Of a DNA stretch of 64,000 bases, positions 1 to 64,000 are shown in pieces. The notes under the pieces were generated by a model, which was not told the origin of the DNA, did no database searches, and saw only the letters and a list, made by a program, of their open reading frames with translations. Within the stretch, counting starts at the first letter, position 1, and every line of letters begins with the position of its first letter. The stretch is from Massilia sp. UMI-21. GTDB taxonomy: Bacteria; Pseudomonadota; Gammaproteobacteria; Burkholderiales; Burkholderiaceae_D. A program made the translations under genes and the position numbers. The stretch covers positions 248,001 to 312,000 of the forward strand of contig CP063848.1 in assembly GCA_015277795.1 (NCBI GenBank), given 5' to 3'.

Positions 1-1
1 G

Positions 2-280
2 TACGACCGCATCGCGGTCATCGAAAAGCGACCGCAGCATTACGGGACGCAGCTATCGGCCCCGACAAATCATTACTGCGCCCTCGCGTTCGATCCCATG
101 GACGAGCGCACGAAGGTCGAGGCGCGCCGCGCGCAGCTCGGAATGGCGCCGCTGGAGGCCTACAGGCGCATGGTGCTGGAGATGCAGCATTGTCCGGTTC
201 CACCGCAGCATCCCTCGGATTATCACTATGCCCCGCCGGTCGAGCAGGGCAAGCAGGCAGCCGGGATCAAACGAAGGTAA
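2..280 (+). CDS. DUF6624-like protein, C-terminal part (5' end outside window)
   Basis: The frame is open from the first bases of the window and stops at TAA 278-280, leaving 92 residues. The visible start, DRIAVIEKRPQHYGTQ, followed later by a segment giving the 'D-x-R-R-x-x-x-G-M-x-P-L-x-x-Y' pattern, is what I remember of DUF6624 proteins, a family with no known activity. The 3' end overlaps the 3' end of the convergent nitroreductase gene by 14 bases. An internal ATG at 98 is unlikely to be the start because similarity-bearing sequence lies upstream of it. The family call is from memory of the motif only. Confidence 0.6.
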   Translation, partial: YDRIAVIEKRPQHYGTQLSAPTNHYCALAFDPMDERTKVEARRAQLGMAPLEAYRRMVLEMQHCPVPPQHPSDYHYAPPVEQGKQAAGIKRR

Positions 281-920
281 AGGTCAGCGCTTCCGGCAGG
301 CGCGATTTCGGCAGGCCGGCATTGAAGTCGGCCTCGGCGTGATAGCCGAAGCTGGCCAGCACCACGCTGGCCAGGCCTTGCTGGTGCAGGCCGAACTCCT
401 CGTCCAGGATCTGCTGGTCGAAGCCTTCCATCGGCGTGGCGTCGATGCCGAGCGAGGCCGCGCCCAGCAGGGCGGTGCCGAGCGCCAGGTAGACCTGTTT
501 TTCGAGCCACTGCGGCATGTCGCGCGTGGTGTAGCGGTGCGTGCGCACATAACCGCGCCGGCCGGCGTCCTGCCCTGCACGGGCGGCATCGTCGCGAAAG
601 CGCCCGTCGCGCGCTTCCTGCGCCAGCAGGCGCTCCAGGTGGGCGTCGTCCATGTCGATGCGCGAGCAGAACACGATCACGTGCGAGGCGTCGAGGATTT
701 TGGACGAGTTGTAGCCGTAGCCGCCCTGCGCCGCCTTGGCCACGCGCGCCTTGCCTTCCGGCGTGCCGGCGACGATGAAGTGCCAGGGCTGCGAATTCAC
801 CGACGAGGGGCTGTGGCGCAGCAGGCCGTACACCTGCTGCATCAGTTCTTCGGGAACGCGGCGTGCGCTGTCATAGGCCTTGGCGGTGTGGCGCTTGCGG
901 GCTGCTGCGAGGATATCCAT
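267..920 (-). CDS. nfsB: Oxygen-insensitive NAD(P)H nitroreductase, NfsB type
   Basis: A 217-residue FMN-dependent flavoprotein of the nitroreductase superfamily, cytoplasmic, expected to reduce nitroaromatics, quinones and possibly dihydropteridine by two-electron steps. The N-terminus (MDILAAARKRHTAKAYD), the FMN-contacting RHT and the segment SPSSVNSQPWHFIVA near residue 40 follow E. coli NfsB closely. So do the central LDASHVIVFC and the end (LPKSRLP). Length equals the family norm. It lies 27 bases downstream of a same-strand dehydrogenase gene, so the two are probably cotranscribed. Both could serve detoxification of electrophiles or quinones. The physiological substrate cannot be told from sequence. 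Confidence 0.93.
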   Translation of the reverse strand: MDILAAARKRHTAKAYDSARRVPEELMQQVYGLLRHSPSSVNSQPWHFIVAGTPEGKARVAKAAQGGYGYNSSKILDASHVIVFCSRIDMDDAHLERLLAQEARDGRFRDDAARAGQDAGRRGYVRTHRYTTRDMPQWLEKQVYLALGTALLGAASLGIDATPMEGFDQQILDEEFGLHQQGLASVVLASFGYHAEADFNAGLPKSRLPEALTFTFV

Positions 921-947
921 GCTGTTTGCTTCCTTGATTGTTGTGAT

Positions 948-1955
948 TTAAAAACCTTCGAGCACGATCTTGCCAACCGCGCGGCCGCTCTCGACCAGGG
1001 CGTGCGCACGGCGCAGGTTCTCGGCCGAGATGCGGCCGAAGTGTTGGCCCAGCGTGGTGCGCAAGGTCCCGTCGTCGATCATGCCGGCGACGCGGTTCAG
1101 GAGCTGGTGCTGCTCCACCATGTCGGGCGTGGCGAACATCGAGCGCGTGAACATCAGTTCCCAGTGCAGCGAGATCGACTTGCGCTTGAGCGGCAGGGCG
1201 TCGAGCGTGGCCGGATCGTCGATCAGGGCGAACTGGCCCTGCGGCGCCAATATGTCGACGATGGCCTCGTAGTGCTGGTCGGTGTGCGTCAGGCTGATGA
1301 CGATGTCCACTGCGGGAAGGCCGAGCGCCTCCAGCTGCGGACGCAGCGGCTGCGCATGGTCGACGACGTGGTGGGCGCCGAGTTCGCGCACCCAGTTGCG
1401 CGTTTCGTCGCGCGAGGCGGTGCCGATCACGGTCAAGCCGGTGAGCTTGCGCGCCAGCTGCAGCAGGATCGAACCGACCCCGCCGGCCGCGCCGATAATC
1501 AGCAGAGACTTGCCTTCGCCGCCGCCCTCGACCAGCCTGAGGCGATCGAACAGCAGCTCCCAGGCCGTGATCGCGGTCAGGGGCAGGGCGGCCGACTGGA
1601 CGAAATCCAGGGTGGCCGGCTTGCGGCCGACGATGCGCTCGTCCACCGCCTGGAATTCGCTGTTCGAGCCGGGACGCACCAGCGAACCTGCGTAGAACAC
1701 TTCATCGCCGGGCGCGAACAGGGTCACGCTGCCGCCGACCGCGCGCACGATGCCGCTCGCATCCCAGCCCAGCACGCGTGGTTCCGTCACGGGCGCGCCA
1801 AGGCGGATCTTGGTGTCCACCGGGTTGACCGAGACGGCGCGCACTTCCACCAGCAGGTCGTGCGGACCCGGTAATGGCATCGGCAACTCGGTCTCGTGCA
1901 GGGACTGGGGGTCGCCGATGGGCATGCCGTGCTGGGTATACACTACTGCTTTCAT
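948..1955 (-). CDS. Zinc-type alcohol dehydrogenase-like / NADPH:quinone reductase family protein
   Basis: A 335-residue member of the medium-chain dehydrogenase/reductase superfamily. The GroES-like N-terminal half contains SVNPVDTKIR and GWDASG. The Rossmann nucleotide-binding loop GAAGGVG is at about residues 155-161. The clustered cysteines that bind structural zinc are absent, so despite the family's usual name it is probably a zinc-independent NADPH-dependent quinone or enone reductase. The ATG at 1955 is preferred over longer upstream frames because GGAGA sits just before it and the protein then begins with the typical MKAVVYTQ. It is divergent from a LysR gene 100 bp away, which probably regulates it. 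Confidence 0.88.
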   Translation of the reverse strand: MKAVVYTQHGMPIGDPQSLHETELPMPLPGPHDLLVEVRAVSVNPVDTKIRLGAPVTEPRVLGWDASGIVRAVGGSVTLFAPGDEVFYAGSLVRPGSNSEFQAVDERIVGRKPATLDFVQSAALPLTAITAWELLFDRLRLVEGGGEGKSLLIIGAAGGVGSILLQLARKLTGLTVIGTASRDETRNWVRELGAHHVVDHAQPLRPQLEALGLPAVDIVISLTHTDQHYEAIVDILAPQGQFALIDDPATLDALPLKRKSISLHWELMFTRSMFATPDMVEQHQLLNRVAGMIDDGTLRTTLGQHFGRISAENLRRAHALVESGRAVGKIVLEGF

Positions 1956-2055
1956 GTTGAATCTCCGGTAAGTGTGGCTTGCCGAGGATTCTAATGACCG
2001 CTCAAGCAAGGAAAAACCAGGCTGGAGCGATTTCACTTTCACAGCTAGAGAGAAA

Positions 2056-2961
2056 ATGATCCGGATTGACGACCTGGCGCTGTTCGTTCGTTCCGCCGCC
2101 CTCGGCAGCTTTTCGCGGGCCGCGCGCGAGGTCAACCTGCTGCCCGGCCAGGCCAGCGCGGCCATCGGGCGCCTCGAGCGCGAGCTCGATATCCGCCTGT
2201 TCGCCCGTTCCACCCGCAGCCTGCGCCTGACCGAGGAAGGCAAGCGCTACCTGCCCTTTGCCCAGGATGCGCTGCAGGCCCTGCGCGATGGCTTCGAGGG
2301 CATCCGCGGCGATGTGAACTGCCTGACCGGCACCCTGCAGATCGCGGCGCCCTCGGACTTCGGACGCAACCTGCTGCTGCCATGGATCTCGGAATTCCGC
2401 CGAGCCCATCCAGGGCTCGATATCCAGCTGCTGGTATCGGACCAGGTGGCGGACGTGTTCCGAGATCCGGTCGACATCGCCCTGCGCTACGGGCAGATCG
2501 ACGATGCCAGCTACGTCGCCCTGCCGGTCGCGCCCGGCAACCGCCGCGTGCTGGTGGCCTCGCCCGACTACATCGCCCGGCACGGACGGCCCGCCACGCT
2601 CGACGAGCTGGTGCACCACAACTGCCTGCAATACCGGCTGCGCGGCCGCGCCTACGACCGCTGGTCCTTCCCTGTGCCGGAAGGCGCGCGGCTGGTGCAG
2701 GTGGCGGGACGGCTGGTGAGCGACGATGCCGAGGTGGTGCGGCGCTGGGCACTGGCCGGCGAAGGCATCGCGTATAAATCCTGGCTTGACGTCAGCCAGG
2801 ACGTGGCGCAGGGGCGCCTGGAAGTGCTGCTGCCGGAGATGCCGGGCGAGCCGACCCCGCTGCACCTGGTCTGCCCGCATCGCAGGCAGTTCTCGCCGGC
2901 GGTGAAGCTGCTGCATGCCCTGCTGGAGGAACGCTGCCGCCCGCTGGCGCGCCCGGCTTAA
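2056..2961 (+). CDS. LysR-family transcriptional regulator
   Basis: A 301-residue regulator with an N-terminal winged helix-turn-helix (about residues 1-60, including GSFSRAAREVNLLPGQAS) and a C-terminal periplasmic-binding-protein-like effector domain. It belongs to the branch near AaeR/DmlR-type regulators by general look. The ATG at 2056 is chosen over the upstream ATG at 1972 because translation from 2056 gives the canonical MIRIDDLALFV start. It is divergently placed to the quinone-reductase-like gene, the normal arrangement for a LysR regulator and its target. Its 3' end overlaps the convergent nitronate monooxygenase gene by 4 bases. The inducer is unknown. Confidence 0.92.
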   Translation: MIRIDDLALFVRSAALGSFSRAAREVNLLPGQASAAIGRLERELDIRLFARSTRSLRLTEEGKRYLPFAQDALQALRDGFEGIRGDVNCLTGTLQIAAPSDFGRNLLLPWISEFRRAHPGLDIQLLVSDQVADVFRDPVDIALRYGQIDDASYVALPVAPGNRRVLVASPDYIARHGRPATLDELVHHNCLQYRLRGRAYDRWSFPVPEGARLVQVAGRLVSDDAEVVRRWALAGEGIAYKSWLDVSQDVAQGRLEVLLPEMPGEPTPLHLVCPHRRQFSPAVKLLHALLEERCRPLARPA

Positions 2962-4019
2962 TCTGACGCGTTCATGTCCGCCGCCAGGGTGGCCACCAGC
3001 TCTGCCGCCGGCATGGCGCGCGCCTGGGCAAAATTGACGCCGCCCCAGTTGACGGAATACTCCTGGCTGCCCTTGCCGGCCGCCGCCGCATGCAGGGCCT
3101 TGGCGGCGTCGTAGGCGATCGGATAGTCGGGCAGGGGCGGGTGCCCCGCCGCGCCGACCTCGGTGAACAGCCTGTTGACGATGCCGCGCGCCGGCCGTCC
3201 GGAGATGACGGGGCTCAGTACGGTCTGCAGGCTGCCGCCCCGGGCAATCAGCGCGCGGTGGTGCGGCGGGGCCATCGATTCGGGACAGGCGATGAAGGCG
3301 CTGCCCATCTGGACCGCGCTGGCGCCGTGCCGGAAGGCGCTGCGGATATGTCGACCGTCCATGATGCCGCCGGCCGCGACCAGCGGCAACGCGAGGTTTG
3401 CGCGCAGCTGCTCCAGCAGGTCGAAGGTGGGCAGCGCAGGGTCGGGGCTGGATGGGTCGAAGATGCCGCGGTGCCCGCCCGCCTCGATGCCCTGGGCAAC
3501 GATCACGTCGATGCCGGCCGCCTCGATGCGCAGTGCTTCGTCGAGCGAGGTGGCGGTGGCGAACAGGGTGATGCCGGCCGCTTTCAGCGCATCGATCCAG
3601 GCCTGCGGCGGCAGGCCGAAATGGAAGCTGACCACGGCCGGGCGCGCCTCCAGCAACAGCGCGAACATGGCCTCGTCGTCCAGGAAGCTGCGGTAGATCT
3701 CGCTGAGTGCGGCGGGCGGTTCGGCGCCGAAGCGTGCGAAGTGCGGCCGCAGCCAATCGAGCCAGGCGGCTTCGCGCGCCGGATCGGACTGGGCGGGCGC
3801 ATGGGCGAACACGTTGACGTTGAATGGGCGGCTGGTCTGGTCGCGCACCGCTGCGATGGCGGCGCGCGCCTGCGGCACGCTCGAGGTGCCGATGGCGATC
3901 GAGCCCAGCCCGCCGGTTTCCGAGACGGCCGCGGCCAGCGCCGGGGTCGAGATGCCCGCCATCGGGGCCTGGATGATGGGGTGGCGGATGTCCAGTGTCG
4001 ACAACAGGTCGTAGGGCAT
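2958..4019 (-). CDS. Nitronate monooxygenase (2-nitropropane dioxygenase family)
   Basis: A 353-residue FMN-dependent TIM-barrel enzyme that oxidises alkyl nitronates (such as propionate 3-nitronate) to carbonyl compounds and nitrite. Family landmarks are the N-terminal RHPIIQAPMAGIS, the mid-region QGIEAGGHRG with the active-site-region histidine, and the FMN-phosphate loop AAGGIMDGRHIR followed by GASAVQMGSAFI. Start 4019 is supported by GGAG about 6 bases upstream. The longer frame from 4094 has no family-like sequence. It stands alone between a LysR gene and a small membrane protein gene. It may cooperate with the upstream nitroreductase in nitro-compound detoxification, but that is inference from location. 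Confidence 0.92.
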   Translation of the reverse strand: MPYDLLSTLDIRHPIIQAPMAGISTPALAAAVSETGGLGSIAIGTSSVPQARAAIAAVRDQTSRPFNVNVFAHAPAQSDPAREAAWLDWLRPHFARFGAEPPAALSEIYRSFLDDEAMFALLLEARPAVVSFHFGLPPQAWIDALKAAGITLFATATSLDEALRIEAAGIDVIVAQGIEAGGHRGIFDPSSPDPALPTFDLLEQLRANLALPLVAAGGIMDGRHIRSAFRHGASAVQMGSAFIACPESMAPPHHRALIARGGSLQTVLSPVISGRPARGIVNRLFTEVGAAGHPPLPDYPIAYDAAKALHAAAAGKGSQEYSVNWGGVNFAQARAMPAAELVATLAADMNASD

Positions 4020-4109
4020 GGTGCAGCTCCGGCAAGTGAAGGGGCGGGCACCAGTATAGCCAGCGCTGCCTGCTCGTGCTCCCGTCGCGGGCATCCAGGC
4101 TGGGTGATC

Positions 4110-4562
4110 TCAGGAGACCCGCACCAGTTTCAGCCCGGCGCGATTGGTGCGCGCGGCCGTGCGTGCCGGCGCCACCGGCCACCATTGGGCCACGCCCCAC
4201 AGCACTTCCATTCCCACGAACAGCCACAGCAAGGGCAGCCCGCCCTGCGCCAGCGCCCACAGCATCCAGGTCGCGAACAGGAAGCGTCCGGCGCCGTCGT
4301 AGCGCCCGAGCGCCAGGCTCGGTTCCAGCAGGCGCCGCACGGACCACAGCAGGACCAGGCTGCCCATCAGGCAGGTGATCAGGATGTGGATCTGGGCAAA
4401 GGACGCGAGCGCCGGGCCGCCCATCCAGAGATTGAGCCTGGTGAGCTGCGGGTACAGCAGCGCGAAGGTCCAGGGGGTGGCGAAGGGCGCCACGATGAGG
4501 ATGTCGCACAGGGCGCTGGCGCGCGTGATGCGCAGATAGGTGGGGAGTGTGACGGTTGGCAT
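4110..4562 (-). CDS. Small multi-pass membrane protein, unknown function
   Basis: A 150-residue hydrophobic protein with about four predicted membrane segments: after residue 15 (ALCDILIVAPFATPW), around 55-75 (HILITCLMGSLVLLW), around 95-110 (FLFATWMLWALAQGG) and the adjacent LLWLFVGMEVLWG. No catalytic motif is evident and I do not recognise a named family. Start 4562 is chosen because AGGAG lies 5 bases upstream, giving MPTVTLPTYLRITR; the frame continues to 4595 but without a ribosome site. It may be cotranscribed with the downstream nitronate monooxygenase (90 bp gap). Confidence 0.7.
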   Translation of the reverse strand: MPTVTLPTYLRITRASALCDILIVAPFATPWTFALLYPQLTRLNLWMGGPALASFAQIHILITCLMGSLVLLWSVRRLLEPSLALGRYDGAGRFLFATWMLWALAQGGLPLLWLFVGMEVLWGVAQWWPVAPARTAARTNRAGLKLVRVS

Positions 4563-4637
4563 GGCGGGCTCCTGCGGCTTGGATGATGCATCCACGATGC
4601 TGGCACGGCTTGCCGTCGGGCTCCTTGCGATTGGACG

Positions 4638-4669
4638 AAAAAAGGGCTGGATGCCTGCGCATCCAGCCC
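4638..4669 (-). terminator. Rho-independent terminator after phoX
   Basis: On the minus strand the arms GGGCTGGATG and CATCCAGCCC (10 bp, perfect) close a 6-base loop and are followed directly by TTTTTT. It sits 37 bases beyond the phoX stop codon and before the next minus-strand gene, isolating the two. Confidence 0.9.
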
Positions 4670-4705
4670 AACGGGAGACGATGAAACGCGGTTCGGCCCG
4701 GGGCC

Positions 4706-6970
4706 TCAGGTGCCGATCCTGCCGCCGTCATTCCTGGTGATGACGATGGTCGCCGAGCGCGGACGCTTGCCGGCGCCGTAGCCGGCGTTGCTCGGCCACT
4801 GGCTGGTGTACTTGGCCGGGTCGCCGAGGTTGGCGGACGCGGTGTTCTCGCCCGGGTGCTGGATATTCACGAACAGGGCCTTGCCGTCCGGTGTCTCGGC
4901 GATGCCGGTGATCTCGCTGCCCACCGGGCCGACCAGGAAGCGCTTGAGCGTGTCGGCGGTGGCGGCCTTGCCGACGTAGGTGTCCACGTTCAGGGTGCTG
5001 CCGTCGGCGCGCGGGTAGCTCAGGGTGACTTTCTTGCCGTCGCCCACCTGGCCCGGCACGCCGGCCAGCATCATGCAGTTGGTGACGTCGGTGTAGGCGC
5101 CGTCATCGGTCTGGATCCAGCAGATGCCGGTGGCGGTGCTGAAAGCCAGGCCGTCCGGGCTGGAGAAGTCCTGGTCCGCGTCCAGGCCGGACAGGTTGAC
5201 CTTGGCGGCGTCGGCGCCAGCTTCGGCGCCGAACAGGTAGACGTCCCAGCTGAAGCCGGTGGCGGCCGAACCCGCAGCGCCTTCCTTGACGCGCACGATG
5301 TGGCCGTTCACGTTGCCCTGCTGGGCACTGGTTCCCTTCATGTCGGTGTACGAACGCGGGTTGGCGGCGTCCGGTGCGCTCTGGCTGGCGCCGCTCGGCT
5401 CGGCGCGGCGGTTGCTGTTGTTGGTCAGCGAAAAATAGACCTCGCCGGTGGTCGGGTGCACCGAGCACCATTCCGGGCGGTCCATCCGGGTGGCGCCGAC
5501 CGCGTCGGCGGCCAGGCGCGCGTTGACCAGCACGTCGGCCTGGTCGGCGAACTGGTAGTCGGCGTAGGCGGCGATCAGCGGGTTGGCGATCGACAGTTCG
5601 ATCCACTGGCCGCTGCCGTCGGCGGCGAATCTGGCGACGTACAGCTTGCCGCTGTCGAGGTATTTGTCGCCGGTGGCGATGCGGTCGGCCGGGGTCGCGT
5701 CGGCGGCGGCCCAGAGGGCATTCGACACGAATTTATAAATGTATTCGTTGCGCGAGTCGTCGCCCATGTACACGGCCAGCGGCTGGCCGGCCACCACCTT
5801 GCCGAAGGCGGCGCTCTCGTGGGCGTAGCGGCCCAGCGCGGTGCGCTTCTTGATGGCCCTGGTCTTGTCGTAGGCGTCCATCTCGACGATGTAGCCCATA
5901 CCGTTCATTTCGTTGCGGTAGTCGTCGCTGCCGTCGCGCGAGGCACCCTTCTTGCTGATGTCCCAGCGTGCGTACTTGTCCTCGGCGCCGCCGGTTTCCC
6001 AGCCGTGGCGCGATGCCGCGCCCTGGTTGCGGCCGTAGCGCTTGAGCGAGGCCACGCTCTTGTCGCCACGCGCGGCATCGTCGAGGGCGGCGCGGGTGAA
6101 ATAGCCCGACCAGTTCTCTTCGCCCGACAGGTAGGTGTTCCACGGGGTCTTGCCGGTGCCGCAGTTGTTCAGGGTGCCGCGGATTTTGGTGCCGCCCGGC
6201 GAATACCTGGTGACCACCAGGGCATTGCCGCGCACCGGTCCCGAGAGCTCGACCTCGGTCTGCTGGTGGACGCGGCGGTTGAAGCCCGACTCCTTCTGGT
6301 AGGCCCACTTGCCGCCGTTCAGGCGCACCTCGACCACCGACAGGCCGTGCAGCGCCATTTCCTTGTCCACCTCAAGGGCCGGACGCGGCAGGCTCATGGT
6401 GCCGCCGTTGGCGTGCACGAAGAACGAAGACAGCTTCTCGTCGGTGGTGGCTTCGTGGTTCATCGCCAGCAGTCCGCGGTCGTTGGCCGAGGTGGAAGCG
6501 GCGCCGCTGCCGGAGAGCGGGAAGAATTCCATGCCGTCATGGTGGTCGCCGGCGCGGTTTTCCATGTCGCCGTCGGTACCGTCGTTCTTGTACGCGGCGG
6601 TCGTGGCGCCGAGCGGGTCGCCCAGTGCGTACAGGACCGACGCCGTATAGCCGGCCGGGACGACAACGGTATCGGCCAGGCTCTTGGATACGGCCGTGAA
6701 GCCGAGCAGCTTGTCCGACGGCGGCGTGCCGCCGGCCGGCGGGGTCGGGGCGACCGGCGCAGTGACGGTGTCGTCGCTGGAGCCGCCGCAACCGCTCAGG
6801 CCGATGGCGCCCAGCAGGGCGGAAGCGGCGGTCGCGGCGCCGCCGCGCAGCAGGCTGCGACGGCTCAGGCGGGCTTCGAGGACGGTATTGAAATGTTCGT
6901 TCGACGAAACGTTCGTATCGATGTCGTCATGGTCGACAGGGATGCGGGCGAGGTCGGTCGGCTTGTTCAC
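4706..6970 (-). CDS. phoX: PhoX-family alkaline phosphatase (DUF839), Tat-exported
   Basis: A 754-residue secreted phosphatase of the PhoX family, which uses calcium and iron rather than zinc to hydrolyse phosphoesters and release phosphate. The N-terminus carries a twin-arginine motif (SRRSLLRGG, residues 36-44), a hydrophobic stretch, and LSGCGG with Cys61 in a lipobox-like position, so it may be a Tat-exported lipoprotein. PhoX landmarks include the long AMNHEA and NCGTGKTPWNTYLSGEENW segments and the late SPDGLAFS and ETPDGKALFVNIQHPGE. The start is GTG at 6970 with an AGGAT ribosome site. Upstream is a four-unit Pho box (7022-7061), so phosphate starvation control through PhoB is expected. 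A terminator follows. Confidence 0.93.
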   Translation of the reverse strand: MNKPTDLARIPVDHDDIDTNVSSNEHFNTVLEARLSRRSLLRGGAATAASALLGAIGLSGCGGSSDDTVTAPVAPTPPAGGTPPSDKLLGFTAVSKSLADTVVVPAGYTASVLYALGDPLGATTAAYKNDGTDGDMENRAGDHHDGMEFFPLSGSGAASTSANDRGLLAMNHEATTDEKLSSFFVHANGGTMSLPRPALEVDKEMALHGLSVVEVRLNGGKWAYQKESGFNRRVHQQTEVELSGPVRGNALVVTRYSPGGTKIRGTLNNCGTGKTPWNTYLSGEENWSGYFTRAALDDAARGDKSVASLKRYGRNQGAASRHGWETGGAEDKYARWDISKKGASRDGSDDYRNEMNGMGYIVEMDAYDKTRAIKKRTALGRYAHESAAFGKVVAGQPLAVYMGDDSRNEYIYKFVSNALWAAADATPADRIATGDKYLDSGKLYVARFAADGSGQWIELSIANPLIAAYADYQFADQADVLVNARLAADAVGATRMDRPEWCSVHPTTGEVYFSLTNNSNRRAEPSGASQSAPDAANPRSYTDMKGTSAQQGNVNGHIVRVKEGAAGSAATGFSWDVYLFGAEAGADAAKVNLSGLDADQDFSSPDGLAFSTATGICWIQTDDGAYTDVTNCMMLAGVPGQVGDGKKVTLSYPRADGSTLNVDTYVGKAATADTLKRFLVGPVGSEITGIAETPDGKALFVNIQHPGENTASANLGDPAKYTSQWPSNAGYGAGKRPRSATIVITRNDGGRIGT

Positions 6971-7021
6971 GAGTAATCCTGTTGGTAGTGAGGAGGAGTT
7001 CGTGCATGGTAGGCAGGCAAC

Positions 7022-7061
7022 ATGACTGCCTCGTGACCATTCGATAACAGTTTGGTGACAT
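7022..7061 (-). promoter_or_regulatory. Pho box array (four heptamers at 11-base period)
   Basis: Read on the minus strand toward phoX, four heptamers ATGTCAC, CTGTTAT, TGGTCAC and CAGTCAT are each separated by exactly 4 bases. The PhoB consensus is CTGTCAT repeated with 4-base spacers, so spacing fits perfectly and each unit departs by 1-2 bases. Two adjacent PhoB dimer sites would be formed about 50-90 bases upstream of the phoX start. Confidence 0.8.
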
Positions 7062-7137
7062 TCGCGGGCACGAACGAACCCGGCGACGGTTGGTCATGCA
7101 TATCGATATACTGCTTTTACTCAACAAGGATTTCAGT

Positions 7138-9837
7138 ATGCAGGACAGCAGCAGCACCGTGCGGGCGCTCGACCCGGCCACGCTAGGCCACCAACTCTTT
7201 GAAGCCAGTCCCGACTGCGTGAAAGTGCTCGACGCAAACGGTTGCATCGTGACGATGAACGGCAACGGATTGCGTGCCCTCGAGCTCGACGGTATCGAGG
7301 CCGTGCGCGGTCGGCCCTGGGCCGATTTGTGGCCGGAGGAAGCCCAGGCCCAGGTCGCGGATGCGATGGCTGCGGCGCGTGCCAGCGGCGTCGGCCGCCT
7401 GCGCGGGCCCTGCCCGACCGCGGGCGGCACGCCCAGGTGGTGGGATGTCACCATCAGCCGCGTGGGCGCGAACGGCCTGCTGACGACTTCGCGCGACATC
7501 ACCGAGCAAGTCACAGCCGAGCTCGAACGCGAGCGCCTGATGCGCGAACTGCGTACCGCCAACCAGCTGATGCAAGACGTGTTCCGCCAGGCGCCGGCCT
7601 TCATGTGCGTGTTCACCGGCCCCGAGCACGTGTTTGAACTGGTCAACGAGCGCTACCTGCAGCTGGTCGGCGGTCGCAGTTCCATCGGCCTGCCCTTGCG
7701 GGTGGCGCTGCCGGAAATCGCCGGGCAGGGCTTCATCGAGCTGCTGGACCGGGTGTACCGCAGCGGCGAGCCGGTGTTCGGCGCCGACGTGGCGGTGATG
7801 CTGCAGCGCCAGCCTGGCGCCGCGCTGGAGCGGCGTTTCGTCGACCAGGTGTACATGCCGCTGCGCGACCCCGACGGCCGGGTGACCGGGATCCTGGTGC
7901 ACGGCATCGACGTCACCGACCGCAAGCTGGCCGAGATCGAGTTGTACGAGAGCCGCGAACGCTTCCAGAAGATCGTCAGCCAGGCCGCGACCGGCGTGGT
8001 CCAGATGGACACCGAGGGCCGCATCACCCTGGTCAACCAGAAGTACTGCGAGATGGTGCAGCGCACGGAGGCGGAGCTGCTCGGCACCAGTGTGCTCGAC
8101 TTCACAGCGCCGGACTCGGTCCCGGTAACGGTGGATGCGGTGCGCCTGCTGGCGGCGGGCGAAGCCAGCGTCATCGTCGACAAGGAATACCTGCGCCGCG
8201 ACGGCACCCGCATGCCGGCCACCAGCAGCGTCAACGCCTTGCGCGGTCCGGAGGGCGAGTTCCAGGGCCTGGTGGCGATCGTGGTCGACACCACCGAGAG
8301 CAGGCGCGCCGCCGAGAAGCTGCGCGCCAGCGAGGAGCGCTATCGCACCCTGTTCGAGTCGGTCGACCAGGGCTTCTGCATCTTCGAGATGCTGTTCGAC
8401 GAGCAGGACCGGCCGGTGGACTACCGCTTCCTGGAAATGAACAAGATGTTCGAGACCCATACCGGCCTGCGCGACGCGGTGGGCAAGACGGCGAGGGAGC
8501 TGATCCCAAATCTCGACGGCTTCTGGTTCGAGACCTATGGCCGGGTCGCCCGCACCGGCGAACCGGTGCACTTCGAGAACGAGGCCCCGGCCCTGGGGCG
8601 CTGGTTCGATGTCTATGCCACCCGGATCGGCGGGCCGGGCAGCCATCGGGTAGCGCTGCTGTTCAGCGACATCACGGCGCGCAAGCAGTCCGAGGAAACC
8701 CTGGTGAAGCTGGCCAAGGACCTGGCCGAAACCGACCAGCGCAAGACCGAATTCCTGGCCACCCTGGCGCACGAGTTGCGCAATCCGCTGGCCCCGATCC
8801 GCAGCGGCCTGTCGGTCATGCGCCTGAAGGGCGACAACGCGGCCTCGGTGGGACGGGTGCGCGAGATGATGGAGCGCCAGGTCAGCCACATGGTGCGCCT
8901 GATCGACGACCTGCTCGACGTGGCCCGCGTCAGCGGCGGCAAGCTGGAACTCAGGAAGGAGCGCGCCGACCTGCGCCCCGTGCTGTCGAGCGCGGTCGAG
9001 ACCAGCCTGCCGCTGATCGAGACCGGGCGGCACGCGCTGTCGGTGAACGTGCCGGAGCGCGAGGTGCCGGCCGAGGTCGACGTCACCCGCATCGCCCAGG
9101 TGGTGGCCAACCTGCTCAACAACGCGGCCAAGTACACCCCGCCTGGCGGGCGCATCGGCCTGTCGTTGCGCGTGGACGGGCAGGAGGCGGTGATCGTGGT
9201 CTCGGATAACGGCGTCGGCATTCCCGAGGAAGCGCTGTTGTCGGTATTCGAGATGTTCAGCCAGGTCAGGCACCACCTGGACCACGCGCAGGGCGGGCTG
9301 GGGATCGGCCTGTCGCTGGTACGGCGGCTGGTGGAGATGCATGGCGGGACGGTGGTGGCCGACAGCGGGGCAGCGCAGCAGGGCAGCGTCTTCACCGTGC
9401 GCCTGCCGCTGGCCGGCGCACAGCCGGACACGCCGCCGCACGCGCCTGAGGACAGTCCGGACCGTCCCGTGGAAGGGATGCGGATCCTGGTGGTGGACGA
9501 CAACGTCGATGCGGCCACCACGCTGTCGATGATCCTGGAGGCCTGCGGCTACGCCACCAGGGTCGCACACAGCGGCGCGGAGGCGCTGGCAGCCGTGCAG
9601 GCCTTCCGGCCGCAGGTGGCCTTCCTCGACATCGGCATGCCCGGCATGGACGGCTACGACACCGCCCGCGCGATACGGCGGACGGCGGGGCTGGGCGACA
9701 TGAGCCTGGTGGCGCTGACCGGCTGGGGCGCGGAAAGCGACCGCCGCAAGTCGAGCGAGGCCGGCTTCAACCACCATCTCACCAAGCCGGTGCAACTGGA
9801 CGTGGTGCAGGATCTGCTGGCGAAACTCAGCGCCTGA
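7138..9837 (+). CDS. Hybrid sensor histidine kinase with four PAS domains and a C-terminal receiver
   Basis: An 899-residue cytoplasmic sensor. In order there are four PAS modules: about residues 20-125; 140-265 (FRQAPAFMCVFTGPEHVFELVNE splits into recognisable PAS beta strands); 275-395; and 400-520. A HisKA dimerisation domain with phospho-acceptor His545 (AHELRNP) follows, then a HATPase_c domain with N box NNAAKYTPPGG and G boxes DNGVGIP and GGLGIGLSL. The receiver domain begins MRILVVDDN with phospho-acceptor Asp831. No membrane segments are visible, so it should sense an internal or diffusible cue. ATG 7138 with AAGGA upstream is preferred to a TTG at 7090. No output regulator lies next to it. 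It is divergent from phoX. Confidence 0.92.
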   Translation: MQDSSSTVRALDPATLGHQLFEASPDCVKVLDANGCIVTMNGNGLRALELDGIEAVRGRPWADLWPEEAQAQVADAMAAARASGVGRLRGPCPTAGGTPRWWDVTISRVGANGLLTTSRDITEQVTAELERERLMRELRTANQLMQDVFRQAPAFMCVFTGPEHVFELVNERYLQLVGGRSSIGLPLRVALPEIAGQGFIELLDRVYRSGEPVFGADVAVMLQRQPGAALERRFVDQVYMPLRDPDGRVTGILVHGIDVTDRKLAEIELYESRERFQKIVSQAATGVVQMDTEGRITLVNQKYCEMVQRTEAELLGTSVLDFTAPDSVPVTVDAVRLLAAGEASVIVDKEYLRRDGTRMPATSSVNALRGPEGEFQGLVAIVVDTTESRRAAEKLRASEERYRTLFESVDQGFCIFEMLFDEQDRPVDYRFLEMNKMFETHTGLRDAVGKTARELIPNLDGFWFETYGRVARTGEPVHFENEAPALGRWFDVYATRIGGPGSHRVALLFSDITARKQSEETLVKLAKDLAETDQRKTEFLATLAHELRNPLAPIRSGLSVMRLKGDNAASVGRVREMMERQVSHMVRLIDDLLDVARVSGGKLELRKERADLRPVLSSAVETSLPLIETGRHALSVNVPEREVPAEVDVTRIAQVVANLLNNAAKYTPPGGRIGLSLRVDGQEAVIVVSDNGVGIPEEALLSVFEMFSQVRHHLDHAQGGLGIGLSLVRRLVEMHGGTVVADSGAAQQGSVFTVRLPLAGAQPDTPPHAPEDSPDRPVEGMRILVVDDNVDAATTLSMILEACGYATRVAHSGAEALAAVQAFRPQVAFLDIGMPGMDGYDTARAIRRTAGLGDMSLVALTGWGAESDRRKSSEAGFNHHLTKPVQLDVVQDLLAKLSA

Positions 9838-9841
9838 GTCT

Positions 9842-10204
9842 TCAGGCCTGGCGCTGGCCCAGTGCAATGCAGGCCGCCCCGGCCAGGGCCAGCGCCACCC
9901 CGGCGAAGTCGCTCCACACCGGCTTGACGCCGTCCACCAGCCACAGCCAGGCCAGCGCGGTGGCAATATAGACCGCACCGTAGCTGGCGTAGACCCGCCC
10001 GCTGGCCGCGGGGTGCAGGCTCAGGAGCCAAACGAAGGCGACCAGGCTGAGGGCCGCCGGCAGCAGCAGCCAGGCGGAACCCTTACCGGTCAGCCATAGC
10101 AGCGGCAGGTAGCAGCCAAGCAGCTCGGCGATGGCGGTGATGAAGAACAGGCCGGCCATGCGGCCAAGAGACAAGGGATCGAAAGACAAGGGATCAAGGG
10201 ACAT
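9842..10204 (-). CDS. YnfA/UPF0060-family small membrane protein
   Basis: A 120-residue inner-membrane protein with four hydrophobic helices. The order LLFFxTAxxEIxGCxLPxLW at the start and the central [16 protein letters not shown] are UPF0060 hallmarks. The family resembles small multidrug resistance transporters but its function is unproven. Typical members are about 108 residues, which suggests the true start may be Met16 (position 10159, [10 protein letters not shown]). The preceding [13 protein letters not shown] is encoded by a short in-frame duplication. No convincing ribosome site marks either start. It is convergent with the histidine kinase gene, with only 4 bases between stops. 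Confidence 0.85.
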
Positions 10205-10254
10205 CGCGGAGCGTGGCTGTGGAAAGATCCTATCTTATCCCCAGGTAATCATCC

Positions 10255-10731
10255 GTGTCTGCGCCACCGATTCGCGATCCGGCGTATTCTCCTGGTGAGA
10301 GCACTTTTTCGGCGGTGGACACCTTGAGCGAGCAGACACTTTCGGCAATCAAGCTCGGCGCACAGCAGCTGGCGGACGTGGTCACCCTGCCCGCGAAGCA
10401 ACGCTATGCGCGCTTCGTCCAGCAGGTGGTGGAAACCAATGAGGTATGGGGCTTGTACCGCGACGGCTGGGCGCTGGCCAAGACCGACGACGGCAGCCTG
10501 GTCTTCGCCATGTGGCCGGCCAGCGAATTCGCCGACCTGTGCGCCGAATACGAATGGGACGGCTACGAGCCGCAAGCCTTCACGCTCGAAGACCTGATGC
10601 GCGACCTGCTGCCCCAGCTCGAAGAAGACAGCGTCTTGCCGGGTATTTTCTACACGCCCGGCGACCGCGGACTGACGCCCACCGCCGCCACCTTGCGGAT
10701 CGACCTGGAACGCGAACTGAACCGGCGCTAG
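10255..10731 (+). CDS. DUF2750 domain protein
   Basis: A 158-residue soluble protein. After a short leader, the pattern RFVQQVVETNEVWGLY...GWALAK...FAMWPASEFADL and the closing FTLEDLMRDLLPQL...LPGIFYTP...GLT matches the DUF2750 family as I remember it, a small domain of unknown role often encoded near accessory genes. A GTG at 10255 with weak AGG upstream is used; a TTG at 10324 (LSEQTLSAIKLG) would give a protein closer to the domain itself. The 3' end overlaps the convergent tssG stop by 4 bases. Confidence 0.75.
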   Translation: MSAPPIRDPAYSPGESTFSAVDTLSEQTLSAIKLGAQQLADVVTLPAKQRYARFVQQVVETNEVWGLYRDGWALAKTDDGSLVFAMWPASEFADLCAEYEWDGYEPQAFTLEDLMRDLLPQLEEDSVLPGIFYTPGDRGLTPTAATLRIDLERELNRR

Positions 10732-11816
10732 ATAGTCAGCTCGTAGCGCACGTCGCGCCGGTCCTCGGTCTGCAAGCCCTCGACCAGGTAGGCGTCCCAG
10801 CCCAGCCGCCCTTCATCACCCGCCAGCCGCACGTTGCGCACGTCGACGGCCAGCAGCACCAGCTCCACCTCGTACTCGAGCGACAGGCCGGTGAACATCG
10901 TCAGCATGCTGCGCAGGGCCCGTGCCGCCAGCCCGCCCGGCAGGAAGTCGTTGAAGCCGGCCCGGTCGAGCGGCCCCACCACCAGCCGCAAGCGCAGGTC
11001 GCGCTGCCAGACGCGTGCGCCGGCGATGGCGCTTGCGCCGAGCACCGCCTTGTCGCTGCCCAGGATGGTCTGCTGCTCCGGCGGCACGGCGTACCAGCAG
11101 CCGACGAACTGCTCGGCCACGATCGGCTGGCCGAAGTATTCCGACAGTACCCGCGCCAGCTGCACGCTCGACGCGGGCCGCTGGCGCACCGACGAGGCGA
11201 AATAGGCGATCGACTCGTCCAGCACCGCGCCATCCGCGCAATCGGCCAGGCGCCGTCGCAGCGCGCCGTTGCCCAGTCCGGCCAGGCTCAGGAGCAGGGG
11301 CAGGAAGGCGTCGTGGCCGTCCAGTTGGTATTGCAGCGCCAGCCGGTACTTGCGCCAGGCGGCATAGAACAGCGCCAGCGAGCGGTTCGAAAAGGTGTCC
11401 AGAAAAGCACGGGCGCCTTCCGCTTCAGGTTCTCCCTTTTCCTGGGCCTGGTGCTCGGCGATGCGCTCCGTATAGTGCAGGGGCAGCACGCCGTGCCCCC
11501 CCAGCAGGCCCATGAAGGAAGGTGTCAGGCGCACGTACTTGAGTGCCCCCTCCTGCAGCGCCGCCGCGAGCGCCGCCGGCGCCGTGTCGAGCGCGCGCGG
11601 ATCGGCGTGGATGGCTTCCAGCTGGCTGGGCGGAAAGCCGAGCGATACCGAGTTCTGGAAGCGCAGGAACTGCGCCACCAGGTCGCGCGAAGGCTTGCCG
11701 CGGCGGCGCAGCCACAGTTCGAGCATGCGCACCGCCTGCATGCATTCGAAGCGGTAGGGCTCGCGGAACAGGCGTTCGATTACAGCAGGCTCAAATCGCC
11801 GCTGCGTGGCTGGCAT
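10728..11816 (-). CDS. tssG: Type VI secretion system baseplate subunit TssG
   Basis: A 362-residue baseplate wedge protein (VasB/ImpH family). With two TssF and one TssE it forms the TssE-F-G wedge around the spike at the base of the contractile sheath. Recognition rests on the opening FEPAVIERLFREPYRFECMQ, on VRLTPSFMGLLGGHGVLPLHYTE around residues 95-115, and on FLDTFSNRSLALFYAAWRKYR near 145. The C-terminal FLPGG...LRSMLTMFTG also fits. ATG 11816 lies inside the end of tssF, a 37-base overlap that suggests translational coupling. It is the last gene of the leftward tssE-tssF-tssG operon. Confidence 0.95.
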   Translation of the reverse strand: MPATQRRFEPAVIERLFREPYRFECMQAVRMLELWLRRRGKPSRDLVAQFLRFQNSVSLGFPPSQLEAIHADPRALDTAPAALAAALQEGALKYVRLTPSFMGLLGGHGVLPLHYTERIAEHQAQEKGEPEAEGARAFLDTFSNRSLALFYAAWRKYRLALQYQLDGHDAFLPLLLSLAGLGNGALRRRLADCADGAVLDESIAYFASSVRQRPASSVQLARVLSEYFGQPIVAEQFVGCWYAVPPEQQTILGSDKAVLGASAIAGARVWQRDLRLRLVVGPLDRAGFNDFLPGGLAARALRSMLTMFTGLSLEYEVELVLLAVDVRNVRLAGDEGRLGWDAYLVEGLQTEDRRDVRYELTI

Positions 11817-13621
11817 GTCAATATTTCTTCTCCGGTTTTGCTCGATACGATCACCAACTGGGTGAAGCTGTTGGCATGCACGTACAGGGCCAGGAAACGC
11901 TCCACGATCTGGGCAAAGGCGTGGATGCCGCTGCCGACGAACGCTTCCTCGTCGATCGTCAGGCGCACTTCGACCCCGCGCACCAGGCAATTGAAGGGAT
12001 TCCCGGACAGCCAGGCGGTGGTGGGGCGCTGGACGATCGCCTTGATGCCGCCGATCTGGCGCTGCGAGGACGGTGAGCGCGGCAGGTCGTACAGGGTCAG
12101 CATCTCGCGAAAGGCATCGACGCCGCCGTCGGCCAGCGACAGGTGGTTGAGGGCCAGGTGCGAGATCAGGCGCCAGTGGGCGCCGCGGCCGCTGGCGAAG
12201 CGGTAGGAAGCCGTGGGCTTGCGCAGGAAGGCGATGGTGCGCGTGTTCGAACCGCCTTCCAGGAACAGGTCGCCGCCCTGCTGCCCGTAGCTCAGCGAAG
12301 CGGGCAGGTCGCGGTTGGTGCAGGTCAGCTCGATGTTCAGGGTGTCGGTTTCGACCTCGGCCGGGTCGAAGTCGATGTCGACGATCGATACCTGGGTCTC
12401 GAAGCCGGGACTCTTGTCGGCCAGCGATTCGTCGCGCCGCACGGCATAGTAGTGCCCGGCATGTTCCGGCGTCTGGGCGTGCTTCAGCGCGTAGAAGGGG
12501 CGGAACTGCACCAGCGTTTCGCCTTGCGGGGTCTGGCGGACCAGGCTCAGCGACTCGATCGCCACCACCTCGTAGGCGAAGGCGCGGCGTGCGTCGGCCA
12601 GCACCGGATAGCTGGCGCTGGTGTGGGTCACGCGGATCGGCTCGCCGCGCTGGCCGAACAGGTTGATCACCGGCGTGCAGCCCAGCACCACGTTGTTGGT
12701 CGACAGCGTGCCGAGCATGCGCGCGAGGTTCGAATCCGAGCGCAGGCCGCGCAAGCCCAGGTGCAGGCTCAGTGTGCGCGCGCCGGGGGGCGCGTGCGCC
12801 GCCAGCGCCTGCAGATCGATGTCGATGAAGTTGAACTTCTCGGGGAAGCAGAAGTATTCGGTCAGCAGGCGGTAGGCGGCGTGCGAACGCGCCGGGAAGT
12901 CGATCAGCGATTCCTCTTCGTCGAACCCGGCGGGCTGCACCGGAACGGTCGGCAGTTCGGTCCAGCGGCCGCTGTCGTCGGCTTCGACCCAGGCCGCCAC
13001 GCTGCGCATGAACAGGGCGTCGCGCAGGGCGGCGCAGAACGAGGGTTCGCCGTCGATGAAGACGCGCAGCCTGGGCAGCGCGAGCTGAGCGATCCCACCC
13101 TGCTCGGCGGTACAGCAGATACGCAAGCTGATGCTGGACGAGACGGTGCCCGGCAGGCGCACCGCGTCGGGAGCGTCGATGATGGCCGAGAAGGCGGCCC
13201 GGGTCAGCACCAGCGGCGCCACCGTCACCGGGTACACGGTGCGGAAGGTGCAGGGACCGCCGCGCACCGGACGGGTGGTGAGCTGGGTGCCACGCGCGAT
13301 CACGCTGGTCCCGGCCTGGTTGGCGGCGTCGCCGCAGTCCATGCGCGCGATCGAGCACGAGGGAAAGGGTCGCAGGTAGTGCGGATACAGCACCTCGAAC
13401 AGCGCCTCGGTGAACTCGGGATAGTCGTCGTCGAGGCGCTTGGCAATGCGCGCGTTGAGCAGGGCGAAGGATTCGATCATGCGTTCGGTATGCGGGTCTT
13501 CGCACACCTCGCCGCTGATCAGGAGCCGCCCGGCGATGCGCGGATAGCGCTCGGCGAATTCGCGCAGGTCGCGCCGCAGGTAACCGAGCTCGCTTTCGTA
13601 ATACGGCAGCATCTGTTCCAT
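11780..13621 (-). CDS. tssF: Type VI secretion system baseplate subunit TssF
   Basis: A 613-residue baseplate protein (VasA/ImpG family). The signature N-terminus MEQMLPYYESELGYLRRDLREFAERYP is followed by EDPHTERMIESFALLNARI and LYPHYLRPFPSCSI. The middle has FCFPEKFNFIDID, and the C-terminus includes GRGAHWRLISHLALNHLSL and FVGSGIHAFAQIVERFLALY, all typical TssF blocks. The start at 13621 lies 2 bases after the tssE stop, so the two are tightly coupled. Length is within the usual 580-620. In the assembled machine two copies clasp one TssG. Confidence 0.96.
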   Translation of the reverse strand: MEQMLPYYESELGYLRRDLREFAERYPRIAGRLLISGEVCEDPHTERMIESFALLNARIAKRLDDDYPEFTEALFEVLYPHYLRPFPSCSIARMDCGDAANQAGTSVIARGTQLTTRPVRGGPCTFRTVYPVTVAPLVLTRAAFSAIIDAPDAVRLPGTVSSSISLRICCTAEQGGIAQLALPRLRVFIDGEPSFCAALRDALFMRSVAAWVEADDSGRWTELPTVPVQPAGFDEEESLIDFPARSHAAYRLLTEYFCFPEKFNFIDIDLQALAAHAPPGARTLSLHLGLRGLRSDSNLARMLGTLSTNNVVLGCTPVINLFGQRGEPIRVTHTSASYPVLADARRAFAYEVVAIESLSLVRQTPQGETLVQFRPFYALKHAQTPEHAGHYYAVRRDESLADKSPGFETQVSIVDIDFDPAEVETDTLNIELTCTNRDLPASLSYGQQGGDLFLEGGSNTRTIAFLRKPTASYRFASGRGAHWRLISHLALNHLSLADGGVDAFREMLTLYDLPRSPSSQRQIGGIKAIVQRPTTAWLSGNPFNCLVRGVEVRLTIDEEAFVGSGIHAFAQIVERFLALYVHANSFTQLVIVSSKTGEEILTCQPRSGDLSLL

Positions 13622-13623
13622 GC

Positions 13624-14136
13624 TCAAGCCCCCAGCGGCGCGGCGCGGGCCGGCTTGCCGGCCTTGCTGATGCAATACTGCAGGGTGGACGGCGTGAGCA
13701 CCGCGTCGAAGTTGACCGGCTCCTCCGACATGCTCGCCACCAGCACCGCCGTGATCGAGAAATTCAGGCGGTTCACCGAATCGCCCTGCAAGTCCAGGCT
13801 GGCACGCACCTTGCGCAGGCGCGGCTCGTGGCAGGCGATGGTGGTCTCGATGCTGGTGCAGATGGCCGCGCGGTCGGTGGGGCTGGACAGGCAGCGGTCG
13901 GCGAAATCGCCCAGCCCGTAGGTCACCATCGAACGGCTGCACTCGGGATACGCCTCGAGCGCCTCCTCCTGGACGGTGGAGCGCGTGTTGAGCAGGGCCT
14001 CGAGGTCGCGCGCCACGGTGTCCTTCAACTCTTCGATCGTCAGCCGTTGCGCGGCATGCCTGGGTGACGCCGATCCCGGCCCGCGGTTCGGCACTCCCAG
14101 CAGGCGATCGAACAGGCCCGGCGTGTATCCCTTCAT
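13624..14136 (-). CDS. tssE: Type VI secretion system baseplate subunit TssE (gp25-like)
   Basis: A 170-residue baseplate component with the gpW/gp25 fold, homologous to the phage T4 wedge protein that initiates sheath polymerisation. The opening MKGYTPGLFDRLLG, the helix LKDTVARDLEALLNTRS near residue 50, SMVTYGLGDF near 80, and the late EPRLRKVRASLD and LNFSITAVL are family features. ATG 14136 with GGGGAAG upstream is preferred to the upstream ATG at 14223. It heads the leftward tssEFG operon and faces tssK across 164 bp that must hold divergent promoters. Confidence 0.94.
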   Translation of the reverse strand: MKGYTPGLFDRLLGVPNRGPGSASPRHAAQRLTIEELKDTVARDLEALLNTRSTVQEEALEAYPECSRSMVTYGLGDFADRCLSSPTDRAAICTSIETTIACHEPRLRKVRASLDLQGDSVNRLNFSITAVLVASMSEEPVNFDAVLTPSTLQYCISKAGKPARAAPLGA

Positions 14137-14300
14137 GAGCTTCCCCTCTGCCTTGCCGTGTGGTTGGCAAAAAACGACTCGATGTTGCCATACCGGGCAG
14201 TGCCAACGTTTGATCAACTTCACATGGGCAACCCTTTCCAGTTGTTATGGTTATCAGAGATAGCTTGCACCACATCTGACAACACCTTGAGGGAAGAGAC

Positions 14301-15641
14301 ATGACCAGCAAAGTTCTCTGGGGCGAAGGTCTGTTATTGCGTCCCCAGCACTTCCAGCGGCAAGACCACTACCACGAGCAATGCCTCCAAAAAAGCATCA
14401 AGGCGGTGCATCCTTATGCCTGGGGTGTCGAGGCCTTGCAGGTCGACCGCGCGGCCCTGGCCAACAGCGTCCTGCGGCTGCTGGCGCTGTCGGTGCGCTT
14501 CCAGGACGGCGAACTGGTCGACGCACCGGAGATCGACGCCCTGCCCGAGACGGTGGACCTGAGCCTGCTGCCGCCGTCGCAGCAAACCATCACGTATTAC
14601 GTCGCCCTGCCCGGCCTGAAACCCTTTACCGGCAATTTCACGCCGCCCGGCCAAACCAGCAACACGGCGCGTTTCGTGCAGGCGAACCAGGACACGCCGG
14701 ACCTGTACACCCAGGCCGCGCCGGTGCAGCTGGCCTACCTGAAAAAGGCGGTGCGGCTGGTGTCGGAAGCCGACCCGCGCGACTCCTACATCCACTTCCC
14801 GCTGCTGCGCCTGCGGCGTGCAGCGAGCGGCGGCTTCGAGAACGACGACAGCTTCGTCCCGCCGACGCTGTCGGTGGGCGCTGCCCCGGTGCTGTTCCAG
14901 CAGCTGCGCCGCCTGCTGGACGCCCTGCAGGCCAAGACCGCCGCGCTGTACGGCCACCAGCGCGAGCCGAGCCGCAACGTGGTGGAGTTCCGCTCGGGCG
15001 ACATGTCCTCGTTCTGGCTGCTGCACACGGCCAGCTCCGCGTATGCGACCCTGACCCATCACTTCCACCATCCGGCCCTGCATCCGGAGCGCCTGTACGA
15101 GCAGTTGCTCGACCTCGCGGGCGGCCTGATGACCTTTTCCAAGAGCTGGACCTTGTCCGACCTGCCGCCCTACCAGCACAACGACCCGGGACCGGGCTTC
15201 GCCCAGCTGCACACCATCATTCGCGAGCTGCTCGACACCGTGATCTCCTCGAAATACTTCGCGATCGCACTCAGCGAGGTGCGCCCGTCCTACCACATCG
15301 GCGCGCTCGACTCGGGCAAGATCGACGAAAAGACCACCTTCTACATCGCGGTGTCGGCAGCGATTCCGGCGGTGGAACTGGTGGACGTGGTGCCGCTGCG
15401 CTTCAAGGTCGGCGCGCCCGACGACGTGGAAAAATTCGTGCTGTCGGCACTGCCGGGGGTGCGCCTGCAGTACGCACCGCAGCTGCCCGCGGCGGTGCCG
15501 GTGCGTCCCGAGACCTGCTACTTCGTGCTGGAAGCGAAAGGGGCGATGTACGAGCGCATGCTCAAGGCCCAGTCCATCTCGATCTATGTCCCGGCCGGCA
15601 TGAAGGAACTGCGGCTGGAACTGCTGGCCGTCACGGCATGA
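14301..15641 (+). CDS. tssK: Type VI secretion system baseplate subunit TssK
   Basis: A 446-residue trimeric protein that docks the TssEFG wedges to the TssJLM membrane complex; its shoulder domain is related to siphophage receptor-binding proteins. The start KVLWGEGLLLRPQHFQRQDHYHE is diagnostic. PLLRLRRA near residue 170 and the C-terminal VELVDVVPLRFKVGAP...GVRLQY are typical. GAGGGAAGAG precedes the ATG. It overlaps vgrG by ATGA, so baseplate assembly and spike production are coupled. Sheath, inner-tube, ATPase and membrane-complex genes (tssB, C, D, H, J, L, M, A) are not in this window. Confidence 0.96.
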   Translation: MTSKVLWGEGLLLRPQHFQRQDHYHEQCLQKSIKAVHPYAWGVEALQVDRAALANSVLRLLALSVRFQDGELVDAPEIDALPETVDLSLLPPSQQTITYYVALPGLKPFTGNFTPPGQTSNTARFVQANQDTPDLYTQAAPVQLAYLKKAVRLVSEADPRDSYIHFPLLRLRRAASGGFENDDSFVPPTLSVGAAPVLFQQLRRLLDALQAKTAALYGHQREPSRNVVEFRSGDMSSFWLLHTASSAYATLTHHFHHPALHPERLYEQLLDLAGGLMTFSKSWTLSDLPPYQHNDPGPGFAQLHTIIRELLDTVISSKYFAIALSEVRPSYHIGALDSGKIDEKTTFYIAVSAAIPAVELVDVVPLRFKVGAPDDVEKFVLSALPGVRLQYAPQLPAAVPVRPETCYFVLEAKGAMYERMLKAQSISIYVPAGMKELRLELLAVTA

Positions 15642-18406
15642 AGGCGGCGCCGGAGTTCCCGACCCTGGGCGTCTACGGCACGGGGCTGAGCCAGCACGCG
15701 CGGCTGATCACCCTGGCGAGCAGCCAGGACAGCGCGCTGCCCGAAGCGCTGGTGGTGGAAGGCTTCAGCGGGTTTGAAGCCGTCAACGAACTGTTCGGCT
15801 TCGACGTGGACGCGCTCAGCACCTCCACCGACCTCGACCTGGCACTGTTCATCGGCGAAGAACTCACCGTCGGACTGCTCCAGCCGGACGGCAGCCGGCG
15901 CATGTGGCACGGCCTGTGCACCTCGGCCTCGTGGCTGGGAGCGGACGGCGGCGTGGCGCGCTATCGCCTGCGCGTGGAACCGGCCCTGGGCATGCTGGCG
16001 CTGCGCCGCGACAGCTACATCTTCCAGGACAAGAACGTCCGCGAGATCGTCTGTGAATTACTCGCCGATTATCCACAGCTGCGCTTCGAGTTCGACATTG
16101 CGCAGCCGCTGCCGGCGCGCGCGGTGTGCACGCAGTACCGCGAGAGCGACCTGGATTTCTTCACGCGCCTGCTGGCGTCGGAAGGGCTGAACTGGCGCTT
16201 CGAACACGACCAGGCGGACGATCGCGATGACGGCGCGCATGGGCAGGCCAGGCACCGCCTGGTGATCTTCGACAGCAGGGCGGCGCTGCCCGCGACGCCG
16301 GGCGGAAACCTGATCCGCTTCCATGGCGTGCGGGCGACCGAGACCGATGATGCGATCGACGGCTTTCGCGCGCGCCGCGCGGTGCGGGCGAACGGGGTCG
16401 CGATCAGCAGCTGGGATCCGGCGCAGTTGCTGGCGCCTGGATACGAGCATGCCAGCCACCTGGATGCGGGCGAGCTGCCGGCGCTGCAGATCTACGATGG
16501 CAGTGGGGAGCGCATCGCCAGCGAGCGCCGTGCGGCCGATGCGCACGCCGAACTGATGCTGCAAGCGCTCGAGTTGGAGATCAAGCTGTTCGAAGGAACC
16601 GGGGCGGTGCGGCGGCTGGCAGCCGGTCACGCGTTTCACTTGAGCCAGCACGAGCGCTATCCGCAAGGTGAGAACGCCTTCAAGCTGCTGTCGGTGCGGC
16701 ACGAAGGGCGCAACAATCTCGCTACCGGCATTGCGGGCGCCGTGTCGTCGGGTGTCGAGAACGGCAGCTATCGCAATGTGTTCACTTGCGTGCGCGAGCT
16801 GGTACCGCTGGTGCCGCGCCTGACCACGGCGCCGCATCGGATCACGGCGCCGGGGCCGCAGTGCGCGCTGGTGGTTGGGCTGGCGGATGCGGTGTCGACC
16901 ACCCATCGCGATCATCAGGTGCGCATCCAGTTCGCGTGGCAGCGGGGCAGTCGTCCCAATCCGGGGGGCATGGCGCACAACACGGACCACAAAGGCTGCG
17001 CACCGGGCAACGAGACCTCAGGCACCTGGGTGCGCGTGGCCGAGGCGCTGGCCGGGCCCAACTGGGGCACGGTGTTCACGCCGCGCATCGGGACCGAAGT
17101 GCTGGTCGACTTCATCGAAGGCGATATCGACCGGCCGGTCATCGTGGCCCAGCTCCATAACGGCGCCGACCTGCCGCCGTTCTCGGCCGGCGTCGATTCG
17201 GGCGCCAACCATGCCGGCGCGCTGTCCGGAATCCACACCCGCAACTTCGACGGCAGCGGCTACAACCAGTGGCAGATCGACGACACCACCGGACAGCTGC
17301 GCATGCGCCTGGCGACCAGCCTCGGCGCCACCCAGCTCAATCTCGGTTACCTGATCCACCAGGAGCCCGGCAGTGCGCAGCGTGGCGCCTACCGCGGCAC
17401 TGGTTTCGAGCTACGTACCGATGCCTGGGCGGTGATCCGCGGTGGCGAAGGCGTGCTCTTATCCACACGCGCACGTCCGGCCCTGGGAAGCAGCGTCAGT
17501 TCGACGCAGATGGATGTGTCGGAGGCGCTGGCGCAGTTCACGTCCGCCCAGGCCTTATCCACCAGGCTGGGCGACGCGGCGGCCCGGCAGCAGGCCTTGT
17601 TCAGCAAGGACGCCTCGCAGGCGCAGGCGGAATTCATCGCGCAGATCGATCCGCAGGAGAAAGGCAAGTATCCGGGGCCGGTGAACGGCCAGTCGGCCTT
17701 CAAAGCCAAGCCGGGGTCGCGCGAACTTGATTCCGCGCAGCCTGTGGAAAAGTTTGGCGTCCCGATCGTGCTGATGGATTCGGCGGCCAGCATCAACTGG
17801 GCCACGCCGGCATCGACCGTGCTGTACGCCGGGAAGCACCTGCACTGGACCACGCAGTCGGATCTGCACATGACGGCGGGGCACACGTTTTCGTCGGTCT
17901 CCGGCGGCGCGACCAGCCTGTTCACTCACGCTGGCGGCATCCAGGCGATCGCGGCGAACGGGTCGGTGTCGCTGCAGGCGCATACCGATGGGCTGGAGAT
18001 CCTGGCGGACAAGGAGATTACGGTGATCTCGGTGAATGACTGCATCGAGATCAAGGCCAAGGAAAAGATCGTGCTGCAGGCGGGGGAGTCGTCGATCACG
18101 CTGGAGGGTGGGGATATCACGTTTGCGTGTCCGGGGACGTTTTCGGTGAAGGGGGGGCAGCATGTTTTTGGTAGCGGCGGTAAAGCTGAAGTCGAGTTAT
18201 TAAGGTTGCCAGATTCCACCGTACGACAGTTCGACGAAGCTTTCGTTCTCGTAGACCGATCGACGGGAAGTCCGCTTGCGAACACGGATTACCGAATCAA
18301 GTACGCAAGCGGAGGGGTTGAATATGGTCGAACCGATGCCGAGGGGCAGACACATCTCGTACGGACTTTAGCATCCGAAGAAATCTATATCGAGGTCATG
18401 TCGTGA
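15638..18406 (+). CDS. vgrG: Type VI secretion spike protein VgrG with C-terminal cargo-adaptor extension
   Basis: A 922-residue spike protein. The first ~390 residues are gp27-like, with the landmark CTQYRESDLDFFTRLLASEGL. About 398-580 is the gp5-like OB fold and neck (HRDHQVRIQFAWQRGS, NWGTVFTPRIGTEVLVDF). About 714-845 is the DUF2345-type beta needle ending near FSVKGGQHVFGSGG. The last ~77 residues form a small beta domain (FDEAFVLVDRSTGSPLANTDY...GRTDAEGQTHLV), a transthyretin-like type seen on VgrGs that carry cargo. DNA for that extension is markedly more AT-rich than the preceding 2.5 kb. Start overlaps the tssK stop (ATGA); the stop overlaps the next gene's GTG (GTGA). Confidence 0.95.
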   Translation: MKAAPEFPTLGVYGTGLSQHARLITLASSQDSALPEALVVEGFSGFEAVNELFGFDVDALSTSTDLDLALFIGEELTVGLLQPDGSRRMWHGLCTSASWLGADGGVARYRLRVEPALGMLALRRDSYIFQDKNVREIVCELLADYPQLRFEFDIAQPLPARAVCTQYRESDLDFFTRLLASEGLNWRFEHDQADDRDDGAHGQARHRLVIFDSRAALPATPGGNLIRFHGVRATETDDAIDGFRARRAVRANGVAISSWDPAQLLAPGYEHASHLDAGELPALQIYDGSGERIASERRAADAHAELMLQALELEIKLFEGTGAVRRLAAGHAFHLSQHERYPQGENAFKLLSVRHEGRNNLATGIAGAVSSGVENGSYRNVFTCVRELVPLVPRLTTAPHRITAPGPQCALVVGLADAVSTTHRDHQVRIQFAWQRGSRPNPGGMAHNTDHKGCAPGNETSGTWVRVAEALAGPNWGTVFTPRIGTEVLVDFIEGDIDRPVIVAQLHNGADLPPFSAGVDSGANHAGALSGIHTRNFDGSGYNQWQIDDTTGQLRMRLATSLGATQLNLGYLIHQEPGSAQRGAYRGTGFELRTDAWAVIRGGEGVLLSTRARPALGSSVSSTQMDVSEALAQFTSAQALSTRLGDAAARQQALFSKDASQAQAEFIAQIDPQEKGKYPGPVNGQSAFKAKPGSRELDSAQPVEKFGVPIVLMDSAASINWATPASTVLYAGKHLHWTTQSDLHMTAGHTFSSVSGGATSLFTHAGGIQAIAANGSVSLQAHTDGLEILADKEITVISVNDCIEIKAKEKIVLQAGESSITLEGGDITFACPGTFSVKGGQHVFGSGGKAEVELLRLPDSTVRQFDEAFVLVDRSTGSPLANTDYRIKYASGGVEYGRTDAEGQTHLVRTLASEEIYIEVMS

Positions 18407-19146
18407 ACCGCAACTCTACAGTCCCTGCGCGTTGGACAAGCACAGGTCATTCAAGAACGTCACCGATTGAGCAGACTACTCGAAAAACAGTTGTTATTGA
18501 TAGCTACTATGTTGTCGTGGGATTCGAAGTGAATAAACCGGAGGCCTTTGTTGACGAAACACATGATTTAGCAGTTGACTACGGCCATGCTTTCTTTTAC
18601 ACCGTAAAAAATAATACTATTATTAGCGTTTTTAGTTTCGGCCCTAACGGAGCGGGGAAATTTGGCTGGTTTGACAAAGGTAGCACTTTTCCTCCAAATA
18701 AATACAATCGTTATGCACCGTTAAAAGACGGATACACCAACAGCCGCCCCGGAACCCCGGACTTCATCGTGACTGAAACTGTAAAGGCATTTCAATTGCG
18801 GATTTCTCTTGCTCAAGCAATGCGTCTTATCCATGAAACTAACAAAATACGTGCTGAGGTTATTTCTGGAGAACTACGTTACCATGCTTTCTTGAACGAC
18901 ACCTGCGCGGAAACTGCGAAAGAAATATTAGACGAAGTTGAAATTGATAATCCCAGTGGCTCTGGAGCTGTCAAGCACAGCAAGGCTCTGCCATTCTCAA
19001 TCGCCTATTCTGTCAATCCATATGCATGGTATTTTAATTTTATTAAAAACGGATACAAAGCGAAGATTTTCAATCCAGGGCCTGCTCGGAGATGGCTGCC
19101 GTTAATAAACAAGTTAGACCCGATATATGGCACCATTCAAAAATGA
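18403..19146 (+). CDS. Candidate T6SS effector, permuted papain/NlpC-like (His62, Cys168)
   Basis: A 247-residue protein without signal peptide, encoded by AT-rich DNA directly behind vgrG with GTGA overlap, the usual position for VgrG cargo. I do not recognise an exact family. Two blocks suggest a circularly permuted papain-like (LRAT/NlpC-P60, DUF4105-type) hydrolase. AVDYGHAFFYTVKNN places His62 on a beta strand. Then comes YHAFLNDTCAETAKEILDE, with Cys168 at the start of a helix, like the 'Y-N-x-x-x-N-N-C-T-x-F-A' block of such enzymes. That fold includes peptidoglycan amidases and lipid-cleaving enzymes. The target could therefore be cell wall or acyl groups; the exported neighbours favour a periplasmic target. 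Catalysis is inferred, not shown. Confidence 0.65.
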   Translation: MNRNSTVPARWTSTGHSRTSPIEQTTRKTVVIDSYYVVVGFEVNKPEAFVDETHDLAVDYGHAFFYTVKNNTIISVFSFGPNGAGKFGWFDKGSTFPPNKYNRYAPLKDGYTNSRPGTPDFIVTETVKAFQLRISLAQAMRLIHETNKIRAEVISGELRYHAFLNDTCAETAKEILDEVEIDNPSGSGAVKHSKALPFSIAYSVNPYAWYFNFIKNGYKAKIFNPGPARRWLPLINKLDPIYGTIQK

Positions 19147-19850
19147 AAACGTTATTTTTTGTGCTAGCGCTTCTTATCGTGGTCTCATCTGCACTGAGAA
19201 TTTCAACTCTAATCGACGCAGGATACCTAAATGAGAAAACAAGATCTTCAAAAAATTCGCAGGCGGGAGAGGCAATGAAAGAAGACAAAAAATTTAGATC
19301 GCTCTACGAAAAAAATGATATTGAGAGTATTCCAGCGCAACTTTCACTGAATGAAGAAGAAAAAAAATATTTGGAAGACGTTATTTCTTCCGTAAATAAC
19401 CTTATTGCACATAGGGCTTCACTAGCTCAGGAAGAACGTCGAATCTTAGGGCCAGGTAAGTTTTTTTGGCCAAAAGATCCTGCAGTTTCGACTGAGCTAA
19501 TCAGATATTATGACGAAGAGAACTTTCGTTTAACAGGAATATCCTTGACTTTGAAGCGCAAAAATAGAACATCAGAATGGAGCAACGCCGTATTAACTTT
19601 CCAACCCCGTAACTTTCCCTATGGAAGATATATGGCCAAGCTGCCAGAGACGATTTTGGAAGAGTACGTTATAGAAAATGTTGCAGAAGAACTCCGTGAG
19701 AATGCGCAGGTCGTTAACCCGACTGTCTACCACTTTACGCACAAAGTACAAACTGGTGTAGTAATGAAAGTGGAATCACAACCGATGCAAGCGCGAAAAT
19801 CGAACGATCTTCCTAATACCTTCTATGCCTTAGAAATTTCCCGTAATTGA
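19143..19850 (+). CDS. Candidate immunity protein with N-terminal export/membrane segment
   Basis: A 235-residue protein of no recognised family. Residues 2-20 (KTLFFVLALLIVVSSALRI) form a signal peptide or single membrane anchor; the rest is charged and rich in Lys/Glu, so it should sit in the periplasm. It starts within the stop of the candidate effector (ATGA), the tight coupling usual for effector-immunity pairs, and has the same low GC and codon use. The ATG at 19143 is preferred to the 19092 start because only then does the protein begin with an export signal. Role as antidote is inferred from position and localisation. Confidence 0.6.
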   Translation: MKTLFFVLALLIVVSSALRISTLIDAGYLNEKTRSSKNSQAGEAMKEDKKFRSLYEKNDIESIPAQLSLNEEEKKYLEDVISSVNNLIAHRASLAQEERRILGPGKFFWPKDPAVSTELIRYYDEENFRLTGISLTLKRKNRTSEWSNAVLTFQPRNFPYGRYMAKLPETILEEYVIENVAEELRENAQVVNPTVYHFTHKVQTGVVMKVESQPMQARKSNDLPNTFYALEISRN

Positions 19851-19910
19851 GAAATACTCAGCAAGCTGGGATCTCGCTTGGGGTTTTATTTCTATTTTCG
19901 AGTTCTTTCT

Positions 19911-20075
19911 ATGGGAAAAGACCAGCTTGAGTGTGGGCCAATGCTGAATTGTCATGCAGAGCGAGACCAAGGTCACTTAAGTGGTATAGCAGATACGATC
20001 AATTCAGCGACGCTCGTGTCATGCTTTAACCGGATACCCGGAATAGAAGAGCAGCTAGAATTAAGTAAAACATGA
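19911..20075 (+). CDS. Short ORF, possible remnant, coupled to the next gene
   Basis: A 54-residue frame (MGKDQLECGP...EQLELSKT) with no recognised similarity. Its only support is that the stop overlaps the following ATG as ATGA and that it lies in a gap of a compact cassette. It may be the 3' remnant of a decayed immunity gene, or not translated at all. A TTG at 19878 would extend it by 11 residues. Confidence 0.25.
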   Translation: MGKDQLECGPMLNCHAERDQGHLSGIADTINSATLVSCFNRIPGIEEQLELSKT

Positions 20076-20590
20076 GCTACCAACACTGCGCTAGATATTT
20101 TGTTTATTTTCTTATGGTCACAAGCGGCATTTCATCTGCCTCAACAAAAGCTCTTTCTTTTCCGATAGTAACTAAAAATGGAAACAGCAATGAAAATTCT
20201 TGCTCGTCCCGACAAAAGAAAGAATTGATGAACAGCATTCATAAAAATGTCATGCGAGATAGTCGCGTACTTCAAACAGCAATTGATCTCATCTTATGTG
20301 CATTTGACACTCCTCAAAATACAAGGAAAATCACCAATTTTATCGATAATGTTGTAACAGGTATCTACGAAGGGACAGGCGAAGAGAAAGTCGTTGAGAG
20401 AGCTACGGCCAAGACAGAAATAGCCAAATATATTATGGCAAAGGGCCGGGCTTGGAGTACAACACTACAGTTTAGCGACGATGAAGTAACACTGCAGTAT
20501 TTCTCGAACGAAGCATGTGTTGAAAGTGTAAAACTCCGACATTCCGAAAATTCGTGGTTAGTGTACGAGATCGGTGGTGCATGCGATTAA
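20072..20590 (+). CDS. Secreted protein of unknown family, candidate second immunity protein
   Basis: A 172-residue protein with a plausible signal peptide (about residues 5-24, YFVYFLMVTSGISSAS). The mature part contains four or more cysteines (CSS near 43, LILC near 75, EACVES and the terminal GGACD), compatible with disulfides in the periplasm. A helical N-terminal half is followed by beta-rich FSDDEVTLQYFSNEACVESVKLR. No family recognised. Position in the AT-rich VgrG cargo island and export signal make it a candidate orphan immunity protein. Confidence 0.55.
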   Translation: MSYQHCARYFVYFLMVTSGISSASTKALSFPIVTKNGNSNENSCSSRQKKELMNSIHKNVMRDSRVLQTAIDLILCAFDTPQNTRKITNFIDNVVTGIYEGTGEEKVVERATAKTEIAKYIMAKGRAWSTTLQFSDDEVTLQYFSNEACVESVKLRHSENSWLVYEIGGACD

Positions 20591-20733
20591 GAATATCTCA
20601 TTTTTATTCTCGAGACTTTAGCTGATCGGCAGGAAATGCTCCACTGATGTTTTTCAAGGGATTTTTGCGCTTGCGCTATTCTGAACGCCCAGTAAGTTCG
20701 TAAGTTGGACTTTAGTAATGGTTGGGAGCCGCT

Positions 20734-21396
20734 TTGAAGACACCGCAGAATTCAATTCTTGGAAGCGTAGTGTCCGTATCTTGTCTGATGCTTGTCGCAA
20801 GCGGTTGTGCGCAGTCCGGGCAGTTTCAGTCATACGCACCAAACTCTACGACGCCAGCCACCTCAAAGCGAGGCAGCACAATGACTAGCGATAGCTTATT
20901 TGAGCAAGTGCCGTTGGACACAAGCGATCAAAATATTTGCTCACCTGCTGATCCAGGAATTTATTGGCGCGGTGTATTGTTACGCGCCCCTTCACACGTT
21001 GCATTACCTGAAAATTTGGCGCAGTACACGGAGTTTGTCGTGCCAATATGTGGTCTATATCTTGTTAACGCCGCTGATACCGTTCGTCATCCGGGGCCGT
21101 TGGTTCTAGTTGTTACTGATAACGCATCTGGCGAGACATACAAAGGCGGGATCATTAAGGAAGATCCTAATCCGACGATTCCTCAACCCCAATCGCGTTC
21201 CCCGAAGCGTTCCAGCAAGCAAGCCTTTGGCAGCTACTTCAACTTGAATGTAGCAGCTTATGTGAAGCTGCCCTTACGTTCTGCTTGTTATCGCGTAAAG
21301 GTCGAGTACGCAGGACATCAGTCCAATGAGGTAAACATCGAAACCGTGCAACAGCCTGGGGAAGCGAAGTGCGGCCCTAGTCTTCATGACCAATAA
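20734..21396 (+). CDS. Putative lipoprotein in the T6SS cargo island
   Basis: A 220-residue protein starting with TTG at 20734, chosen because GGGAG lies 5 bases upstream and translation then gives MKTPQNSILGS followed by a hydrophobic stretch and a lipobox ending LVASGC with Cys25. The frame is also open from TTG 20722. The mature part is of unknown family, with a Pro/Ser/Lys-rich linker near residue 150 and several cysteines. Base composition matches the island. Its lipoprotein nature would place it on a membrane facing the periplasm, where incoming effectors act; an immunity or accessory role is inference. Confidence 0.55.
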   Translation: MKTPQNSILGSVVSVSCLMLVASGCAQSGQFQSYAPNSTTPATSKRGSTMTSDSLFEQVPLDTSDQNICSPADPGIYWRGVLLRAPSHVALPENLAQYTEFVVPICGLYLVNAADTVRHPGPLVLVVTDNASGETYKGGIIKEDPNPTIPQPQSRSPKRSSKQAFGSYFNLNVAAYVKLPLRSACYRVKVEYAGHQSNEVNIETVQQPGEAKCGPSLHDQ

Positions 21397-21518
21397 AAGA
21401 TACCTCTCAATAACAAAGCATTCTATTTACCAAAGTTTAGCGACATAGGGTCAACACGAGATTTTATATTTGTAAATCAAGTTTTCTCAATTAATACTCA
21501 ACAGAATTAGGAGTGTAT

Positions 21519-21782
21519 ATGGCAGGCGCCTTGATTACGCTCGGCGATAAAACTTCTCATGGAGGAGCGGTCATCGAAGCCTCTCCCCATAGCGATACAG
21601 GTGGCAAAGGGATCGCACGAGTGGGGGACAAAGCGAGTTGCCCCAAACACGGCCCCAACCCCATCATCAGCGGCGACTCGACACTGATCATCGACGGCAA
21701 GCCGGCCGCGCGTCACGGCGACAAAACAGCCTGCGGCGCCACCCTGATCGCCGGGCAACAAGCAACGATCGACAACATTTGA
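21519..21782 (+). CDS. PAAR-domain protein (T6SS spike tip)
   Basis: An 87-residue single PAAR domain. PAAR proteins form a sharp zinc-binding cone that caps the VgrG trimer. The pattern LGDKTSHGGAVIEAS...IARVGDKASCPKHG...I.SGD...IDGKPAARHGDKTACGATLIAGQ has the repeated PAAR-like turns and the His/Cys residues that bind zinc. It has no toxin extension. The AGGAG at 21508-21512 is 6 bases before the ATG at 21519, so that start is preferred over the GTG at 21513. GC content returns to the chromosomal level within this gene, which marks the right edge of the AT-rich island. Confidence 0.94.
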   Translation: MAGALITLGDKTSHGGAVIEASPHSDTGGKGIARVGDKASCPKHGPNPIISGDSTLIIDGKPAARHGDKTACGATLIAGQQATIDNI

Positions 21783-21791
21783 GCGACAGCC

Positions 21792-23192
21792 ATGACAACA
21801 ACGACAACAACACCGGCAAGTTTCAAGGCCGAGTGGTTCAAACTGGGTGCCATCGTCGTCACCACCTTCGTGGTCTGCTGGACGCTCGCGATCGGATACT
21901 GGCACTTCACTGATCGCAATCCCGGGATAGGCGAGCTGGGACTGGCTTTGTTCGCCCTGCCTTTGGGCATCCTGCTCGCCTTCTGGAGCGGACAAAAAGC
22001 CATCGCTGCCCGCGCCGCATCTGTCCCCACCAGTGCATCGAAACCCGCCGTTTCCGCGCCGAGCACAACTACGGCAGCAAGTACGCCCGTGCTGGCGATT
22101 GTCGGCACGGCGTTACGCTCGCCGCACGGTAGCTCGGCGGACGATCTCGCCAGCGCCATCGCCGATAACGAAGCCTGTGCAGACCTGGACCAGGAACTGG
22201 TCGATGACAATGGTTTCCCGGTGATGACGGCACGTTGCGACGATGCCCAGGACGCGATGCTGCAGGACGAGATTGTAGAGTGGCTGTCCAGCCAGGGCAT
22301 GCGACCGGAATTCTCGGAAGAACAATGGCGCGCGCTGATCCTGGCCACCGGCGTGGCAGCCGAACTTGCCAGCCAGGCTGCCGGCGAGCTGATGCCGGTC
22401 GAGGGAACGCCACCGCGGCTTCAATTGAGGCTGCTGCTGCCCGATGACTGGGCTGCCGACAGTCGTCACGCGATGACGACCTGGCTGACCCACACGGTGG
22501 GCCAGTATGGCTGGCCGGTAGCCGACATCGCCGTCCCGGAGGGACAGGAACAGCCGCACATGACGCCAGCAAAAGTACTCGCACAACTGATGCCGACAAC
22601 GTCGTCGGCCAACGCGCCCGTGATCGGCCTCGTGATCGCCTGTGCCTCGCTGATCGGCCAGGAAAGCATCGACCGCCTGGCTGCCCGGTCCGCCCTGTTC
22701 ACCGCCTCGCAATCGCGCGGCCAGATTCCCGGTGAGGGCGCGGCGGGACTGCTGTTGACGGACCTGACGCTGGCGCAATCGTGCGGCGCCGATGTCGCCC
22801 TGCTCGGCCCCTTCGACGAGCGCCGTCGCGACAGCTCGGCGGATGAGGCCCGCCAGGCCGATTCGACCCTGCTGATGGAGATGACAACGCAGATCAGCCA
22901 AGCCGCTGCCGTTGACCTGTCGCAGATCGACATGGTCGTCGCGGACACTGCGCATCGGCCGAACCGGGTCCTTGAACTGATGGGCCTGAGCACGCCGGCG
23001 ATTCCGCAGGTCGATGCGGCGGACGATATCGTCCGCATCGGTCTCGGCAGTGGAAGCTGCGGGGCGGTGCCTTTCCTGACGGTACTGGCGCTGGCCCGCC
23101 ACTACGCGCTGGAGCGCCAGGCGCCGATCCTGTGCATCGGCAACGAGGATCCGTTTGTGCGCTGCGCCGCGCTGGTGCGTCCCCCGGCATGA
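21792..23192 (+). CDS. Membrane-anchored beta-ketoacyl-synthase-like (thiolase-fold) protein of the T6SS locus
   Basis: A 466-residue protein. Two membrane segments lie at about residues 18-40 and 47-66, then a Ser/Thr/Ala linker to about 100. The rest resembles a degraded ketoacyl synthase: a first half-fold from TPVLAIVGTALRSP, then VIGLVIACASLIGQESIDRL, RGQIPGEGAAGLLLTD, DMVVADTAHRPNRVLE, and a final GSGSCGAVPFLTVLALARHYAL. The catalytic Cys-His-His set is not clear, so enzymatic activity is doubtful. It lies 9 bases after the PAAR gene, suggesting cotranscription and a role in loading or anchoring the spike. Similar genes near vgrG/PAAR are familiar from Burkholderiales but uncharacterised to my knowledge. 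Confidence 0.65.
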   Translation: MTTTTTTPASFKAEWFKLGAIVVTTFVVCWTLAIGYWHFTDRNPGIGELGLALFALPLGILLAFWSGQKAIAARAASVPTSASKPAVSAPSTTTAASTPVLAIVGTALRSPHGSSADDLASAIADNEACADLDQELVDDNGFPVMTARCDDAQDAMLQDEIVEWLSSQGMRPEFSEEQWRALILATGVAAELASQAAGELMPVEGTPPRLQLRLLLPDDWAADSRHAMTTWLTHTVGQYGWPVADIAVPEGQEQPHMTPAKVLAQLMPTTSSANAPVIGLVIACASLIGQESIDRLAARSALFTASQSRGQIPGEGAAGLLLTDLTLAQSCGADVALLGPFDERRRDSSADEARQADSTLLMEMTTQISQAAAVDLSQIDMVVADTAHRPNRVLELMGLSTPAIPQVDAADDIVRIGLGSGSCGAVPFLTVLALARHYALERQAPILCIGNEDPFVRCAALVRPPA

Positions 23193-23215
23193 GCCGCCGG
23201 TGAATCCTCACAGGT

Positions 23216-24535
23216 TCAGGTGTTCAGCGAATTGACCACCAGCTTGCGCTTGCCGTTCGGCGCCAGCGGTATATCGGTCTCTTCCTGCAGCGAGATGTCG
23301 AAGAAGCCGCCCCAGCGTTTCTGCTGGGCATCCAGCACGAAGGCGCGCTGCTCGTCGTTGAGGCGGCCATGGCGCGGCACCACCGCCAGCGTGATCTCGC
23401 CCGCCTTTTTCTGCCGCACCTGGTACAGGCGCACGAAGTCCCAGGTCACTTCGTCGATCACGATCGACAGGCCCGGAATGCGCTTGCCGCTGCGGTCGAG
23501 CAGGTATTCGTGGCCGCGGCCATCGATGGCCTGGCAGCGGCCATCCGCATCGATCAGACCGTAGTCGTTGGTCCGGTAACGGATCAGGGGCATCACGTCG
23601 TTCCACAGCGAGGTCCCGACGATCTCCGGGCGGTCGCCGTCCATGCGGTTTTCGTTCCAGCCATAGAGCGGCTGGAACTGGTAATCGGAGATGCCGCGCT
23701 CGTCCACCTGCAGGAATGCCAGGTTGGTACGCTCGGACAAGCCGTAATTCAGCGACACCGGCGCGCCGAACAGCCGGCGGATCGACGCCAGCTGCGCCGG
23801 GGTCGCCGGTTCCGAGGCCAGCAGCACGGCTTTTACTTGCACCCCGAGCTCGCCGGACTGGACCAGTTCGGACAGCGCCGTCACCGAACTCGGGTAGCCA
23901 TGCACATACTCAGGCTGGAAGCGCCGGATGGCCTCGACGATGGTCGCCTTGTGTTGCTCGTGCACGTGGTAGGGCGAGAGCATCAGGCGGTTGCCGACCA
24001 CGCGCGCCGGTTCTTCGTGCGCCAGGCGGCGCGCGTCGGCGCCGATGCGCAGGATGCGCGACTTGTCGAAGGAGAAGCCGAGCTTGCCCCACTCGTGCGT
24101 AAAAAAAGCCTTTTCGATGTCGGCCAGGCGCTTGGTGCGCCACAGGCCGATGCCCTGGCCGGACGAGCCGCCGCTGGTGGCGTACATCAGTTTTTGCGGA
24201 TCGAGCCGGCGATCGAGGAAGTCGCGCTGTTGCGACATGACGTCTTCCTTGGCCAGGAACGGGAAGGCAGCCAGCACCTCGTGCACGGGTTCGTTGTTTG
24301 CTTCCTCGACGCTCAGCCTGACGTTGCGCTGGTAGAAGGGCACGTGTTCGAGGGCATGGACGAGGATCTTGCGCAGGCGCAGATTGGCCTGGTCCGCGAC
24401 CGCCGCCTTGTCTTGCGACAGCATGTCCAGCACGCTGAAGAAGTCGGGGTGATACAGGACGCGGCTCGGAATGTAGCGGCGCCAGGCGTAATAGGGTTTG
24501 GCAAGCAGGTCGTGGATGCTCACGTTATCCCCCAT
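23216..24535 (-). CDS. Phenylacetate-CoA-ligase/CapK-like adenylate-forming enzyme
   Basis: A 439-residue member of the ANL superfamily branch that includes phenylacetate-CoA ligase and CapK. The phosphate-binding loop [11 protein letters not shown] lies at residues 118-128, the adenine region LNYGLSER near 250, and the ribose-binding region [11 protein letters not shown] near 325. It should activate a carboxylic acid as an acyl-adenylate; the acceptor (CoA, a carrier or an amine) is unknown. It overlaps the upstream opine-dehydrogenase-like gene by 11 bases, so the two form an operon and probably act on one pathway. It is convergent with the ketoacyl-synthase-like gene. Confidence 0.85.
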
Positions 24536-25619
24536 TCAGCACGCGATTGAACTCTGCCGGCGATTTGTCGCCCAGCCCCAGCCGTTCCAGCGTGCGGGCT
24601 TCACCTGCGAAGTCGCGGTCCAGTAGGCCGCTGGCGATGACGATCAAGGCGTCGGCAGTCGGAGTCGGCACCCCCATCAGGCGGCCGATCGAGGACAGCA
24701 GCGCCAGCCCCATCGGCACGTCTTCGGTAATGAAGCGCGTCTGCAGGGTGGCCGGTCCCTTCGGGCCGCCCTCGGCCGCATAGCGGCGGAATACGGAAAT
24801 CGACGGTTGCGACAGGTCTTCTTCGTTACGGAACTTGCACTCGTCGAAGTACGGCGAAGGCTTGCCGCCGGTGGCCGCGATGACGGCGTTCTTTTCGGCG
24901 TCGAGCTTGTACAGCAGGTTCAGCACGGACGGCGTGAAGGCCTCGCGGTACATCCAGAATTCGCCTTCCGCGTGCTCGATGCGGCTGGCCGACAGCAGGG
25001 TGCCGATGGTGTGCACGATCAGGTTCGGGTTGTGCATCGCGGACTCGACCACGTTGCTGCGTTTCGCGACATAGGTCGGGAACAGGCAGGCGGCGCGTTC
25101 CAGTCCTTCGTCGGCGCGCTCGCGCGGCAGGAAGGCCAGGGCATTGCGGGTGTTGCGGAACAAAACGTTAACCACACCCGGCTCGACGATGCGCGCGTCG
25201 TAGGGCAGGCTTTCGCCTTCTGCCAGCAGGAAGGCTTCCTTTTGCTGATAGGGCAGGAAGTAGCAGGAACCCATATAGCCGGGCGCCAGCAGCACCAGCT
25301 GGTGGGCCTTGAGGTAGGGACCGATCAGCTCGGCGATCTCGGCATGGCACTGCGTCTGGGTGGTGATGATGATCGCGTCCGGCGTCTCGGCGAAGGCTTC
25401 CTTGAGATCGCGCGTAGCCAGGGCGATCTGCGCCGTGCTGGTTTCGCCGCCCTTCGGATTGCTGATGAGCTTGATCGTGCGGGTGTCGCGCACGGTATCG
25501 AAGTTCTGGTCGTGCAGCGAGTGCGAGGTTTTCAGCAAGGCGACCCGGTGCCCGTCCTGCGCGAGGATCGCGCCGAGCGCGCATCCTGCATTGCCTGCAC
25601 CTACCATTAAGACATTCAT
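24525..25619 (-). CDS. NAD(P)-dependent octopine/nopaline-type opine dehydrogenase
   Basis: A 364-residue two-domain dehydrogenase. The N-terminal Rossmann fold begins [19 protein letters not shown] (GxGNxG at residues 7-12). The C-terminal all-alpha domain contains [17 protein letters not shown] with the conserved histidine and asparagine of octopine dehydrogenase-type enzymes, and the late [14 protein letters not shown]. Such enzymes reductively join an amino acid and a keto acid, or run the reverse. GGAGG 5 bases upstream fixes the start at 25619 rather than 25649. It is coupled to the adenylate-forming enzyme downstream, hinting at synthesis of a conjugated opine, metallophore or signal; substrate unknown. 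Confidence 0.88.
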
Positions 25620-26177
25620 GCGTCCTCCATCGGACCGGCCGGACGGCACGACGCGGCGCGCGTCAGTACCCGGTTCCGCTAGGCGGCGGCCCGGTCATTG
25701 GGTTCATCAAGGCGGCAACAGGCTCATGGAATCGCGCAACCGCGTCCCAGGAGGAGTTACAGTGGTCACAGTGCCTCTCCGCGTCACCGCACGAATTGAA
25801 AATTATCAAATAAGCATTTGATTAAGCTGCTCATCGATGAAATTAAGATAAGTTTGTTCAGTTGGGAAGTCAACCGAATTCCCGTCTGTGTCACGCTGCA
25901 GGAAGCGTACAGATCGGGGAGAAAAGAACACACTTTGCCTACTGTTAATAGTATTTAATGGGCCTAGGCAAACAGATATTCGGTGAGGCTCACCCTCTGG
26001 AGGCGCAGTCACGATGCGCTGCTGAGCGCACCATGTGGGCTTTCTTAGCGGCTGGCCATGCGACGTGGCGGCGGCTGCATATGAATCTGACATGGAGATG
26101 TCATACACACACATTGTTACAATTTTGTTCACGCAAAATCGTGACCGACCTGTCCTGTCGACGGGTCGTCTGTTCAG
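25620..26177. other. Intergenic region, 558 bp, no supported gene
   Basis: Between the divergent-looking ends of the opine dehydrogenase operon (start at 25619, minus) and the permease stop (26178, minus). It is AT-richer than its surroundings and must contain the promoter of the opine operon. A 108-codon minus-strand frame (25806-26132) lacks a ribosome site and any recognisable composition and is not called. Confidence 0.6.
25805..25822. promoter_or_regulatory. 18-base palindrome upstream of the opine dehydrogenase operon
   Basis: ATCAAAT and ATTTGAT form perfect 7-base arms around AAGC, 186 bases upstream of the opine dehydrogenase start. It could be an operator for an unknown regulator; no regulator gene is adjacent. 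Confidence 0.3.
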
Positions 26178-27809
26178 TCAGGCAAACAGCAGCAGGGCCG
26201 CCACGCCCCCCAGCGCGCAGTACAGAACCGCAACCACGACGGTACGGCGCAGCACCTCGGCTTCGCGTCCTGTCAGATCGACGGTGGCGCTGGCCGCGAC
26301 AATGTTATGCGGACAGATAATGTTGCCGACCGCCGCGCCGAAACCTTGGGCGGCGCTGAGGCCCAGGACGGACAAGCCGAGCTGGCGTGCAGTAGCGACC
26401 TGGAACTCCGTCAACAGAATATTCGATGCCGTTGCCGAGCCAGTCACGAAGGTACCGAGGGCGCCGATGGCCGGGGCGAGCAAGGGCCACCAGCTGCCGA
26501 CGCCACTGGCGCTCGCGGCCAGCGCATCGATCATGCCGGCGTGAACCATGACGCGCGACAGGCCCAGCATGGCCAGCAGCGCGGCGCACACCGGCAGCAG
26601 GCGCTTGACGACCGACGCCATGACCGATGTCAGCAAGGCGATCGGCACGCGGTTCAGCAGTGCCGCCAGAATCAGGCTCGCCAGCAACATCGTCCCCGGG
26701 TGATAGAGAACCTGCATGCTGGCGCCGAACGGTCCAAGCGACCAGGCAAGGGCGACGGAGCCCAGCGTGGCTTTGAGTGCCGGTAGCAGCCGGGTGGCCA
26801 GCACCAGAAAGATCAGCAGCAGGTAGGGAGCACTGGCCCTGAGCACCGCGACGGCGCTGATGCCGGGCGTGCTCGCCGCCGCAGCGGTGCGGCCGCCGAG
26901 CTTGAGCACGCCGACGAACAGCAAGGCGCCCAGCAGCGCTCCGCCCAGCGTGGGCAGTTCAGGGCCAACATAGCGTGCCAGCAGATAGAAAGGAAGCAGG
27001 AAGCAACATGCGGCGAACAACGCCCAGCCCCACAATGGCGCTGTGCGGATCTCCCCGCCGAGTGCGCGGGCGGCAAGCAGCATGACGACCAGCGGCATCA
27101 TCCAGCCCAGCAGCACATGGTAGGCGGCGGTGGCGCCGGCCAGTGCGAGACCGGGCAAGCCGCTGGCTGCCACTTGCGGAAGCACCGGCGTGCCGACCGC
27201 GCCAAAGGATACCCCGACCGCATGGCCGATCAACGCGATGCTCACCGCGGCGACCTTGCCGAAGCCTGCGCTGACGAGAAAGGGCGCCGCCAGCGCCACC
27301 GGCGTGCCGAATCCGGCGGCGCCCTCGACAAAGAGCACGAAAAACCAGGCGATCAACAAAGCCAGGATACGCGCATCGCCGGTGATGCGCCCCATCGCCT
27401 TGCGCAGTATGTCCATGCTGCCGGTGCGCACCTGCATTTCATGGATGCACAGCGCAGGAAAAATGATCCACAGGACGGTGAGCGCGATGAATCCCGCTTC
27501 CGCCATCGCACCGCCGACACTGCCGAACCGGCCCCATTGGGGCATGACGGTCGTGCCGAGACCGAATCCTGAAATGGCAACAACGATGGCGGCGGCCAGT
27601 CCGGCGCTACCGGCGCGCGCGGCGGAGGCCCGCATGCCGATCATCAATACCAGGACCACCAGGATGGGAAGGGCCGCAAGCATGGAGCAGTCAAGCCTGT
27701 CTGGTGCAAGTGGGAAACGCCGGGCGCGGCGTATGCGCCGATGTGTCAGCAACAGCATACCAAACACGAAGGCGCATACCAACACAAGCGGCATGTATCC
27801 GGCCGGCAC
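26178..27809 (-). CDS. L-lactate/glycolate permease family (LctP/LldP) transporter
   Basis: A 543-residue inner-membrane proton symporter with about 13-14 helices. Family hallmarks: ALPILVVLVLMIG near the start, FVEGAAGFGTPVALAAPFLV near residue 170, SFGAVGTPVL near 210, APAIGALGTFVTGSATASNILL near 455, and LSAAQGFGAAVGNIICPHNIVAASATV near 495. Most family members begin near what is Met45 here; the extra N-terminal segment (PLVLVCAFVFGMLLL) may be one more helix, and the start codon (GTG 27809, or ATG 27794) is uncertain. No lactate-oxidising genes are adjacent, so lactate, glycolate or another hydroxyacid could be the substrate. Confidence 0.9.
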   Translation of the reverse strand: MPAGYMPLVLVCAFVFGMLLLTHRRIRRARRFPLAPDRLDCSMLAALPILVVLVLMIGMRASAARAGSAGLAAAIVVAISGFGLGTTVMPQWGRFGSVGGAMAEAGFIALTVLWIIFPALCIHEMQVRTGSMDILRKAMGRITGDARILALLIAWFFVLFVEGAAGFGTPVALAAPFLVSAGFGKVAAVSIALIGHAVGVSFGAVGTPVLPQVAASGLPGLALAGATAAYHVLLGWMMPLVVMLLAARALGGEIRTAPLWGWALFAACCFLLPFYLLARYVGPELPTLGGALLGALLFVGVLKLGGRTAAAASTPGISAVAVLRASAPYLLLIFLVLATRLLPALKATLGSVALAWSLGPFGASMQVLYHPGTMLLASLILAALLNRVPIALLTSVMASVVKRLLPVCAALLAMLGLSRVMVHAGMIDALAASASGVGSWWPLLAPAIGALGTFVTGSATASNILLTEFQVATARQLGLSVLGLSAAQGFGAAVGNIICPHNIVAASATVDLTGREAEVLRRTVVVAVLYCALGGVAALLLFA

Positions 27810-27841
27810 GGCCTACCGGTTATGGGCGGCTTCGTGGAAGG

Positions 27842-27873
27842 TAAAACGGCCCCGACACGAAGTGTCGAGGCCG
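27842..27873 (-). terminator. Terminator after glmS
   Basis: On the minus strand a hairpin of 12 base positions (one mismatch) with a 3-base loop covers 27847-27873 and is followed by TTTTAC. It lies 77 bases past the glmS stop codon. Confidence 0.7.
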
Positions 27874-27949
27874 CATAGCCACGTCAAACCTGGTGCGGGA
27901 GTGACGTATTTATTTGCAGGTGCACCACCTGCTCAGCGCAGTGCCCGCC

Positions 27950-29779
27950 TTACTCCACCGTCACCGACTTCGCCAAGTTGCGCGGCTTGTCCACGTCGGT
28001 GCCGCGCGCCAGCGCGGTGTGGTAGGCCAGCAGCTGCAGCGCGGCCACGTGCAGGATCGGCGACAGTTCGCCGTAGTGCTCCGGCAGGCGGATCACGTGC
28101 AGGCCTTCGCCCGAGGTGATGCGCGAATCGACGTCGGCGAACACGTACAGTTCGCCGCCGCGGGCGCGTACTTCCTGCATGTTCGACTTCAGTTTTTCCA
28201 GCAGCGCGTCGTTCGGGGCGATCGTGACCACCGGCATCTCTTCGGTTACCAGCGCCAGCGGGCCGTGCTTCAGCTCGCCTGCCGGGTAGGCTTCGGCGTG
28301 GATGTACGAGATTTCCTTCAGCTTCAGTGCACCTTCCAGGGCGATCGGGTAGTGCATGCCGCGGCCCAGGAACAGGGCGTTTTCCTTGCGCGCGAATTCT
28401 TCGGCCCAGGCGATGATCTGCGGCTCCAGCGCCAGCACCGCGCTCAGCGCGACCGGCAGGTGGCGCATCATTTTCAGGTGTTCGGCTTCTTCGGCCTCGG
28501 TCAGGCGGCCGTTCACTTGCGCCAGGGTCAAGGTCAGGAGGAACAGCGCGGCCAGCTGGGTGGTAAAGGCCTTGGTCGAGGCCACGCCCACTTCGACGCC
28601 GGCGCGGGTGATGTAGGCCAGCTTGCACTCGCGCACCATGGCGCTGGTGGCAACGTTGCAGATGGTGAGCGTATGCGGCATGCCGAGGCTGCGCGCATGT
28701 TTCAGTGCGGCCAGGGTGTCGGCGGTCTCGCCGCTCTGCGAGATGGTGACCACCAGGGTCTGCGGGTGCGGCACGCTGTCGCGGTAGCGGTATTCGCTGG
28801 CGATCTCGACGTTGACCGGCACCTTGGCGATGCGCTCGATCCAGTACTTCGCGGTCAGGCCGGCGTAGTAGCTGGTGCCGCAGGCCAGGATCAGCACGCG
28901 GTCGATTTCCTTGAACACGCCATAGGCGCCGTCGCCGAACAGTTCCGGCATGATCGCGGTCACGCCCTCGAGGGTGTCGCCGATGACGCGCGGCTGCTCG
29001 AAGATTTCCTTCTGCATGTAGTGGCGGTACGGGCCGAGCTCGGCCGCGCCGGTGTGGGCGTGCACGGTTTTCACTTCGCGCTCGACCGGACGGCCTTCGC
29101 TATCGACGATCCAGTAGCGTGCCAGCTGCAGGTCGACCACATCGCCTTCTTCGAGGTAGATGATGCGGTTGGTGGTGCCGGCCAGCGCCATCGCGTCCGA
29201 GGCGACGAAGTTTTCGTTCTCGCCGACGCCGACGATCAGCGGCGAGCCCTGGCGGGCAGCGATGACGCGGTGCGGTTCTTCACGCGAGAACACGGCGATG
29301 GCGTAGGCGCCATGCAGGCGCTTGACGGCCTGCTGGACGGTATCGAACAGGTCGCCGTTATACATGTGATCGACCAGGTGGGCGATGACTTCGGTATCGG
29401 TCTGGCTGGTGAAGGCGTAGCCGAGCGCCTTCAGCTCGGTGCGCAACTCGTCGTGGTTCTCGATGATGCCGTTGTGGACAAGTGCGATGCGCGCATTGTC
29501 TTCGCTCGGCGAGAAGTGCGGGTGGGCATTGTGCGAAGCAGGGGCGCCGTGGGTGGCCCAGCGGGTGTGGGCGATGCCGGTGAAACCGTCGAGGTGGGCT
29601 TCGCGCACCTGCGATTCGAGCTCGGCCACGCGCGAGGTGCTGCGCGAGCGGGTCAGTTTACCGTCCAGGTGGACGGCGACGCCGCAGGAGTCATAACCGC
29701 GATATTCCAGGCGTTTCAGGCCCTCGATCAGGATGGGAGTGATGTTGCGCTTGGCGACTGCACCGACGATACCGCACAT
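27950..29779 (-). CDS. glmS: Glutamine--fructose-6-phosphate aminotransferase (isomerizing)
   Basis: A 609-residue cytoplasmic enzyme making glucosamine-6-phosphate, the first step to UDP-GlcNAc for peptidoglycan and LPS. The N-terminal class II glutaminase starts MCGIVGAVA with Cys2 as nucleophile and includes [10 protein letters not shown]. Two SIS domains follow from about residue 280, with [12 protein letters not shown] and [11 protein letters not shown]. The end LAKSVTVE is the normal GlmS terminus. ATG 29779 with GAGG upstream is the only start that exposes the catalytic cysteine. No glmS ribozyme is expected or seen. The divergent Lrp-type gene and repeated GTGAAATAA motifs between them suggest regulation from that side. 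glmU is 0.7 kb away. Confidence 0.98.
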
Positions 29780-29829
29780 GTTGACCTCGTTTGAAGATTT
29801 GCAATGAAACCTATCGTAGAGCAACTAGC

Positions 29830-29935
29830 GTGAAATAAGCTTTCAGAGTTCGCCTATTTTTGACAGATTATTTCACGAGAGGTAAGATGTGAAATATTAT
29901 TTCATTTAGATCGTTATTTTTAAAGTTTATTTCAC
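29830..29935. promoter_or_regulatory. Multi-copy GTGAAATAA operator between glmS and the Lrp-type gene
   Basis: Five copies of a 9-base element occur in 106 bases of otherwise AT-rich DNA. They are GTGAAATAA at 29830-29838, its complement TTATTTCAC at 29868-29876, a near-perfect 17-base palindrome GTGAAATATTATTTCAT at 29889-29905 (two half-sites), and TTATTTCAC at 29927-29935. The last copy ends 3 bases before the Lrp gene's ATG, where a ribosome site would normally be. The arrangement fits binding of an octameric Lrp/AsnC protein that represses itself. Confidence 0.75.
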
Positions 29936-29938
29936 GCC

Positions 29939-30409
29939 ATGTCAGATCAACTACCCCTGGACGAACTCGATCGTCGCATCCTGACTAGCTTGCAGACTGA
30001 TGCATCGCATACGAACGCCGAATTGGCTGAACTGGTACACGTCTCGCCACCTACTTGTTTGCGCCGCGTAAAACAACTCACCGACAGCGGCGTCATCGAA
30101 CGCCAGGTGGCGATCGTCGATCCGGCCAAGGTGGGGGCGCGCCTCACCGCGATCGTCGAGATCACGCTCGACGTACAGGCGGCCGAGCGCATGGACGAGT
30201 TCGAAACCCTGGTGGCGCCCGATACCGCCGTCCTGCAGTGCTACCGCGTCAGCCCGGGCCCGGATTTCGTGCTGGTGGTGCAGGTGGCCGACATGCCGGC
30301 CTACCATGCGCTGGCCCATCGGCTGTTTACGGCGCATGCCAACGTGCGCAACGTCAAAGCCTATTTTTCCACCCACCGATCCAAGTTCGACACCCGGATC
30401 GTGGTTTAG
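29939..30409 (+). CDS. Lrp/AsnC-family transcriptional regulator
   Basis: A 156-residue regulator: helix-turn-helix at about residues 9-55 (LDRRILTSLQTDASHTNAELAEL, then SPPTCLRRVKQL) and a ligand-binding RAM/AsnC domain thereafter (ITLDVQ, YRVSPGPDFVLVVQVADM). It is divergent from glmS, and the space between them has five copies of GTGAAATAA, the last almost touching this ATG, so autoregulation and possibly control of glmS are likely. There is no visible Shine-Dalgarno sequence; the start is supported by the family-typical N-terminus. The ligand is unknown, though amino acids are usual. Confidence 0.93.
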   Translation: MSDQLPLDELDRRILTSLQTDASHTNAELAELVHVSPPTCLRRVKQLTDSGVIERQVAIVDPAKVGARLTAIVEITLDVQAAERMDEFETLVAPDTAVLQCYRVSPGPDFVLVVQVADMPAYHALAHRLFTAHANVRNVKAYFSTHRSKFDTRIVV

Positions 30410-30519
30410 ATGAACAAGAAACCTGTGGAAAACTTTGTGGGTAAGCACCCGGAAAAGCACCGGATAAGCATGTGATTAGCCTGTGTTTTTCCTGTGATTA
30501 CCCTGTCGGTATCGGTGGA

Positions 30520-31896
30520 TTATTTCTTCGTTTTCACCGGACGCGACCAGCCTTCGATGCTCATCTGCTTCGAGCGCGAGATGGTCAGCTTGCCGGCCGG
30601 CGCATCCTTGGTGAGCGTGGTGCCGGCGCCCAGGGTCGCACCCTTGCCCACCGTCACCGGCGCCACCAGCTGGCTGTCGCTGCCGATGAAGGCGTCGTCC
30701 TCGATCACGGTGCGGAACTTGTTGGCACCATCGTAATTGCAGGTGATGGTGCCGGCGCCGATGTTCACGCGCGAGCCGACGGTGGCGTCGCCCACGTAGG
30801 CCAGGTGGTTGGCCTTGCTGTGCGCGGCAACCTGGCTGTTCTTGATCTCGACGAAGTTACCCACATGGACGTCTTCGCCCAGCTCGGTACCCGGGCGCAG
30901 GCGTGCGTAGGGGCCGATCTGCGACTTGTCGCCCACCACCGCGTCTTCGATGTGGCAGAAGGGCTTGATCTGGGCGCCGGCGCCGACCTTGGCGTTGACG
31001 AGCACGCAATGCGGACCGACGGTCACGCCGTCAGCCAGCTCGACCCGGCCTTCGAACACGCAGCCGACATCGACCACGACATCGCGGCCGCAGACGAGTT
31101 CGCCGCGCACGTCGATGCGCGCCGGATCCATCAGGGTCACGCCCTTCTCGAGCAGCGCATTGGCGATGTTCAGCTGGTGACGGCGCTCGAGCTCGGCCAA
31201 CTGCACCTTGCTGTTGACGCCGGCCACTTCCCATTCGGCCGAAGGCTGGGCCGAGACCACCGGCACGCCGTCCAGCACCGCCTGGGCCACGATGTCGGTC
31301 AGGTAGTACTCGCCCTGTGCATTGTTGTTCGACAACGCGGCCAGCCACTTCTTGAGGTGGGTGGTCGGGACGCACATGATGCCGCTGTTGATTTCGCGGA
31401 TCGCGCGCTCGGCCTCGCTGGCATCCTTTTCTTCGACGATGCGCACGATCTTGCCGTCCTCGCGCACGATGCGGCCCAGGCCGAAGGGATTGGCCTGCTC
31501 GACGGTCAGGATGGCGAGCTTGTCGGTGCCGGCGGCCTCGACCAGGCGGCCGAGCGATGCGGCGGTGGTCAGCGGCACGTCGCCGTACAACACCAGGGTC
31601 GATACGCTCTCATCCAGCTGGGGCACGGCCTGCATCACGGCATGGCCGGTGCCGAGCTGCGGCTGTTGCAGGGCGGTGTCGATCGTGGTGCCGGTCTGCT
31701 CGGCCAACGTGCCGACCATCTCCGGCACCGCTGCGCCTCCGTGCCCGTAAATCACGCATAATTTACTCGGCGATAAGCTATGTGCGGTATCGATAACATG
31801 ACGCAATAGCGGTTTCCCCGCCAGCGGATGCAAGACCTTCGGCAGCGCGGACTGCATGCGTTTTCCCATGCCAGCGGCGAGGATGACAACGTTCAT
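30520..31896 (-). CDS. glmU: Bifunctional GlcN-1-P acetyltransferase / GlcNAc-1-P uridylyltransferase
   Basis: A 458-residue enzyme that acetylates glucosamine-1-phosphate and then couples it to UTP to give UDP-GlcNAc. The N-terminal Rossmann uridylyltransferase has [26 protein letters not shown], and LYGDVPL near residue 100. The C-terminal left-handed beta helix carries the acetyltransferase with the [11 protein letters not shown] and [22 protein letters not shown] blocks. Length equals the family norm. It is divergent from a lipoprotein gene 24 bp away. Together with glmS it covers three of the four steps from fructose-6-phosphate; glmM is not in the window. Confidence 0.98.
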
Positions 31897-31920
31897 AAGC
31901 CGATCTCAAAAGTTGAAAAT

Positions 31921-32814
31921 ATGAAAAAGTTTAACACGCAAGAGTCCTTGTCCCGGCGCACTATTGCGCTTTGCATGGTGGCGCTGTTCGCCCTGCTCGC
32001 TGCTTGCAGCTCTGTACGTTTCACTTACAACCAGGGTGATACCTTACTGTATTGGTGGCTCGATTCCTATGCCGATCTGGAAGGCGAGCAGGCCGATATC
32101 GCCAAGCGCGACATCGATAAACTGTTCCGCTGGCACCGCCAGACCCAGCTGCGCGACTACGCCGCCTTGCTCGGCAACATGCAGCGCCAGCTCGCCGGCA
32201 ACCCGACCCAGGCCGACCTGATCACCCTGTACAAGGAGGTGCGCGTCCGCGGCGAGCGCCTGGCCAGCCATGCGCTGCCCGAGTTGACCACCCTCGCACT
32301 GTCCATCAAACCGGATCAGATCGCCGATATCGAACGCAAGTTCATTTCGAAAAACGCCGATTACCGCAAGAAATTTGTCGAAGGTAGTACCGAGAAGCGC
32401 CAGCGCGCCCGTTTCAAGAAGGCGATGGACCAACTCGAACTATGGTTCGGCAACTTCAGCAGGGAACAGGAAGCCATCCTGCGCAAGGCCTCGGATGCGC
32501 GCCCGCTCGACAGCGATACCTGGCTGGACGAACGGGTCTGGCGCCAGCGCCGCATCCTCAGCCTGCTGCGCAAGTTCCAACAGGAGAAGCCGAACCGCGA
32601 GCAGGCGGCGGCCCAGATCGCAGCGATGCAGCGCGAACTCTTCGGCCGTACGGAATCGCCCGAGCGCAAGGCCTTCTACGACAACTATCTCGACCAGACC
32701 ACCAAATTCATGCTGACCGCGATCCGCATCGCGACACCGGCGCAGAAGAAACATGCGCAGGAACGCATGCAAGGCTGGATCAATGATTTCCAGCTCCTGG
32801 CGGCAGGGAAATAA
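31921..32814 (+). CDS. DUF6279-family lipoprotein
   Basis: A 297-residue exported protein with a lipoprotein signal (hydrophobic ALCMVALFALLAACSS, lipid-anchor Cys29). The mature part is helical and charged. The opening RFTYNQGDTLLYWWLDSYADL and the WLDERVWRQRRI segment match the DUF6279 lipoproteins common in proteobacteria; function unknown. ATG 31921 is chosen because it gives the signal peptide directly; the frame stays open upstream to 31828 into the glmU 5' region without signal-like sequence. Confidence 0.85.
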   Translation: MKKFNTQESLSRRTIALCMVALFALLAACSSVRFTYNQGDTLLYWWLDSYADLEGEQADIAKRDIDKLFRWHRQTQLRDYAALLGNMQRQLAGNPTQADLITLYKEVRVRGERLASHALPELTTLALSIKPDQIADIERKFISKNADYRKKFVEGSTEKRQRARFKKAMDQLELWFGNFSREQEAILRKASDARPLDSDTWLDERVWRQRRILSLLRKFQQEKPNREQAAAQIAAMQRELFGRTESPERKAFYDNYLDQTTKFMLTAIRIATPAQKKHAQERMQGWINDFQLLAAGK

Positions 32815-32856
32815 GCGAGGAAAGGGCGCCGCAAGGGCCATGTTATAGTGCCGCCC

Positions 32857-33507
32857 ATGCAAAAGAAGTCCTCCACACCCCAAGCCAATCGTGTTCCCCA
32901 TCGGGCTCCCCGCCTGGCGCCACGCCAGGTACGCATCATCGGCGGCGCCTGGAAACGCGCCCTGCTGCCGGTCCTGGACGCCGAGGGCCTGCGCCCGACC
33001 CCGGACCGTGTCCGCGAGACCGTGTTCAACTGGATCAGGCATCAACTCGGTGGCGATTTCGATGGCGCCAGCTTCCTCGACCTGTTCGCCGGGTCCGGTG
33101 CGCTCGGCTTCGAAGCGGCCAGCCGCGGTGCTGCATCGGTGACCATGGTGGACAGCCATGGCCCGGCGGCACGCCAGCTGGAAAGCAACCGCGACAAGCT
33201 CAAGGCCGGCAACGTGAAGGTGCTGCGCGCCGACGCCCTGGCCCTGGTACGCGACCTGGCCGCCCGCGGCCAGCGCTTCGACGTGATCTTCCTCGATCCG
33301 CCCTATCAGCTGGGCCTGCTTACCCAGATCCTGCCCCTGTGCCCGGCCATCCTGAACGAGGGCGGCCTGGTCTATGCCGAAACCGGCGAGCCGCTGCCGC
33401 TGGAACAAGAACGCCCCGACTGGCTCACCGGCTGGGATGCCATCCGCGAGGACAAGGCGGGCATGGTCTATTACTACCTGCTGAAATTGAACGACGGCGT
33501 CGCCTGA
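32857..33507 (+). CDS. rsmD: 16S rRNA (guanine(966)-N(2))-methyltransferase RsmD
   Basis: A 216-residue Rossmann methyltransferase that modifies G966 of 16S rRNA in the assembled small subunit. Motifs: RIIGGAWKRALL, RPTPDRVRETVFNWI, the SAM-binding DLFAGSGALGFEA and the catalytic FLDPPY (NPPY-type). The ATG at 32857 is used; a GTG at 32848 is also possible. It is followed after 109 bases by coaD, a very common neighbour of rsmD in proteobacteria. Confidence 0.96.
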   Translation: MQKKSSTPQANRVPHRAPRLAPRQVRIIGGAWKRALLPVLDAEGLRPTPDRVRETVFNWIRHQLGGDFDGASFLDLFAGSGALGFEAASRGAASVTMVDSHGPAARQLESNRDKLKAGNVKVLRADALALVRDLAARGQRFDVIFLDPPYQLGLLTQILPLCPAILNEGGLVYAETGEPLPLEQERPDWLTGWDAIREDKAGMVYYYLLKLNDGVA

Positions 33508-33598
33508 TCGACGAAACTGCACAAGGATTGGGCAAACGCCGCCCCAGGCTGGGGCAGGTGCCGGATTTTCAGGCATAATGCGCGTTCTGACAGGGTGA

Positions 33599-34415
<817 letters not shown>

Positions 34416-34422
34416 TTCCCCC

Positions 34423-34445
34423 AGCCGGCTAATGCCGGCTTTTTT
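34423..34445 (+). terminator. Rho-independent terminator after the ferredoxin gene
   Basis: AGCCGGC and GCCGGCT pair across a 4-base loop and are followed by TTTTT. It lies 7 bases after the ferredoxin stop. Confidence 0.9.
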
Positions 34446-35174
34446 GTTTCCGCCCTTCTTTTCTCTCTATCCGCTGACGCAGACATGCCGCGGCCGCCTT
34501 CCTGGCGGCTGCAGGGGCTGTGCGCCCGACTACCTCCCCGCTGCCCGCATCGCGCCGATGCGACGCCACCTCGAACCTCCGATCCAGCACCCCGTCTGGA
34601 AGCCCCGCCGCGGCCTGCCCATCTTCGTCGCCAGTAAATGCCAGTTACTGACTGCACATGGCGCAATCTGCCCCAAAAGCAGGGAGCGGCGTCTTTGCAT
34701 CTTACTTGCAACCAATACTCATCCATATAAAATCATAGAACGTGAACTGTGTTGAACCGCATAGATATTGACCGTATATGTATTTTTTTACAGCCAACAT
34801 CGCGCAACTAGCTATTAAAGATGAGGTTCGATTAAGCCGAATTCCCAAATCAATCATAGCTGCCAATTTTCTCTATCTAGCGGCAAAGTGGGGTCATTCG
34901 GATGCCATCGCCCGTCTTTTCTAATTTCCATCCGTCCTACGCCACAGGGACGAGAGTGACTCTTCGTGAACTTTGTTAAATCAAACCGACGCGAAAAGCC
35001 GGGTAACGAAGAGTCACCAAGGCAAGGGGCCAAACGGTCTGCGTCAACCCGAAACCGGATCGATGAAGGGAGGAAGGGGAAGGAGGGCGAGGAAGGCAAA
35101 CGTCAACGCCGGAACAGCGGACGTAAAAAAACGCGTCCCGTTCAGGAGGCCGCGTCAAACGGAGAATGAAGCAA
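34446..35174. other. Intergenic region, 729 bp, no supported gene
   Basis: The first third is chromosomal in GC; the middle (about 34700-34870) is AT-rich. GTGACTCTTCGT at 34956-34967 and its exact complement ACGAAGAGTCAC at 35006-35017 form a 12-base inverted repeat with a 38-base gap. Frames here lack ribosome sites and sensible composition. A small RNA cannot be excluded. Confidence 0.5.
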
Positions 35175-35381
35175 TCAGTGGTGCTCGGCCAGGTGCGCCT
35201 TCGGCGGGCGTGGACGCAGGGTCAGCACGGTGGCACGGCCAATACCGACCAGCAGCGGACGAAAAACCATGGCAACGCCGCCCAGCAGCGCGATGCCGGA
35301 GGCGGTACGGAGAACCTGACCGACAGGAACGGCTGCAATGGCAGCGCCGGTGGTCTGGATGAGGGTGATGACGGCAGACAT
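35175..35381 (-). CDS. Small membrane protein, unknown function
   Basis: A 68-residue protein with one or two hydrophobic stretches (LIQTTGAAIAAVPVGQVL and ASGIALLGGVAMVFRPLLVGI) and a basic tail. I do not recognise a named family, though similar short proteins seem common in Oxalobacteraceae. There is no strong ribosome site. Support comes from codon-typical composition and its conserved-looking ends rather than from a motif. It is divergent from a LysR gene 140 bp away. Confidence 0.55.
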   Translation of the reverse strand: MSAVITLIQTTGAAIAAVPVGQVLRTASGIALLGGVAMVFRPLLVGIGRATVLTLRPRPPKAHLAEHH

Positions 35382-35521
35382 GATATGGATAAATGTTCAG
35401 TTGTGAGCAATATAGTGCGATGCAACATATAAATCTAATTTTGTTCACTGATGATGCTTATGCATTCTGTGAATACTTGAGGTACACTGGGAACACCTTC
35501 TGTACTGCCAAATAAGTTCCC

Positions 35522-36478
35522 ATGAGCTTCCTGACGCTTGACCTGAACCTGCTGCGCGTATTCGACGCAGTGATGACCGAGCAAAACCTGACCCGCGCCG
35601 CCGGACACCTCGCGATGACCCAGCCGGCGGTCTCGAACGCGATCAAGCGCCTGCGCGAAAGTCTGGGGGACGAACTCCTGATCCGCACCGCGTACGGCGT
35701 CAAGCCGACGCCGCGCGCCGAAGCGCTGTGGCCGGCGGTGCGCCAGGCCCTGGCCGCGCTGGAAGCGGCCGTGATGCCGGAAACCTTCGACGTGTCGAAA
35801 GCCCAGGCGACCTTCCGGATGGCGATGGCGGACGCCACCGCCGCCCTGTGGCTGCCTTCGCTGATGCGCTCGATCGAACGCGAAGCGCCGGGCGTGAACA
35901 TCCGCATGGTGCCGCTGACGACGCGCGAACCGCGGCCGATGCTGCTGCGCGGCGACATCGACCTGGCGGTCGGTTTCTTCCCGGGCGTGGCGGCCCAGCT
36001 GTCGTATGAGACGGGCTCGCCGATCCGCCACGAACGCCTGTATTCCGGCGTGTACGTGTGCGTGATGCGCAAGGACCATCCGCTGGCCAAGGAAAAGCTC
36101 GACCTCGACACCTACTGCAAGGCCAACCACCTGTTGGTGAGTTTTTCGGGGCGCGCCCATGGCCTGGTCGACGAAGCGCTGGCCCAGCTCGGCCGCGAGC
36201 GCCGCATCCTGCTGACGGTGAACCAGTTCTTCACGGCGGGCCGGGTGGTGGCGAATTCGGACTTGATCACGGTGCTGCCGAAGCACCTGATGGTATCGAC
36301 CGGCATGACCGATGCGCTGGTGTGGCGCGAGCTGCCCTTGCAGCTGCCGGCGGTGCACCTCGACATGCTCTGGCACGAGCGTGACGGCCGCAGCCCGGCG
36401 CACCGCTGGCTGCGCAAGAACCTGGAAAGCATGGCGGAGAGCGCGGCGCCGAAGACGGGCGCGCGCAAGGTCGTCTAA
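35522..36478 (+). CDS. LysR-family transcriptional regulator, NodD/SyrM-like branch
   Basis: A 318-residue regulator. The N-terminus MSFLTLDLNLLRVFDAVMTEQNLTRAAGHLAMTQPAVSNAIKRLR is the helix-turn-helix of the branch with NodD/LeuO-like spacing. The C-terminal effector domain follows from about residue 95 (ATFRMAMADATAALWLPSLM). No clear target operon is adjacent: upstream is the small membrane protein gene, downstream a REP-like element. It may act at a distance. Confidence 0.92.
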   Translation: MSFLTLDLNLLRVFDAVMTEQNLTRAAGHLAMTQPAVSNAIKRLRESLGDELLIRTAYGVKPTPRAEALWPAVRQALAALEAAVMPETFDVSKAQATFRMAMADATAALWLPSLMRSIEREAPGVNIRMVPLTTREPRPMLLRGDIDLAVGFFPGVAAQLSYETGSPIRHERLYSGVYVCVMRKDHPLAKEKLDLDTYCKANHLLVSFSGRAHGLVDEALAQLGRERRILLTVNQFFTAGRVVANSDLITVLPKHLMVSTGMTDALVWRELPLQLPAVHLDMLWHERDGRSPAHRWLRKNLESMAESAAPKTGARKVV

Positions 36479-36518
36479 CCGGATTGGGCGATACGCGGCC
36501 CGGATCTGCTCGTTTTTT

Positions 36519-36627
36519 GTAGGGTGTGCGGCTTCGCCGCACACGCGTTCAAATACCCGTTGAGATGACCCGAATCGGCTGTTCTACGGCTGGTTGAACG
36601 CGCGGACGGCGAAGCCGCCCACCCTAC
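36519..36627. repeat. REP-like palindromic element 1 (paired copies)
   Basis: GTAGGGTG at 36519 and its complement ACCCTAC at 36621 bound a 109-base element. The left half contains GCGGCTTCGCCGC followed by GCGTTCAA; the right half mirrors it (TTGAACGCGCGGACGGCG, then CGCC-ACCCTAC). The same core recurs at 42389 and 63102. It lies between the LysR stop and the Lrp-type stop, i.e. between convergent genes, typical for REP/BIME elements. Confidence 0.8.
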
Positions 36628-36660
36628 GAAACCATGAATCCGGCGGATGAGCAGCTCCGC

Positions 36661-37116
36661 TCAGCGAATCGGCAGCTTGGTCGTGTTCTTGACCTCTTCC
36701 ATCACCGCATAGGTGTGCGTCTCGCGCACGCCTTTCTGCAGCAGGGTCTTGCCGAGGAATTCGCGGTAAGCGGCCATGTCTTTCACGCGCGCCTTGACCA
36801 GGTAGTCGAAACCGCCGGCCACCATGTGGCATTCCAGCACTTCCGGTATCATCTGGACACTCTGTTTGAATGCATCAAACACCTCGGGAGTGGTACGATC
36901 GAGCACCACTTCGATAAATACCAGCAGCGATACGTCCAGCAATTGGGGGTTGAGCTGGGCGGTGTAGCCCATGATGTAGCCGGTCTCGTGCAGCTTGCGC
37001 ACGCGTTCCAGGCAGGCGGCCGGAGACAGGTTGACTCGTGCGGCCAGTTCGACGTTGCTGATTCGTCCATCGTTCTGGAGTTCTGCCAGAATCTTCTTAC
37101 TGATCTTGTCAAGCAT
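36661..37116 (-). CDS. Lrp-family regulator, probable proline-responsive activator of putA
   Basis: A 151-residue Lrp/AsnC protein: helix-turn-helix at about residues 5-50 (LDKISKKILAELQNDGRISNVELAARVNLS) and C-terminal ligand domain with HMVAGGFDYLVKARVKDM. It is divergent from putA with 214 bp between starts, matching the arrangement of PutR/BkdR-type regulators that activate proline catabolism. ATG 37116 with AGGAG upstream is preferred to 37164. The link to proline is inferred from position and from PutA lacking its own DNA-binding domain. Confidence 0.93.
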   Translation of the reverse strand: MLDKISKKILAELQNDGRISNVELAARVNLSPAACLERVRKLHETGYIMGYTAQLNPQLLDVSLLVFIEVVLDRTTPEVFDAFKQSVQMIPEVLECHMVAGGFDYLVKARVKDMAAYREFLGKTLLQKGVRETHTYAVMEEVKNTTKLPIR

Positions 37117-37330
37117 GGTCGTCTCCTGCCATGTAAATATTATTCGGTCAGATTGTCGCATCAAAAACTATCTTTTGCTAGTCTGTCGTAAAAACAGAAT
37201 TAATCCAGAAGATTTCCTTCTACAATCGAATCATTCCATGTAACGCGCAGCGCGCCGATCGCCTTTGAGCGGTACGGCGTTTTTTGCTGTGTGGCGCAGG
37301 TAATCCGATTTCCTTTTTAGAAGAGTCACC

Positions 37331-40300
37331 ATGCAGACTGCCGCCGCCCTGGTTAGCACCACGGCCCCCCATGTCGTCCCTTTCGATGCGCTCCAGCTCG
37401 AGGTCAAGCGCGACCAGACCCCGCTACGCCAGGCCATCACCGACGCCTACCGCCGCGATGAAATCGACGCCGTGCAGTGGCTGCTCGCGCAGGGGGCCGG
37501 CGCCAACGCGGACGCCTACATGCTGGCCCACCGCCTGGTTTCGAGCGTGCGCGAGAAGCGCACCCGCTCCTCGGGCGTGGACGCGCTGATGCACGAATTC
37601 TCGCTGTCGTCGGAAGAAGGCGTGGCGCTGATGTGCCTGGCCGAAGCGCTGCTGCGCATCCCGGACAGCGCAACCGCCGACCGCCTGATCGCCGACAAGA
37701 TCAGCAGGGGCGACTGGAAGAAGCACCTGGGCGAATCGCCTTCGCTGTTTGTCAACGCGGCCACCTGGGGCCTGCTCATCACCGGCAAGCTGGTCTCGAC
37801 CAACAGCGACAAGAACCTGGGCTCGGCGCTCACCCGCATCATCGCCAAGGGCGGCGAACCCTTGATCCGCAAGGGCGTCGACATGGCGATGCGCATGCTC
37901 GGCAACCAGTTCGTCACCGGCCAGACCATCGACGAGGCACTCAAGAACAGCCGCGAGAACGAAAGCCGCGGCTACCGCTATTCCTACGACATGCTGGGCG
38001 AAGCGGCGCTCACCGACGCCGACGCGCAGCATTACTACGCCTCGTACGAGACCGCGATCCACGCAATCGGCAAGGCATCGAACGGCCGCGGCATCAAGGA
38101 CGGCCCGGGCATCTCGATCAAGCTGTCGGCCCTGCACCCGCGCTACAGCCGCGCGCAGTACTGGCGCGTGATGAACGAGCTGCTGCCGCGCGTGCGCAGC
38201 CTGGTGCTGCTGGCCAAGGGCTACAACATCGGCATCAACATCGACGCCGAAGAAGCCGACCGCCTCGAGATCTCGCTCGACATGCTCGAATCACTTGCTT
38301 TCGATCCCGCCTTGGCGGGCTTCGACGGCATCGGCCTGGTGGTGCAGGCCTATCAAAAACGCTGCCCCTTCGTGATCGACTACGTGGTCGACCTGGCCAA
38401 ACGCAGCGGCCGCAAGTTCATGGTGCGCCTGGTGAAGGGCGCCTACTGGGATGCCGAGATCAAGCGCGCCCAGGTGGACGGCATGCCGGGCTATCCGGTC
38501 TACACCCGCAAGGTGTACACCGACGTGTCTTACCTCACCTGCGCGCGCAAGCTGCTGCTTGCTTCCGACATCATCTATCCGCAGTTCGCCACCCACAACG
38601 CGCACTCGCTGTCCGTCATCTACACCTGGGCCAAGGCCGAGGGCATCAGCAATTACGAATTCCAGTGCCTGCACGGCATGGGCGAGACCCTGTACGACCA
38701 GGTGGTCGGGCCGCGCAAGCTCGACAAGGCCTGCCGCATCTACGCGCCGGTCGGTTCGCACGAGACCCTGCTGGCCTACCTGGTGCGCCGCCTGCTGGAG
38801 AACGGCGCCAACTCGTCCTTCGTGAACCAGATCGTGGACGAGAAGGTGGCGATCGACACCCTGCTGGCCGATCCTTTCGAGCAGGCGCGCGCGGCCGGTG
38901 GCAAGCCGCACCCGGCGATTGCGCTGCCGCTGCAGCTGTTCGGCGCCGAGCGCCAGAATTCGGCCGGCCTGGACCTGGCCAACGAAAACACCCTGGGCAA
39001 GCTGGCCGATGGCCTGGCCCTGCAGCGCCAGCACGGTGCGGCGCCGCTGATCGCAGGCCCGGTGGAAGGCGGCGCGCCGGCGAACGTCGTCAATCCGGCC
39101 CTGTCCAGCGACGTGGTCGGCCAGGTCGTCGAAGCGTCGCGCATGGACGTCGAGACCGCGCTGGCGGCCGCCGCCGCCTTTGCCGGCGAATGGGAAGCGA
39201 CGCCGGCCGAGACCCGCGCCGCCATGCTGGAACGCAGCGCCGACCTGTTCGAACAGAACAGTACCGAGCTGATGGCGCTGGCCGTGCGCGAAGCCGGCAA
39301 ATCGCTGCCGAACGCGATCGCCGAACTGCGCGAGGCGGTGGACTTCCTGCGCTACTACGCGGTGCAGGTGCGTGCATCGAAAGCCGACGGCGCACTGGGC
39401 CCGGTGACCTGCATCAGCCCATGGAACTTCCCGCTGGCGATCTTCACCGGCCAGGTGGCGGCCGCTCTCGCGGCCGGCAACGTGGTGCTGGCCAAGCCGG
39501 CCGAGCAGACCCCGCTGATCGCCTACCGCGCCGTCGAGCTGTTCATCGAAGCCGGCTGCCCGCGCGCGGCGCTGCAGCTGCTGCCGGGCCGCGGCGAAGT
39601 GGTGGGCGCCGCCCTGACCGCCGATGCGCGCGTAAAAGGCGTGATCTTCACCGGCTCCACCGAGGTCGCGCAGCTGATCAACCGCACGCTCGCCAAGCGT
39701 GCCGAACACGAAGGCATCGACATTCCGCTGGTGGCCGAAACCGGCGGCCAGAATGCGCTGATCGTCGATTCCTCGGCGCTGCCGGAGCAGGTGGTGCAGG
39801 ACGTGCTGTCCTCGGCGTTTGACTCCGCCGGCCAGCGCTGCTCGGCGCTGCGCGTGCTGTTCCTGCAGGAAGACATCGCCGACAAGACCATCAGGATGCT
39901 CAAGGGCGCGATGCAGGAACTGCGCGTCGGTATCCCCGACCGCCTGGCCATCGACATCGGCCCGGTGATCGATGCCGAGGCCAAGGGCAACCTGCTGGCG
40001 CACATCGAGCGCCTGCGCGCCACCGCGCGCAGCTACTTCGCGCTCGAACTACCTAGCAGCGTGAACCAGGCCGGCACCTTTGTTGCGCCGACCGTGCTGG
40101 AAATCGGCTCGATGGCGGAACTCACGCACGAAGTCTTCGGCCCGGTGCTGCACATCGTGCGCTACCGCCGCGCCGACCTGGCCAAGGTGGTCGATACCAT
40201 CAACGCCACCGGCTACGGCCTGACCCTGGGCGTGCATTCGCGTATCGACGAAACCATCGATTTCATCGTGTCGCGCGCCCACGTCGGCAACATCTACGTG

Positions 40301-40987
40301 AACCGCAACATCGTCGGCGCGGTGGTGGGCGTGCAGCCCTTCGGCGGCGAAGGTAAATCGGGCACCGGCCCGAAGGCGGGCGGTCCGCTCTACCTGAAGC
40401 GCCTGCAGCGCCAGGCCGCGCCCTTGATGGAACACAGCCGTCGTTTCGACGCCGGCCTCGATGCGTTGCTGGGCTGGCTGCGCAACAAGGGCCAGCTTGA
40501 TCTCGCCACGCTGGCCCAGGGCTACGGCCGCACTGCCCTGAACGGCGTCGAGATCGCCCTGCCGGGTCCGACCGGCGAACGCAACACGCTGGCCTTCACG
40601 CCGCGCGGCACCGTGCTGTGCGCGCCGAAGACCGCGGCCGGCCTGCTCAACCAGGTGGCCGCCAGCCTCGCCAACGGCAACCGCGCGCTGGTGCTGGCCG
40701 CGCCGGAACTGATCCCGGCCGACCTGCCGGCTCTGGTCAAGGAGCGCGTGCGCTTCGTGGGTGACGCCGACATCGACACCAGCGAGTTCCAGATCGCCCT
40801 GCTGGAAGCGGGCCTGGCCGGTTCGCTGCGCACCAGGCTGGCGGCGCGGCCTGGCGCCATCGTCGGCATCGTCGACACCAGCGCCCACGAACCGGTCGCC
40901 CTGTGGCGGCTGGTGGCGGAACGGGCGGTCTGCGTCAACACCACCGCGGCTGGCGGCAACGCAAGCCTGATGACGCTGGGAATGTAA
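37331..40987 (+). CDS. putA: Bifunctional proline dehydrogenase / L-glutamate-gamma-semialdehyde dehydrogenase
   Basis: A 1218-residue enzyme oxidising proline to glutamate. The FAD-dependent proline dehydrogenase barrel lies at about residues 90-530 (GPGISIKLSALHPRY, RLVKGAYWDAEIKRAQ, CLHGMGETLYDQV). The aldehyde dehydrogenase domain follows at about 570-1030 (SPWNFPLAIFTGQ, TGSTEVAQLI, AETGGQNALIVDSS, catalytic Cys837 in SAGQRCSALR). A C-terminal ALDH-like tail caps the substrate channel. E. coli PutA starts with a ribbon-helix-helix repressor domain; this one does not, so it cannot repress its own gene and the divergent Lrp protein probably controls it. A terminator follows, now split from downstream DNA by an IS. 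Confidence 0.97.
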   Translation: MQTAAALVSTTAPHVVPFDALQLEVKRDQTPLRQAITDAYRRDEIDAVQWLLAQGAGANADAYMLAHRLVSSVREKRTRSSGVDALMHEFSLSSEEGVALMCLAEALLRIPDSATADRLIADKISRGDWKKHLGESPSLFVNAATWGLLITGKLVSTNSDKNLGSALTRIIAKGGEPLIRKGVDMAMRMLGNQFVTGQTIDEALKNSRENESRGYRYSYDMLGEAALTDADAQHYYASYETAIHAIGKASNGRGIKDGPGISIKLSALHPRYSRAQYWRVMNELLPRVRSLVLLAKGYNIGINIDAEEADRLEISLDMLESLAFDPALAGFDGIGLVVQAYQKRCPFVIDYVVDLAKRSGRKFMVRLVKGAYWDAEIKRAQVDGMPGYPVYTRKVYTDVSYLTCARKLLLASDIIYPQFATHNAHSLSVIYTWAKAEGISNYEFQCLHGMGETLYDQVVGPRKLDKACRIYAPVGSHETLLAYLVRRLLENGANSSFVNQIVDEKVAIDTLLADPFEQARAAGGKPHPAIALPLQLFGAERQNSAGLDLANENTLGKLADGLALQRQHGAAPLIAGPVEGGAPANVVNPALSSDVVGQVVEASRMDVETALAAAAAFAGEWEATPAETRAAMLERSADLFEQNSTELMALAVREAGKSLPNAIAELREAVDFLRYYAVQVRASKADGALGPVTCISPWNFPLAIFTGQVAAALAAGNVVLAKPAEQTPLIAYRAVELFIEAGCPRAALQLLPGRGEVVGAALTADARVKGVIFTGSTEVAQLINRTLAKRAEHEGIDIPLVAETGGQNALIVDSSALPEQVVQDVLSSAFDSAGQRCSALRVLFLQEDIADKTIRMLKGAMQELRVGIPDRLAIDIGPVIDAEAKGNLLAHIERLRATARSYFALELPSSVNQAGTFVAPTVLEIGSMAELTHEVFGPVLHIVRYRRADLAKVVDTINATGYGLTLGVHSRIDETIDFIVSRAHVGNIYVNRNIVGAVVGVQPFGGEGKSGTGPKAGGPLYLKRLQRQAAPLMEHSRRFDAGLDALLGWLRNKGQLDLATLAQGYGRTALNGVEIALPGPTGERNTLAFTPRGTVLCAPKTAAGLLNQVAASLANGNRALVLAAPELIPADLPALVKERVRFVGDADIDTSEFQIALLEAGLAGSLRTRLAARPGAIVGIVDTSAHEPVALWRLVAERAVCVNTTAAGGNASLMTLGM

Positions 40988-40995
40988 TCATCACG

Positions 40996-41019
40996 GGGAG
41001 CGCAAGCTCCCTTTTTTTT
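40996..41019 (+). terminator. putA terminator, its T-tract is an IS target site
   Basis: GGGAGC and GCTCCC pair around GCAA and are followed by eight T residues (41012-41019). Those eight Ts are repeated at 42353-42360 on the other side of the ISL3 element, so they are the duplicated target. The terminator remains structurally complete. Confidence 0.88.
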
Positions 41020-42352
41020 GGTTCTTCGCGGGAAATGGGGGAAGACGGTATTGACTGGCTGAGCGGGAGGTGGTGGCGGAGGTCTGATGTTGGTAGATTG
41101 ATAGTCGCCAAACAAATCAGTCTGTCAAACCACCGCCATGCTCAATGCTATGTCGTCTGTCTCATTTTGGGAAGGCCATATTGTCGACACCGTCCAGGAA
41201 CAAGAAGACGGGTCGCTGTTAATCGTTCTCGACACCTGCCCGGCAAGTGATGCCGTGTGCGGAGCGTGCCTCCAGCCTTGTGCCCTGGTGCATGAACGCC
41301 GAAGGCGTAAGGTGCGCGATCGTGACGTTCTGGACAAGCGCGTCTGGCTCGATGTGCCGGTTCGGCGGCTGGACTGTCATCACTGCAATGCACGGGTGGC
41401 CGAGCACATTGTTTGGCTTGACCGGGGAGCTCGCATTACGCACCGCGTGCGCCTTTGGGTCGAGGCGTTGGCGCAGCTGCTCCCGATAGCCCATGTGGCC
41501 CGACTGACCGGCCTGCACTGGCACACCATCAAGGACATCGATCATCGGCGGCTGAAACACCTGCATGGTGACTTCTCGGCAGAAGGCGTTCAGCGCTTGG
41601 TCATGGACGAATTCGCGCTGCACAAAGGCCACCGCTATGCCACTGTGGCCTTGGATGCCGAGCGAATGCGGGTGCTGTGGGTTGGAGAGGGTAATAGCCG
41701 GGAAGCGATCCGACCATTCTTCGAGCTGCTGGGAGAGCAAGGCTGTCAGCGAATCGAAGCCGTAGCCATGGACATGAACACGGCGATGGACCTCGAAGTT
41801 CGCCAGCAATGCCCGAACGCGGAAGTCGTCTACGACCTGTTTCACGTGGTGGCCCGCTTCGGCCGCGAAGTGGTAGACCGGGTTCGCGTCGACCAAGCCA
41901 ATGCCTTGCGTGCCGAATCAAAGGCCCGCAAGGTCATCAAGCGTAGCCGCTGGCTGTTACTGCGCAACCGCGACAACCTGAAAGCCGAACAGGCCGTCAA
42001 ACTGGAGGAGCTGCTGGCTGCCAACCAGCCTTTGGCGACGGTCTACCTGCTCAAGACCGAGTTGAAGGAAATCTGGTATGCCCCATCGGTCCGGGAAGGT
42101 GCTCGTCGATGGAAAACCTGGCTCAAACTCGCCCTTCAAAGCCAAATCGCTCCGGTAATCCAATTCGCCAAACGTTTGGCCAAATACCGGCGCGGCATCC
42201 TGGCTTCGGCCATCTATCCGATGAGCTCATCGATCCTGGAAGGCGTCAACAACCGCATCAAGGTCATCAAGCGCATGGCCTACGGATTTCGGGATGCATC
42301 TTATTTCTTCCTGAAAATCAAGGATGCGTTCCCCGGCAAAGCGCGATGAACC
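41020..42352 (+). mobile_element. ISL3-family insertion sequence, 1333 bp, apparently intact
   Basis: The left end begins GGTTCTTCGCGGG and the right end, read inward, GGTTCATCGCGCT. About 10 of the first 11 bases match, and GGGGAA is shared further in. Both sides are flanked by TTTTTTTT, an 8-base direct repeat of the length ISL3 elements produce. One full-length transposase gene fills the element, with its stop codon inside the right inverted repeat. Intact ends, intact gene and matching duplications suggest a recent insertion. Confidence 0.88.
41138..42349 (+). CDS. ISL3-family transposase
   Basis: A 403-residue transposase. The N-terminal zinc-finger region has paired cysteines (CGACLQPC and later CHHC), followed by the helix-turn-helix (LAQLLPIAHVARLTGLHWHTIK). 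The DDE domain has VMDEFALHKGHRYATV, then VAMDMNTAMDLEV and, near the C-terminus, SSSILEGVNNRIKVIKRMAYGF with the catalytic glutamate. The terminal YGFRDASYFFLKI is the family's usual ending. No frameshift or stop is present. It is oriented with putA, so promoter-like sequence at the IS left end, not putA readthrough, probably drives it. Confidence 0.94.
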   Translation: MLNAMSSVSFWEGHIVDTVQEQEDGSLLIVLDTCPASDAVCGACLQPCALVHERRRRKVRDRDVLDKRVWLDVPVRRLDCHHCNARVAEHIVWLDRGARITHRVRLWVEALAQLLPIAHVARLTGLHWHTIKDIDHRRLKHLHGDFSAEGVQRLVMDEFALHKGHRYATVALDAERMRVLWVGEGNSREAIRPFFELLGEQGCQRIEAVAMDMNTAMDLEVRQQCPNAEVVYDLFHVVARFGREVVDRVRVDQANALRAESKARKVIKRSRWLLLRNRDNLKAEQAVKLEELLAANQPLATVYLLKTELKEIWYAPSVREGARRWKTWLKLALQSQIAPVIQFAKRLAKYRRGILASAIYPMSSSILEGVNNRIKVIKRMAYGFRDASYFFLKIKDAFPGKAR

Positions 42353-42388
42353 TTTTTTTTCGACCCAAACCAGGGCAACAGGAGTACC

Positions 42389-42422
42389 GTAGGGTGGACG
42401 GCTTCGCCGTCCGCGCGTTCAA
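42389..42422. repeat. REP-like palindromic element 2 (single copy)
   Basis: GTAGGGTGGACGGCTTCGCC continues into GTCCGCGCGTTCAA. The core GGACGGC-TTC-GCCGTCC is a perfect hairpin. Sequence matches the halves of the elements at 36519 and 63102. It lies 37 bases beyond the ISL3 right end, so it may have been part of the putA 3' region before insertion. Confidence 0.75.
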
Positions 42423-42514
42423 GCAGCGCATGCATGGACGACGCGCCCGGTTTCACCATGTTCGTAGCAGCAGCAGCCGTACAAGAGACATTCTTATAAA
42501 ACTTGGAGGTAGAC

Positions 42515-43630
42515 ATGCTTGTTGGCGTACCAAAGGAGATCAAGAACCACGAGTACCGCGTCGGGATGACCCCGCCCTCGGTGCGCGAACTGACGTCGCG
42601 CGGCATCGACGTCATCGTGCAGCAGGGCGCCGGCGAGCAGATCGGGCTGTCGGACCAGCAATACATGGCGGCCGGCGCCAGCATCGTGGACACGGCGCAG
42701 GAGGTGTTCAGCCGCGCCGACATGATCGTCAAGGTCAAGGAACCGCAGCCGCTCGAGTGCGCGATGCTGCGCGAAGGGCAGGTCCTGTACACCTACCTGC
42801 ACCTGGCGCCCGATCCCGAACAGACCGCCGCGCTGGTGAAGTCGGGCGCGGTCTGCATCGCTTATGAGACCATCACCGGCCCGGGCGGCGGCCTGCCGCT
42901 GCTGGCGCCGATGAGCGAAGTGGCCGGCCGCATGGCGATCCAGGCCGGCGCCGCCCACCTGGAAAAATCCAAGGGTGGCATGGGCCTGCTGCTGGGCGGC
43001 GTGCCGGGCGTCGCCGCCGGGCACGTGGTCATCATCGGCGCCGGCGTGGTCGGCACCAATGCGCTGCAGATGGCGGTGGGCACCGGCGCCCGCGTGACGG
43101 TGCTCGACAAGAACTTCGACCGCCTGCGCCAGCTGGACCTGGTCTACGGCAACCGCATCTCCACGCTGTATTCGAACGCGCATGCGATCGAAGAGGCGGT
43201 TCTATCGGCCGACCTGGTGGTGGGGGGCGTGCTGGTGCCGGGCGCCGCGGCGCCGAAGCTGGTCACCCGCGACATGATCGCGCGCATGAAGAAGGGCGCG
43301 GTGGTGGTGGACGTGGCGATCGACCAGGGCGGCTGTTTCGAGACCTCGCACGCCACCACCCATGCCGATCCCACGTTTGTCGTCGACGGCGTGATCCACT
43401 ACTGCGTGGCGAACATGCCGGGCGCGGTCGCCCGCACCTCGACCTTTGCCCTGAACAACGCCACCATCGGCCACGCCGTGGCGCTGGCGACCAAGGGCTG
43501 GCGCCAGGCGCTGTCGCTCGATCCGCACCTGCGCAAGGGCCTGAACGTCTGCCAGGGCAAGGTGACCTACGAGGCGGTGGCGAAAGACCTCGACTACGAC
43601 TACGTGCCGGCCGAGTCCCTGCTCGGCTGA
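42515..43630 (+). CDS. ald: Alanine dehydrogenase
   Basis: A 371-residue NAD-dependent enzyme interconverting L-alanine and pyruvate plus ammonia. [20 protein letters not shown] is the family N-terminus. Lys75 (VKVKEP) and His96 (YTYLHLAPD) are the expected catalytic pair, and the Rossmann loop GAGVVGTNA lies near residue 175. [14 protein letters not shown] near 270 contains the catalytic aspartate, and [11 protein letters not shown] is typical. GGAGG 5 bases before 42515 fixes the start. Its 3' end overlaps the convergent mtnN end by 31 bases. Confidence 0.97.
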
Positions 43631-44394
43631 AGCGGTGAGCTTGCCAGATCCCGGCACACCCGCCGGGTGACGTACAGGGCATACTGCGCGGCGACCGATT
43701 TCACGAAACGCATGAAATCGGTCGCCGCGTTTTCATTGGCGTTATCCGACACGGTGCGGATCACCGCGCAGGGCACGCCCAGCTCGTAGCACACCTGCGC
43801 CACCGCGGCGCCTTCCATTTCGACCGCCACCAGCCCGGGCAGGGCCGCATTGAGCCCGTTCAGGCGCTCCCGGTCGGTCATGAACTGGTCGCCGCTTGCC
43901 ACCAGGCCGCGGTGCACGCGCGGCTGCACCAGGCGAAATGCCCGCCGTTCGCTCTCGCCGATCGCCTCCATGAAGTCCAGCTCCAGGAAATCGTGGGCGG
44001 CGCGCGACAGGCGCATCGACAGCCCCTGGTCGGGCTGGAAGTGGGTCTGGCCGGTGAGCGGCACCTCGAAACGCGGAAACAGCGGACTCGCATCCATGTC
44101 GTGCTGGACCAGGGCTTCCGCCACCACGATATCGCCGACCTGCACCGTTTTATCGCCCGCACCGGCCACGCCGGTGAAGAGGATGTGGGTAACTCCGAAC
44201 TTTTCCACAAGCGTTGTGGCTGTCATCGCAGCGGCAACCTTGCCAATTCGCGATAAAACGCACACAGCGTCGATTTCCCACAGTGTTCCTGCCCAGTACT
44301 CGCGCATGCCATGGATGAGCTTGGCGGGCCCTCTCATGGCTTCTACGAGCCCCAGCTGTTCTTCGTGCAGCGCGCTGATGATCCCCAGTCGCAT
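43600..44394 (-). CDS. mtnN: 5'-methylthioadenosine/S-adenosylhomocysteine nucleosidase
   Basis: A 264-residue purine nucleosidase that clears inhibitory MTA and SAH, feeding methionine salvage and the autoinducer-2 route. The N-terminal [15 protein letters not shown] holds the catalytic glutamate, [10 protein letters not shown] the substrate loop, and [13 protein letters not shown] plus IRTVSDNAN the ribose-binding glutamate and catalytic aspartate. It is about 30 residues longer than E. coli MtnN, mostly at the C-terminus, which runs past the convergent ald stop. AGGGAAAAAC precedes the ATG. It lies 28 bases downstream of the acetyltransferase gene on the same strand. Confidence 0.93.
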
Positions 44395-44422
44395 GTTTTT
44401 CCCTGTTTTTGTTGTGTTCTTG

Positions 44423-44869
44423 TTACGCCAAGAGCTTGCAGAAATACACTACACGCTCGGTTTCCACGAATCCGAGCGCCCGATGCATCGCATGGCTGGC
44501 CGTATTCTCGAGCAAGGCATCGGATGCCATCTCGGTGCAGCCCTGTTCCCTTACCCATTGCTCGGCAGTTTTGACGAGCAGGGCGGCGATGCCCCGCCGG
44601 CGAGACGCCGGATCCACGTACAGGCCTTCCAGGAAGCCGACTGGAGACGAGACCGTCCCGTTCACGGCATCGCTGCGCAGCGCCACTTCGACCAGTCCCT
44701 GGGGCTCTCCAGTATCGGAATAGGCAATGAACTGTGCATAACGGCCGGTTTGTCCACACAGATCCTGCATCTCATGCAGGTGCTCCGCTGGATCTGCAGG
44801 CCATAAGGCCATGCGCAGCTGCAACCAGCCGGCTTGTTCAACGCTTGCGCACGGTTTGATCGAGCTCAT
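44423..44869 (-). CDS. GNAT acetyltransferase resembling aminoglycoside 6'-N-acetyltransferase AAC(6')
   Basis: A 148-residue GNAT protein. Several blocks track chromosomal AAC(6')-I enzymes of Acinetobacter type: the start IKPCASVEQAGWLQLRMALWP, then VNGTVSSPVGFLEGLYVDP, the acetyl-CoA loop RRRGIAALLV, and CTEMASDALLENTASHAMHRALGF followed by ETERVVYFCK. Enzymes of this type acetylate the 6' amino group of kanamycin-class aminoglycosides. Resistance is not proven; the native substrate could differ. It is probably cotranscribed with mtnN. No mobile element lies immediately upstream on its strand, though the origin region and an IS1595 copy are close. Confidence 0.85.
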   Translation of the reverse strand: MSSIKPCASVEQAGWLQLRMALWPADPAEHLHEMQDLCGQTGRYAQFIAYSDTGEPQGLVEVALRSDAVNGTVSSPVGFLEGLYVDPASRRRGIAALLVKTAEQWVREQGCTEMASDALLENTASHAMHRALGFVETERVVYFCKLLA

Positions 44870-45000
44870 GAGGCTGCCGTTTTTGAGTGTCGAGCGTGCA
44901 TTTTGCTTGTCTTACGGATGTGAGACCAGCAAAAACCGTGTTTTCAAGGCTTTTTCGGCTTTTTCGGCTTTTCTGGCAGTGCAGGGCTTTTACGGTATTA

Positions 45001-45220
45001 GTTAACTAAAGTTTGTATACAAACTGGTAGTAGATAGTAAACGCGGCCTCTTCTGTTGATAACTTGCGTTTACTCCACAGGATCAAGAACTTGCAGATGC
45101 GTTTACCGGCTGTACAAAGCCTGCATGGTGTTGGGACGGAAGGTGGACAGATTTTGGCGTTGCCAGGAAATGCAGCGTTCTGCACATCCGATCCTGTGGA
45201 TATACATCGACTTTTCCACA
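45001..45220. repeat. Origin repeat unit A
   Basis: Contains the perfect palindrome GTTTGTATACAAAC (45011-45024), then GGTAGTAGATAGTAAACG with TAG-type trinucleotides. DnaA-box-like 9-mers are TGTTGATAA (45054-45062), TACTCCACA (45071-45079), TGTGGATAT (45195-45203) and TTTTCCACA (45212-45220). Shared minor blocks are CTGTACAA and TGGACAGATTTTG. Same order of elements as units B and C. Confidence 0.8.
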
Positions 45221-45334
45221 GTGGCGCCGGCAGAAGCCGGCAAGAACAGCTTGCAGACCGTGTCGCCGGTAGTTCGAAGGCACGACGGTGTTCCGATGCG
45301 CATGCAGTCGAGTTGGCAGCAATCGTTTTTTTTT

Positions 45335-46403
45335 GGCTCTGTCAGCGTTGACTATGGATGAGGCCTGAACTGCTGAGCTCCTCGATGGTCGAACACCTGT
45401 CTCCATCGACAGGAAGCGGCCATGAAAACACCCAGCTTCAGGAAGTGGTTCGCGCGCGTTTCCGCGCTGAACGGGGCGCAGCGCCAACAAACACTGGCGG
45501 CATTGCATCCGGCCGCGGGGCTGGACCGGATCGTCGCGCTCATCGAGCAGATCCGCGCACCCCAACGCGCGTGTCCGCGCTGCGCCTGCACGCGCTGCCA
45601 TCGGCACGGCCATGCCAACGGCCTGCAGCGCTACCGCTGCCGGGAATGTGGCCGCAGCTTCAACGACCTGAGCGGCACGCCTTTTGCGCGGTTGCGGCTG
45701 CGCGAAAAATGGCTCGACTACCTGGACGCATTGATCGAGGCCAAATCGGTGCGGCGTGCCGCCCTTGACGTCGACGTGCACCGCAACACCGCGTTTCGCT
45801 GGCGCCACCGCTTCGTCGACCGGGTCAAGCACGACCAGCCGCAACAACTGAGCGGCATCGTCGAGGCCGATGAAATGTTCATCCTGGAATCGCAAAAGGG
45901 CGCGCGCAAGCTGGACCGGGCGCCGAGGAAGCGTGGCGGCGCGGCGCGCAAACGCGGCATCTCGAGCGAGCTCGACTGCATCCTGGTGGCGCGCGACCGC
46001 GCCAGGCAGACCATCGGCGCACTGGTCGGGCGCGGGGCCTTGAAGGCGGTGCACCTGGAACGCCACCTGCTGCCCAGGCTCGACCGGCAAGCACTCCTGG
46101 TCAGCGACGCCAATGCCGCCTACCGGGCCTTCTCACGCAAACATGGGATTGCCCACCAGGCGGTCAACCTGCGCGCCGGCGTGCGGGTGCGCCGTCACGC
46201 CGCCATCGCCATCCACGTCCAGAACGTCAACGCCTTCCATCAGCGTCTGCGCGACTGGCTGGCCCGCTTTCGCGGCGTGGCATCGCGCTATCTGCCGAAT
46301 TACCTGGGTTGGCACCGGGCGCTCGACGGCGCAAGGGTAATTGCTGCGGAACAGTTCTTACGCATCGCAATCGGCGTCATCAACATTTAAAGGTGACAGC
46401 GCC
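45335..46403 (+). mobile_element. IS1595-family (ISXO2-like) insertion sequence, 1069 bp
   Basis: The left end reads GGCTCTGTCAGCG and the right end, inward, GGCGCTGTCACCT; nine of the first ten bases match, as expected for short IS1595 terminal repeats. Each side is flanked by a run of nine T residues, so an 8-base target duplication within poly-T is consistent. The single transposase gene is intact. It is inserted between origin repeat units A and B. Confidence 0.85.
45422..46390 (+). CDS. IS1595-family transposase (ISXO2-like)
   Basis: A 322-residue transposase. An N-terminal zinc ribbon (CPRC and CREC with flanking HGH, residues about 56-85, ending SFNDLSGTPFARLR) is followed by a helix-turn-helix (AALDVDVHRNTAFRWRHRF). 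The ISXO2 catalytic domain has VEADEMFILES, LLVSDANAAYRAFSRKHGI and HVQNVNAFHQRLRDWLARFRGVASRYLPNYLGWHR, the last block with the Asn/His set typical of this family. AGGAAG precedes the ATG. No disruption is visible, so the element may be active. Confidence 0.93.
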   Translation: MKTPSFRKWFARVSALNGAQRQQTLAALHPAAGLDRIVALIEQIRAPQRACPRCACTRCHRHGHANGLQRYRCRECGRSFNDLSGTPFARLRLREKWLDYLDALIEAKSVRRAALDVDVHRNTAFRWRHRFVDRVKHDQPQQLSGIVEADEMFILESQKGARKLDRAPRKRGGAARKRGISSELDCILVARDRARQTIGALVGRGALKAVHLERHLLPRLDRQALLVSDANAAYRAFSRKHGIAHQAVNLRAGVRVRRHAAIAIHVQNVNAFHQRLRDWLARFRGVASRYLPNYLGWHRALDGARVIAAEQFLRIAIGVINI

Positions 46404-46484
46404 TTTTTTTTTCGCTGGCAGTTTGTCCAGACCTGGTGCAGGGACGGCAGTGAAAGCGCGGCATGCGCGTTATCAGTGTTGTTG

Positions 46485-46704
46485 TAGTAAACAAGTTTGT
46501 ATACAAACTGGTAGTAATAGTAAACGAGCCCGTTCTTGTGGATAACAAGAGTTTTCTCCACAACGTCAATGGTTTACGGTGGCGTTAACACGCTGTACAA
46601 GACCTCGGTTTGACGTGTAGGAAACTTGGACAGAATTTTGACAGACCAAGTTAGCGGGCTGTTCTACACATTCGTTCCTGTGGATATCCCAGCGGTTTTC
46701 CACA
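46485..46704. repeat. Origin repeat unit B
   Basis: GTTTGTATACAAAC (46495-46508) identical to unit A, then GGTAGTAATAGTAAACG. Boxes are TGTGGATAA (46537-46545, perfect DnaA box on the minus strand), TTCTCCACA (46554-46562), TGTGGATAT (46679-46687) and TTTTCCACA (46696-46704). CTGTACAA and TGGACAGAATTTTG occupy the same relative places as in A. Removing the IS puts A and B about 400 bp apart. Confidence 0.82.
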
Positions 46705-46969
46705 GATGCCAGCCACAAGACGTTGTTCTTGGCGGCAATGCTCGTCTGCGCGCTGCCGACGCCAGCCAGGCTTGCAAGTGGAGATGCCGGCGTTGGCGGT
46801 CTTACCGGCCTGGCGAAGTCAATCGTCGCAGCCTTTTTCGGCAGCCTTTCGTCGTCAGCCTGCTTGCAGGCTTTCACTTGCAGGCACATGCGGCCAGCGA
46901 GGGCTGGAGCTGCATGTGTCCGCTCGATGCGACGCGAACAAAATTTTTTTTGAAGCGCATCCCAAAGGT
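46705..46969. other. Spacer between origin units B and C
   Basis: About 265 bases rich in GCAGCC/GCCAGC and CTTGCAGG-type words, ending in an AAAATTTTTTTT tract (46941-46951). It has no gene that I can support; overlapping short frames on both strands are shadows. The poly-T corresponds to the poly-T that hosts the IS1595 after unit A. Confidence 0.5.
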
Positions 46970-47194
46970 TTACAAGCTAAGTATGTATACAACGGTAGTA
47001 GTAGTGGTTAACGCTGGCACCAAGTTGTGGAAAACAGGGTTAACGTCCAAGTAATCATGTACTTACCGACCGTATAAGCCAGTGCATCAATGGCGCGTGG
47101 AAGCCTTGTAAAAACTGGACAAGATTTTGGGGACCCCGCAATTGCCCCGGTTCTGCACAAATCAGGCCTGTGGATATCAAGAGGCTTATCCACA
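46970..47194. repeat. Origin repeat unit C
   Basis: More diverged: GTATGTATACAAC (46981-46993), then CGGTAGTAGTAGTGG with three consecutive TAG triplets (46996-47004). Boxes are TGTGGAAAA (47027-47035), TGTGGATAT (47169-47177) and the perfect TTATCCACA (47186-47194), the last two facing each other across 8 bases. TGGACAAGATTTTG corresponds to the block in A and B. Unit B to C distance is about 490 bp. Confidence 0.78.
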
Positions 47195-47359
47195 GAGGGG
47201 GTATGGACTTCCGTTTACGATCTGGTAAGCTTGCCTCAACGAATCAGGAACGGAGGGCTGGTGGATCTCGACGCGACGTTTCGACAGCCCGAATTGCGTG
47301 TACCGGGGAGCGCGGGCCTGCGTCCTTTGTTCATCCGATTCATTTCCTGACGCCAGCCC

Positions 47360-48994
47360 GTGGAATCGGCCGGCGCATACGACTACATCATCGTCGGTGG
47401 CGGCACGTCCGGCTGTGTGCTGGCGAATCGGCTGACGCGTGATCCCGGGATCGAGGTGCTGCTGGTGGAAGCGGGCGGGCGCGACGATTACCTGTGGATT
47501 CACATCCCGGTCGGCTACCTGCACTGCATCGGCAATCCACGCACCGACTGGCTGTTTCGCACCGAGGCCGAGCCTGGCCTGCATGGACGGGCGCTGATCT
47601 ACCCGCGCGGCAAGGTACTGGGCGGCAGTTCGTCGATCAACGGCATGATCTACATGCGCGGCCAGCCGGCGGATTACGCGCGCTGGGCCGAGGTGTCGGG
47701 CGACGATTCGTGGCGCTGGGAGCGGGTCTTGCCGCTCTTCAGGCGCAGCGAGGATCATTACCTGGGCGCGAGCGAATGGCATGGCGCGGGCGGCGAGTGG
47801 CGTGTGGAAAAGCAGCGGCTGTCGTGGTCCATCCTGGACGCCTTTCGCGAGGCTGCGGCGCAGGCGGGCATCCCGAAAATCGACGACCTGAATGCCGGCC
47901 GTGGTGCAGGGTCGGCGTATTTCGAGGTCAACCAGCGGCGCGGTATCCGCCTGAATACGGCGAAAGCCTTCCTGAGACCGGCGGCGCAAAGGCCGAACCT
48001 GACGATCATGACCGGTTGCCACGTCGAGCGCCTGCTGGTCGAGGATACGCCGCAAGGCAAGGCCTGCACCGGCATTCGTTTTACCGGCGGCGGCCGCGCC
48101 TACACGGCGACGGCGCATCGCGAAACCCTGCTGGCGGCAGGGGCGGTCGGCTCGCCGCAGATCCTGCAGCTGTCCGGCATCGGTGATGCAGGCGAACTCC
48201 AGCGCCACGGCATCGCACCGGTAGCGGACTTGCCAGGCGTCGGCGCCAACCTGCAAGACCACCTGCAACTGCGCATGATCTTCAGGGTCCAGGGTGTACC
48301 GACCTTGAACACGCGCGCCACCAATTGGTTCGGCAAGGCGCTCATCGGACTCGAGTACGCCTTGTTCCAGAGTGGGCCGATGTCGATGGCGCCGTCCCAG
48401 CTCGGCGTCTTCGCGAAGACGTCGCCCGCGCTGGCGGCGCCGGACCTGCAATACCACGTGCAGCCCCTGTCGCTCGACAAATTCGGCGATCCGCTGCATC
48501 GGTTTCCGGCCTTTACCGCCAGCGTGTGCAAGCTGCAGCCGACCTCGCGCGGGGTGGTCGGCATCGCCTCGCCTGACAGCTACGCGCCGCCGAAGATCAC
48601 GCCGAACTATCTCAGCACCGAGGCCGATCGCAAGACCGCCGCCGCCGCGCTGGCGCTGACGCGCCGCATCGTGGCCGCGCCGGCGCTGGCACCCTACCGT
48701 CCCGAGGAGTACCTGCCGGGTCCGCACTACCAGACCGAGGAGGAACTGGCCCAGGCAGCGGGGCTGGTCGGCACCACGATTTTTCATCCGGTGGGCACCT
48801 GCCGCATGGGAAAAGAAAACGATCCGCAGGCAGTCGTCGACAGCCGTTTGCGGGTGCGCGGCATCGCCGGGCTACGGGTGGTCGACGCCTCGATCATGCC
48901 CTTCATCACCTCGGGAAACACCAATTCGCCGACCATCATGATTGCCGAGAAAGCTGCGCAAGACATCCTCGGCGGGCTGGCCGGGAAAGCCTAG
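47360..48994 (+). CDS. GMC-family FAD oxidoreductase (choline/alcohol dehydrogenase-like)
   Basis: A 544-residue flavoprotein. The FAD-binding dinucleotide fold is YDYIIVGGGTSGCVLANRL (residues 8-26). GMC signature 1 is GKVLGGSSSINGMIYMRG near 85-100, signature 2 is GAVGSPQILQLSGIG near 260. The C-terminal catalytic region has FHPVGTCRMG with the active-site histidine and DASIMPFITSGNTNSPTIMIAEKAA. Family members oxidise choline, alkanols or polyethylene glycol. No betaine genes are nearby, so an alcohol substrate is as likely as choline. The start is GTG at 47360 with no clear ribosome site; the glycine-rich loop follows at once, so little can be missing. It is the first gene right of the origin region. 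Confidence 0.93.
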   Translation: MESAGAYDYIIVGGGTSGCVLANRLTRDPGIEVLLVEAGGRDDYLWIHIPVGYLHCIGNPRTDWLFRTEAEPGLHGRALIYPRGKVLGGSSSINGMIYMRGQPADYARWAEVSGDDSWRWERVLPLFRRSEDHYLGASEWHGAGGEWRVEKQRLSWSILDAFREAAAQAGIPKIDDLNAGRGAGSAYFEVNQRRGIRLNTAKAFLRPAAQRPNLTIMTGCHVERLLVEDTPQGKACTGIRFTGGGRAYTATAHRETLLAAGAVGSPQILQLSGIGDAGELQRHGIAPVADLPGVGANLQDHLQLRMIFRVQGVPTLNTRATNWFGKALIGLEYALFQSGPMSMAPSQLGVFAKTSPALAAPDLQYHVQPLSLDKFGDPLHRFPAFTASVCKLQPTSRGVVGIASPDSYAPPKITPNYLSTEADRKTAAAALALTRRIVAAPALAPYRPEEYLPGPHYQTEEELAQAAGLVGTTIFHPVGTCRMGKENDPQAVVDSRLRVRGIAGLRVVDASIMPFITSGNTNSPTIMIAEKAAQDILGGLAGKA

Positions 48995-49126
48995 TGCGAA
49001 AGCGCACGAGGAGGGGCGGACCCTGGGCGCGTCGGTCTGCCTACTCCTGGTCCGGCGTGGTATTGTTGGGGTACTAGGTGCGCTGCTCGAACGCGTGAGC
49101 GGGTGCACGCAGCCATGGGAGCGAGC

Positions 49127-49945
49127 ATGAACCTCGAATCGCATTTCGTCGACGTACACGGCCTGCGCATGCATTACATCAGCGCGGGCGAGGGCCCGGC
49201 GGTCATCCTGATGCACGGCTTCCCGGATACCCATGAGATCTGGCGCCACCAGATTCCGGTGCTGGCGGCCAAGGGGTTTCGCGTCATCGCGCCGGACATG
49301 CGCGGCTACGGCAAGACCGATGCGCCGGCCAGTACTGGCGCTTATGCCATCGAGTTCCTGTGTGCGGACATCCTCGGCTTGATGGACCAGCTCGGTGTGG
49401 AAAAAGCGTCCATCGTCGGCCACGACTGGGGCGGGCTGGTGGGCTGGCAGCTGTGCATGGACGCGCCGCAGCGCTTCGAGCGCTTCGTGGCGCTGTCCAC
49501 CGGGCACCCGGCAGCCATCGCCAATGCCGGCGTCACCCAACAGATGCGCTTCTGGTACATCCTGGGCTTTTTGATGCCGGTGGTGGCCGAGACGGCAATC
49601 CGGGCCAACGACTGGTTCTTCCTGCGCCAGATGACGCGCCGGCCCGAACAGCTGGCGATCTGGCGCGCGGCGCTGGAACCCGAAGGGCGCCTGACCGCCG
49701 CGCTCAACTATTACCGGGCCAACATCAAGCTGGGTCGCCCCCATCACTGGCGTCCGGTCGAGCTGCCGGTCATGGGCGTGTGGAGCGACCGCGACCCGGC
49801 GCTGGGTGAAAAGCAGATGCTCGATTCGGCCCACCATTGCCGCGCCGGCTTTCGCTACGAGCGCCTGAGCGGGGTGGGGCACTGGATGCAGCTGTCCGCT
49901 ACCGAGCGCCTCAACGCCCTGCTGCTGGACTTCCTGGTCGCCTAG
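49127..49945 (+). CDS. Alpha/beta hydrolase, epoxide-hydrolase-like
   Basis: A 272-residue soluble alpha/beta hydrolase. The oxyanion HGFPD is near residue 30. The nucleophile elbow GHDWGG has Asp100, the residue that makes epoxide hydrolases and haloalkane dehalogenases differ from Ser esterases. RGYGKTDAP near 60 and the catalytic histidine in GVGHWMQLSATE near the end fit the epoxide hydrolase group. GGGAG before the ATG at 49127 supports that start over 49103. It lies 132 bases after the GMC gene on the same strand and may share its transcript; a role in oxidised hydrophobic substrates is inference. Confidence 0.88.
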   Translation: MNLESHFVDVHGLRMHYISAGEGPAVILMHGFPDTHEIWRHQIPVLAAKGFRVIAPDMRGYGKTDAPASTGAYAIEFLCADILGLMDQLGVEKASIVGHDWGGLVGWQLCMDAPQRFERFVALSTGHPAAIANAGVTQQMRFWYILGFLMPVVAETAIRANDWFFLRQMTRRPEQLAIWRAALEPEGRLTAALNYYRANIKLGRPHHWRPVELPVMGVWSDRDPALGEKQMLDSAHHCRAGFRYERLSGVGHWMQLSATERLNALLLDFLVA

Positions 49946-50333
49946 CGATTACCCTTACCGTCATCACCCGCGCGAGTAAACATGTGCGGATTGGTGTGGA
50001 GCCGCCTGGTCTGGAGCATGGCACCGTCCGCCAGGCGATCGAGGTCCATTCCGTCGGGCCGACCTTGCACCGGCTGGGTTCGATGCCTGCCGTCCTGGCT
50101 GGTTGTTGCGTCGCAACAATGAGCGCCTCCATACGTGCCGACCTGGGTCGCCGCGACGCCGGCCGGTTCCGCCTGCCAGCTGGCGGCCAGCTGCAAGGCG
50201 AAGCGCTGGACATGCGGCGGCACCAGCGGGTGTGACAGTCCGTCGAGTGTCGCCAGATCGACATCACTGTGATCGCACAAGCCTGAGGCATCGCCGTACA
50301 ATGCAGCCTCCGCATTTCTCCGGTGTTGTTTCC
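49946..50333. other. Intergenic region, 388 bp, possibly a decayed gene on the minus strand
   Basis: A 119-codon minus-strand frame (50301 to 49942) covers almost all of it. Part of it (SHPLVPPHVQRFALQLAASW, then AGVAATQVG) faintly recalls the beginning of a peptide deformylase. The first motif lacks two residues and neither the EGCLS nor the HExxH motif is present. No ribosome site is evident. I treat it as non-coding or a remnant. Confidence 0.3.
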
Positions 50334-51104
50334 ATGATTGATTTTGCTTGGCTCGGCGCTGCTGCCTTCACCGCCGGCTTGGTCGACGCCGTCGTTGGTG
50401 GCGGCGGCCTGATCCAGATTCCTGCGATTTTTTCCGTGCTGCCGAAAGAGGTTCCCGCAACCCTGTTGGGAACCAACAAGTTCGCCAGCATCTTCGGGAC
50501 CAGTGCTGCCGCAGTGAATTACGCACGGCGGGTGAGGGTAGCGTGGAGCACCGCCGCCCCGGCGGCGATGGCCGCATTTGCCTTGTCCTTCGCAGGCGCC
50601 TGGACCGTAACGCGGGTGCCGGCCGACTTTGTACGTACGCTGCTACCGATCATCCTGGTTGCCGTTGCGGTGTACACCTTCAAGAAGAAGGATCTGGGTG
50701 CGGTCCACGCGCCGGTACATAGCGGATTGGCCGAGCGCTACTGGGCCATCGGCATCGGCGCCGCGATCGGTTTTTATGACGGTTTTTTCGGTCCGGGTAC
50801 CGGCAGCTTTTTGATCTTCCTGTTCGTGCGTTTTTTCGGCTTCGATTTTCTGAGCGCCTCGGCCGCGGCCAAGATCGTGAATGTTGCCTGCAATTTTTCG
50901 GCTCTGTTGTGGTTTGGGTATAGCGGTCATTTGCTCTGGCAACTGGGTCTCATGATGGCCGCCTGCCAGGTGGCCGGCTCCCTGATTGGCACCAGGCTGG
51001 CGCTCAAGCATGGCAGTGGCTTCGTACGTCAGCTGTTCCTGGTAGTGGTTTCCGGACTGATCCTGAAGACCGCGTATGACGCCTCCACCAGGATCGGATG
51101 GTGA
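50334..51104 (+). CDS. TauE/SafE-family membrane transporter
   Basis: A 256-residue inner-membrane protein with about eight helices. The repeat motif of the family is seen as AGLVDAVVGGGGLIQIPAIF near residue 20 and, in the second half, IGFYDGFFGPGTGSFLIFLFVRFFG near 145. LLGTNKFASIFGTS and LGLMMAACQVAGSLIGTRLAL are typical. Members export sulfite, sulfoacetate or other organic anions; substrate unknown here. The ATG at 50334 gives the normal N-terminus; no strong ribosome site is seen. A terminator sits 22 bases after the stop, between two parS-like sites. Confidence 0.92.
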   Translation: MIDFAWLGAAAFTAGLVDAVVGGGGLIQIPAIFSVLPKEVPATLLGTNKFASIFGTSAAAVNYARRVRVAWSTAAPAAMAAFALSFAGAWTVTRVPADFVRTLLPIILVAVAVYTFKKKDLGAVHAPVHSGLAERYWAIGIGAAIGFYDGFFGPGTGSFLIFLFVRFFGFDFLSASAAAKIVNVACNFSALLWFGYSGHLLWQLGLMMAACQVAGSLIGTRLALKHGSGFVRQLFLVVVSGLILKTAYDASTRIGW

Positions 51105-51105
51105 T

Positions 51106-51121
51106 TGTTCCACGTGAAACA
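51106..51121. promoter_or_regulatory. parS-like site 1
   Basis: TGTTCCACGTGAAACA differs from the parS consensus TGTTTCACGTGAAACA at one base. It begins immediately after the TauE-type gene stop codon. ParB encoded 3.7 kb downstream should bind it. Confidence 0.9.
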
Positions 51122-51125
51122 GCAA

Positions 51126-51150
51126 AGCCGGGCTCGCCCGGCTTTTCTCT
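51126..51150 (+). terminator. Terminator of the TauE-type gene, between parS sites
   Basis: AGCCGGG and CCCGGCT pair around a CTCG loop and are followed by TTTCTCTT. It ends 2 bases before parS site 2. Confidence 0.75.
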
Positions 51151-51151
51151 T

Positions 51152-51167
51152 TGTTCCACGTGAAACA
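51152..51167. promoter_or_regulatory. parS-like site 2
   Basis: TGTTCCACGTGAAACA, identical to site 1, 46 bases further right. Confidence 0.9.
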
Positions 51168-51188
51168 TCGTGGATAGCAAAGGCTGAC

Positions 51189-51204
51189 CGTTCCACGTGA
51201 AACA
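51189..51204. promoter_or_regulatory. parS-like site 3
   Basis: CGTTCCACGTGAAACA, two differences from consensus, 37 bases after site 2. Three sites inside 99 bases give a compact ParB nucleation cluster upstream of mnmG. Confidence 0.85.
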
Positions 51205-51253
51205 ATTTCTGTCGTTTTCAGGCCCTCCAAAGCTTCCACCAGAAAAAAGAATC

Positions 51254-51259
51254 TATAAT
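51254..51259 (+). promoter_or_regulatory. Possible -10 element of the mnmG promoter
   Basis: A perfect TATAAT lies 33 bases upstream of the mnmG ATG in an A-rich stretch. No good -35 hexamer is found at 16-18 bases, so the call is tentative. Confidence 0.4.
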
Positions 51260-51292
51260 CGCGCATTAGACTCCTCGCCCCACTCTTCCATC

Positions 51293-53224
51293 ATGCTATT
51301 TCCAACTGAATTCGACGTCATCGTCGTCGGCGGCGGCCATGCCGGTACCGAGGCCGCGCTCGCGTCCGCACGCACGGGACAGAAGACCCTGCTGCTGACC
51401 CATAACATCGAAACCCTCGGTGCGATGTCCTGCAACCCCTCCATTGGCGGCATCGGCAAGGGCCATCTGGTCAAGGAAGTCGATGCCCTCGGCGGCGCCA
51501 TGGCGATCGCCACCGACGAATCCGGCATCCAGTTCCGCATCCTGAATTCGTCCAAAGGGCCGGCCGTGCGTGCCACCCGTGCCCAGGCTGACCGCGTGCT
51601 GTACAAGCAGGCGATCCGTTCGCGCCTGGAAAACCAGCCGAACCTGTGGCTGTTCCAGCAAGCCGTGGAAGACCTGATGCTGGAAGGCGAGCGCGTGGTC
51701 GGCGCCGTGACCCAGGTCGGACTGAAGTTCCGTGCCCGCGCCGTGGTGCTCACCGCCGGCACTTTCCTCGATGGGAAGATCCACGTCGGCCTGCAGAATT
51801 ACTCGGGCGGCCGCGCCGGCGACCCGCCAGCCGTGTCGCTGTCGAGCCGCCTGAAGGAACTCAAGCTGCCGCAGGGCCGCCTGAAGACCGGCACCCCGCC
51901 ACGTATCGACGGTCGCAGCATCGACTTTTCGGTGCTGTCCGAGCAGCCGGGCGACCTCGATCCGGTGCCGGTGTTCTCGGTCATGGGCAATACCGCCATG
52001 CACCCGCGTCAGGTACCGTGCTGGGTCACGCACACCAACGAGAAGACCCACGAGATCATTCGCAACGGCCTCGACCGTAGCCCGATGTACACCGGCGTCA
52101 TCGAGGGGGTGGGGCCGCGCTATTGCCCATCGATCGAAGACAAGATCCACCGCTTCGCCTCCAAGGAGTCGCACCAGATCTTCCTGGAGCCGGAAGGCTT
52201 GACCACCAACGAGTTCTACCCGAACGGAATCTCGACCAGCCTGCCGTTCGACGTGCAGCTGGAGCTGGTGCGCTCGATGCGCGGCATGGAAAACGCTTTC
52301 ATTTTGCGCCCGGGCTATGCGATCGAATACGACTACTATGACCCGCGCGGCCTGAAAGCCTCGCTGGAAACCAAGGCGATCAAGGGCCTGTTCTTTGCCG
52401 GCCAGATCAACGGCACCACGGGCTACGAAGAAGCCGCAGCCCAGGGCCTGCTGGCCGGCCTGAACGCCGCACTGCAGACTCAGGGCAAGGATGCCTGGAC
52501 GCCGGGCCGATCCGAAGCCTACCTGGGCGTGCTGGTCGACGACCTCACCACCCAGGGTGTGGCCGAGCCGTACCGCATGTTCACCAGCCGCGCCGAGTAC
52601 CGCCTGTCGCTGCGCGAAGACAATGCCGACATGCGCCTGACCGAGATCGGCCGCAAGCTGGGCATTGTCGGCGACGCCCAGTGGGCAGCCTTCGAGACCA
52701 AGCGCGAAGCAGTGGCCCGCGAACTCGAGCGCCTGCGCGCGACCTGGGTCAACCCGCGCATTCTGGCGGCAAGCGAATCGGAGCGGGTGGTGGGGCAGGC
52801 GATCGAGCGCGAATACAACCTGGCCGACCTGCTGCGCCGTCCGGGCGTTGCCTACGACACGCTGATGAGCATGATCGGCGTCGAAGGCCAGCCTCTGGCC
52901 GGCCCGGGCGTCGAGGATCCGGCGGTCAAGGAGCAGATCGAGATCCAGCTCAAGTACGCCGGCTACATCGACCGCCAGGCGCGCGAAGTGGAGCGGCACG
53001 ACCATTACGAGAACCTGAAGCTGCCGGAGAACCTGAACTACCTGGAGATCGCGGCACTGTCGATCGAGGTGCGCCAGAAGCTGGACAAGCAGCGCCCGGA
53101 AACCCTGGGCCAGGCCTCGCGCATTTCGGGCGTTACCCCGGCGGCCATCTCGCTGCTGCTGGTACACCTGAAAAAACGGGGCGCCAAGGGCTTTACCAAT
53201 GCACCCGCGGAGCAAGCAGAATGA
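51293..53224 (+). CDS. mnmG: tRNA uridine-5-carboxymethylaminomethyl modification enzyme MnmG (GidA)
   Basis: A 643-residue FAD enzyme that, with MnmE, adds the cmnm5 group to U34 of certain tRNAs. [23 protein letters not shown] is the FAD-binding start. [23 protein letters not shown], the [13 protein letters not shown] helix and the [24 protein letters not shown] block are highly conserved. The C-terminal [40 protein letters not shown] domain binds MnmE and tRNA. ATG 51293 is taken because upstream codons run through the parS cluster. No strong ribosome site is visible. It overlaps rsmG by ATGA and starts the mnmG-rsmG-parA-parB series. Confidence 0.97.
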
Positions 53225-53880
53225 AGCTTTTCGACCGCGCCGCGTTGGCGCAGGTGCTGGCCGACGGCATCGCCGACATGAAGCTCGACGTCACTCCGGC
53301 CCAGCAGGAAAAACTGCTGGATTACCTGGCACTGATGAACAAGTGGAACAGCGTCTACAACCTCACCTCGCTACGCGACCCGATGCAGATGGTGACCCAC
53401 CATGTTCTCGATTCGCTGGCCGCGGTGCCCGCCTTCGCGTCCGCCCGCAACGTGCTGGACGTCGGCGCCGGCGGCGGCTTGCCCGGCATCGTGCTGGCGA
53501 TCAGCCGCCCGGACATGCGGGTGTCGATGATCGACACCGTGCACAAGAAGACCGCCTTCCTCAAGCAGGTAAAGGCCGAGCTGGAACTGGCCAACGTCAC
53601 CGTGTACACGATGAAAGTGCAGGATCTCGGGGTGACTACGCCCTTGAGCGACAAATTCGACGTCATCACCTCTCGTGCTTTCGCCGACCTGTCGGATTTC
53701 CTGGAGTGGTCGGGACACCTGCTGGCGCCGGACGGAAAGTTCATCGCCCTGAAAGGCACGGCGCCGGCGGAAGAGCAGGAGCGGGTGCCGGCAGAATGGA
53801 AAGTGACGGGTTTGCAGCCCCTGCAGGTGCCAAGGCTGGGAGCGGAACGACACCTGGTTTTCGTCGAGAGATCGGCATAA
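53221..53880 (+). CDS. rsmG: 16S rRNA (guanine(527)-N(7))-methyltransferase RsmG (GidB)
   Basis: A 219-residue SAM-dependent methyltransferase modifying G527 of 16S rRNA, the base whose loss gives low-level streptomycin resistance. [17 protein letters not shown], the SAM loop [17 protein letters not shown], then [15 protein letters not shown], and [13 protein letters not shown] are typical. It starts within the mnmG stop (ATGA). The next gene, parA, is 109 bases on across an AT-rich segment with palindromes. Confidence 0.96.
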
Positions 53881-53892
53881 ACTAAATAAATC

Positions 53893-53941
53893 GTATAAAT
53901 AGTTTATACCGTTTATTCAATATAAATCGTTAAAACGGTTT
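53893..53941. promoter_or_regulatory. AT-rich palindromes upstream of parA
   Basis: GTATAAATAGTTTATAC (53893-53909) has perfect 7-base arms. AAATCGTTAAAACGGTTT (53924-53941) is a palindrome with one mismatch per arm. They fill the rsmG-parA gap, which is far more AT-rich than its flanks, and are likely operators and/or the parAB promoter. Confidence 0.5.
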
Positions 53942-53989
53942 GTATGGTATGAACGGTATGGCGCCTTGCATACATACGGACGAGAATAG

Positions 53990-54760
53990 ATGGCGAAGAT
54001 TTTTTGCGTAGCGAACCAGAAGGGCGGGGTCGGGAAGACCACCACCACCGTCAACCTGTCGGCAGGCCTGGCCAAGCTGAACCAGCGCGTGCTGCTGGTC
54101 GACCTCGACCCGCAGGGCAATGCCACGATGGGCGCGGGCATCAACAAGGCCGCGCTCGAAGGCTCGATCTACCAGGTACTGCTGGGCGAGCTCGACGTGA
54201 CCGCCGCGCGCCAGCGCTCGGAGGCAGGGCGCTTCGACGTGCTGCCCGCCAACCGCGAGCTGGCCGGCGCCGAGGTCGAGATGGTCGCCCTGGAAAACCG
54301 CGAGCGCCGTCTCAAGGAAGCGCTGGCGGCGGTGGACCAGGATTACGACTTCATCCTGGTCGACTGCCCGCCCGCGCTGTCGCTGCTGACCCTGAACGGA
54401 CTGTGCGCGGCGCACGGCGTGATCATCCCGATGCAGTGCGAGTACTACGCGCTCGAAGGACTGTCCGACCTGGTCAACACGATCAAGAAGGTGCATGCCA
54501 ACCTGAACACCGACCTGCGCATCATCGGTTTGCTGCGGGTGATGTTCGATCCGCGCATGACCTTGTCGCAGCAGGTGTCGAGCCAGCTCGAACAGCACTT
54601 CGGCGACAAGGTCTTCAAGACCATCATTCCGCGCAACGTGCGTCTGGCCGAAGCGCCGTCCTACGGCATGCCGGGCGTGGTGTTCGATCCGTCCTCGAAG
54701 GGCGCGCAGGCGTACATCGCCTTCGGCGCGGAGATGGTCGAGCGCATCAAGACGATGTGA
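53990..54760 (+). CDS. parA: Chromosome-partitioning ATPase ParA (Soj)
   Basis: A 256-residue deviant Walker ATPase without a helix-turn-helix extension, so of the chromosomal type. MAKIFCVANQKGGVGKTTTTVNL holds the Walker A loop with the signature lysine, LLVDLDPQGNATMG the A' box, and FILVDCPPALSLLTLNGL Walker B. It moves ParB-parS complexes over the nucleoid. It lies 33 bases before parB and 2.8 kb from three parS-like sites, making a complete ParABS system. Confidence 0.97.
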   Translation: MAKIFCVANQKGGVGKTTTTVNLSAGLAKLNQRVLLVDLDPQGNATMGAGINKAALEGSIYQVLLGELDVTAARQRSEAGRFDVLPANRELAGAEVEMVALENRERRLKEALAAVDQDYDFILVDCPPALSLLTLNGLCAAHGVIIPMQCEYYALEGLSDLVNTIKKVHANLNTDLRIIGLLRVMFDPRMTLSQQVSSQLEQHFGDKVFKTIIPRNVRLAEAPSYGMPGVVFDPSSKGAQAYIAFGAEMVERIKTM

Positions 54761-54793
54761 CCGTAAAAACTAGTTCTGAAAGCTGACACAGAT

Positions 54794-55666
54794 ATGGCAA
54801 GCAAAAAACTCAAGGGCCTCGGACGCGGCCTCGACGCGCTGCTCGGCGGCGACAGCCAGCCGGCCCCGGTGAAAGCGCCTTCTTCCTTGAAGATCGACCA
54901 GATCCAGGCCGGCAAGTACCAGCCGCGTACGCGCATGGACGAAACCTCGCTCAGCGAACTGGCCGCCTCGATCAAGACCCAGGGCATCATGCAGCCGGTG
55001 CTGGTGCGTCCGCTGGGGGAGGGCGCCCAGGTGCCGTACGAGATCATTGCCGGCGAGCGCCGCTTCCGCGCGGCCCAAATGGCCGGGCTCGACGAGATCC
55101 CGGTGCTGGTGCGCGACGTCGACGACCAGTCCGCCGCGGCCATGGCCCTGATCGAGAACATCCAGCGCGAAGACCTGAACCCGCTCGAAGAGGCGCAGGG
55201 CATCCAGCGCCTGATCAACGACTTCAGCTTTACCCACGAGCAGGCCGCCGCCGCGGTCGGCCGCTCGCGCAGCGCCGTCTCGAACCTGCTGCGCCTGATT
55301 AACCTGGCCCAGCCGGTGCAAACCATGCTGATGGCCGGCGACATCGACATGGGCCACGCGCGCGCGCTGCTGGCGGTCGACAGTGCCGAACAGATCACCC
55401 TGGCCACCCAGGTGATCGCCAAGCGCCTGTCGGTACGCGAAACCGAAAAGCTGGTGGCCCGCGCGCTCGAAGAGCAGTCGAGCCCGGCGGTTGCGGCGCG
55501 CGCCAAGGACAAGCCGGGCGACATCGTGCGCCTGGAAGAGGAACTGTCGGACAAGCTGGCGACGCCGGTGGTATTCAAGATGGGCGCCAAGGGTAAAGGC
55601 CAGCTGATCATCGACTTCGCCGACCTCGACATCCTGGATGGTGTGCTGGCCCGCCTGCGCGCCTGA
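54794..55666 (+). CDS. parB: Chromosome-partitioning protein ParB (Spo0J)
   Basis: A 290-residue CTP-dependent clamp. KKLKGLGRGLDALLG is the N-terminal ParA-stimulating segment with arginine. The CTP-binding domain has IQAGKYQPRTRMDE, QGIMQPVLVRP, GERRFRAAQMAG and IENIQREDLNPLEEA. The helix-turn-helix FTHEQAAAAVGRSRSAVSNLLRL reads parS, and the C-terminal domain dimerises. Length is normal. It loads at the TGTTCCACGTGAAACA sites upstream of mnmG. Confidence 0.97.
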   Translation: MASKKLKGLGRGLDALLGGDSQPAPVKAPSSLKIDQIQAGKYQPRTRMDETSLSELAASIKTQGIMQPVLVRPLGEGAQVPYEIIAGERRFRAAQMAGLDEIPVLVRDVDDQSAAAMALIENIQREDLNPLEEAQGIQRLINDFSFTHEQAAAAVGRSRSAVSNLLRLINLAQPVQTMLMAGDIDMGHARALLAVDSAEQITLATQVIAKRLSVRETEKLVARALEEQSSPAVAARAKDKPGDIVRLEEELSDKLATPVVFKMGAKGKGQLIIDFADLDILDGVLARLRA

Positions 55667-55979
55667 ATTGTGTCTTGAACAGGGGTGGCCGGGGCTTGCC
55701 TGCCCCGCGTGCAACTGACGTATGCATGCCACGCCCGCTCAAGGCGAAGCGCGTTTGCAAGCGCCGCCGGCGCCTTCGGCCATCCTACTGACCCACGAGT
55801 TAAGTAATTGAAAATATGGGCTTTTTATCCGGGCCCATGTTGCTCCCATCACATCTTTACGTAGCAGTTATAAGCGCGGAATCGTTTGACTCGCGTCCGT
55901 ATAACCACTTATAATTCCGCTGATTCATGTAATTACCACATCGTAACTGTCCGATCGCGCGGCGAGAAACCAGAACAAT
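55667..55979. other. Intergenic region parB-atpI, 313 bp, with the atp promoter
   Basis: The first 130 bases are GC-rich and include CGGGGC and GCCCCG arms without a T-tract. From about 55800 it becomes AT-rich and leads into the atp promoter. No gene is supported here. Confidence 0.6.
55886..55915 (+). promoter_or_regulatory. Sigma70 promoter of the ATP synthase operon
   Basis: TTGACT (55886-55891) and a perfect TATAAT (55910-55915) are separated by 18 bases, 64 bases ahead of the atpI start. It is the best match to the housekeeping consensus seen in the window. Confidence 0.8.
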
Positions 55980-56318
55980 ATGTTGCGCATCGTCTCCCTG
56001 CAATTGATTGCAACAGCAGTCGCCGGCGCCATCGCCGCACTGCTGGGGGGATGGTCTGCGATGTTTTCGGCAGTACTGGGCGGTTTGTGTTGTGTAGTGC
56101 CCAACGGCATCATGGCAGTACGGCTGTTCGCCAGCGCCCAACGGGCCGGTGGCGCCAGTCCTGCAACATTCTTCATCTGGGAATTTATAAAGATTGCTCT
56201 AACGCTGGTGCTGCTGGGTGCTACCGCGTGGCTGTACCACGATCTGAACTGGCTGGCGCTACTTGCCGGGTTCATCGTGGCGCTGAAAAGTTACATATTC
56301 TTATTATTTAGGCACTGA
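55980..56318 (+). CDS. atpI: ATP synthase subunit I (assembly/accessory protein)
   Basis: A 112-residue inner-membrane protein with four hydrophobic helices (from LQLIATAVAGAIAALLGG; VLGGLCCVVPNGIMAVRLF; FFIWEFIKIALTLVLLGATAW; LLAGFIVALKSYIFLLF). It is the non-essential AtpI, thought to help c-ring assembly or magnesium supply. It heads the nine-gene operon, 3 bases before atpB. Confidence 0.92.
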   Translation: MLRIVSLQLIATAVAGAIAALLGGWSAMFSAVLGGLCCVVPNGIMAVRLFASAQRAGGASPATFFIWEFIKIALTLVLLGATAWLYHDLNWLALLAGFIVALKSYIFLLFRH

Positions 56319-56321
56319 AAA

Positions 56322-57155
56322 ATGGCGACTCCAATCGAAGGCGCAGCGCACGCGCCCACCGCTTCAGAATACATCAAGCACCACCTGGGCCATCTGTCGA
56401 ACCAGCATCAGCACGGTCCGGTTGATTTTTCGGTCATCCACTACGACACCCTGTTCTGGTCGATCGCCATGGGCGTGCTCGGCTGCCTGATCATGTGGAT
56501 GGCAGCACGTAAAGCCACCTCGGGCGTGCCAGGCCGTTTCCAGGCTGCCGTCGAGATGCTGGTCGAGATGGTCGAAGACCAGTCGAAGTCGATCGTCCAT
56601 GGCGACCGCAGCTTCATCGCACCAGCCGCACTGACCGTGTTTGTCTGGGTTGCCCTGATGAACTCGCTGGACTTCCTGCCGGTCGACATGTTCTCGTTTG
56701 CCTTCGCCGCCTTCGGCGTGGAGCACCTGTTCCCGTATCACCGCGTGGTTCCGACCGCCGACCTGAACGGCACCATCGGCATTTCGCTCGGCGTGCTGCT
56801 CCTGATGCTGTACTACGGCATCAAGATCAAGGGCTTCGGCGGCTGGATCCACGAACTGTTCGCAGCACCGTTTGGCATCTGGATGGCGCCGTTCAACCTG
56901 CTCCTGAACATCATCGAATACGCAGCAAAAATGGTGTCGCTCGGTATGCGACTGTTCGGCAACATGTTCGCCGGCGAGCTGCTGTTCCTATTGATCGCTT
57001 TGCTTGGTTCGACCGCCACCATCTTCGGTTTCGTCGGCCAGGTAATTGCAGGCTCGATCTGGGCGATCTTCCACATCCTGATCGTGTTCCTGCAGGCATT
57101 CATCTTCATGATGCTGACGCTGGTGTATCTCGGTCAGGCCCATGAAGGCCACTGA
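56322..57155 (+). CDS. atpB: F-type ATP synthase subunit a
   Basis: A 277-residue membrane subunit forming the two proton half-channels against the c-ring. The essential arginine lies in [24 protein letters not shown] (helix 4), and the last helices [32 protein letters not shown] are normal. The N-terminus is the long betaproteobacterial type ([13 protein letters not shown]). Ends 86 bases before atpE, a gap carrying an AU-rich translation-enhancing leader. Confidence 0.97.
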
Positions 57156-57226
57156 TCGGCGCCGCAAGCATCGAACAGATAGTGGTTGTAAAGAAGTTGT
57201 AGTTTTTAATCTAGTTCTTAAATTAA

Positions 57227-57484
<258 letters not shown>

Positions 57485-57509
57485 GACACACGTCTTGACG
57501 TATTGAAGA

Positions 57510-57531
57510 GCCGAACCGACTCCGGTTCGGC
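57510..57531 (+). promoter_or_regulatory. Intercistronic hairpin between atpE and atpF
   Basis: GCCGAACCG and CGGTTCGGC form a perfect 9-bp stem with an ACTC loop, 26 bases after the atpE stop. There is no T-tract, so it should act as a transcript stabiliser or 3' processing barrier rather than a terminator. Confidence 0.7.
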
Positions 57532-57560
57532 ATCCGTGTTTCTGTAATAAGGAAAATACC

Positions 57561-58031
57561 GTGAACCTTAACGCAACGATGTTTGCACAGCTCGTGGTCT
57601 TCCTCATCCTGGCCGCCTTCACGATGAAATTCGTGTGGCCGCCGCTGATGAAAGCACTCGACGAGCGTGCTGAGAGGATTGCGAATGGCCTGGCAGCCGC
57701 CGACCGTGGCAAGGCCGACCTGGCCGCCGCCGAAAAGCGCGTGCAGGCCGAAATGGCCGGCGCCCGTGACGAAGTCCAGAAGCGCATCACCGACGCCGAA
57801 AAGCGCGCTGCCCAGATCATCGACGCAGCCAAGGCGACCGCCGCCGAAGAAGCCGCCCGTATCGTCGCTGCCGCCCACGCCGACGCCGAGCAGCAAGTGA
57901 CCCGCGCCCGCGAAGAACTGCGTGGCCAGGTGGCCGCACTGGCAGTGCAAGGCGCCGAGCAGATCCTGAAGCGTGAAGTGAACCCAGCGGTCCACGCCGA
58001 CCTGCTGTCGCAACTGTCGACCGAGCTCTGA
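57561..58031 (+). CDS. atpF: F-type ATP synthase subunit b
   Basis: A 156-residue peripheral stalk subunit: one N-terminal membrane helix ([26 protein letters not shown]) followed by a long Ala/Glu/Lys-rich coiled coil. It links subunit a to F1 through delta. It begins with GTG at 57561 preceded by AAGGAAAA, and its stop is 2 bases before atpH. Confidence 0.96.
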
Positions 58032-58033
58032 TC

Positions 58034-58567
58034 ATGGCTGAACTCGCAACCGTCGCCCGTCCTTACGCCGAAGCGCTGTTCCGTGTTGCCCAGTCGGGCG
58101 ACATGGCCGCCTGGTCGGCCGTCACCGCCGAGCTGGGCCAGATCGGCGCCAATTCGGAAGTGCAGGCTTTCGCCAGCAACCCGAAGGTCACCACCGCCCA
58201 GCTGGCCGACACGATTGCGTCCCTGGTCAAGTCGCCGCTGAACGCTGAAGCGAAGAACTTTATCGCGATGCTGGCCGATAACGGCCGCGTCAACCTGCTG
58301 CCCGAAATCGCCGCCCAGTTCGCGGCACTGAAGAACGCCAACGAAGGTGCCGCCGATGCGGCGATCTTCAGCGCCTTCGAGATCTCGGGTGACCAGCTGT
58401 CGCAGCTGGTCGCCAAGCTGGAACAGAAATTTGGCCGCAAGCTGAACCCAACGGTGACAGTGGATCCTTCGCTGATCGGTGGTGTGCGCGTGGTCGTCGG
58501 CGACGAAGTGCTCGATACCTCGGTACGCGCCAAGCTGCAACAGATGCATGTTGCGCTGGCCTCGTAA
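58034..58567 (+). CDS. atpH: F-type ATP synthase subunit delta
   Basis: A 177-residue stator subunit holding F1 alpha N-termini to the b dimer. [15 protein letters not shown] and the C-terminal [41 protein letters not shown] are family standards. Start codon 2 bases after the atpF stop. atpA begins 76 bases later. Confidence 0.96.
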
Positions 58568-58643
58568 TCGATCGATATCTGGCAGCACGCGCCGGCGCTA
58601 GCGCCCTTGCCCTACGCATCAAAAACATTTGGAGTTAGCACTC

Positions 58644-60185
58644 ATGCAACTTAATTCTTCTGAAATCAGCGAACTGATCAAGAGCCGCATCCAGGGTCTG
58701 GAAGGTTCGGCTGAAGTTCGCAATCAAGGCACGGTGATCTCCGTGGCCGACGGTATCTGCCGCATCCATGGTCTGTCGGACGTGATGCAGGGCGAGATGC
58801 TGGAATTCCCTGGCAACACCTTCGGCCTGGCGATGAACCTCGAGCGCGACTCGGTCGGCTCGGTCATCCTGGGTGCCTACGAGCACATCTCGGAAGGCGA
58901 CACCGTCAAGACCACCGGCCGCATCCTGGAAGTGCCGATCGGTCCGGAACTGCGTGGCCGCGTGGTCAACGCACTGGGCCAGCCGATCGACGGCAAGGGT
59001 CCGATCAATGCACAACTGACCGCACCGATCGAAAAGATCGCACCGGGCGTCATCGCCCGTGAATCGGTCTCGCAGCCGATGCAGACCGGCATCAAGTCGA
59101 TCGACGCGATGGTGCCGATCGGCCGCGGCCAGCGTGAGCTGATCATTGGCGACCGCCAGACCGGTAAATCGGCTGTCGCAGTCGACGCGATCATCAACCA
59201 GAAGGGCCAGGGCGTCACCTGCGTGTACGTCGCGATCGGCCAGAAGGCATCGACCATCAAGAACATCGTGCGTTCGCTGGAAACGCACGGCGCGATGGAA
59301 TACACCATCGTGGTCGCCGCTTCGGCGTCGGAATCGGCTGCGATGCAGTACATCTCGGCCTACTCGGGCTGCGCGATGGGCGAATACTTCCGCGACCGCG
59401 GCGAAGACGCGCTGATCGTGTACGACGACCTGTCGAAGCAGGCTGTCGCTTACCGCCAGATTTCGCTGCTGCTGCGCCGTCCGCCGGGCCGCGAAGCCTA
59501 CCCGGGCGACGTGTTCTACCTGCACAGCCGTCTGCTCGAGCGCGCAGCACGCGTGAACGCCGACTACGTCGAGAAGTTCACGGGCGGCGCCGTCACCGGC
59601 AAGACCGGTTCGCTGACCGCACTGCCGATCATCGAAACCCAGGCAGGTGACGTCTCGGCATTCGTGCCGACCAACGTGATTTCGATTACCGACGGCCAGA
59701 TCTTCCTGGAGACCTCGCTGTTCAACGCCGGTATCCGTCCTGCGATCAACGCCGGTATCTCGGTGTCGCGCGTCGGTGGCGCAGCCCAGACCAAGGTCAT
59801 CAAGAACCTGTCGGGCGGTATCCGTACCGACCTGGCCCAGTACCGTGAGCTGGCTGCGTTCGCGCAGTTCGCCTCCGACCTGGACGAATCGACCCGCAAG
59901 CAGCTGGACCGCGGCGCCCGTGTGACCGAACTGCTGAAGCAGCCGCAGTTCTCGCCGCTGTCGACCTCGCTGATGGCCGCTTCGCTGTTCGCCGTCAACA
60001 AAGGCTACCTGGACGACATCGAAGTCAAGAAAGTCCTGCCGTTCGAGCACGGACTGCACAACTTCCTGAAGTCGGGCCACGCTGCCCTGCTGTCGAAGAT
60101 TGACGAAACCAAGCAACTGGACAAGGACAGCGAAGCTGCGCTGGCCGCCGCCATTGCTGATTTCAAAAAATCCGGCGCATATTAA
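58644..60185 (+). CDS. atpA: F-type ATP synthase subunit alpha
   Basis: A 513-residue F1 subunit with a non-catalytic nucleotide site. [15 protein letters not shown] is the N-terminal stator contact. [15 protein letters not shown] is the P-loop, and AISRRPPG-type [27 protein letters not shown] contains the family signature; the arginine finger lies in the [10 protein letters not shown] block near residue 375. GGAG precedes the ATG at 58644, so the TTG at 58629 is not needed. Confidence 0.98.
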
Positions 60186-60241
60186 TCGTCAAGCCGGCGC
60201 CGTGTACGCACGGCGCCGGTGCGCGGAAGGAGTAAGGACTC

Positions 60242-62577
<2,336 letters not shown>

Positions 62578-62601
62578 GCCGGCTTCAACCTGAGGACAGA
62601 C

Positions 62602-63024
62602 ATGGCAAATACGATTCAAGTGGACGTGGTCTCGGCCGAAGAGAGTATCTTCTCCGGCCAGGCCGAATTCGTCGCGCTGCCGGGTGAAGCGGGTGAGCTG
62701 GGTATCTACCCGAAGCACACCCCCCTCATCACGCGCATCAGGCCAGGTGCTGTACGGATCCAGGTCGCCGGCGGCGGCGAAGAGTTCGTCTTCGTCGCAG
62801 GCGGTATCCTCGAAGTGCAGCCGAACGGCGTGACCGTGCTGGCCGACACCGCGATCCGCGGTGGCGACCTGGACGAAGCGAAGGCACTGGAAGCAAAGAA
62901 GCAGGCCGAAGAGCTGATGCTGAACAAGGAATCGAAGATCGACTACGCGAAAGCCCAGGCCGAAATGGCCGCGGCGATCGCGCAGCTGGCGGCGATCCAG
63001 AAGCTGCGCACGCGCGGACGCTAA
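62602..63024 (+). CDS. atpC: F-type ATP synthase subunit epsilon
   Basis: A 140-residue rotor subunit and natural inhibitor of ATP hydrolysis. The N-terminal beta sandwich has [22 protein letters not shown] and [16 protein letters not shown]. The C-terminal helical hairpin runs from [19 protein letters not shown] to the end ([12 protein letters not shown]). It is the last gene of the operon and a strong terminator follows. Confidence 0.97.
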
Positions 63025-63048
63025 GCATCCGCTCCTGCGGTACAAGAA

Positions 63049-63075
63049 GGCAGCCTGCGGGCTGCCTTTTTTTTT
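63049..63075 (+). terminator. Rho-independent terminator of the atp operon
   Basis: GGCAGCC and GGCTGCC pair around TGCG and are followed by nine T residues, 25 bases after the atpC stop. Confidence 0.93.
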
Positions 63076-63101
63076 AGCACTGTCCAGCTTGATCACGGTT
63101 T

Positions 63102-63271
63102 GTAGGGTGGGCGGCTCCACCCGACGGCCTGGCATACCGGGATCCTGGCTGCCGCCCGCGCGTTCACATCCCCCTCGAGCAGATGGGACGACAATGCATA
63201 TGATGATTGGACGCGTGGGCGGCGTCCGCGGCCCGGCTGCTCACCCGGCAGGGTAGAGCCGCCCACCCTAC
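63102..63271. repeat. REP-like palindromic element 3 (paired, 170 bp)
   Basis: GTAGGGTGGGCGGCTCC on the left is mirrored by GAGCCGCCCACCCTAC on the right; the left copy also has the CGCGCGTTCA word shared with the elements at 36519 and 42389. The interior is not obviously related. Located directly behind the atp terminator. Confidence 0.78.
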
Positions 63272-63394
63272 CGGTGAGCGCAGACTGCAAGTGGTGCTGT
63301 CATCGAAAGCAGCGCACGGTTAGCCAGCGCACGGGTGGGCACCGCGTTCCGGTTTAGTATCGGCTCTCCAGCATGAGACGCGTCGGGCCGGACC

Positions 63395-63775
63395 ATGGCA
63401 ATCCCTCCAGAACACCCTGAACAGCAAGCCGAGAACGCGGCTTGCGCGCTGCCGCCGGACGCCCGCTTCGGCCAGACCCTGTACCGCTTCCTGTTCTTCG
63501 ACTGGCTGTTCCGCGACGTGAGCCGGGCCCGCAACCTATATGAACGCCACGCCGCGCGCGAACACAACCGGCGCATGAGCCGCTATCTGCCGGTCTACAT
63601 GCGGCGCTGGTCGGTGCTGGCCACCTTCGACTTCGCGCTCGGCTTCCTGTTCGAGCGGGTGCTGTCCGCCACCATGCTGTCGGCCGTGTTCTTCACCGGC
63701 TCCTGCGTGACCGTCACCGGCATCGTCGTGATGACCGTGACCTGGCTGTTCCTGACCTACGCCAAGCTGTCCTGA
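63395..63775 (+). CDS. Small membrane protein, unknown function
   Basis: A 126-residue protein: a soluble, arginine-rich N-terminal ~65 residues (FLFFDWLFRDVSRARNLYERHAAREHNRRM) and two hydrophobic helices near residues 75-90 and 95-122. No recognised family. The weak CCGGACC before the ATG is not a good ribosome site, but composition is chromosomal and no competing frame is better. Neighbours give no functional hint. Confidence 0.6.
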   Translation: MAIPPEHPEQQAENAACALPPDARFGQTLYRFLFFDWLFRDVSRARNLYERHAAREHNRRMSRYLPVYMRRWSVLATFDFALGFLFERVLSATMLSAVFFTGSCVTVTGIVVMTVTWLFLTYAKLS

Positions 63776-63914
63776 GCATCGTGCGGCGCTTTCGTTCGCC
63801 CCCGGCTGGCGACCACTCGGCCCATCCGGACGACCACTGATCGGCTCCCGATTGCGGCAGGCGCCGCCCGGTACGTACAGTCGCGGCATCCATAACAACA
63901 AAGGAAGGCCGACC

Positions 63915-64000
63915 ATGTTGATCCGATCCGCCCTCTGCGCCGCCGTGCTGCTGCTGTGCCAGCCGCATGTGGTTTTCGCCGCCGACACCACCCTGGACCA
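63915..64000 (+). CDS. Exported protein, N-terminal fragment (3' end outside window)
   Basis: AAGGAAGG lies 6 bases ahead of an ATG at 63915, and the 28 visible residues form a signal peptide: MLIRSALCAAVLLLCQPHVV then FAADTTLD, with a likely cleavage after FAA or AFA-type FA-A. The mature protein cannot be identified. Confidence 0.6.
   Translation, partial: MLIRSALCAAVLLLCQPHVVFAADTTLD

What the first reader, a model, noticed from the sequence alone, without database searches (positions are those of the whole stretch)
45001..47200. Triplicated DnaA-box/trio cluster that looks like the chromosome origin
Three related units, each with a GTATAC palindrome (GTTTGTATACAAAC identical in A and B), TAG trinucleotide runs like DnaA-trios (three in a row in C), and paired DnaA-like boxes near the unit end (TGTGGATAT facing TTTTCCACA or TTATCCACA). 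Two boxes are perfect. The order of elements is the same in each unit, so the region arose by duplication. The neighbours mnmG-rsmG-parAB-atp and parS are standard next to bacterial origins, and genes to the right all run away from it. Three tandem, spaced basal-unwinding-like modules would be an unusual origin design.
Basis: partly seen in the sequence, partly recalled or inferred. Interest (0 to 1): 0.88.

Follow-up and report, generated by a model that had tools for sequence, protein, structure and literature searches.

The report
Replication origin in three tandem copies
The place where this Massilia-like bacterium very probably starts copying its chromosome is not one origin but three similar, nearly complete origin modules in a row, an arrangement kept in most genomes of its genus that were searched, with two modules common in the wider family, so a system thought of as a single start site may be built with spares.

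Summary
Three ~220-bp modules lie at 45007-45225, 46491-46709 and 46978-47200. Each has an AT-rich GTATAC stretch, TAG trinucleotides, an R1-type DnaA box, a loose IHF-like motif and a facing DnaA-box pair. An IS1595-family element (45335-46403) splits A from B.

The locus is 293 kb from dnaA, 4 kb from the only parS cluster found. KOPS polarity excludes an origin at dnaA and places the switch at roughly 140-300 kb; GC skew is too weak to use. A whole-genome model search found no other module.

In the genus 53 of 59 genomes have three matches, five have two, one has four. In other genera of the family 70 of 109 have two or more. Further out, matches are mostly weak and single. Spacing and orientation vary, and the tree suggests repeated, separate triplication.

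Best reading: one chromosomal origin built from repeated, self-contained oriC modules. That each can open DNA alone is inferred. Only B meets the published BUS rules; A's trio run is frame-broken and C's gap is long, and across the family the published 16-bp rule does no better than shuffles. The paper listings seen named no such natural array.

The parts
45007..45225 (+). oriC module A (first type)
   Evidence: profile hit 45008-45224, 141 bits; alignment A1
45011..45024 (+). GTTTGTATACAAAC palindrome in the AT-rich stretch of A
   Evidence: sequence
45028..45037 (+). TAG-TAG-A-TAG, trio-like run broken by one base (A)
45054..45062 (-). R1-type DnaA box of A, one mismatch (TTATCAACA on the - strand)
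45195..45220 (.). facing DnaA-box pair of A (TGTGGATAT / TTTTCCACA)
45335..46403 (+). IS1595-family element inserted between A and B, inverted ends, T-run on both sides
   Evidence: two full-length copies of 94-95% identity in the sampled part of the genome
45422..46390 (+). transposase of that element (PF12762, ISXO2-like)
46491..46709 (+). oriC module B (first type, best BUS match)
   Evidence: profile hit 46491-46708, 133 bits
46512..46523 (+). TAG-TAA-TAG-TAA, four in-frame trios, 13 bp from the box (B)
46537..46545 (-). perfect R1-type DnaA box of B; a second box (TTCTCCACA) faces it at 46554-46562
46679..46704 (.). facing DnaA-box pair of B
46978..47200 (+). oriC module C (last type)
   Evidence: profile hit 46978-47197, 132 bits
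46996..47004 (+). TAG-TAG-TAG, three trios, 21 bp from the box (C)
47026..47034 (-). R1-type DnaA box of C, one mismatch
47169..47194 (.). facing DnaA-box pair of C, right box perfect
51106..51204 (.). parS cluster (three sites), the only one found in the genome
   Evidence: contig 299106-299204
51293..53224 (+). mnmG
53990..55666 (+). parA (53990-54760) and parB (54794-55666)

Best explanation
This is the chromosomal replication origin of a Massilia/Telluria-group bacterium, built from three tandem copies of a complete ~220-bp oriC module. In each module DnaA would bind the outer facing box pair and the R1-type box, an IHF-like bend would bring them together, and DnaA would extend from the R1 box onto the TAG trios to open the AT-rich GTATAC stretch. 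I think the modules act as redundant, largely self-contained opening sites inside one initiation zone. Module B probably does most of the opening; A and C raise local DnaA and serve as back-up. Shown here: the modules, their conservation, no other copy found in the genome, parS proximity, and a strand-polarity switch that excludes dnaA. Inferred: DnaA and IHF binding, unwinding, the leading role of B, and that a module can work alone. My probabilities: origin here 0.93; individually competent modules 0.5.
For: Module anatomy and alignment. No other module found in the genome. Only parS cluster found is 4 kb away. KOPS GGGNAGGG: 0-120 kb 2 plus and 13 minus, like the left arm; 294-412 kb 17 and 6, like the right arm; flip at the dif-like site 2,842,885. 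Log-likelihood of an origin at dnaA is 24 units below that at 294 kb. One DnaA box between contig 5,299,000 and 3,000 around dnaA. In the genus 59 of 59 genomes have modules, 53 exactly three. Among seven close species modules are 79-93% identical, spacers 71-85% against 65-81% for single shuffles. In 175 modules, against local shuffles: R1 box with at most one mismatch 173 of 175 against 42 of 3500; strict facing pair 138 against 0; loose IHF motif 162 against 79; two adjacent TAG/TAA 174 against 444 of 3500, three adjacent 109 against 21. Orientation and gap vary: 43-2600 bp, 4 of 69 multi-module loci inverted, three of these with a gene between, which argues against one fixed-geometry complex. 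The middle module has a perfect R1 box in 30 of 31 genomes, A in 20 of 31, C in 11 of 30.
Against: The KOPS change-point fits 140 kb best (294 kb is 6.6 log units lower); 120-294 kb is mixed, 14:14. The polarised 10-mer has its first plus site at 249,580, before the modules. Arms are not quite equal: the point opposite the dif-like site is about 192 kb. GC skew is uninformative. The loose trio rule (three NAN in frame) is unspecific: 123 of 175 modules against 1601 of 3500 local shuffles, and with the published 16-bp limit 49 of 175 against 1317 of 3500, no better than chance. Three adjacent TAG/TAA are found in only 48 of 98 modules of the genus. The strict IHF consensus is in 40 of 175 modules and in none of the three window modules. 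Outside the genus the strict facing pair is in 46 of 77. Of the family genomes outside the genus 29 of 109 show one match and 10 show none. No functional data.
Confidence: 0.8

Rival explanations
1. Composite origin with one working unwinding module (probably B). A and C are DnaA recruiting or timing sites that loop onto it, as in bipartite origins.
For: B has the perfect R1 box in 30 of 31 genomes and four in-frame trios here; A and C differ from it in position-specific ways. In H. pylori-type bipartite origins only oriC2 opens (PMC5043019, passages).
Against: A and C keep the whole module, AT-rich part and R1 box included, at similar identity to B. In G015 both modules left are of the first type, in G159 both fall with the last type, and in G063 the last type was copied, so no position looks irreplaceable.
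Confidence: 0.33
2. The modules are DnaA-titration or reactivation sites (datA/DARS-like) near the origin, and replication starts elsewhere.
For: KOPS change-point is broad (140-300 kb) and its best fit is not at the modules.
Against: No other module was found by whole-genome search, and in the sampled 2.06 Mb the next box clusters hold at most 3 boxes in 500 bp against 5 here. Each unit has an AT-rich stretch and TAG runs, which titration sites do not need (recalled). Position beside parS and mnmG-parAB is that of origins (E. coli oriC lies beside mnmG).
Confidence: 0.06
3. Origin at dnaA, as the record's numbering (dnaA near base 391) suggests.
For: Record starts at dnaA; one perfect DnaA box just upstream at 5,302,504.
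Against: 0-120 kb carries left-arm KOPS polarity (2:13); 30.8 log units below the best fit; a single box around dnaA.
Confidence: 0.02
4. Modules split the labour: two of them each load one helicase, for the two fork directions.
For: Two is the commonest number in the family sample (56 of 116).
Against: Same orientation in 65 of 69 multi-module loci, while opposite forks would favour opposite polarity; only one match in some genomes.
Confidence: 0.08

Closest known systems
Escherichia coli oriC (single origin beside mnmG)
   Same: Order of R1 box in reverse, ATCAA motif and further boxes, ending in TTATCCACA; next to mnmG-rsmG
   Different: One copy in E. coli, three here. Sequence kinship is weak: the family profile's best hit in 150 kb of K-12 is in oriC, but only at E 0.05 (9.0 bits), with an unrelated place at 8.3 bits; the genus profile gives E 0.31 at best, at the edge of oriC
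Basal unwinding system (DnaA box, spacer, DnaA-trios)
   Same: Box and TAG trios in the polarity 3'-box-spacer-GAT-5'; module B fits box, trios and 13-bp spacer
   Different: Repeated three times; A and C deviate; the published search ended with one candidate in nearly all genomes (PMC8287927, methods section)
Bipartite origins of B. subtilis and H. pylori
   Same: More than one DnaA-box cluster at one origin zone
   Different: There one sub-region holds the unwinding element and dnaA lies between (PMC5043019, passages). Here each module has its own AT-rich part and R1 box, and dnaA is 293 kb away
Putative double origins in DoriC (Gao 2015, PMC4403523)
   Same: Claim of more than one oriC-like region on a bacterial chromosome; Ralstonia pickettii, of the same order (order recalled), is listed
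   Different: The pairs listed are 150-882 kb apart or sit at duplicated dnaA genes; here homologous modules lie within 2.2 kb and are kept across many genera
Burkholderia cenocepacia chromosome 1 and Cupriavidus metallidurans CHR1 origin regions
   Same: Papers describe several separate DnaA-box clusters and, for B. cenocepacia, an uncertain exact origin (PMC4948915, section 6 and passages; PMC2864759, passages)
   Different: Not described as homologous repeated modules in the text seen; these named genomes were not searched by name here

Membership tests
Bacterial chromosomal origin (oriC) | Cluster of DnaA boxes well above background | tested here: met
   10 boxes in 2.2 kb against 0.08 per kb
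Bacterial chromosomal origin (oriC) | AT-rich element beside a reverse-oriented R1-type box | tested here: met
   first 40 bp of the three modules 60-70% AT in a 63% GC window; box 48-51 bp in
Bacterial chromosomal origin (oriC) | Lies at the strand-polarity switch | tested here: inconclusive
   KOPS switch at about 140-300 kb, dnaA excluded, exact place not resolved
Bacterial chromosomal origin (oriC) | Near parS | tested here: met
   only parS cluster found, 4 kb away
Bacterial chromosomal origin (oriC) | Replication starts there; DnaA binds | not testable with these tools
   needs marker-frequency and ChIP data
E. coli-type oriC | IHF site between R1 and the inner boxes | tested here: inconclusive
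   strict consensus (recalled) absent in the three window modules, loose form present in all three; loose form 162 of 175 modules against 79 of 3500 local shuffles
Basal unwinding system (BUS) | DnaA box with at most 2 mismatches | tested here: met
   0 or 1 mismatch in A, B, C
Basal unwinding system (BUS) | At least three in-frame trios within 16 bp of the box | tested here: inconclusive
   B met (4 trios, 13 bp); A not met (run broken); C not met (gap 21 bp). Over 175 modules 49 meet it, no more than shuffles, though adjacent TAG/TAA runs are far above chance
Bipartite oriC | Only one of the sub-regions has the unwinding element | tested here: not met
   all three modules have AT-rich part, TAG runs and R1 box by sequence
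Bipartite oriC | DnaA bridges the sub-regions | not testable with these tools
   needs electron microscopy or footprints

The most novel reading that the evidence does not exclude
A large part of a bacterial family runs its main chromosome from an origin made of two to four autonomous oriC modules side by side, gained by repeated independent duplication, each able to open DNA and load a helicase. The habit of thinking 'one oriC per chromosome' would then fail at the level of opening sites, and once-per-cycle control would have to act on the whole array.
Probability: 0.4. Interest if true: 0.88.

Novelty: new variant of a known kind. Interest (0 to 1): 0.76.

Why it matters
Bacterial origins are mostly treated as single sites. 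An array of homologous, near-complete oriC modules, usual in a genus and common in its family, gives natural material for testing how much of an origin is needed, how DnaA chooses where to open, and how repeated opening sites are kept to one firing per cycle. It may also explain why origin mapping in Burkholderia cenocepacia left the exact site uncertain. In the eight genomes of the genus that were measured the modules lie 264-390 kb from dnaA, so numbering such chromosomes from dnaA does not mark the origin.

Tried and rejected
GC skew: tabulated on 40 sampled stretches and the window; too noisy to place the origin, dropped in favour of KOPS.

Origin at dnaA: rejected.

Chance repeats or a mobile repeat: rejected, since searches of this genome found the module only at this locus and it is kept across the genus.

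Kinship with E. coli oriC by sequence: weak only, not claimed as shown.

The loose published trio rule as evidence: dropped after a shuffle control; the TAG/TAA-specific test replaced it.

Relative G061 (modules 719 kb from dnaA) as a second test of origin position. The polarity flip at the terminus (2.41-2.44 Mb) makes arms of about 3.1 and 3.0 Mb from the modules, against 2.4 and 3.7 Mb from dnaA. But the listing stopped at 100 of 159 places; 71 of 77 plus sites were listed, so at most 6 remain for everything beyond 3.05 Mb, fewer than a 719-kb plus arm would lead one to expect. Four 20-kb samples between modules and dnaA gave 3 plus and 1 minus; the 20 kb around the modules gave 0 plus and 3 minus, one of them beyond the modules. 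Inconclusive.

Distance of modules to dnaA: 264-390 kb in eight genomes of the genus; 7-719 kb in 12 of the 14 other genomes given to (two had no usable module position or contig length).

Paper searches for repeated oriC. What I saw were titles and starts of abstracts of capped lists (for example 15 of 199, 20 of 143, 10 of 78). None named a natural tandem oriC array; one search listed the M. bovis BCG paper on large tandem duplications, with 'two copies of oriC' in its text. Only open-licence papers are held, so absence from print is not shown.
Full report
WHAT IS THERE. The window is bases 248001-312000 of a single 5,302,561-base contig whose dnaA lies at its start (Bac_DnaA match 391-870). 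By named relatives the organism is of the Massilia/Telluria group: the five nearest mnmG loci, at 95-98% protein identity, are Massilia species. The three units are at 45007-45225 (A), 46491-46709 (B) and 46978-47200 (C), that is contig 293.0-295.2 kb. They align over their whole length. Consensus order: AT-rich stretch with GTATAC; TAG/TAA trinucleotides; GTWAAC; a spacer; an R1-type DnaA box TGTGGATAA; an ATCA..GGTTTAC motif that resembles an IHF site (IHF consensus recalled); TGGACA; a half-conserved CACA box; and CTGTGGATAT facing TTATCCACAG with 8 bp between. Ten DnaA boxes with at most one mismatch lie in 2.2 kb, against 0.08 per kb in 2,064,000 sampled bases.

INSERTION ELEMENT. A and B are 1267 bp apart because an IS1595-family element (45335-46403; transposase PF12762) sits in a run of T. 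In five near relatives (L050-L054) the gap is 180-182 bp, and two full-length copies at 94-95% identity lie in the sampled part of the genome. So an insertion that moves two modules a kilobase apart has been tolerated.

IS IT THE ORIGIN. For: the only parS cluster found in the genome is at contig 299106-299204, 4 kb from C. Whole-genome searches found the module only here. The FtsK-orienting octamer GGGNAGGG is strongly polar (254:34 on the presumed leading strand of the arms) and flips at the one dif-like site, 3 mismatches from a recalled pattern, at 2,842,885. On the origin side, 0-120 kb has 2 plus and 13 minus sites (left-arm-like) and 294-412 kb has 17 plus and 6 minus (right-arm-like); between 120 and 294 kb it is mixed, 14:14. 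In a change-point fit an origin at dnaA is 30.8 log units below the best value and the modules 6.6 below; the best value is at 140 kb, followed by 190 kb and 265-275 kb at 2.2 below. So dnaA is excluded but the modules are not pinpointed by polarity alone. A rarer polar 10-mer has 76 plus sites, all between 249,580 and 2,754,322, and only two sites of either sign in the first 316 kb (67,942 minus, 249,580 plus); one minus site (990,622) lies inside the plus arm. Between contig 5,299,000 and 3,000, around dnaA, there is one DnaA box. Against: the mixed zone, unequal arms, and uninformative GC skew.

HOW COMMON. A sequence-only covariance model was built from 26 modules. All counts are matches at E <= 0.001 in genomes at least 90% complete. 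Genus: 59 of 59 genomes match; 53 have three matches, five have two (G015, G159, G002, G030, G284), one has four. Family: 106 of 116 genomes match; counts are 0 in 10, 1 in 29, 2 in 56, 3 in 20, 4 in 1; outside the genus 70 of 109 have two or more, and 23 of 40 genera have at least one such genome. Order: of 120 genomes 52 match, 49 of them outside the family, mostly weakly; 6 of these 49 match more than once (48 genomes without a match are not listed by name). Class: 28 of 139 other genomes match, each once. The stricter filters used on large sets lose weak matches, so second copies in distant genomes may be missed.

ANATOMY ACROSS SPECIES. 186 modules were extracted; 175 remain after dropping identical ones and those under 200 bases. 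Against shuffles that keep local composition: R1 box with at most one mismatch 173 of 175 against 42 of 3500; strict facing pair 138 against 0; GTATAC 96 against 35; loose IHF motif 162 against 79, strict 40 against 23. The loose trio rule (three NAN in frame near the box) is met by 123 of 175 but also by 1601 of 3500 shuffles, and with the published 16-bp limit by 49 of 175 against 1317 of 3500; it is no evidence. The specific test is: two adjacent TAG/TAA in 174 of 175 against 444 of 3500, three adjacent in 109 of 175 (48 of 98 in the genus) against 21 of 3500, GTWAAC in 169 against 123. By position in the three-module genomes of the genus, the middle module has the perfect R1 box in 30 of 31, A in 20 of 31, C in 11 of 30; the strict facing pair is in 27 of 31, 29 of 31 and 30 of 30. 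Outside the genus that pair is in 46 of 77. So the positions have become different without any of them losing the module. Among seven close species the modules are 79-93% identical and the spacers 71-85%, against 65-81% for single shuffles with the same aligner.

GEOMETRY. Gaps between neighbouring modules run from 43 to 2600 bp, and 4 of 69 multi-module loci have inverted modules; several loci come from the same genome. Hit lists show inverted pairs also in G075, G112, G002 and G284. In L252 and L258 a phosphorylase-family gene, and in L262 an aldehyde-dehydrogenase-like ORF, lies between the modules. The setting is otherwise kept: of 20 fetched loci, the 10 that hold both a putA match of 68-75% and the GMC oxidoreductase have them on opposite sides of the modules. 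Free spacing and orientation speak for self-contained modules.

HISTORY. In a tree of 176 distinct modules the first-type modules (A and B of the genus, first modules of related genera) form one group (82 rows, support 95/98), and the 31 C modules, with one more row, fall together (92/83) beside last modules of related genera (54 rows, 95/73). A and B therefore come from a copy of the first type, and three modules arose in other ways elsewhere: in G063 the second and third are sisters (99/83), while the middle module of genus g30 groups apart with one other row (99/97). In six loci of deeper genera (L251, L256, L261, L262, L266, L267) the two modules of one genome are each other's closest kin, which may mean repeated duplication or gene conversion. 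In G015 both modules are of the first type; in G159 both fall with the last type. The bootstrap had not settled and some branches are long, so this is a reading, not proof.

MECHANISM. The R1-type box in reverse orientation next to the AT-rich stretch, with trios between, has the polarity of the basal unwinding system: 3'-box, spacer, GAT-5' (trio consensus 3'-GAT-5' seen in the introduction of PMC10721633; box and trio rules in PMC8287927, sections read; the side on which the trios lie is recalled). B meets the published rule (four trios, 13 bp); A has a one-base break and C a 21-bp gap. I infer that DnaA bound at the outer pair and R1, with an IHF-like bend, opens the AT-rich stretch, most readily at B, and that A and C raise local DnaA and serve as spare opening sites. 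That only one match is seen in 29 of 109 family genomes outside the genus is compatible with one module being enough, but does not show it here.

KNOWN WORK. Bipartite origins have one opening sub-region (PMC5043019, passages). Gao 2015 (PMC4403523, whole text read) lists putative double origins and says that there was then no evidence of two functional origins used on one chromosome; a passage of the Ori-Finder 2022 paper (PMC10225481) mentions later work on a natural single-chromosome Vibrio cholerae strain with two functional ones, and predictions of multiple oriCs. For B. [quoted passage not shown] metallidurans the text describes box clusters at the skew transition about 90 kb from dnaA and further upstream (PMC2864759, passages). 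Repeated modules would explain such pictures, but these genomes were not examined by name here. No title or abstract start in the capped lists named a natural tandem oriC array.

VERDICT. Observation confirmed, interpretation supported, scope larger than stated: a repeated-module origin usual in a genus and common in its family. New variant of a known kind.

Noticed in passing
45335-46403: IS1595-family element inserted inside the origin array, with two full-length copies of 94-95% identity in the sampled part of the genome (L037, L139).
   Followed up: partly
16069-17751: Four DnaA boxes with at most one mismatch (16069, 17459, 17555, 17743), two perfect, inside a VgrG-like type VI secretion gene (14381-18406) in a low-GC stretch.
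   Followed up: no
41138-42349: ISL3-family transposase about 3 kb left of module A.
   Followed up: no
contig 140-293 kb of G000 (L016-L020 and window): Zone between dnaA and the modules with mixed KOPS polarity and very few of the polarised 10-mer; may be a young rearrangement.
   Followed up: partly
G015, G002, G284 (L075 for G015): Genomes of the genus with only two modules, facing each other with about a 43-bp gap; in G015, the one placed in the tree, neither module falls with the last-type ones.
   Followed up: partly
G263, G261, G175, G205, G239, G255: Six genomes of other families in the order with two or three module matches, possible independent cases of repeated modules.
   Followed up: no
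L002-L008: Seven equal-scoring 265-aa ORFs with a weak DnaA-family match across the genome, probably transposon helper ATPases (IstB-like; recalled, not tested).
   Followed up: no
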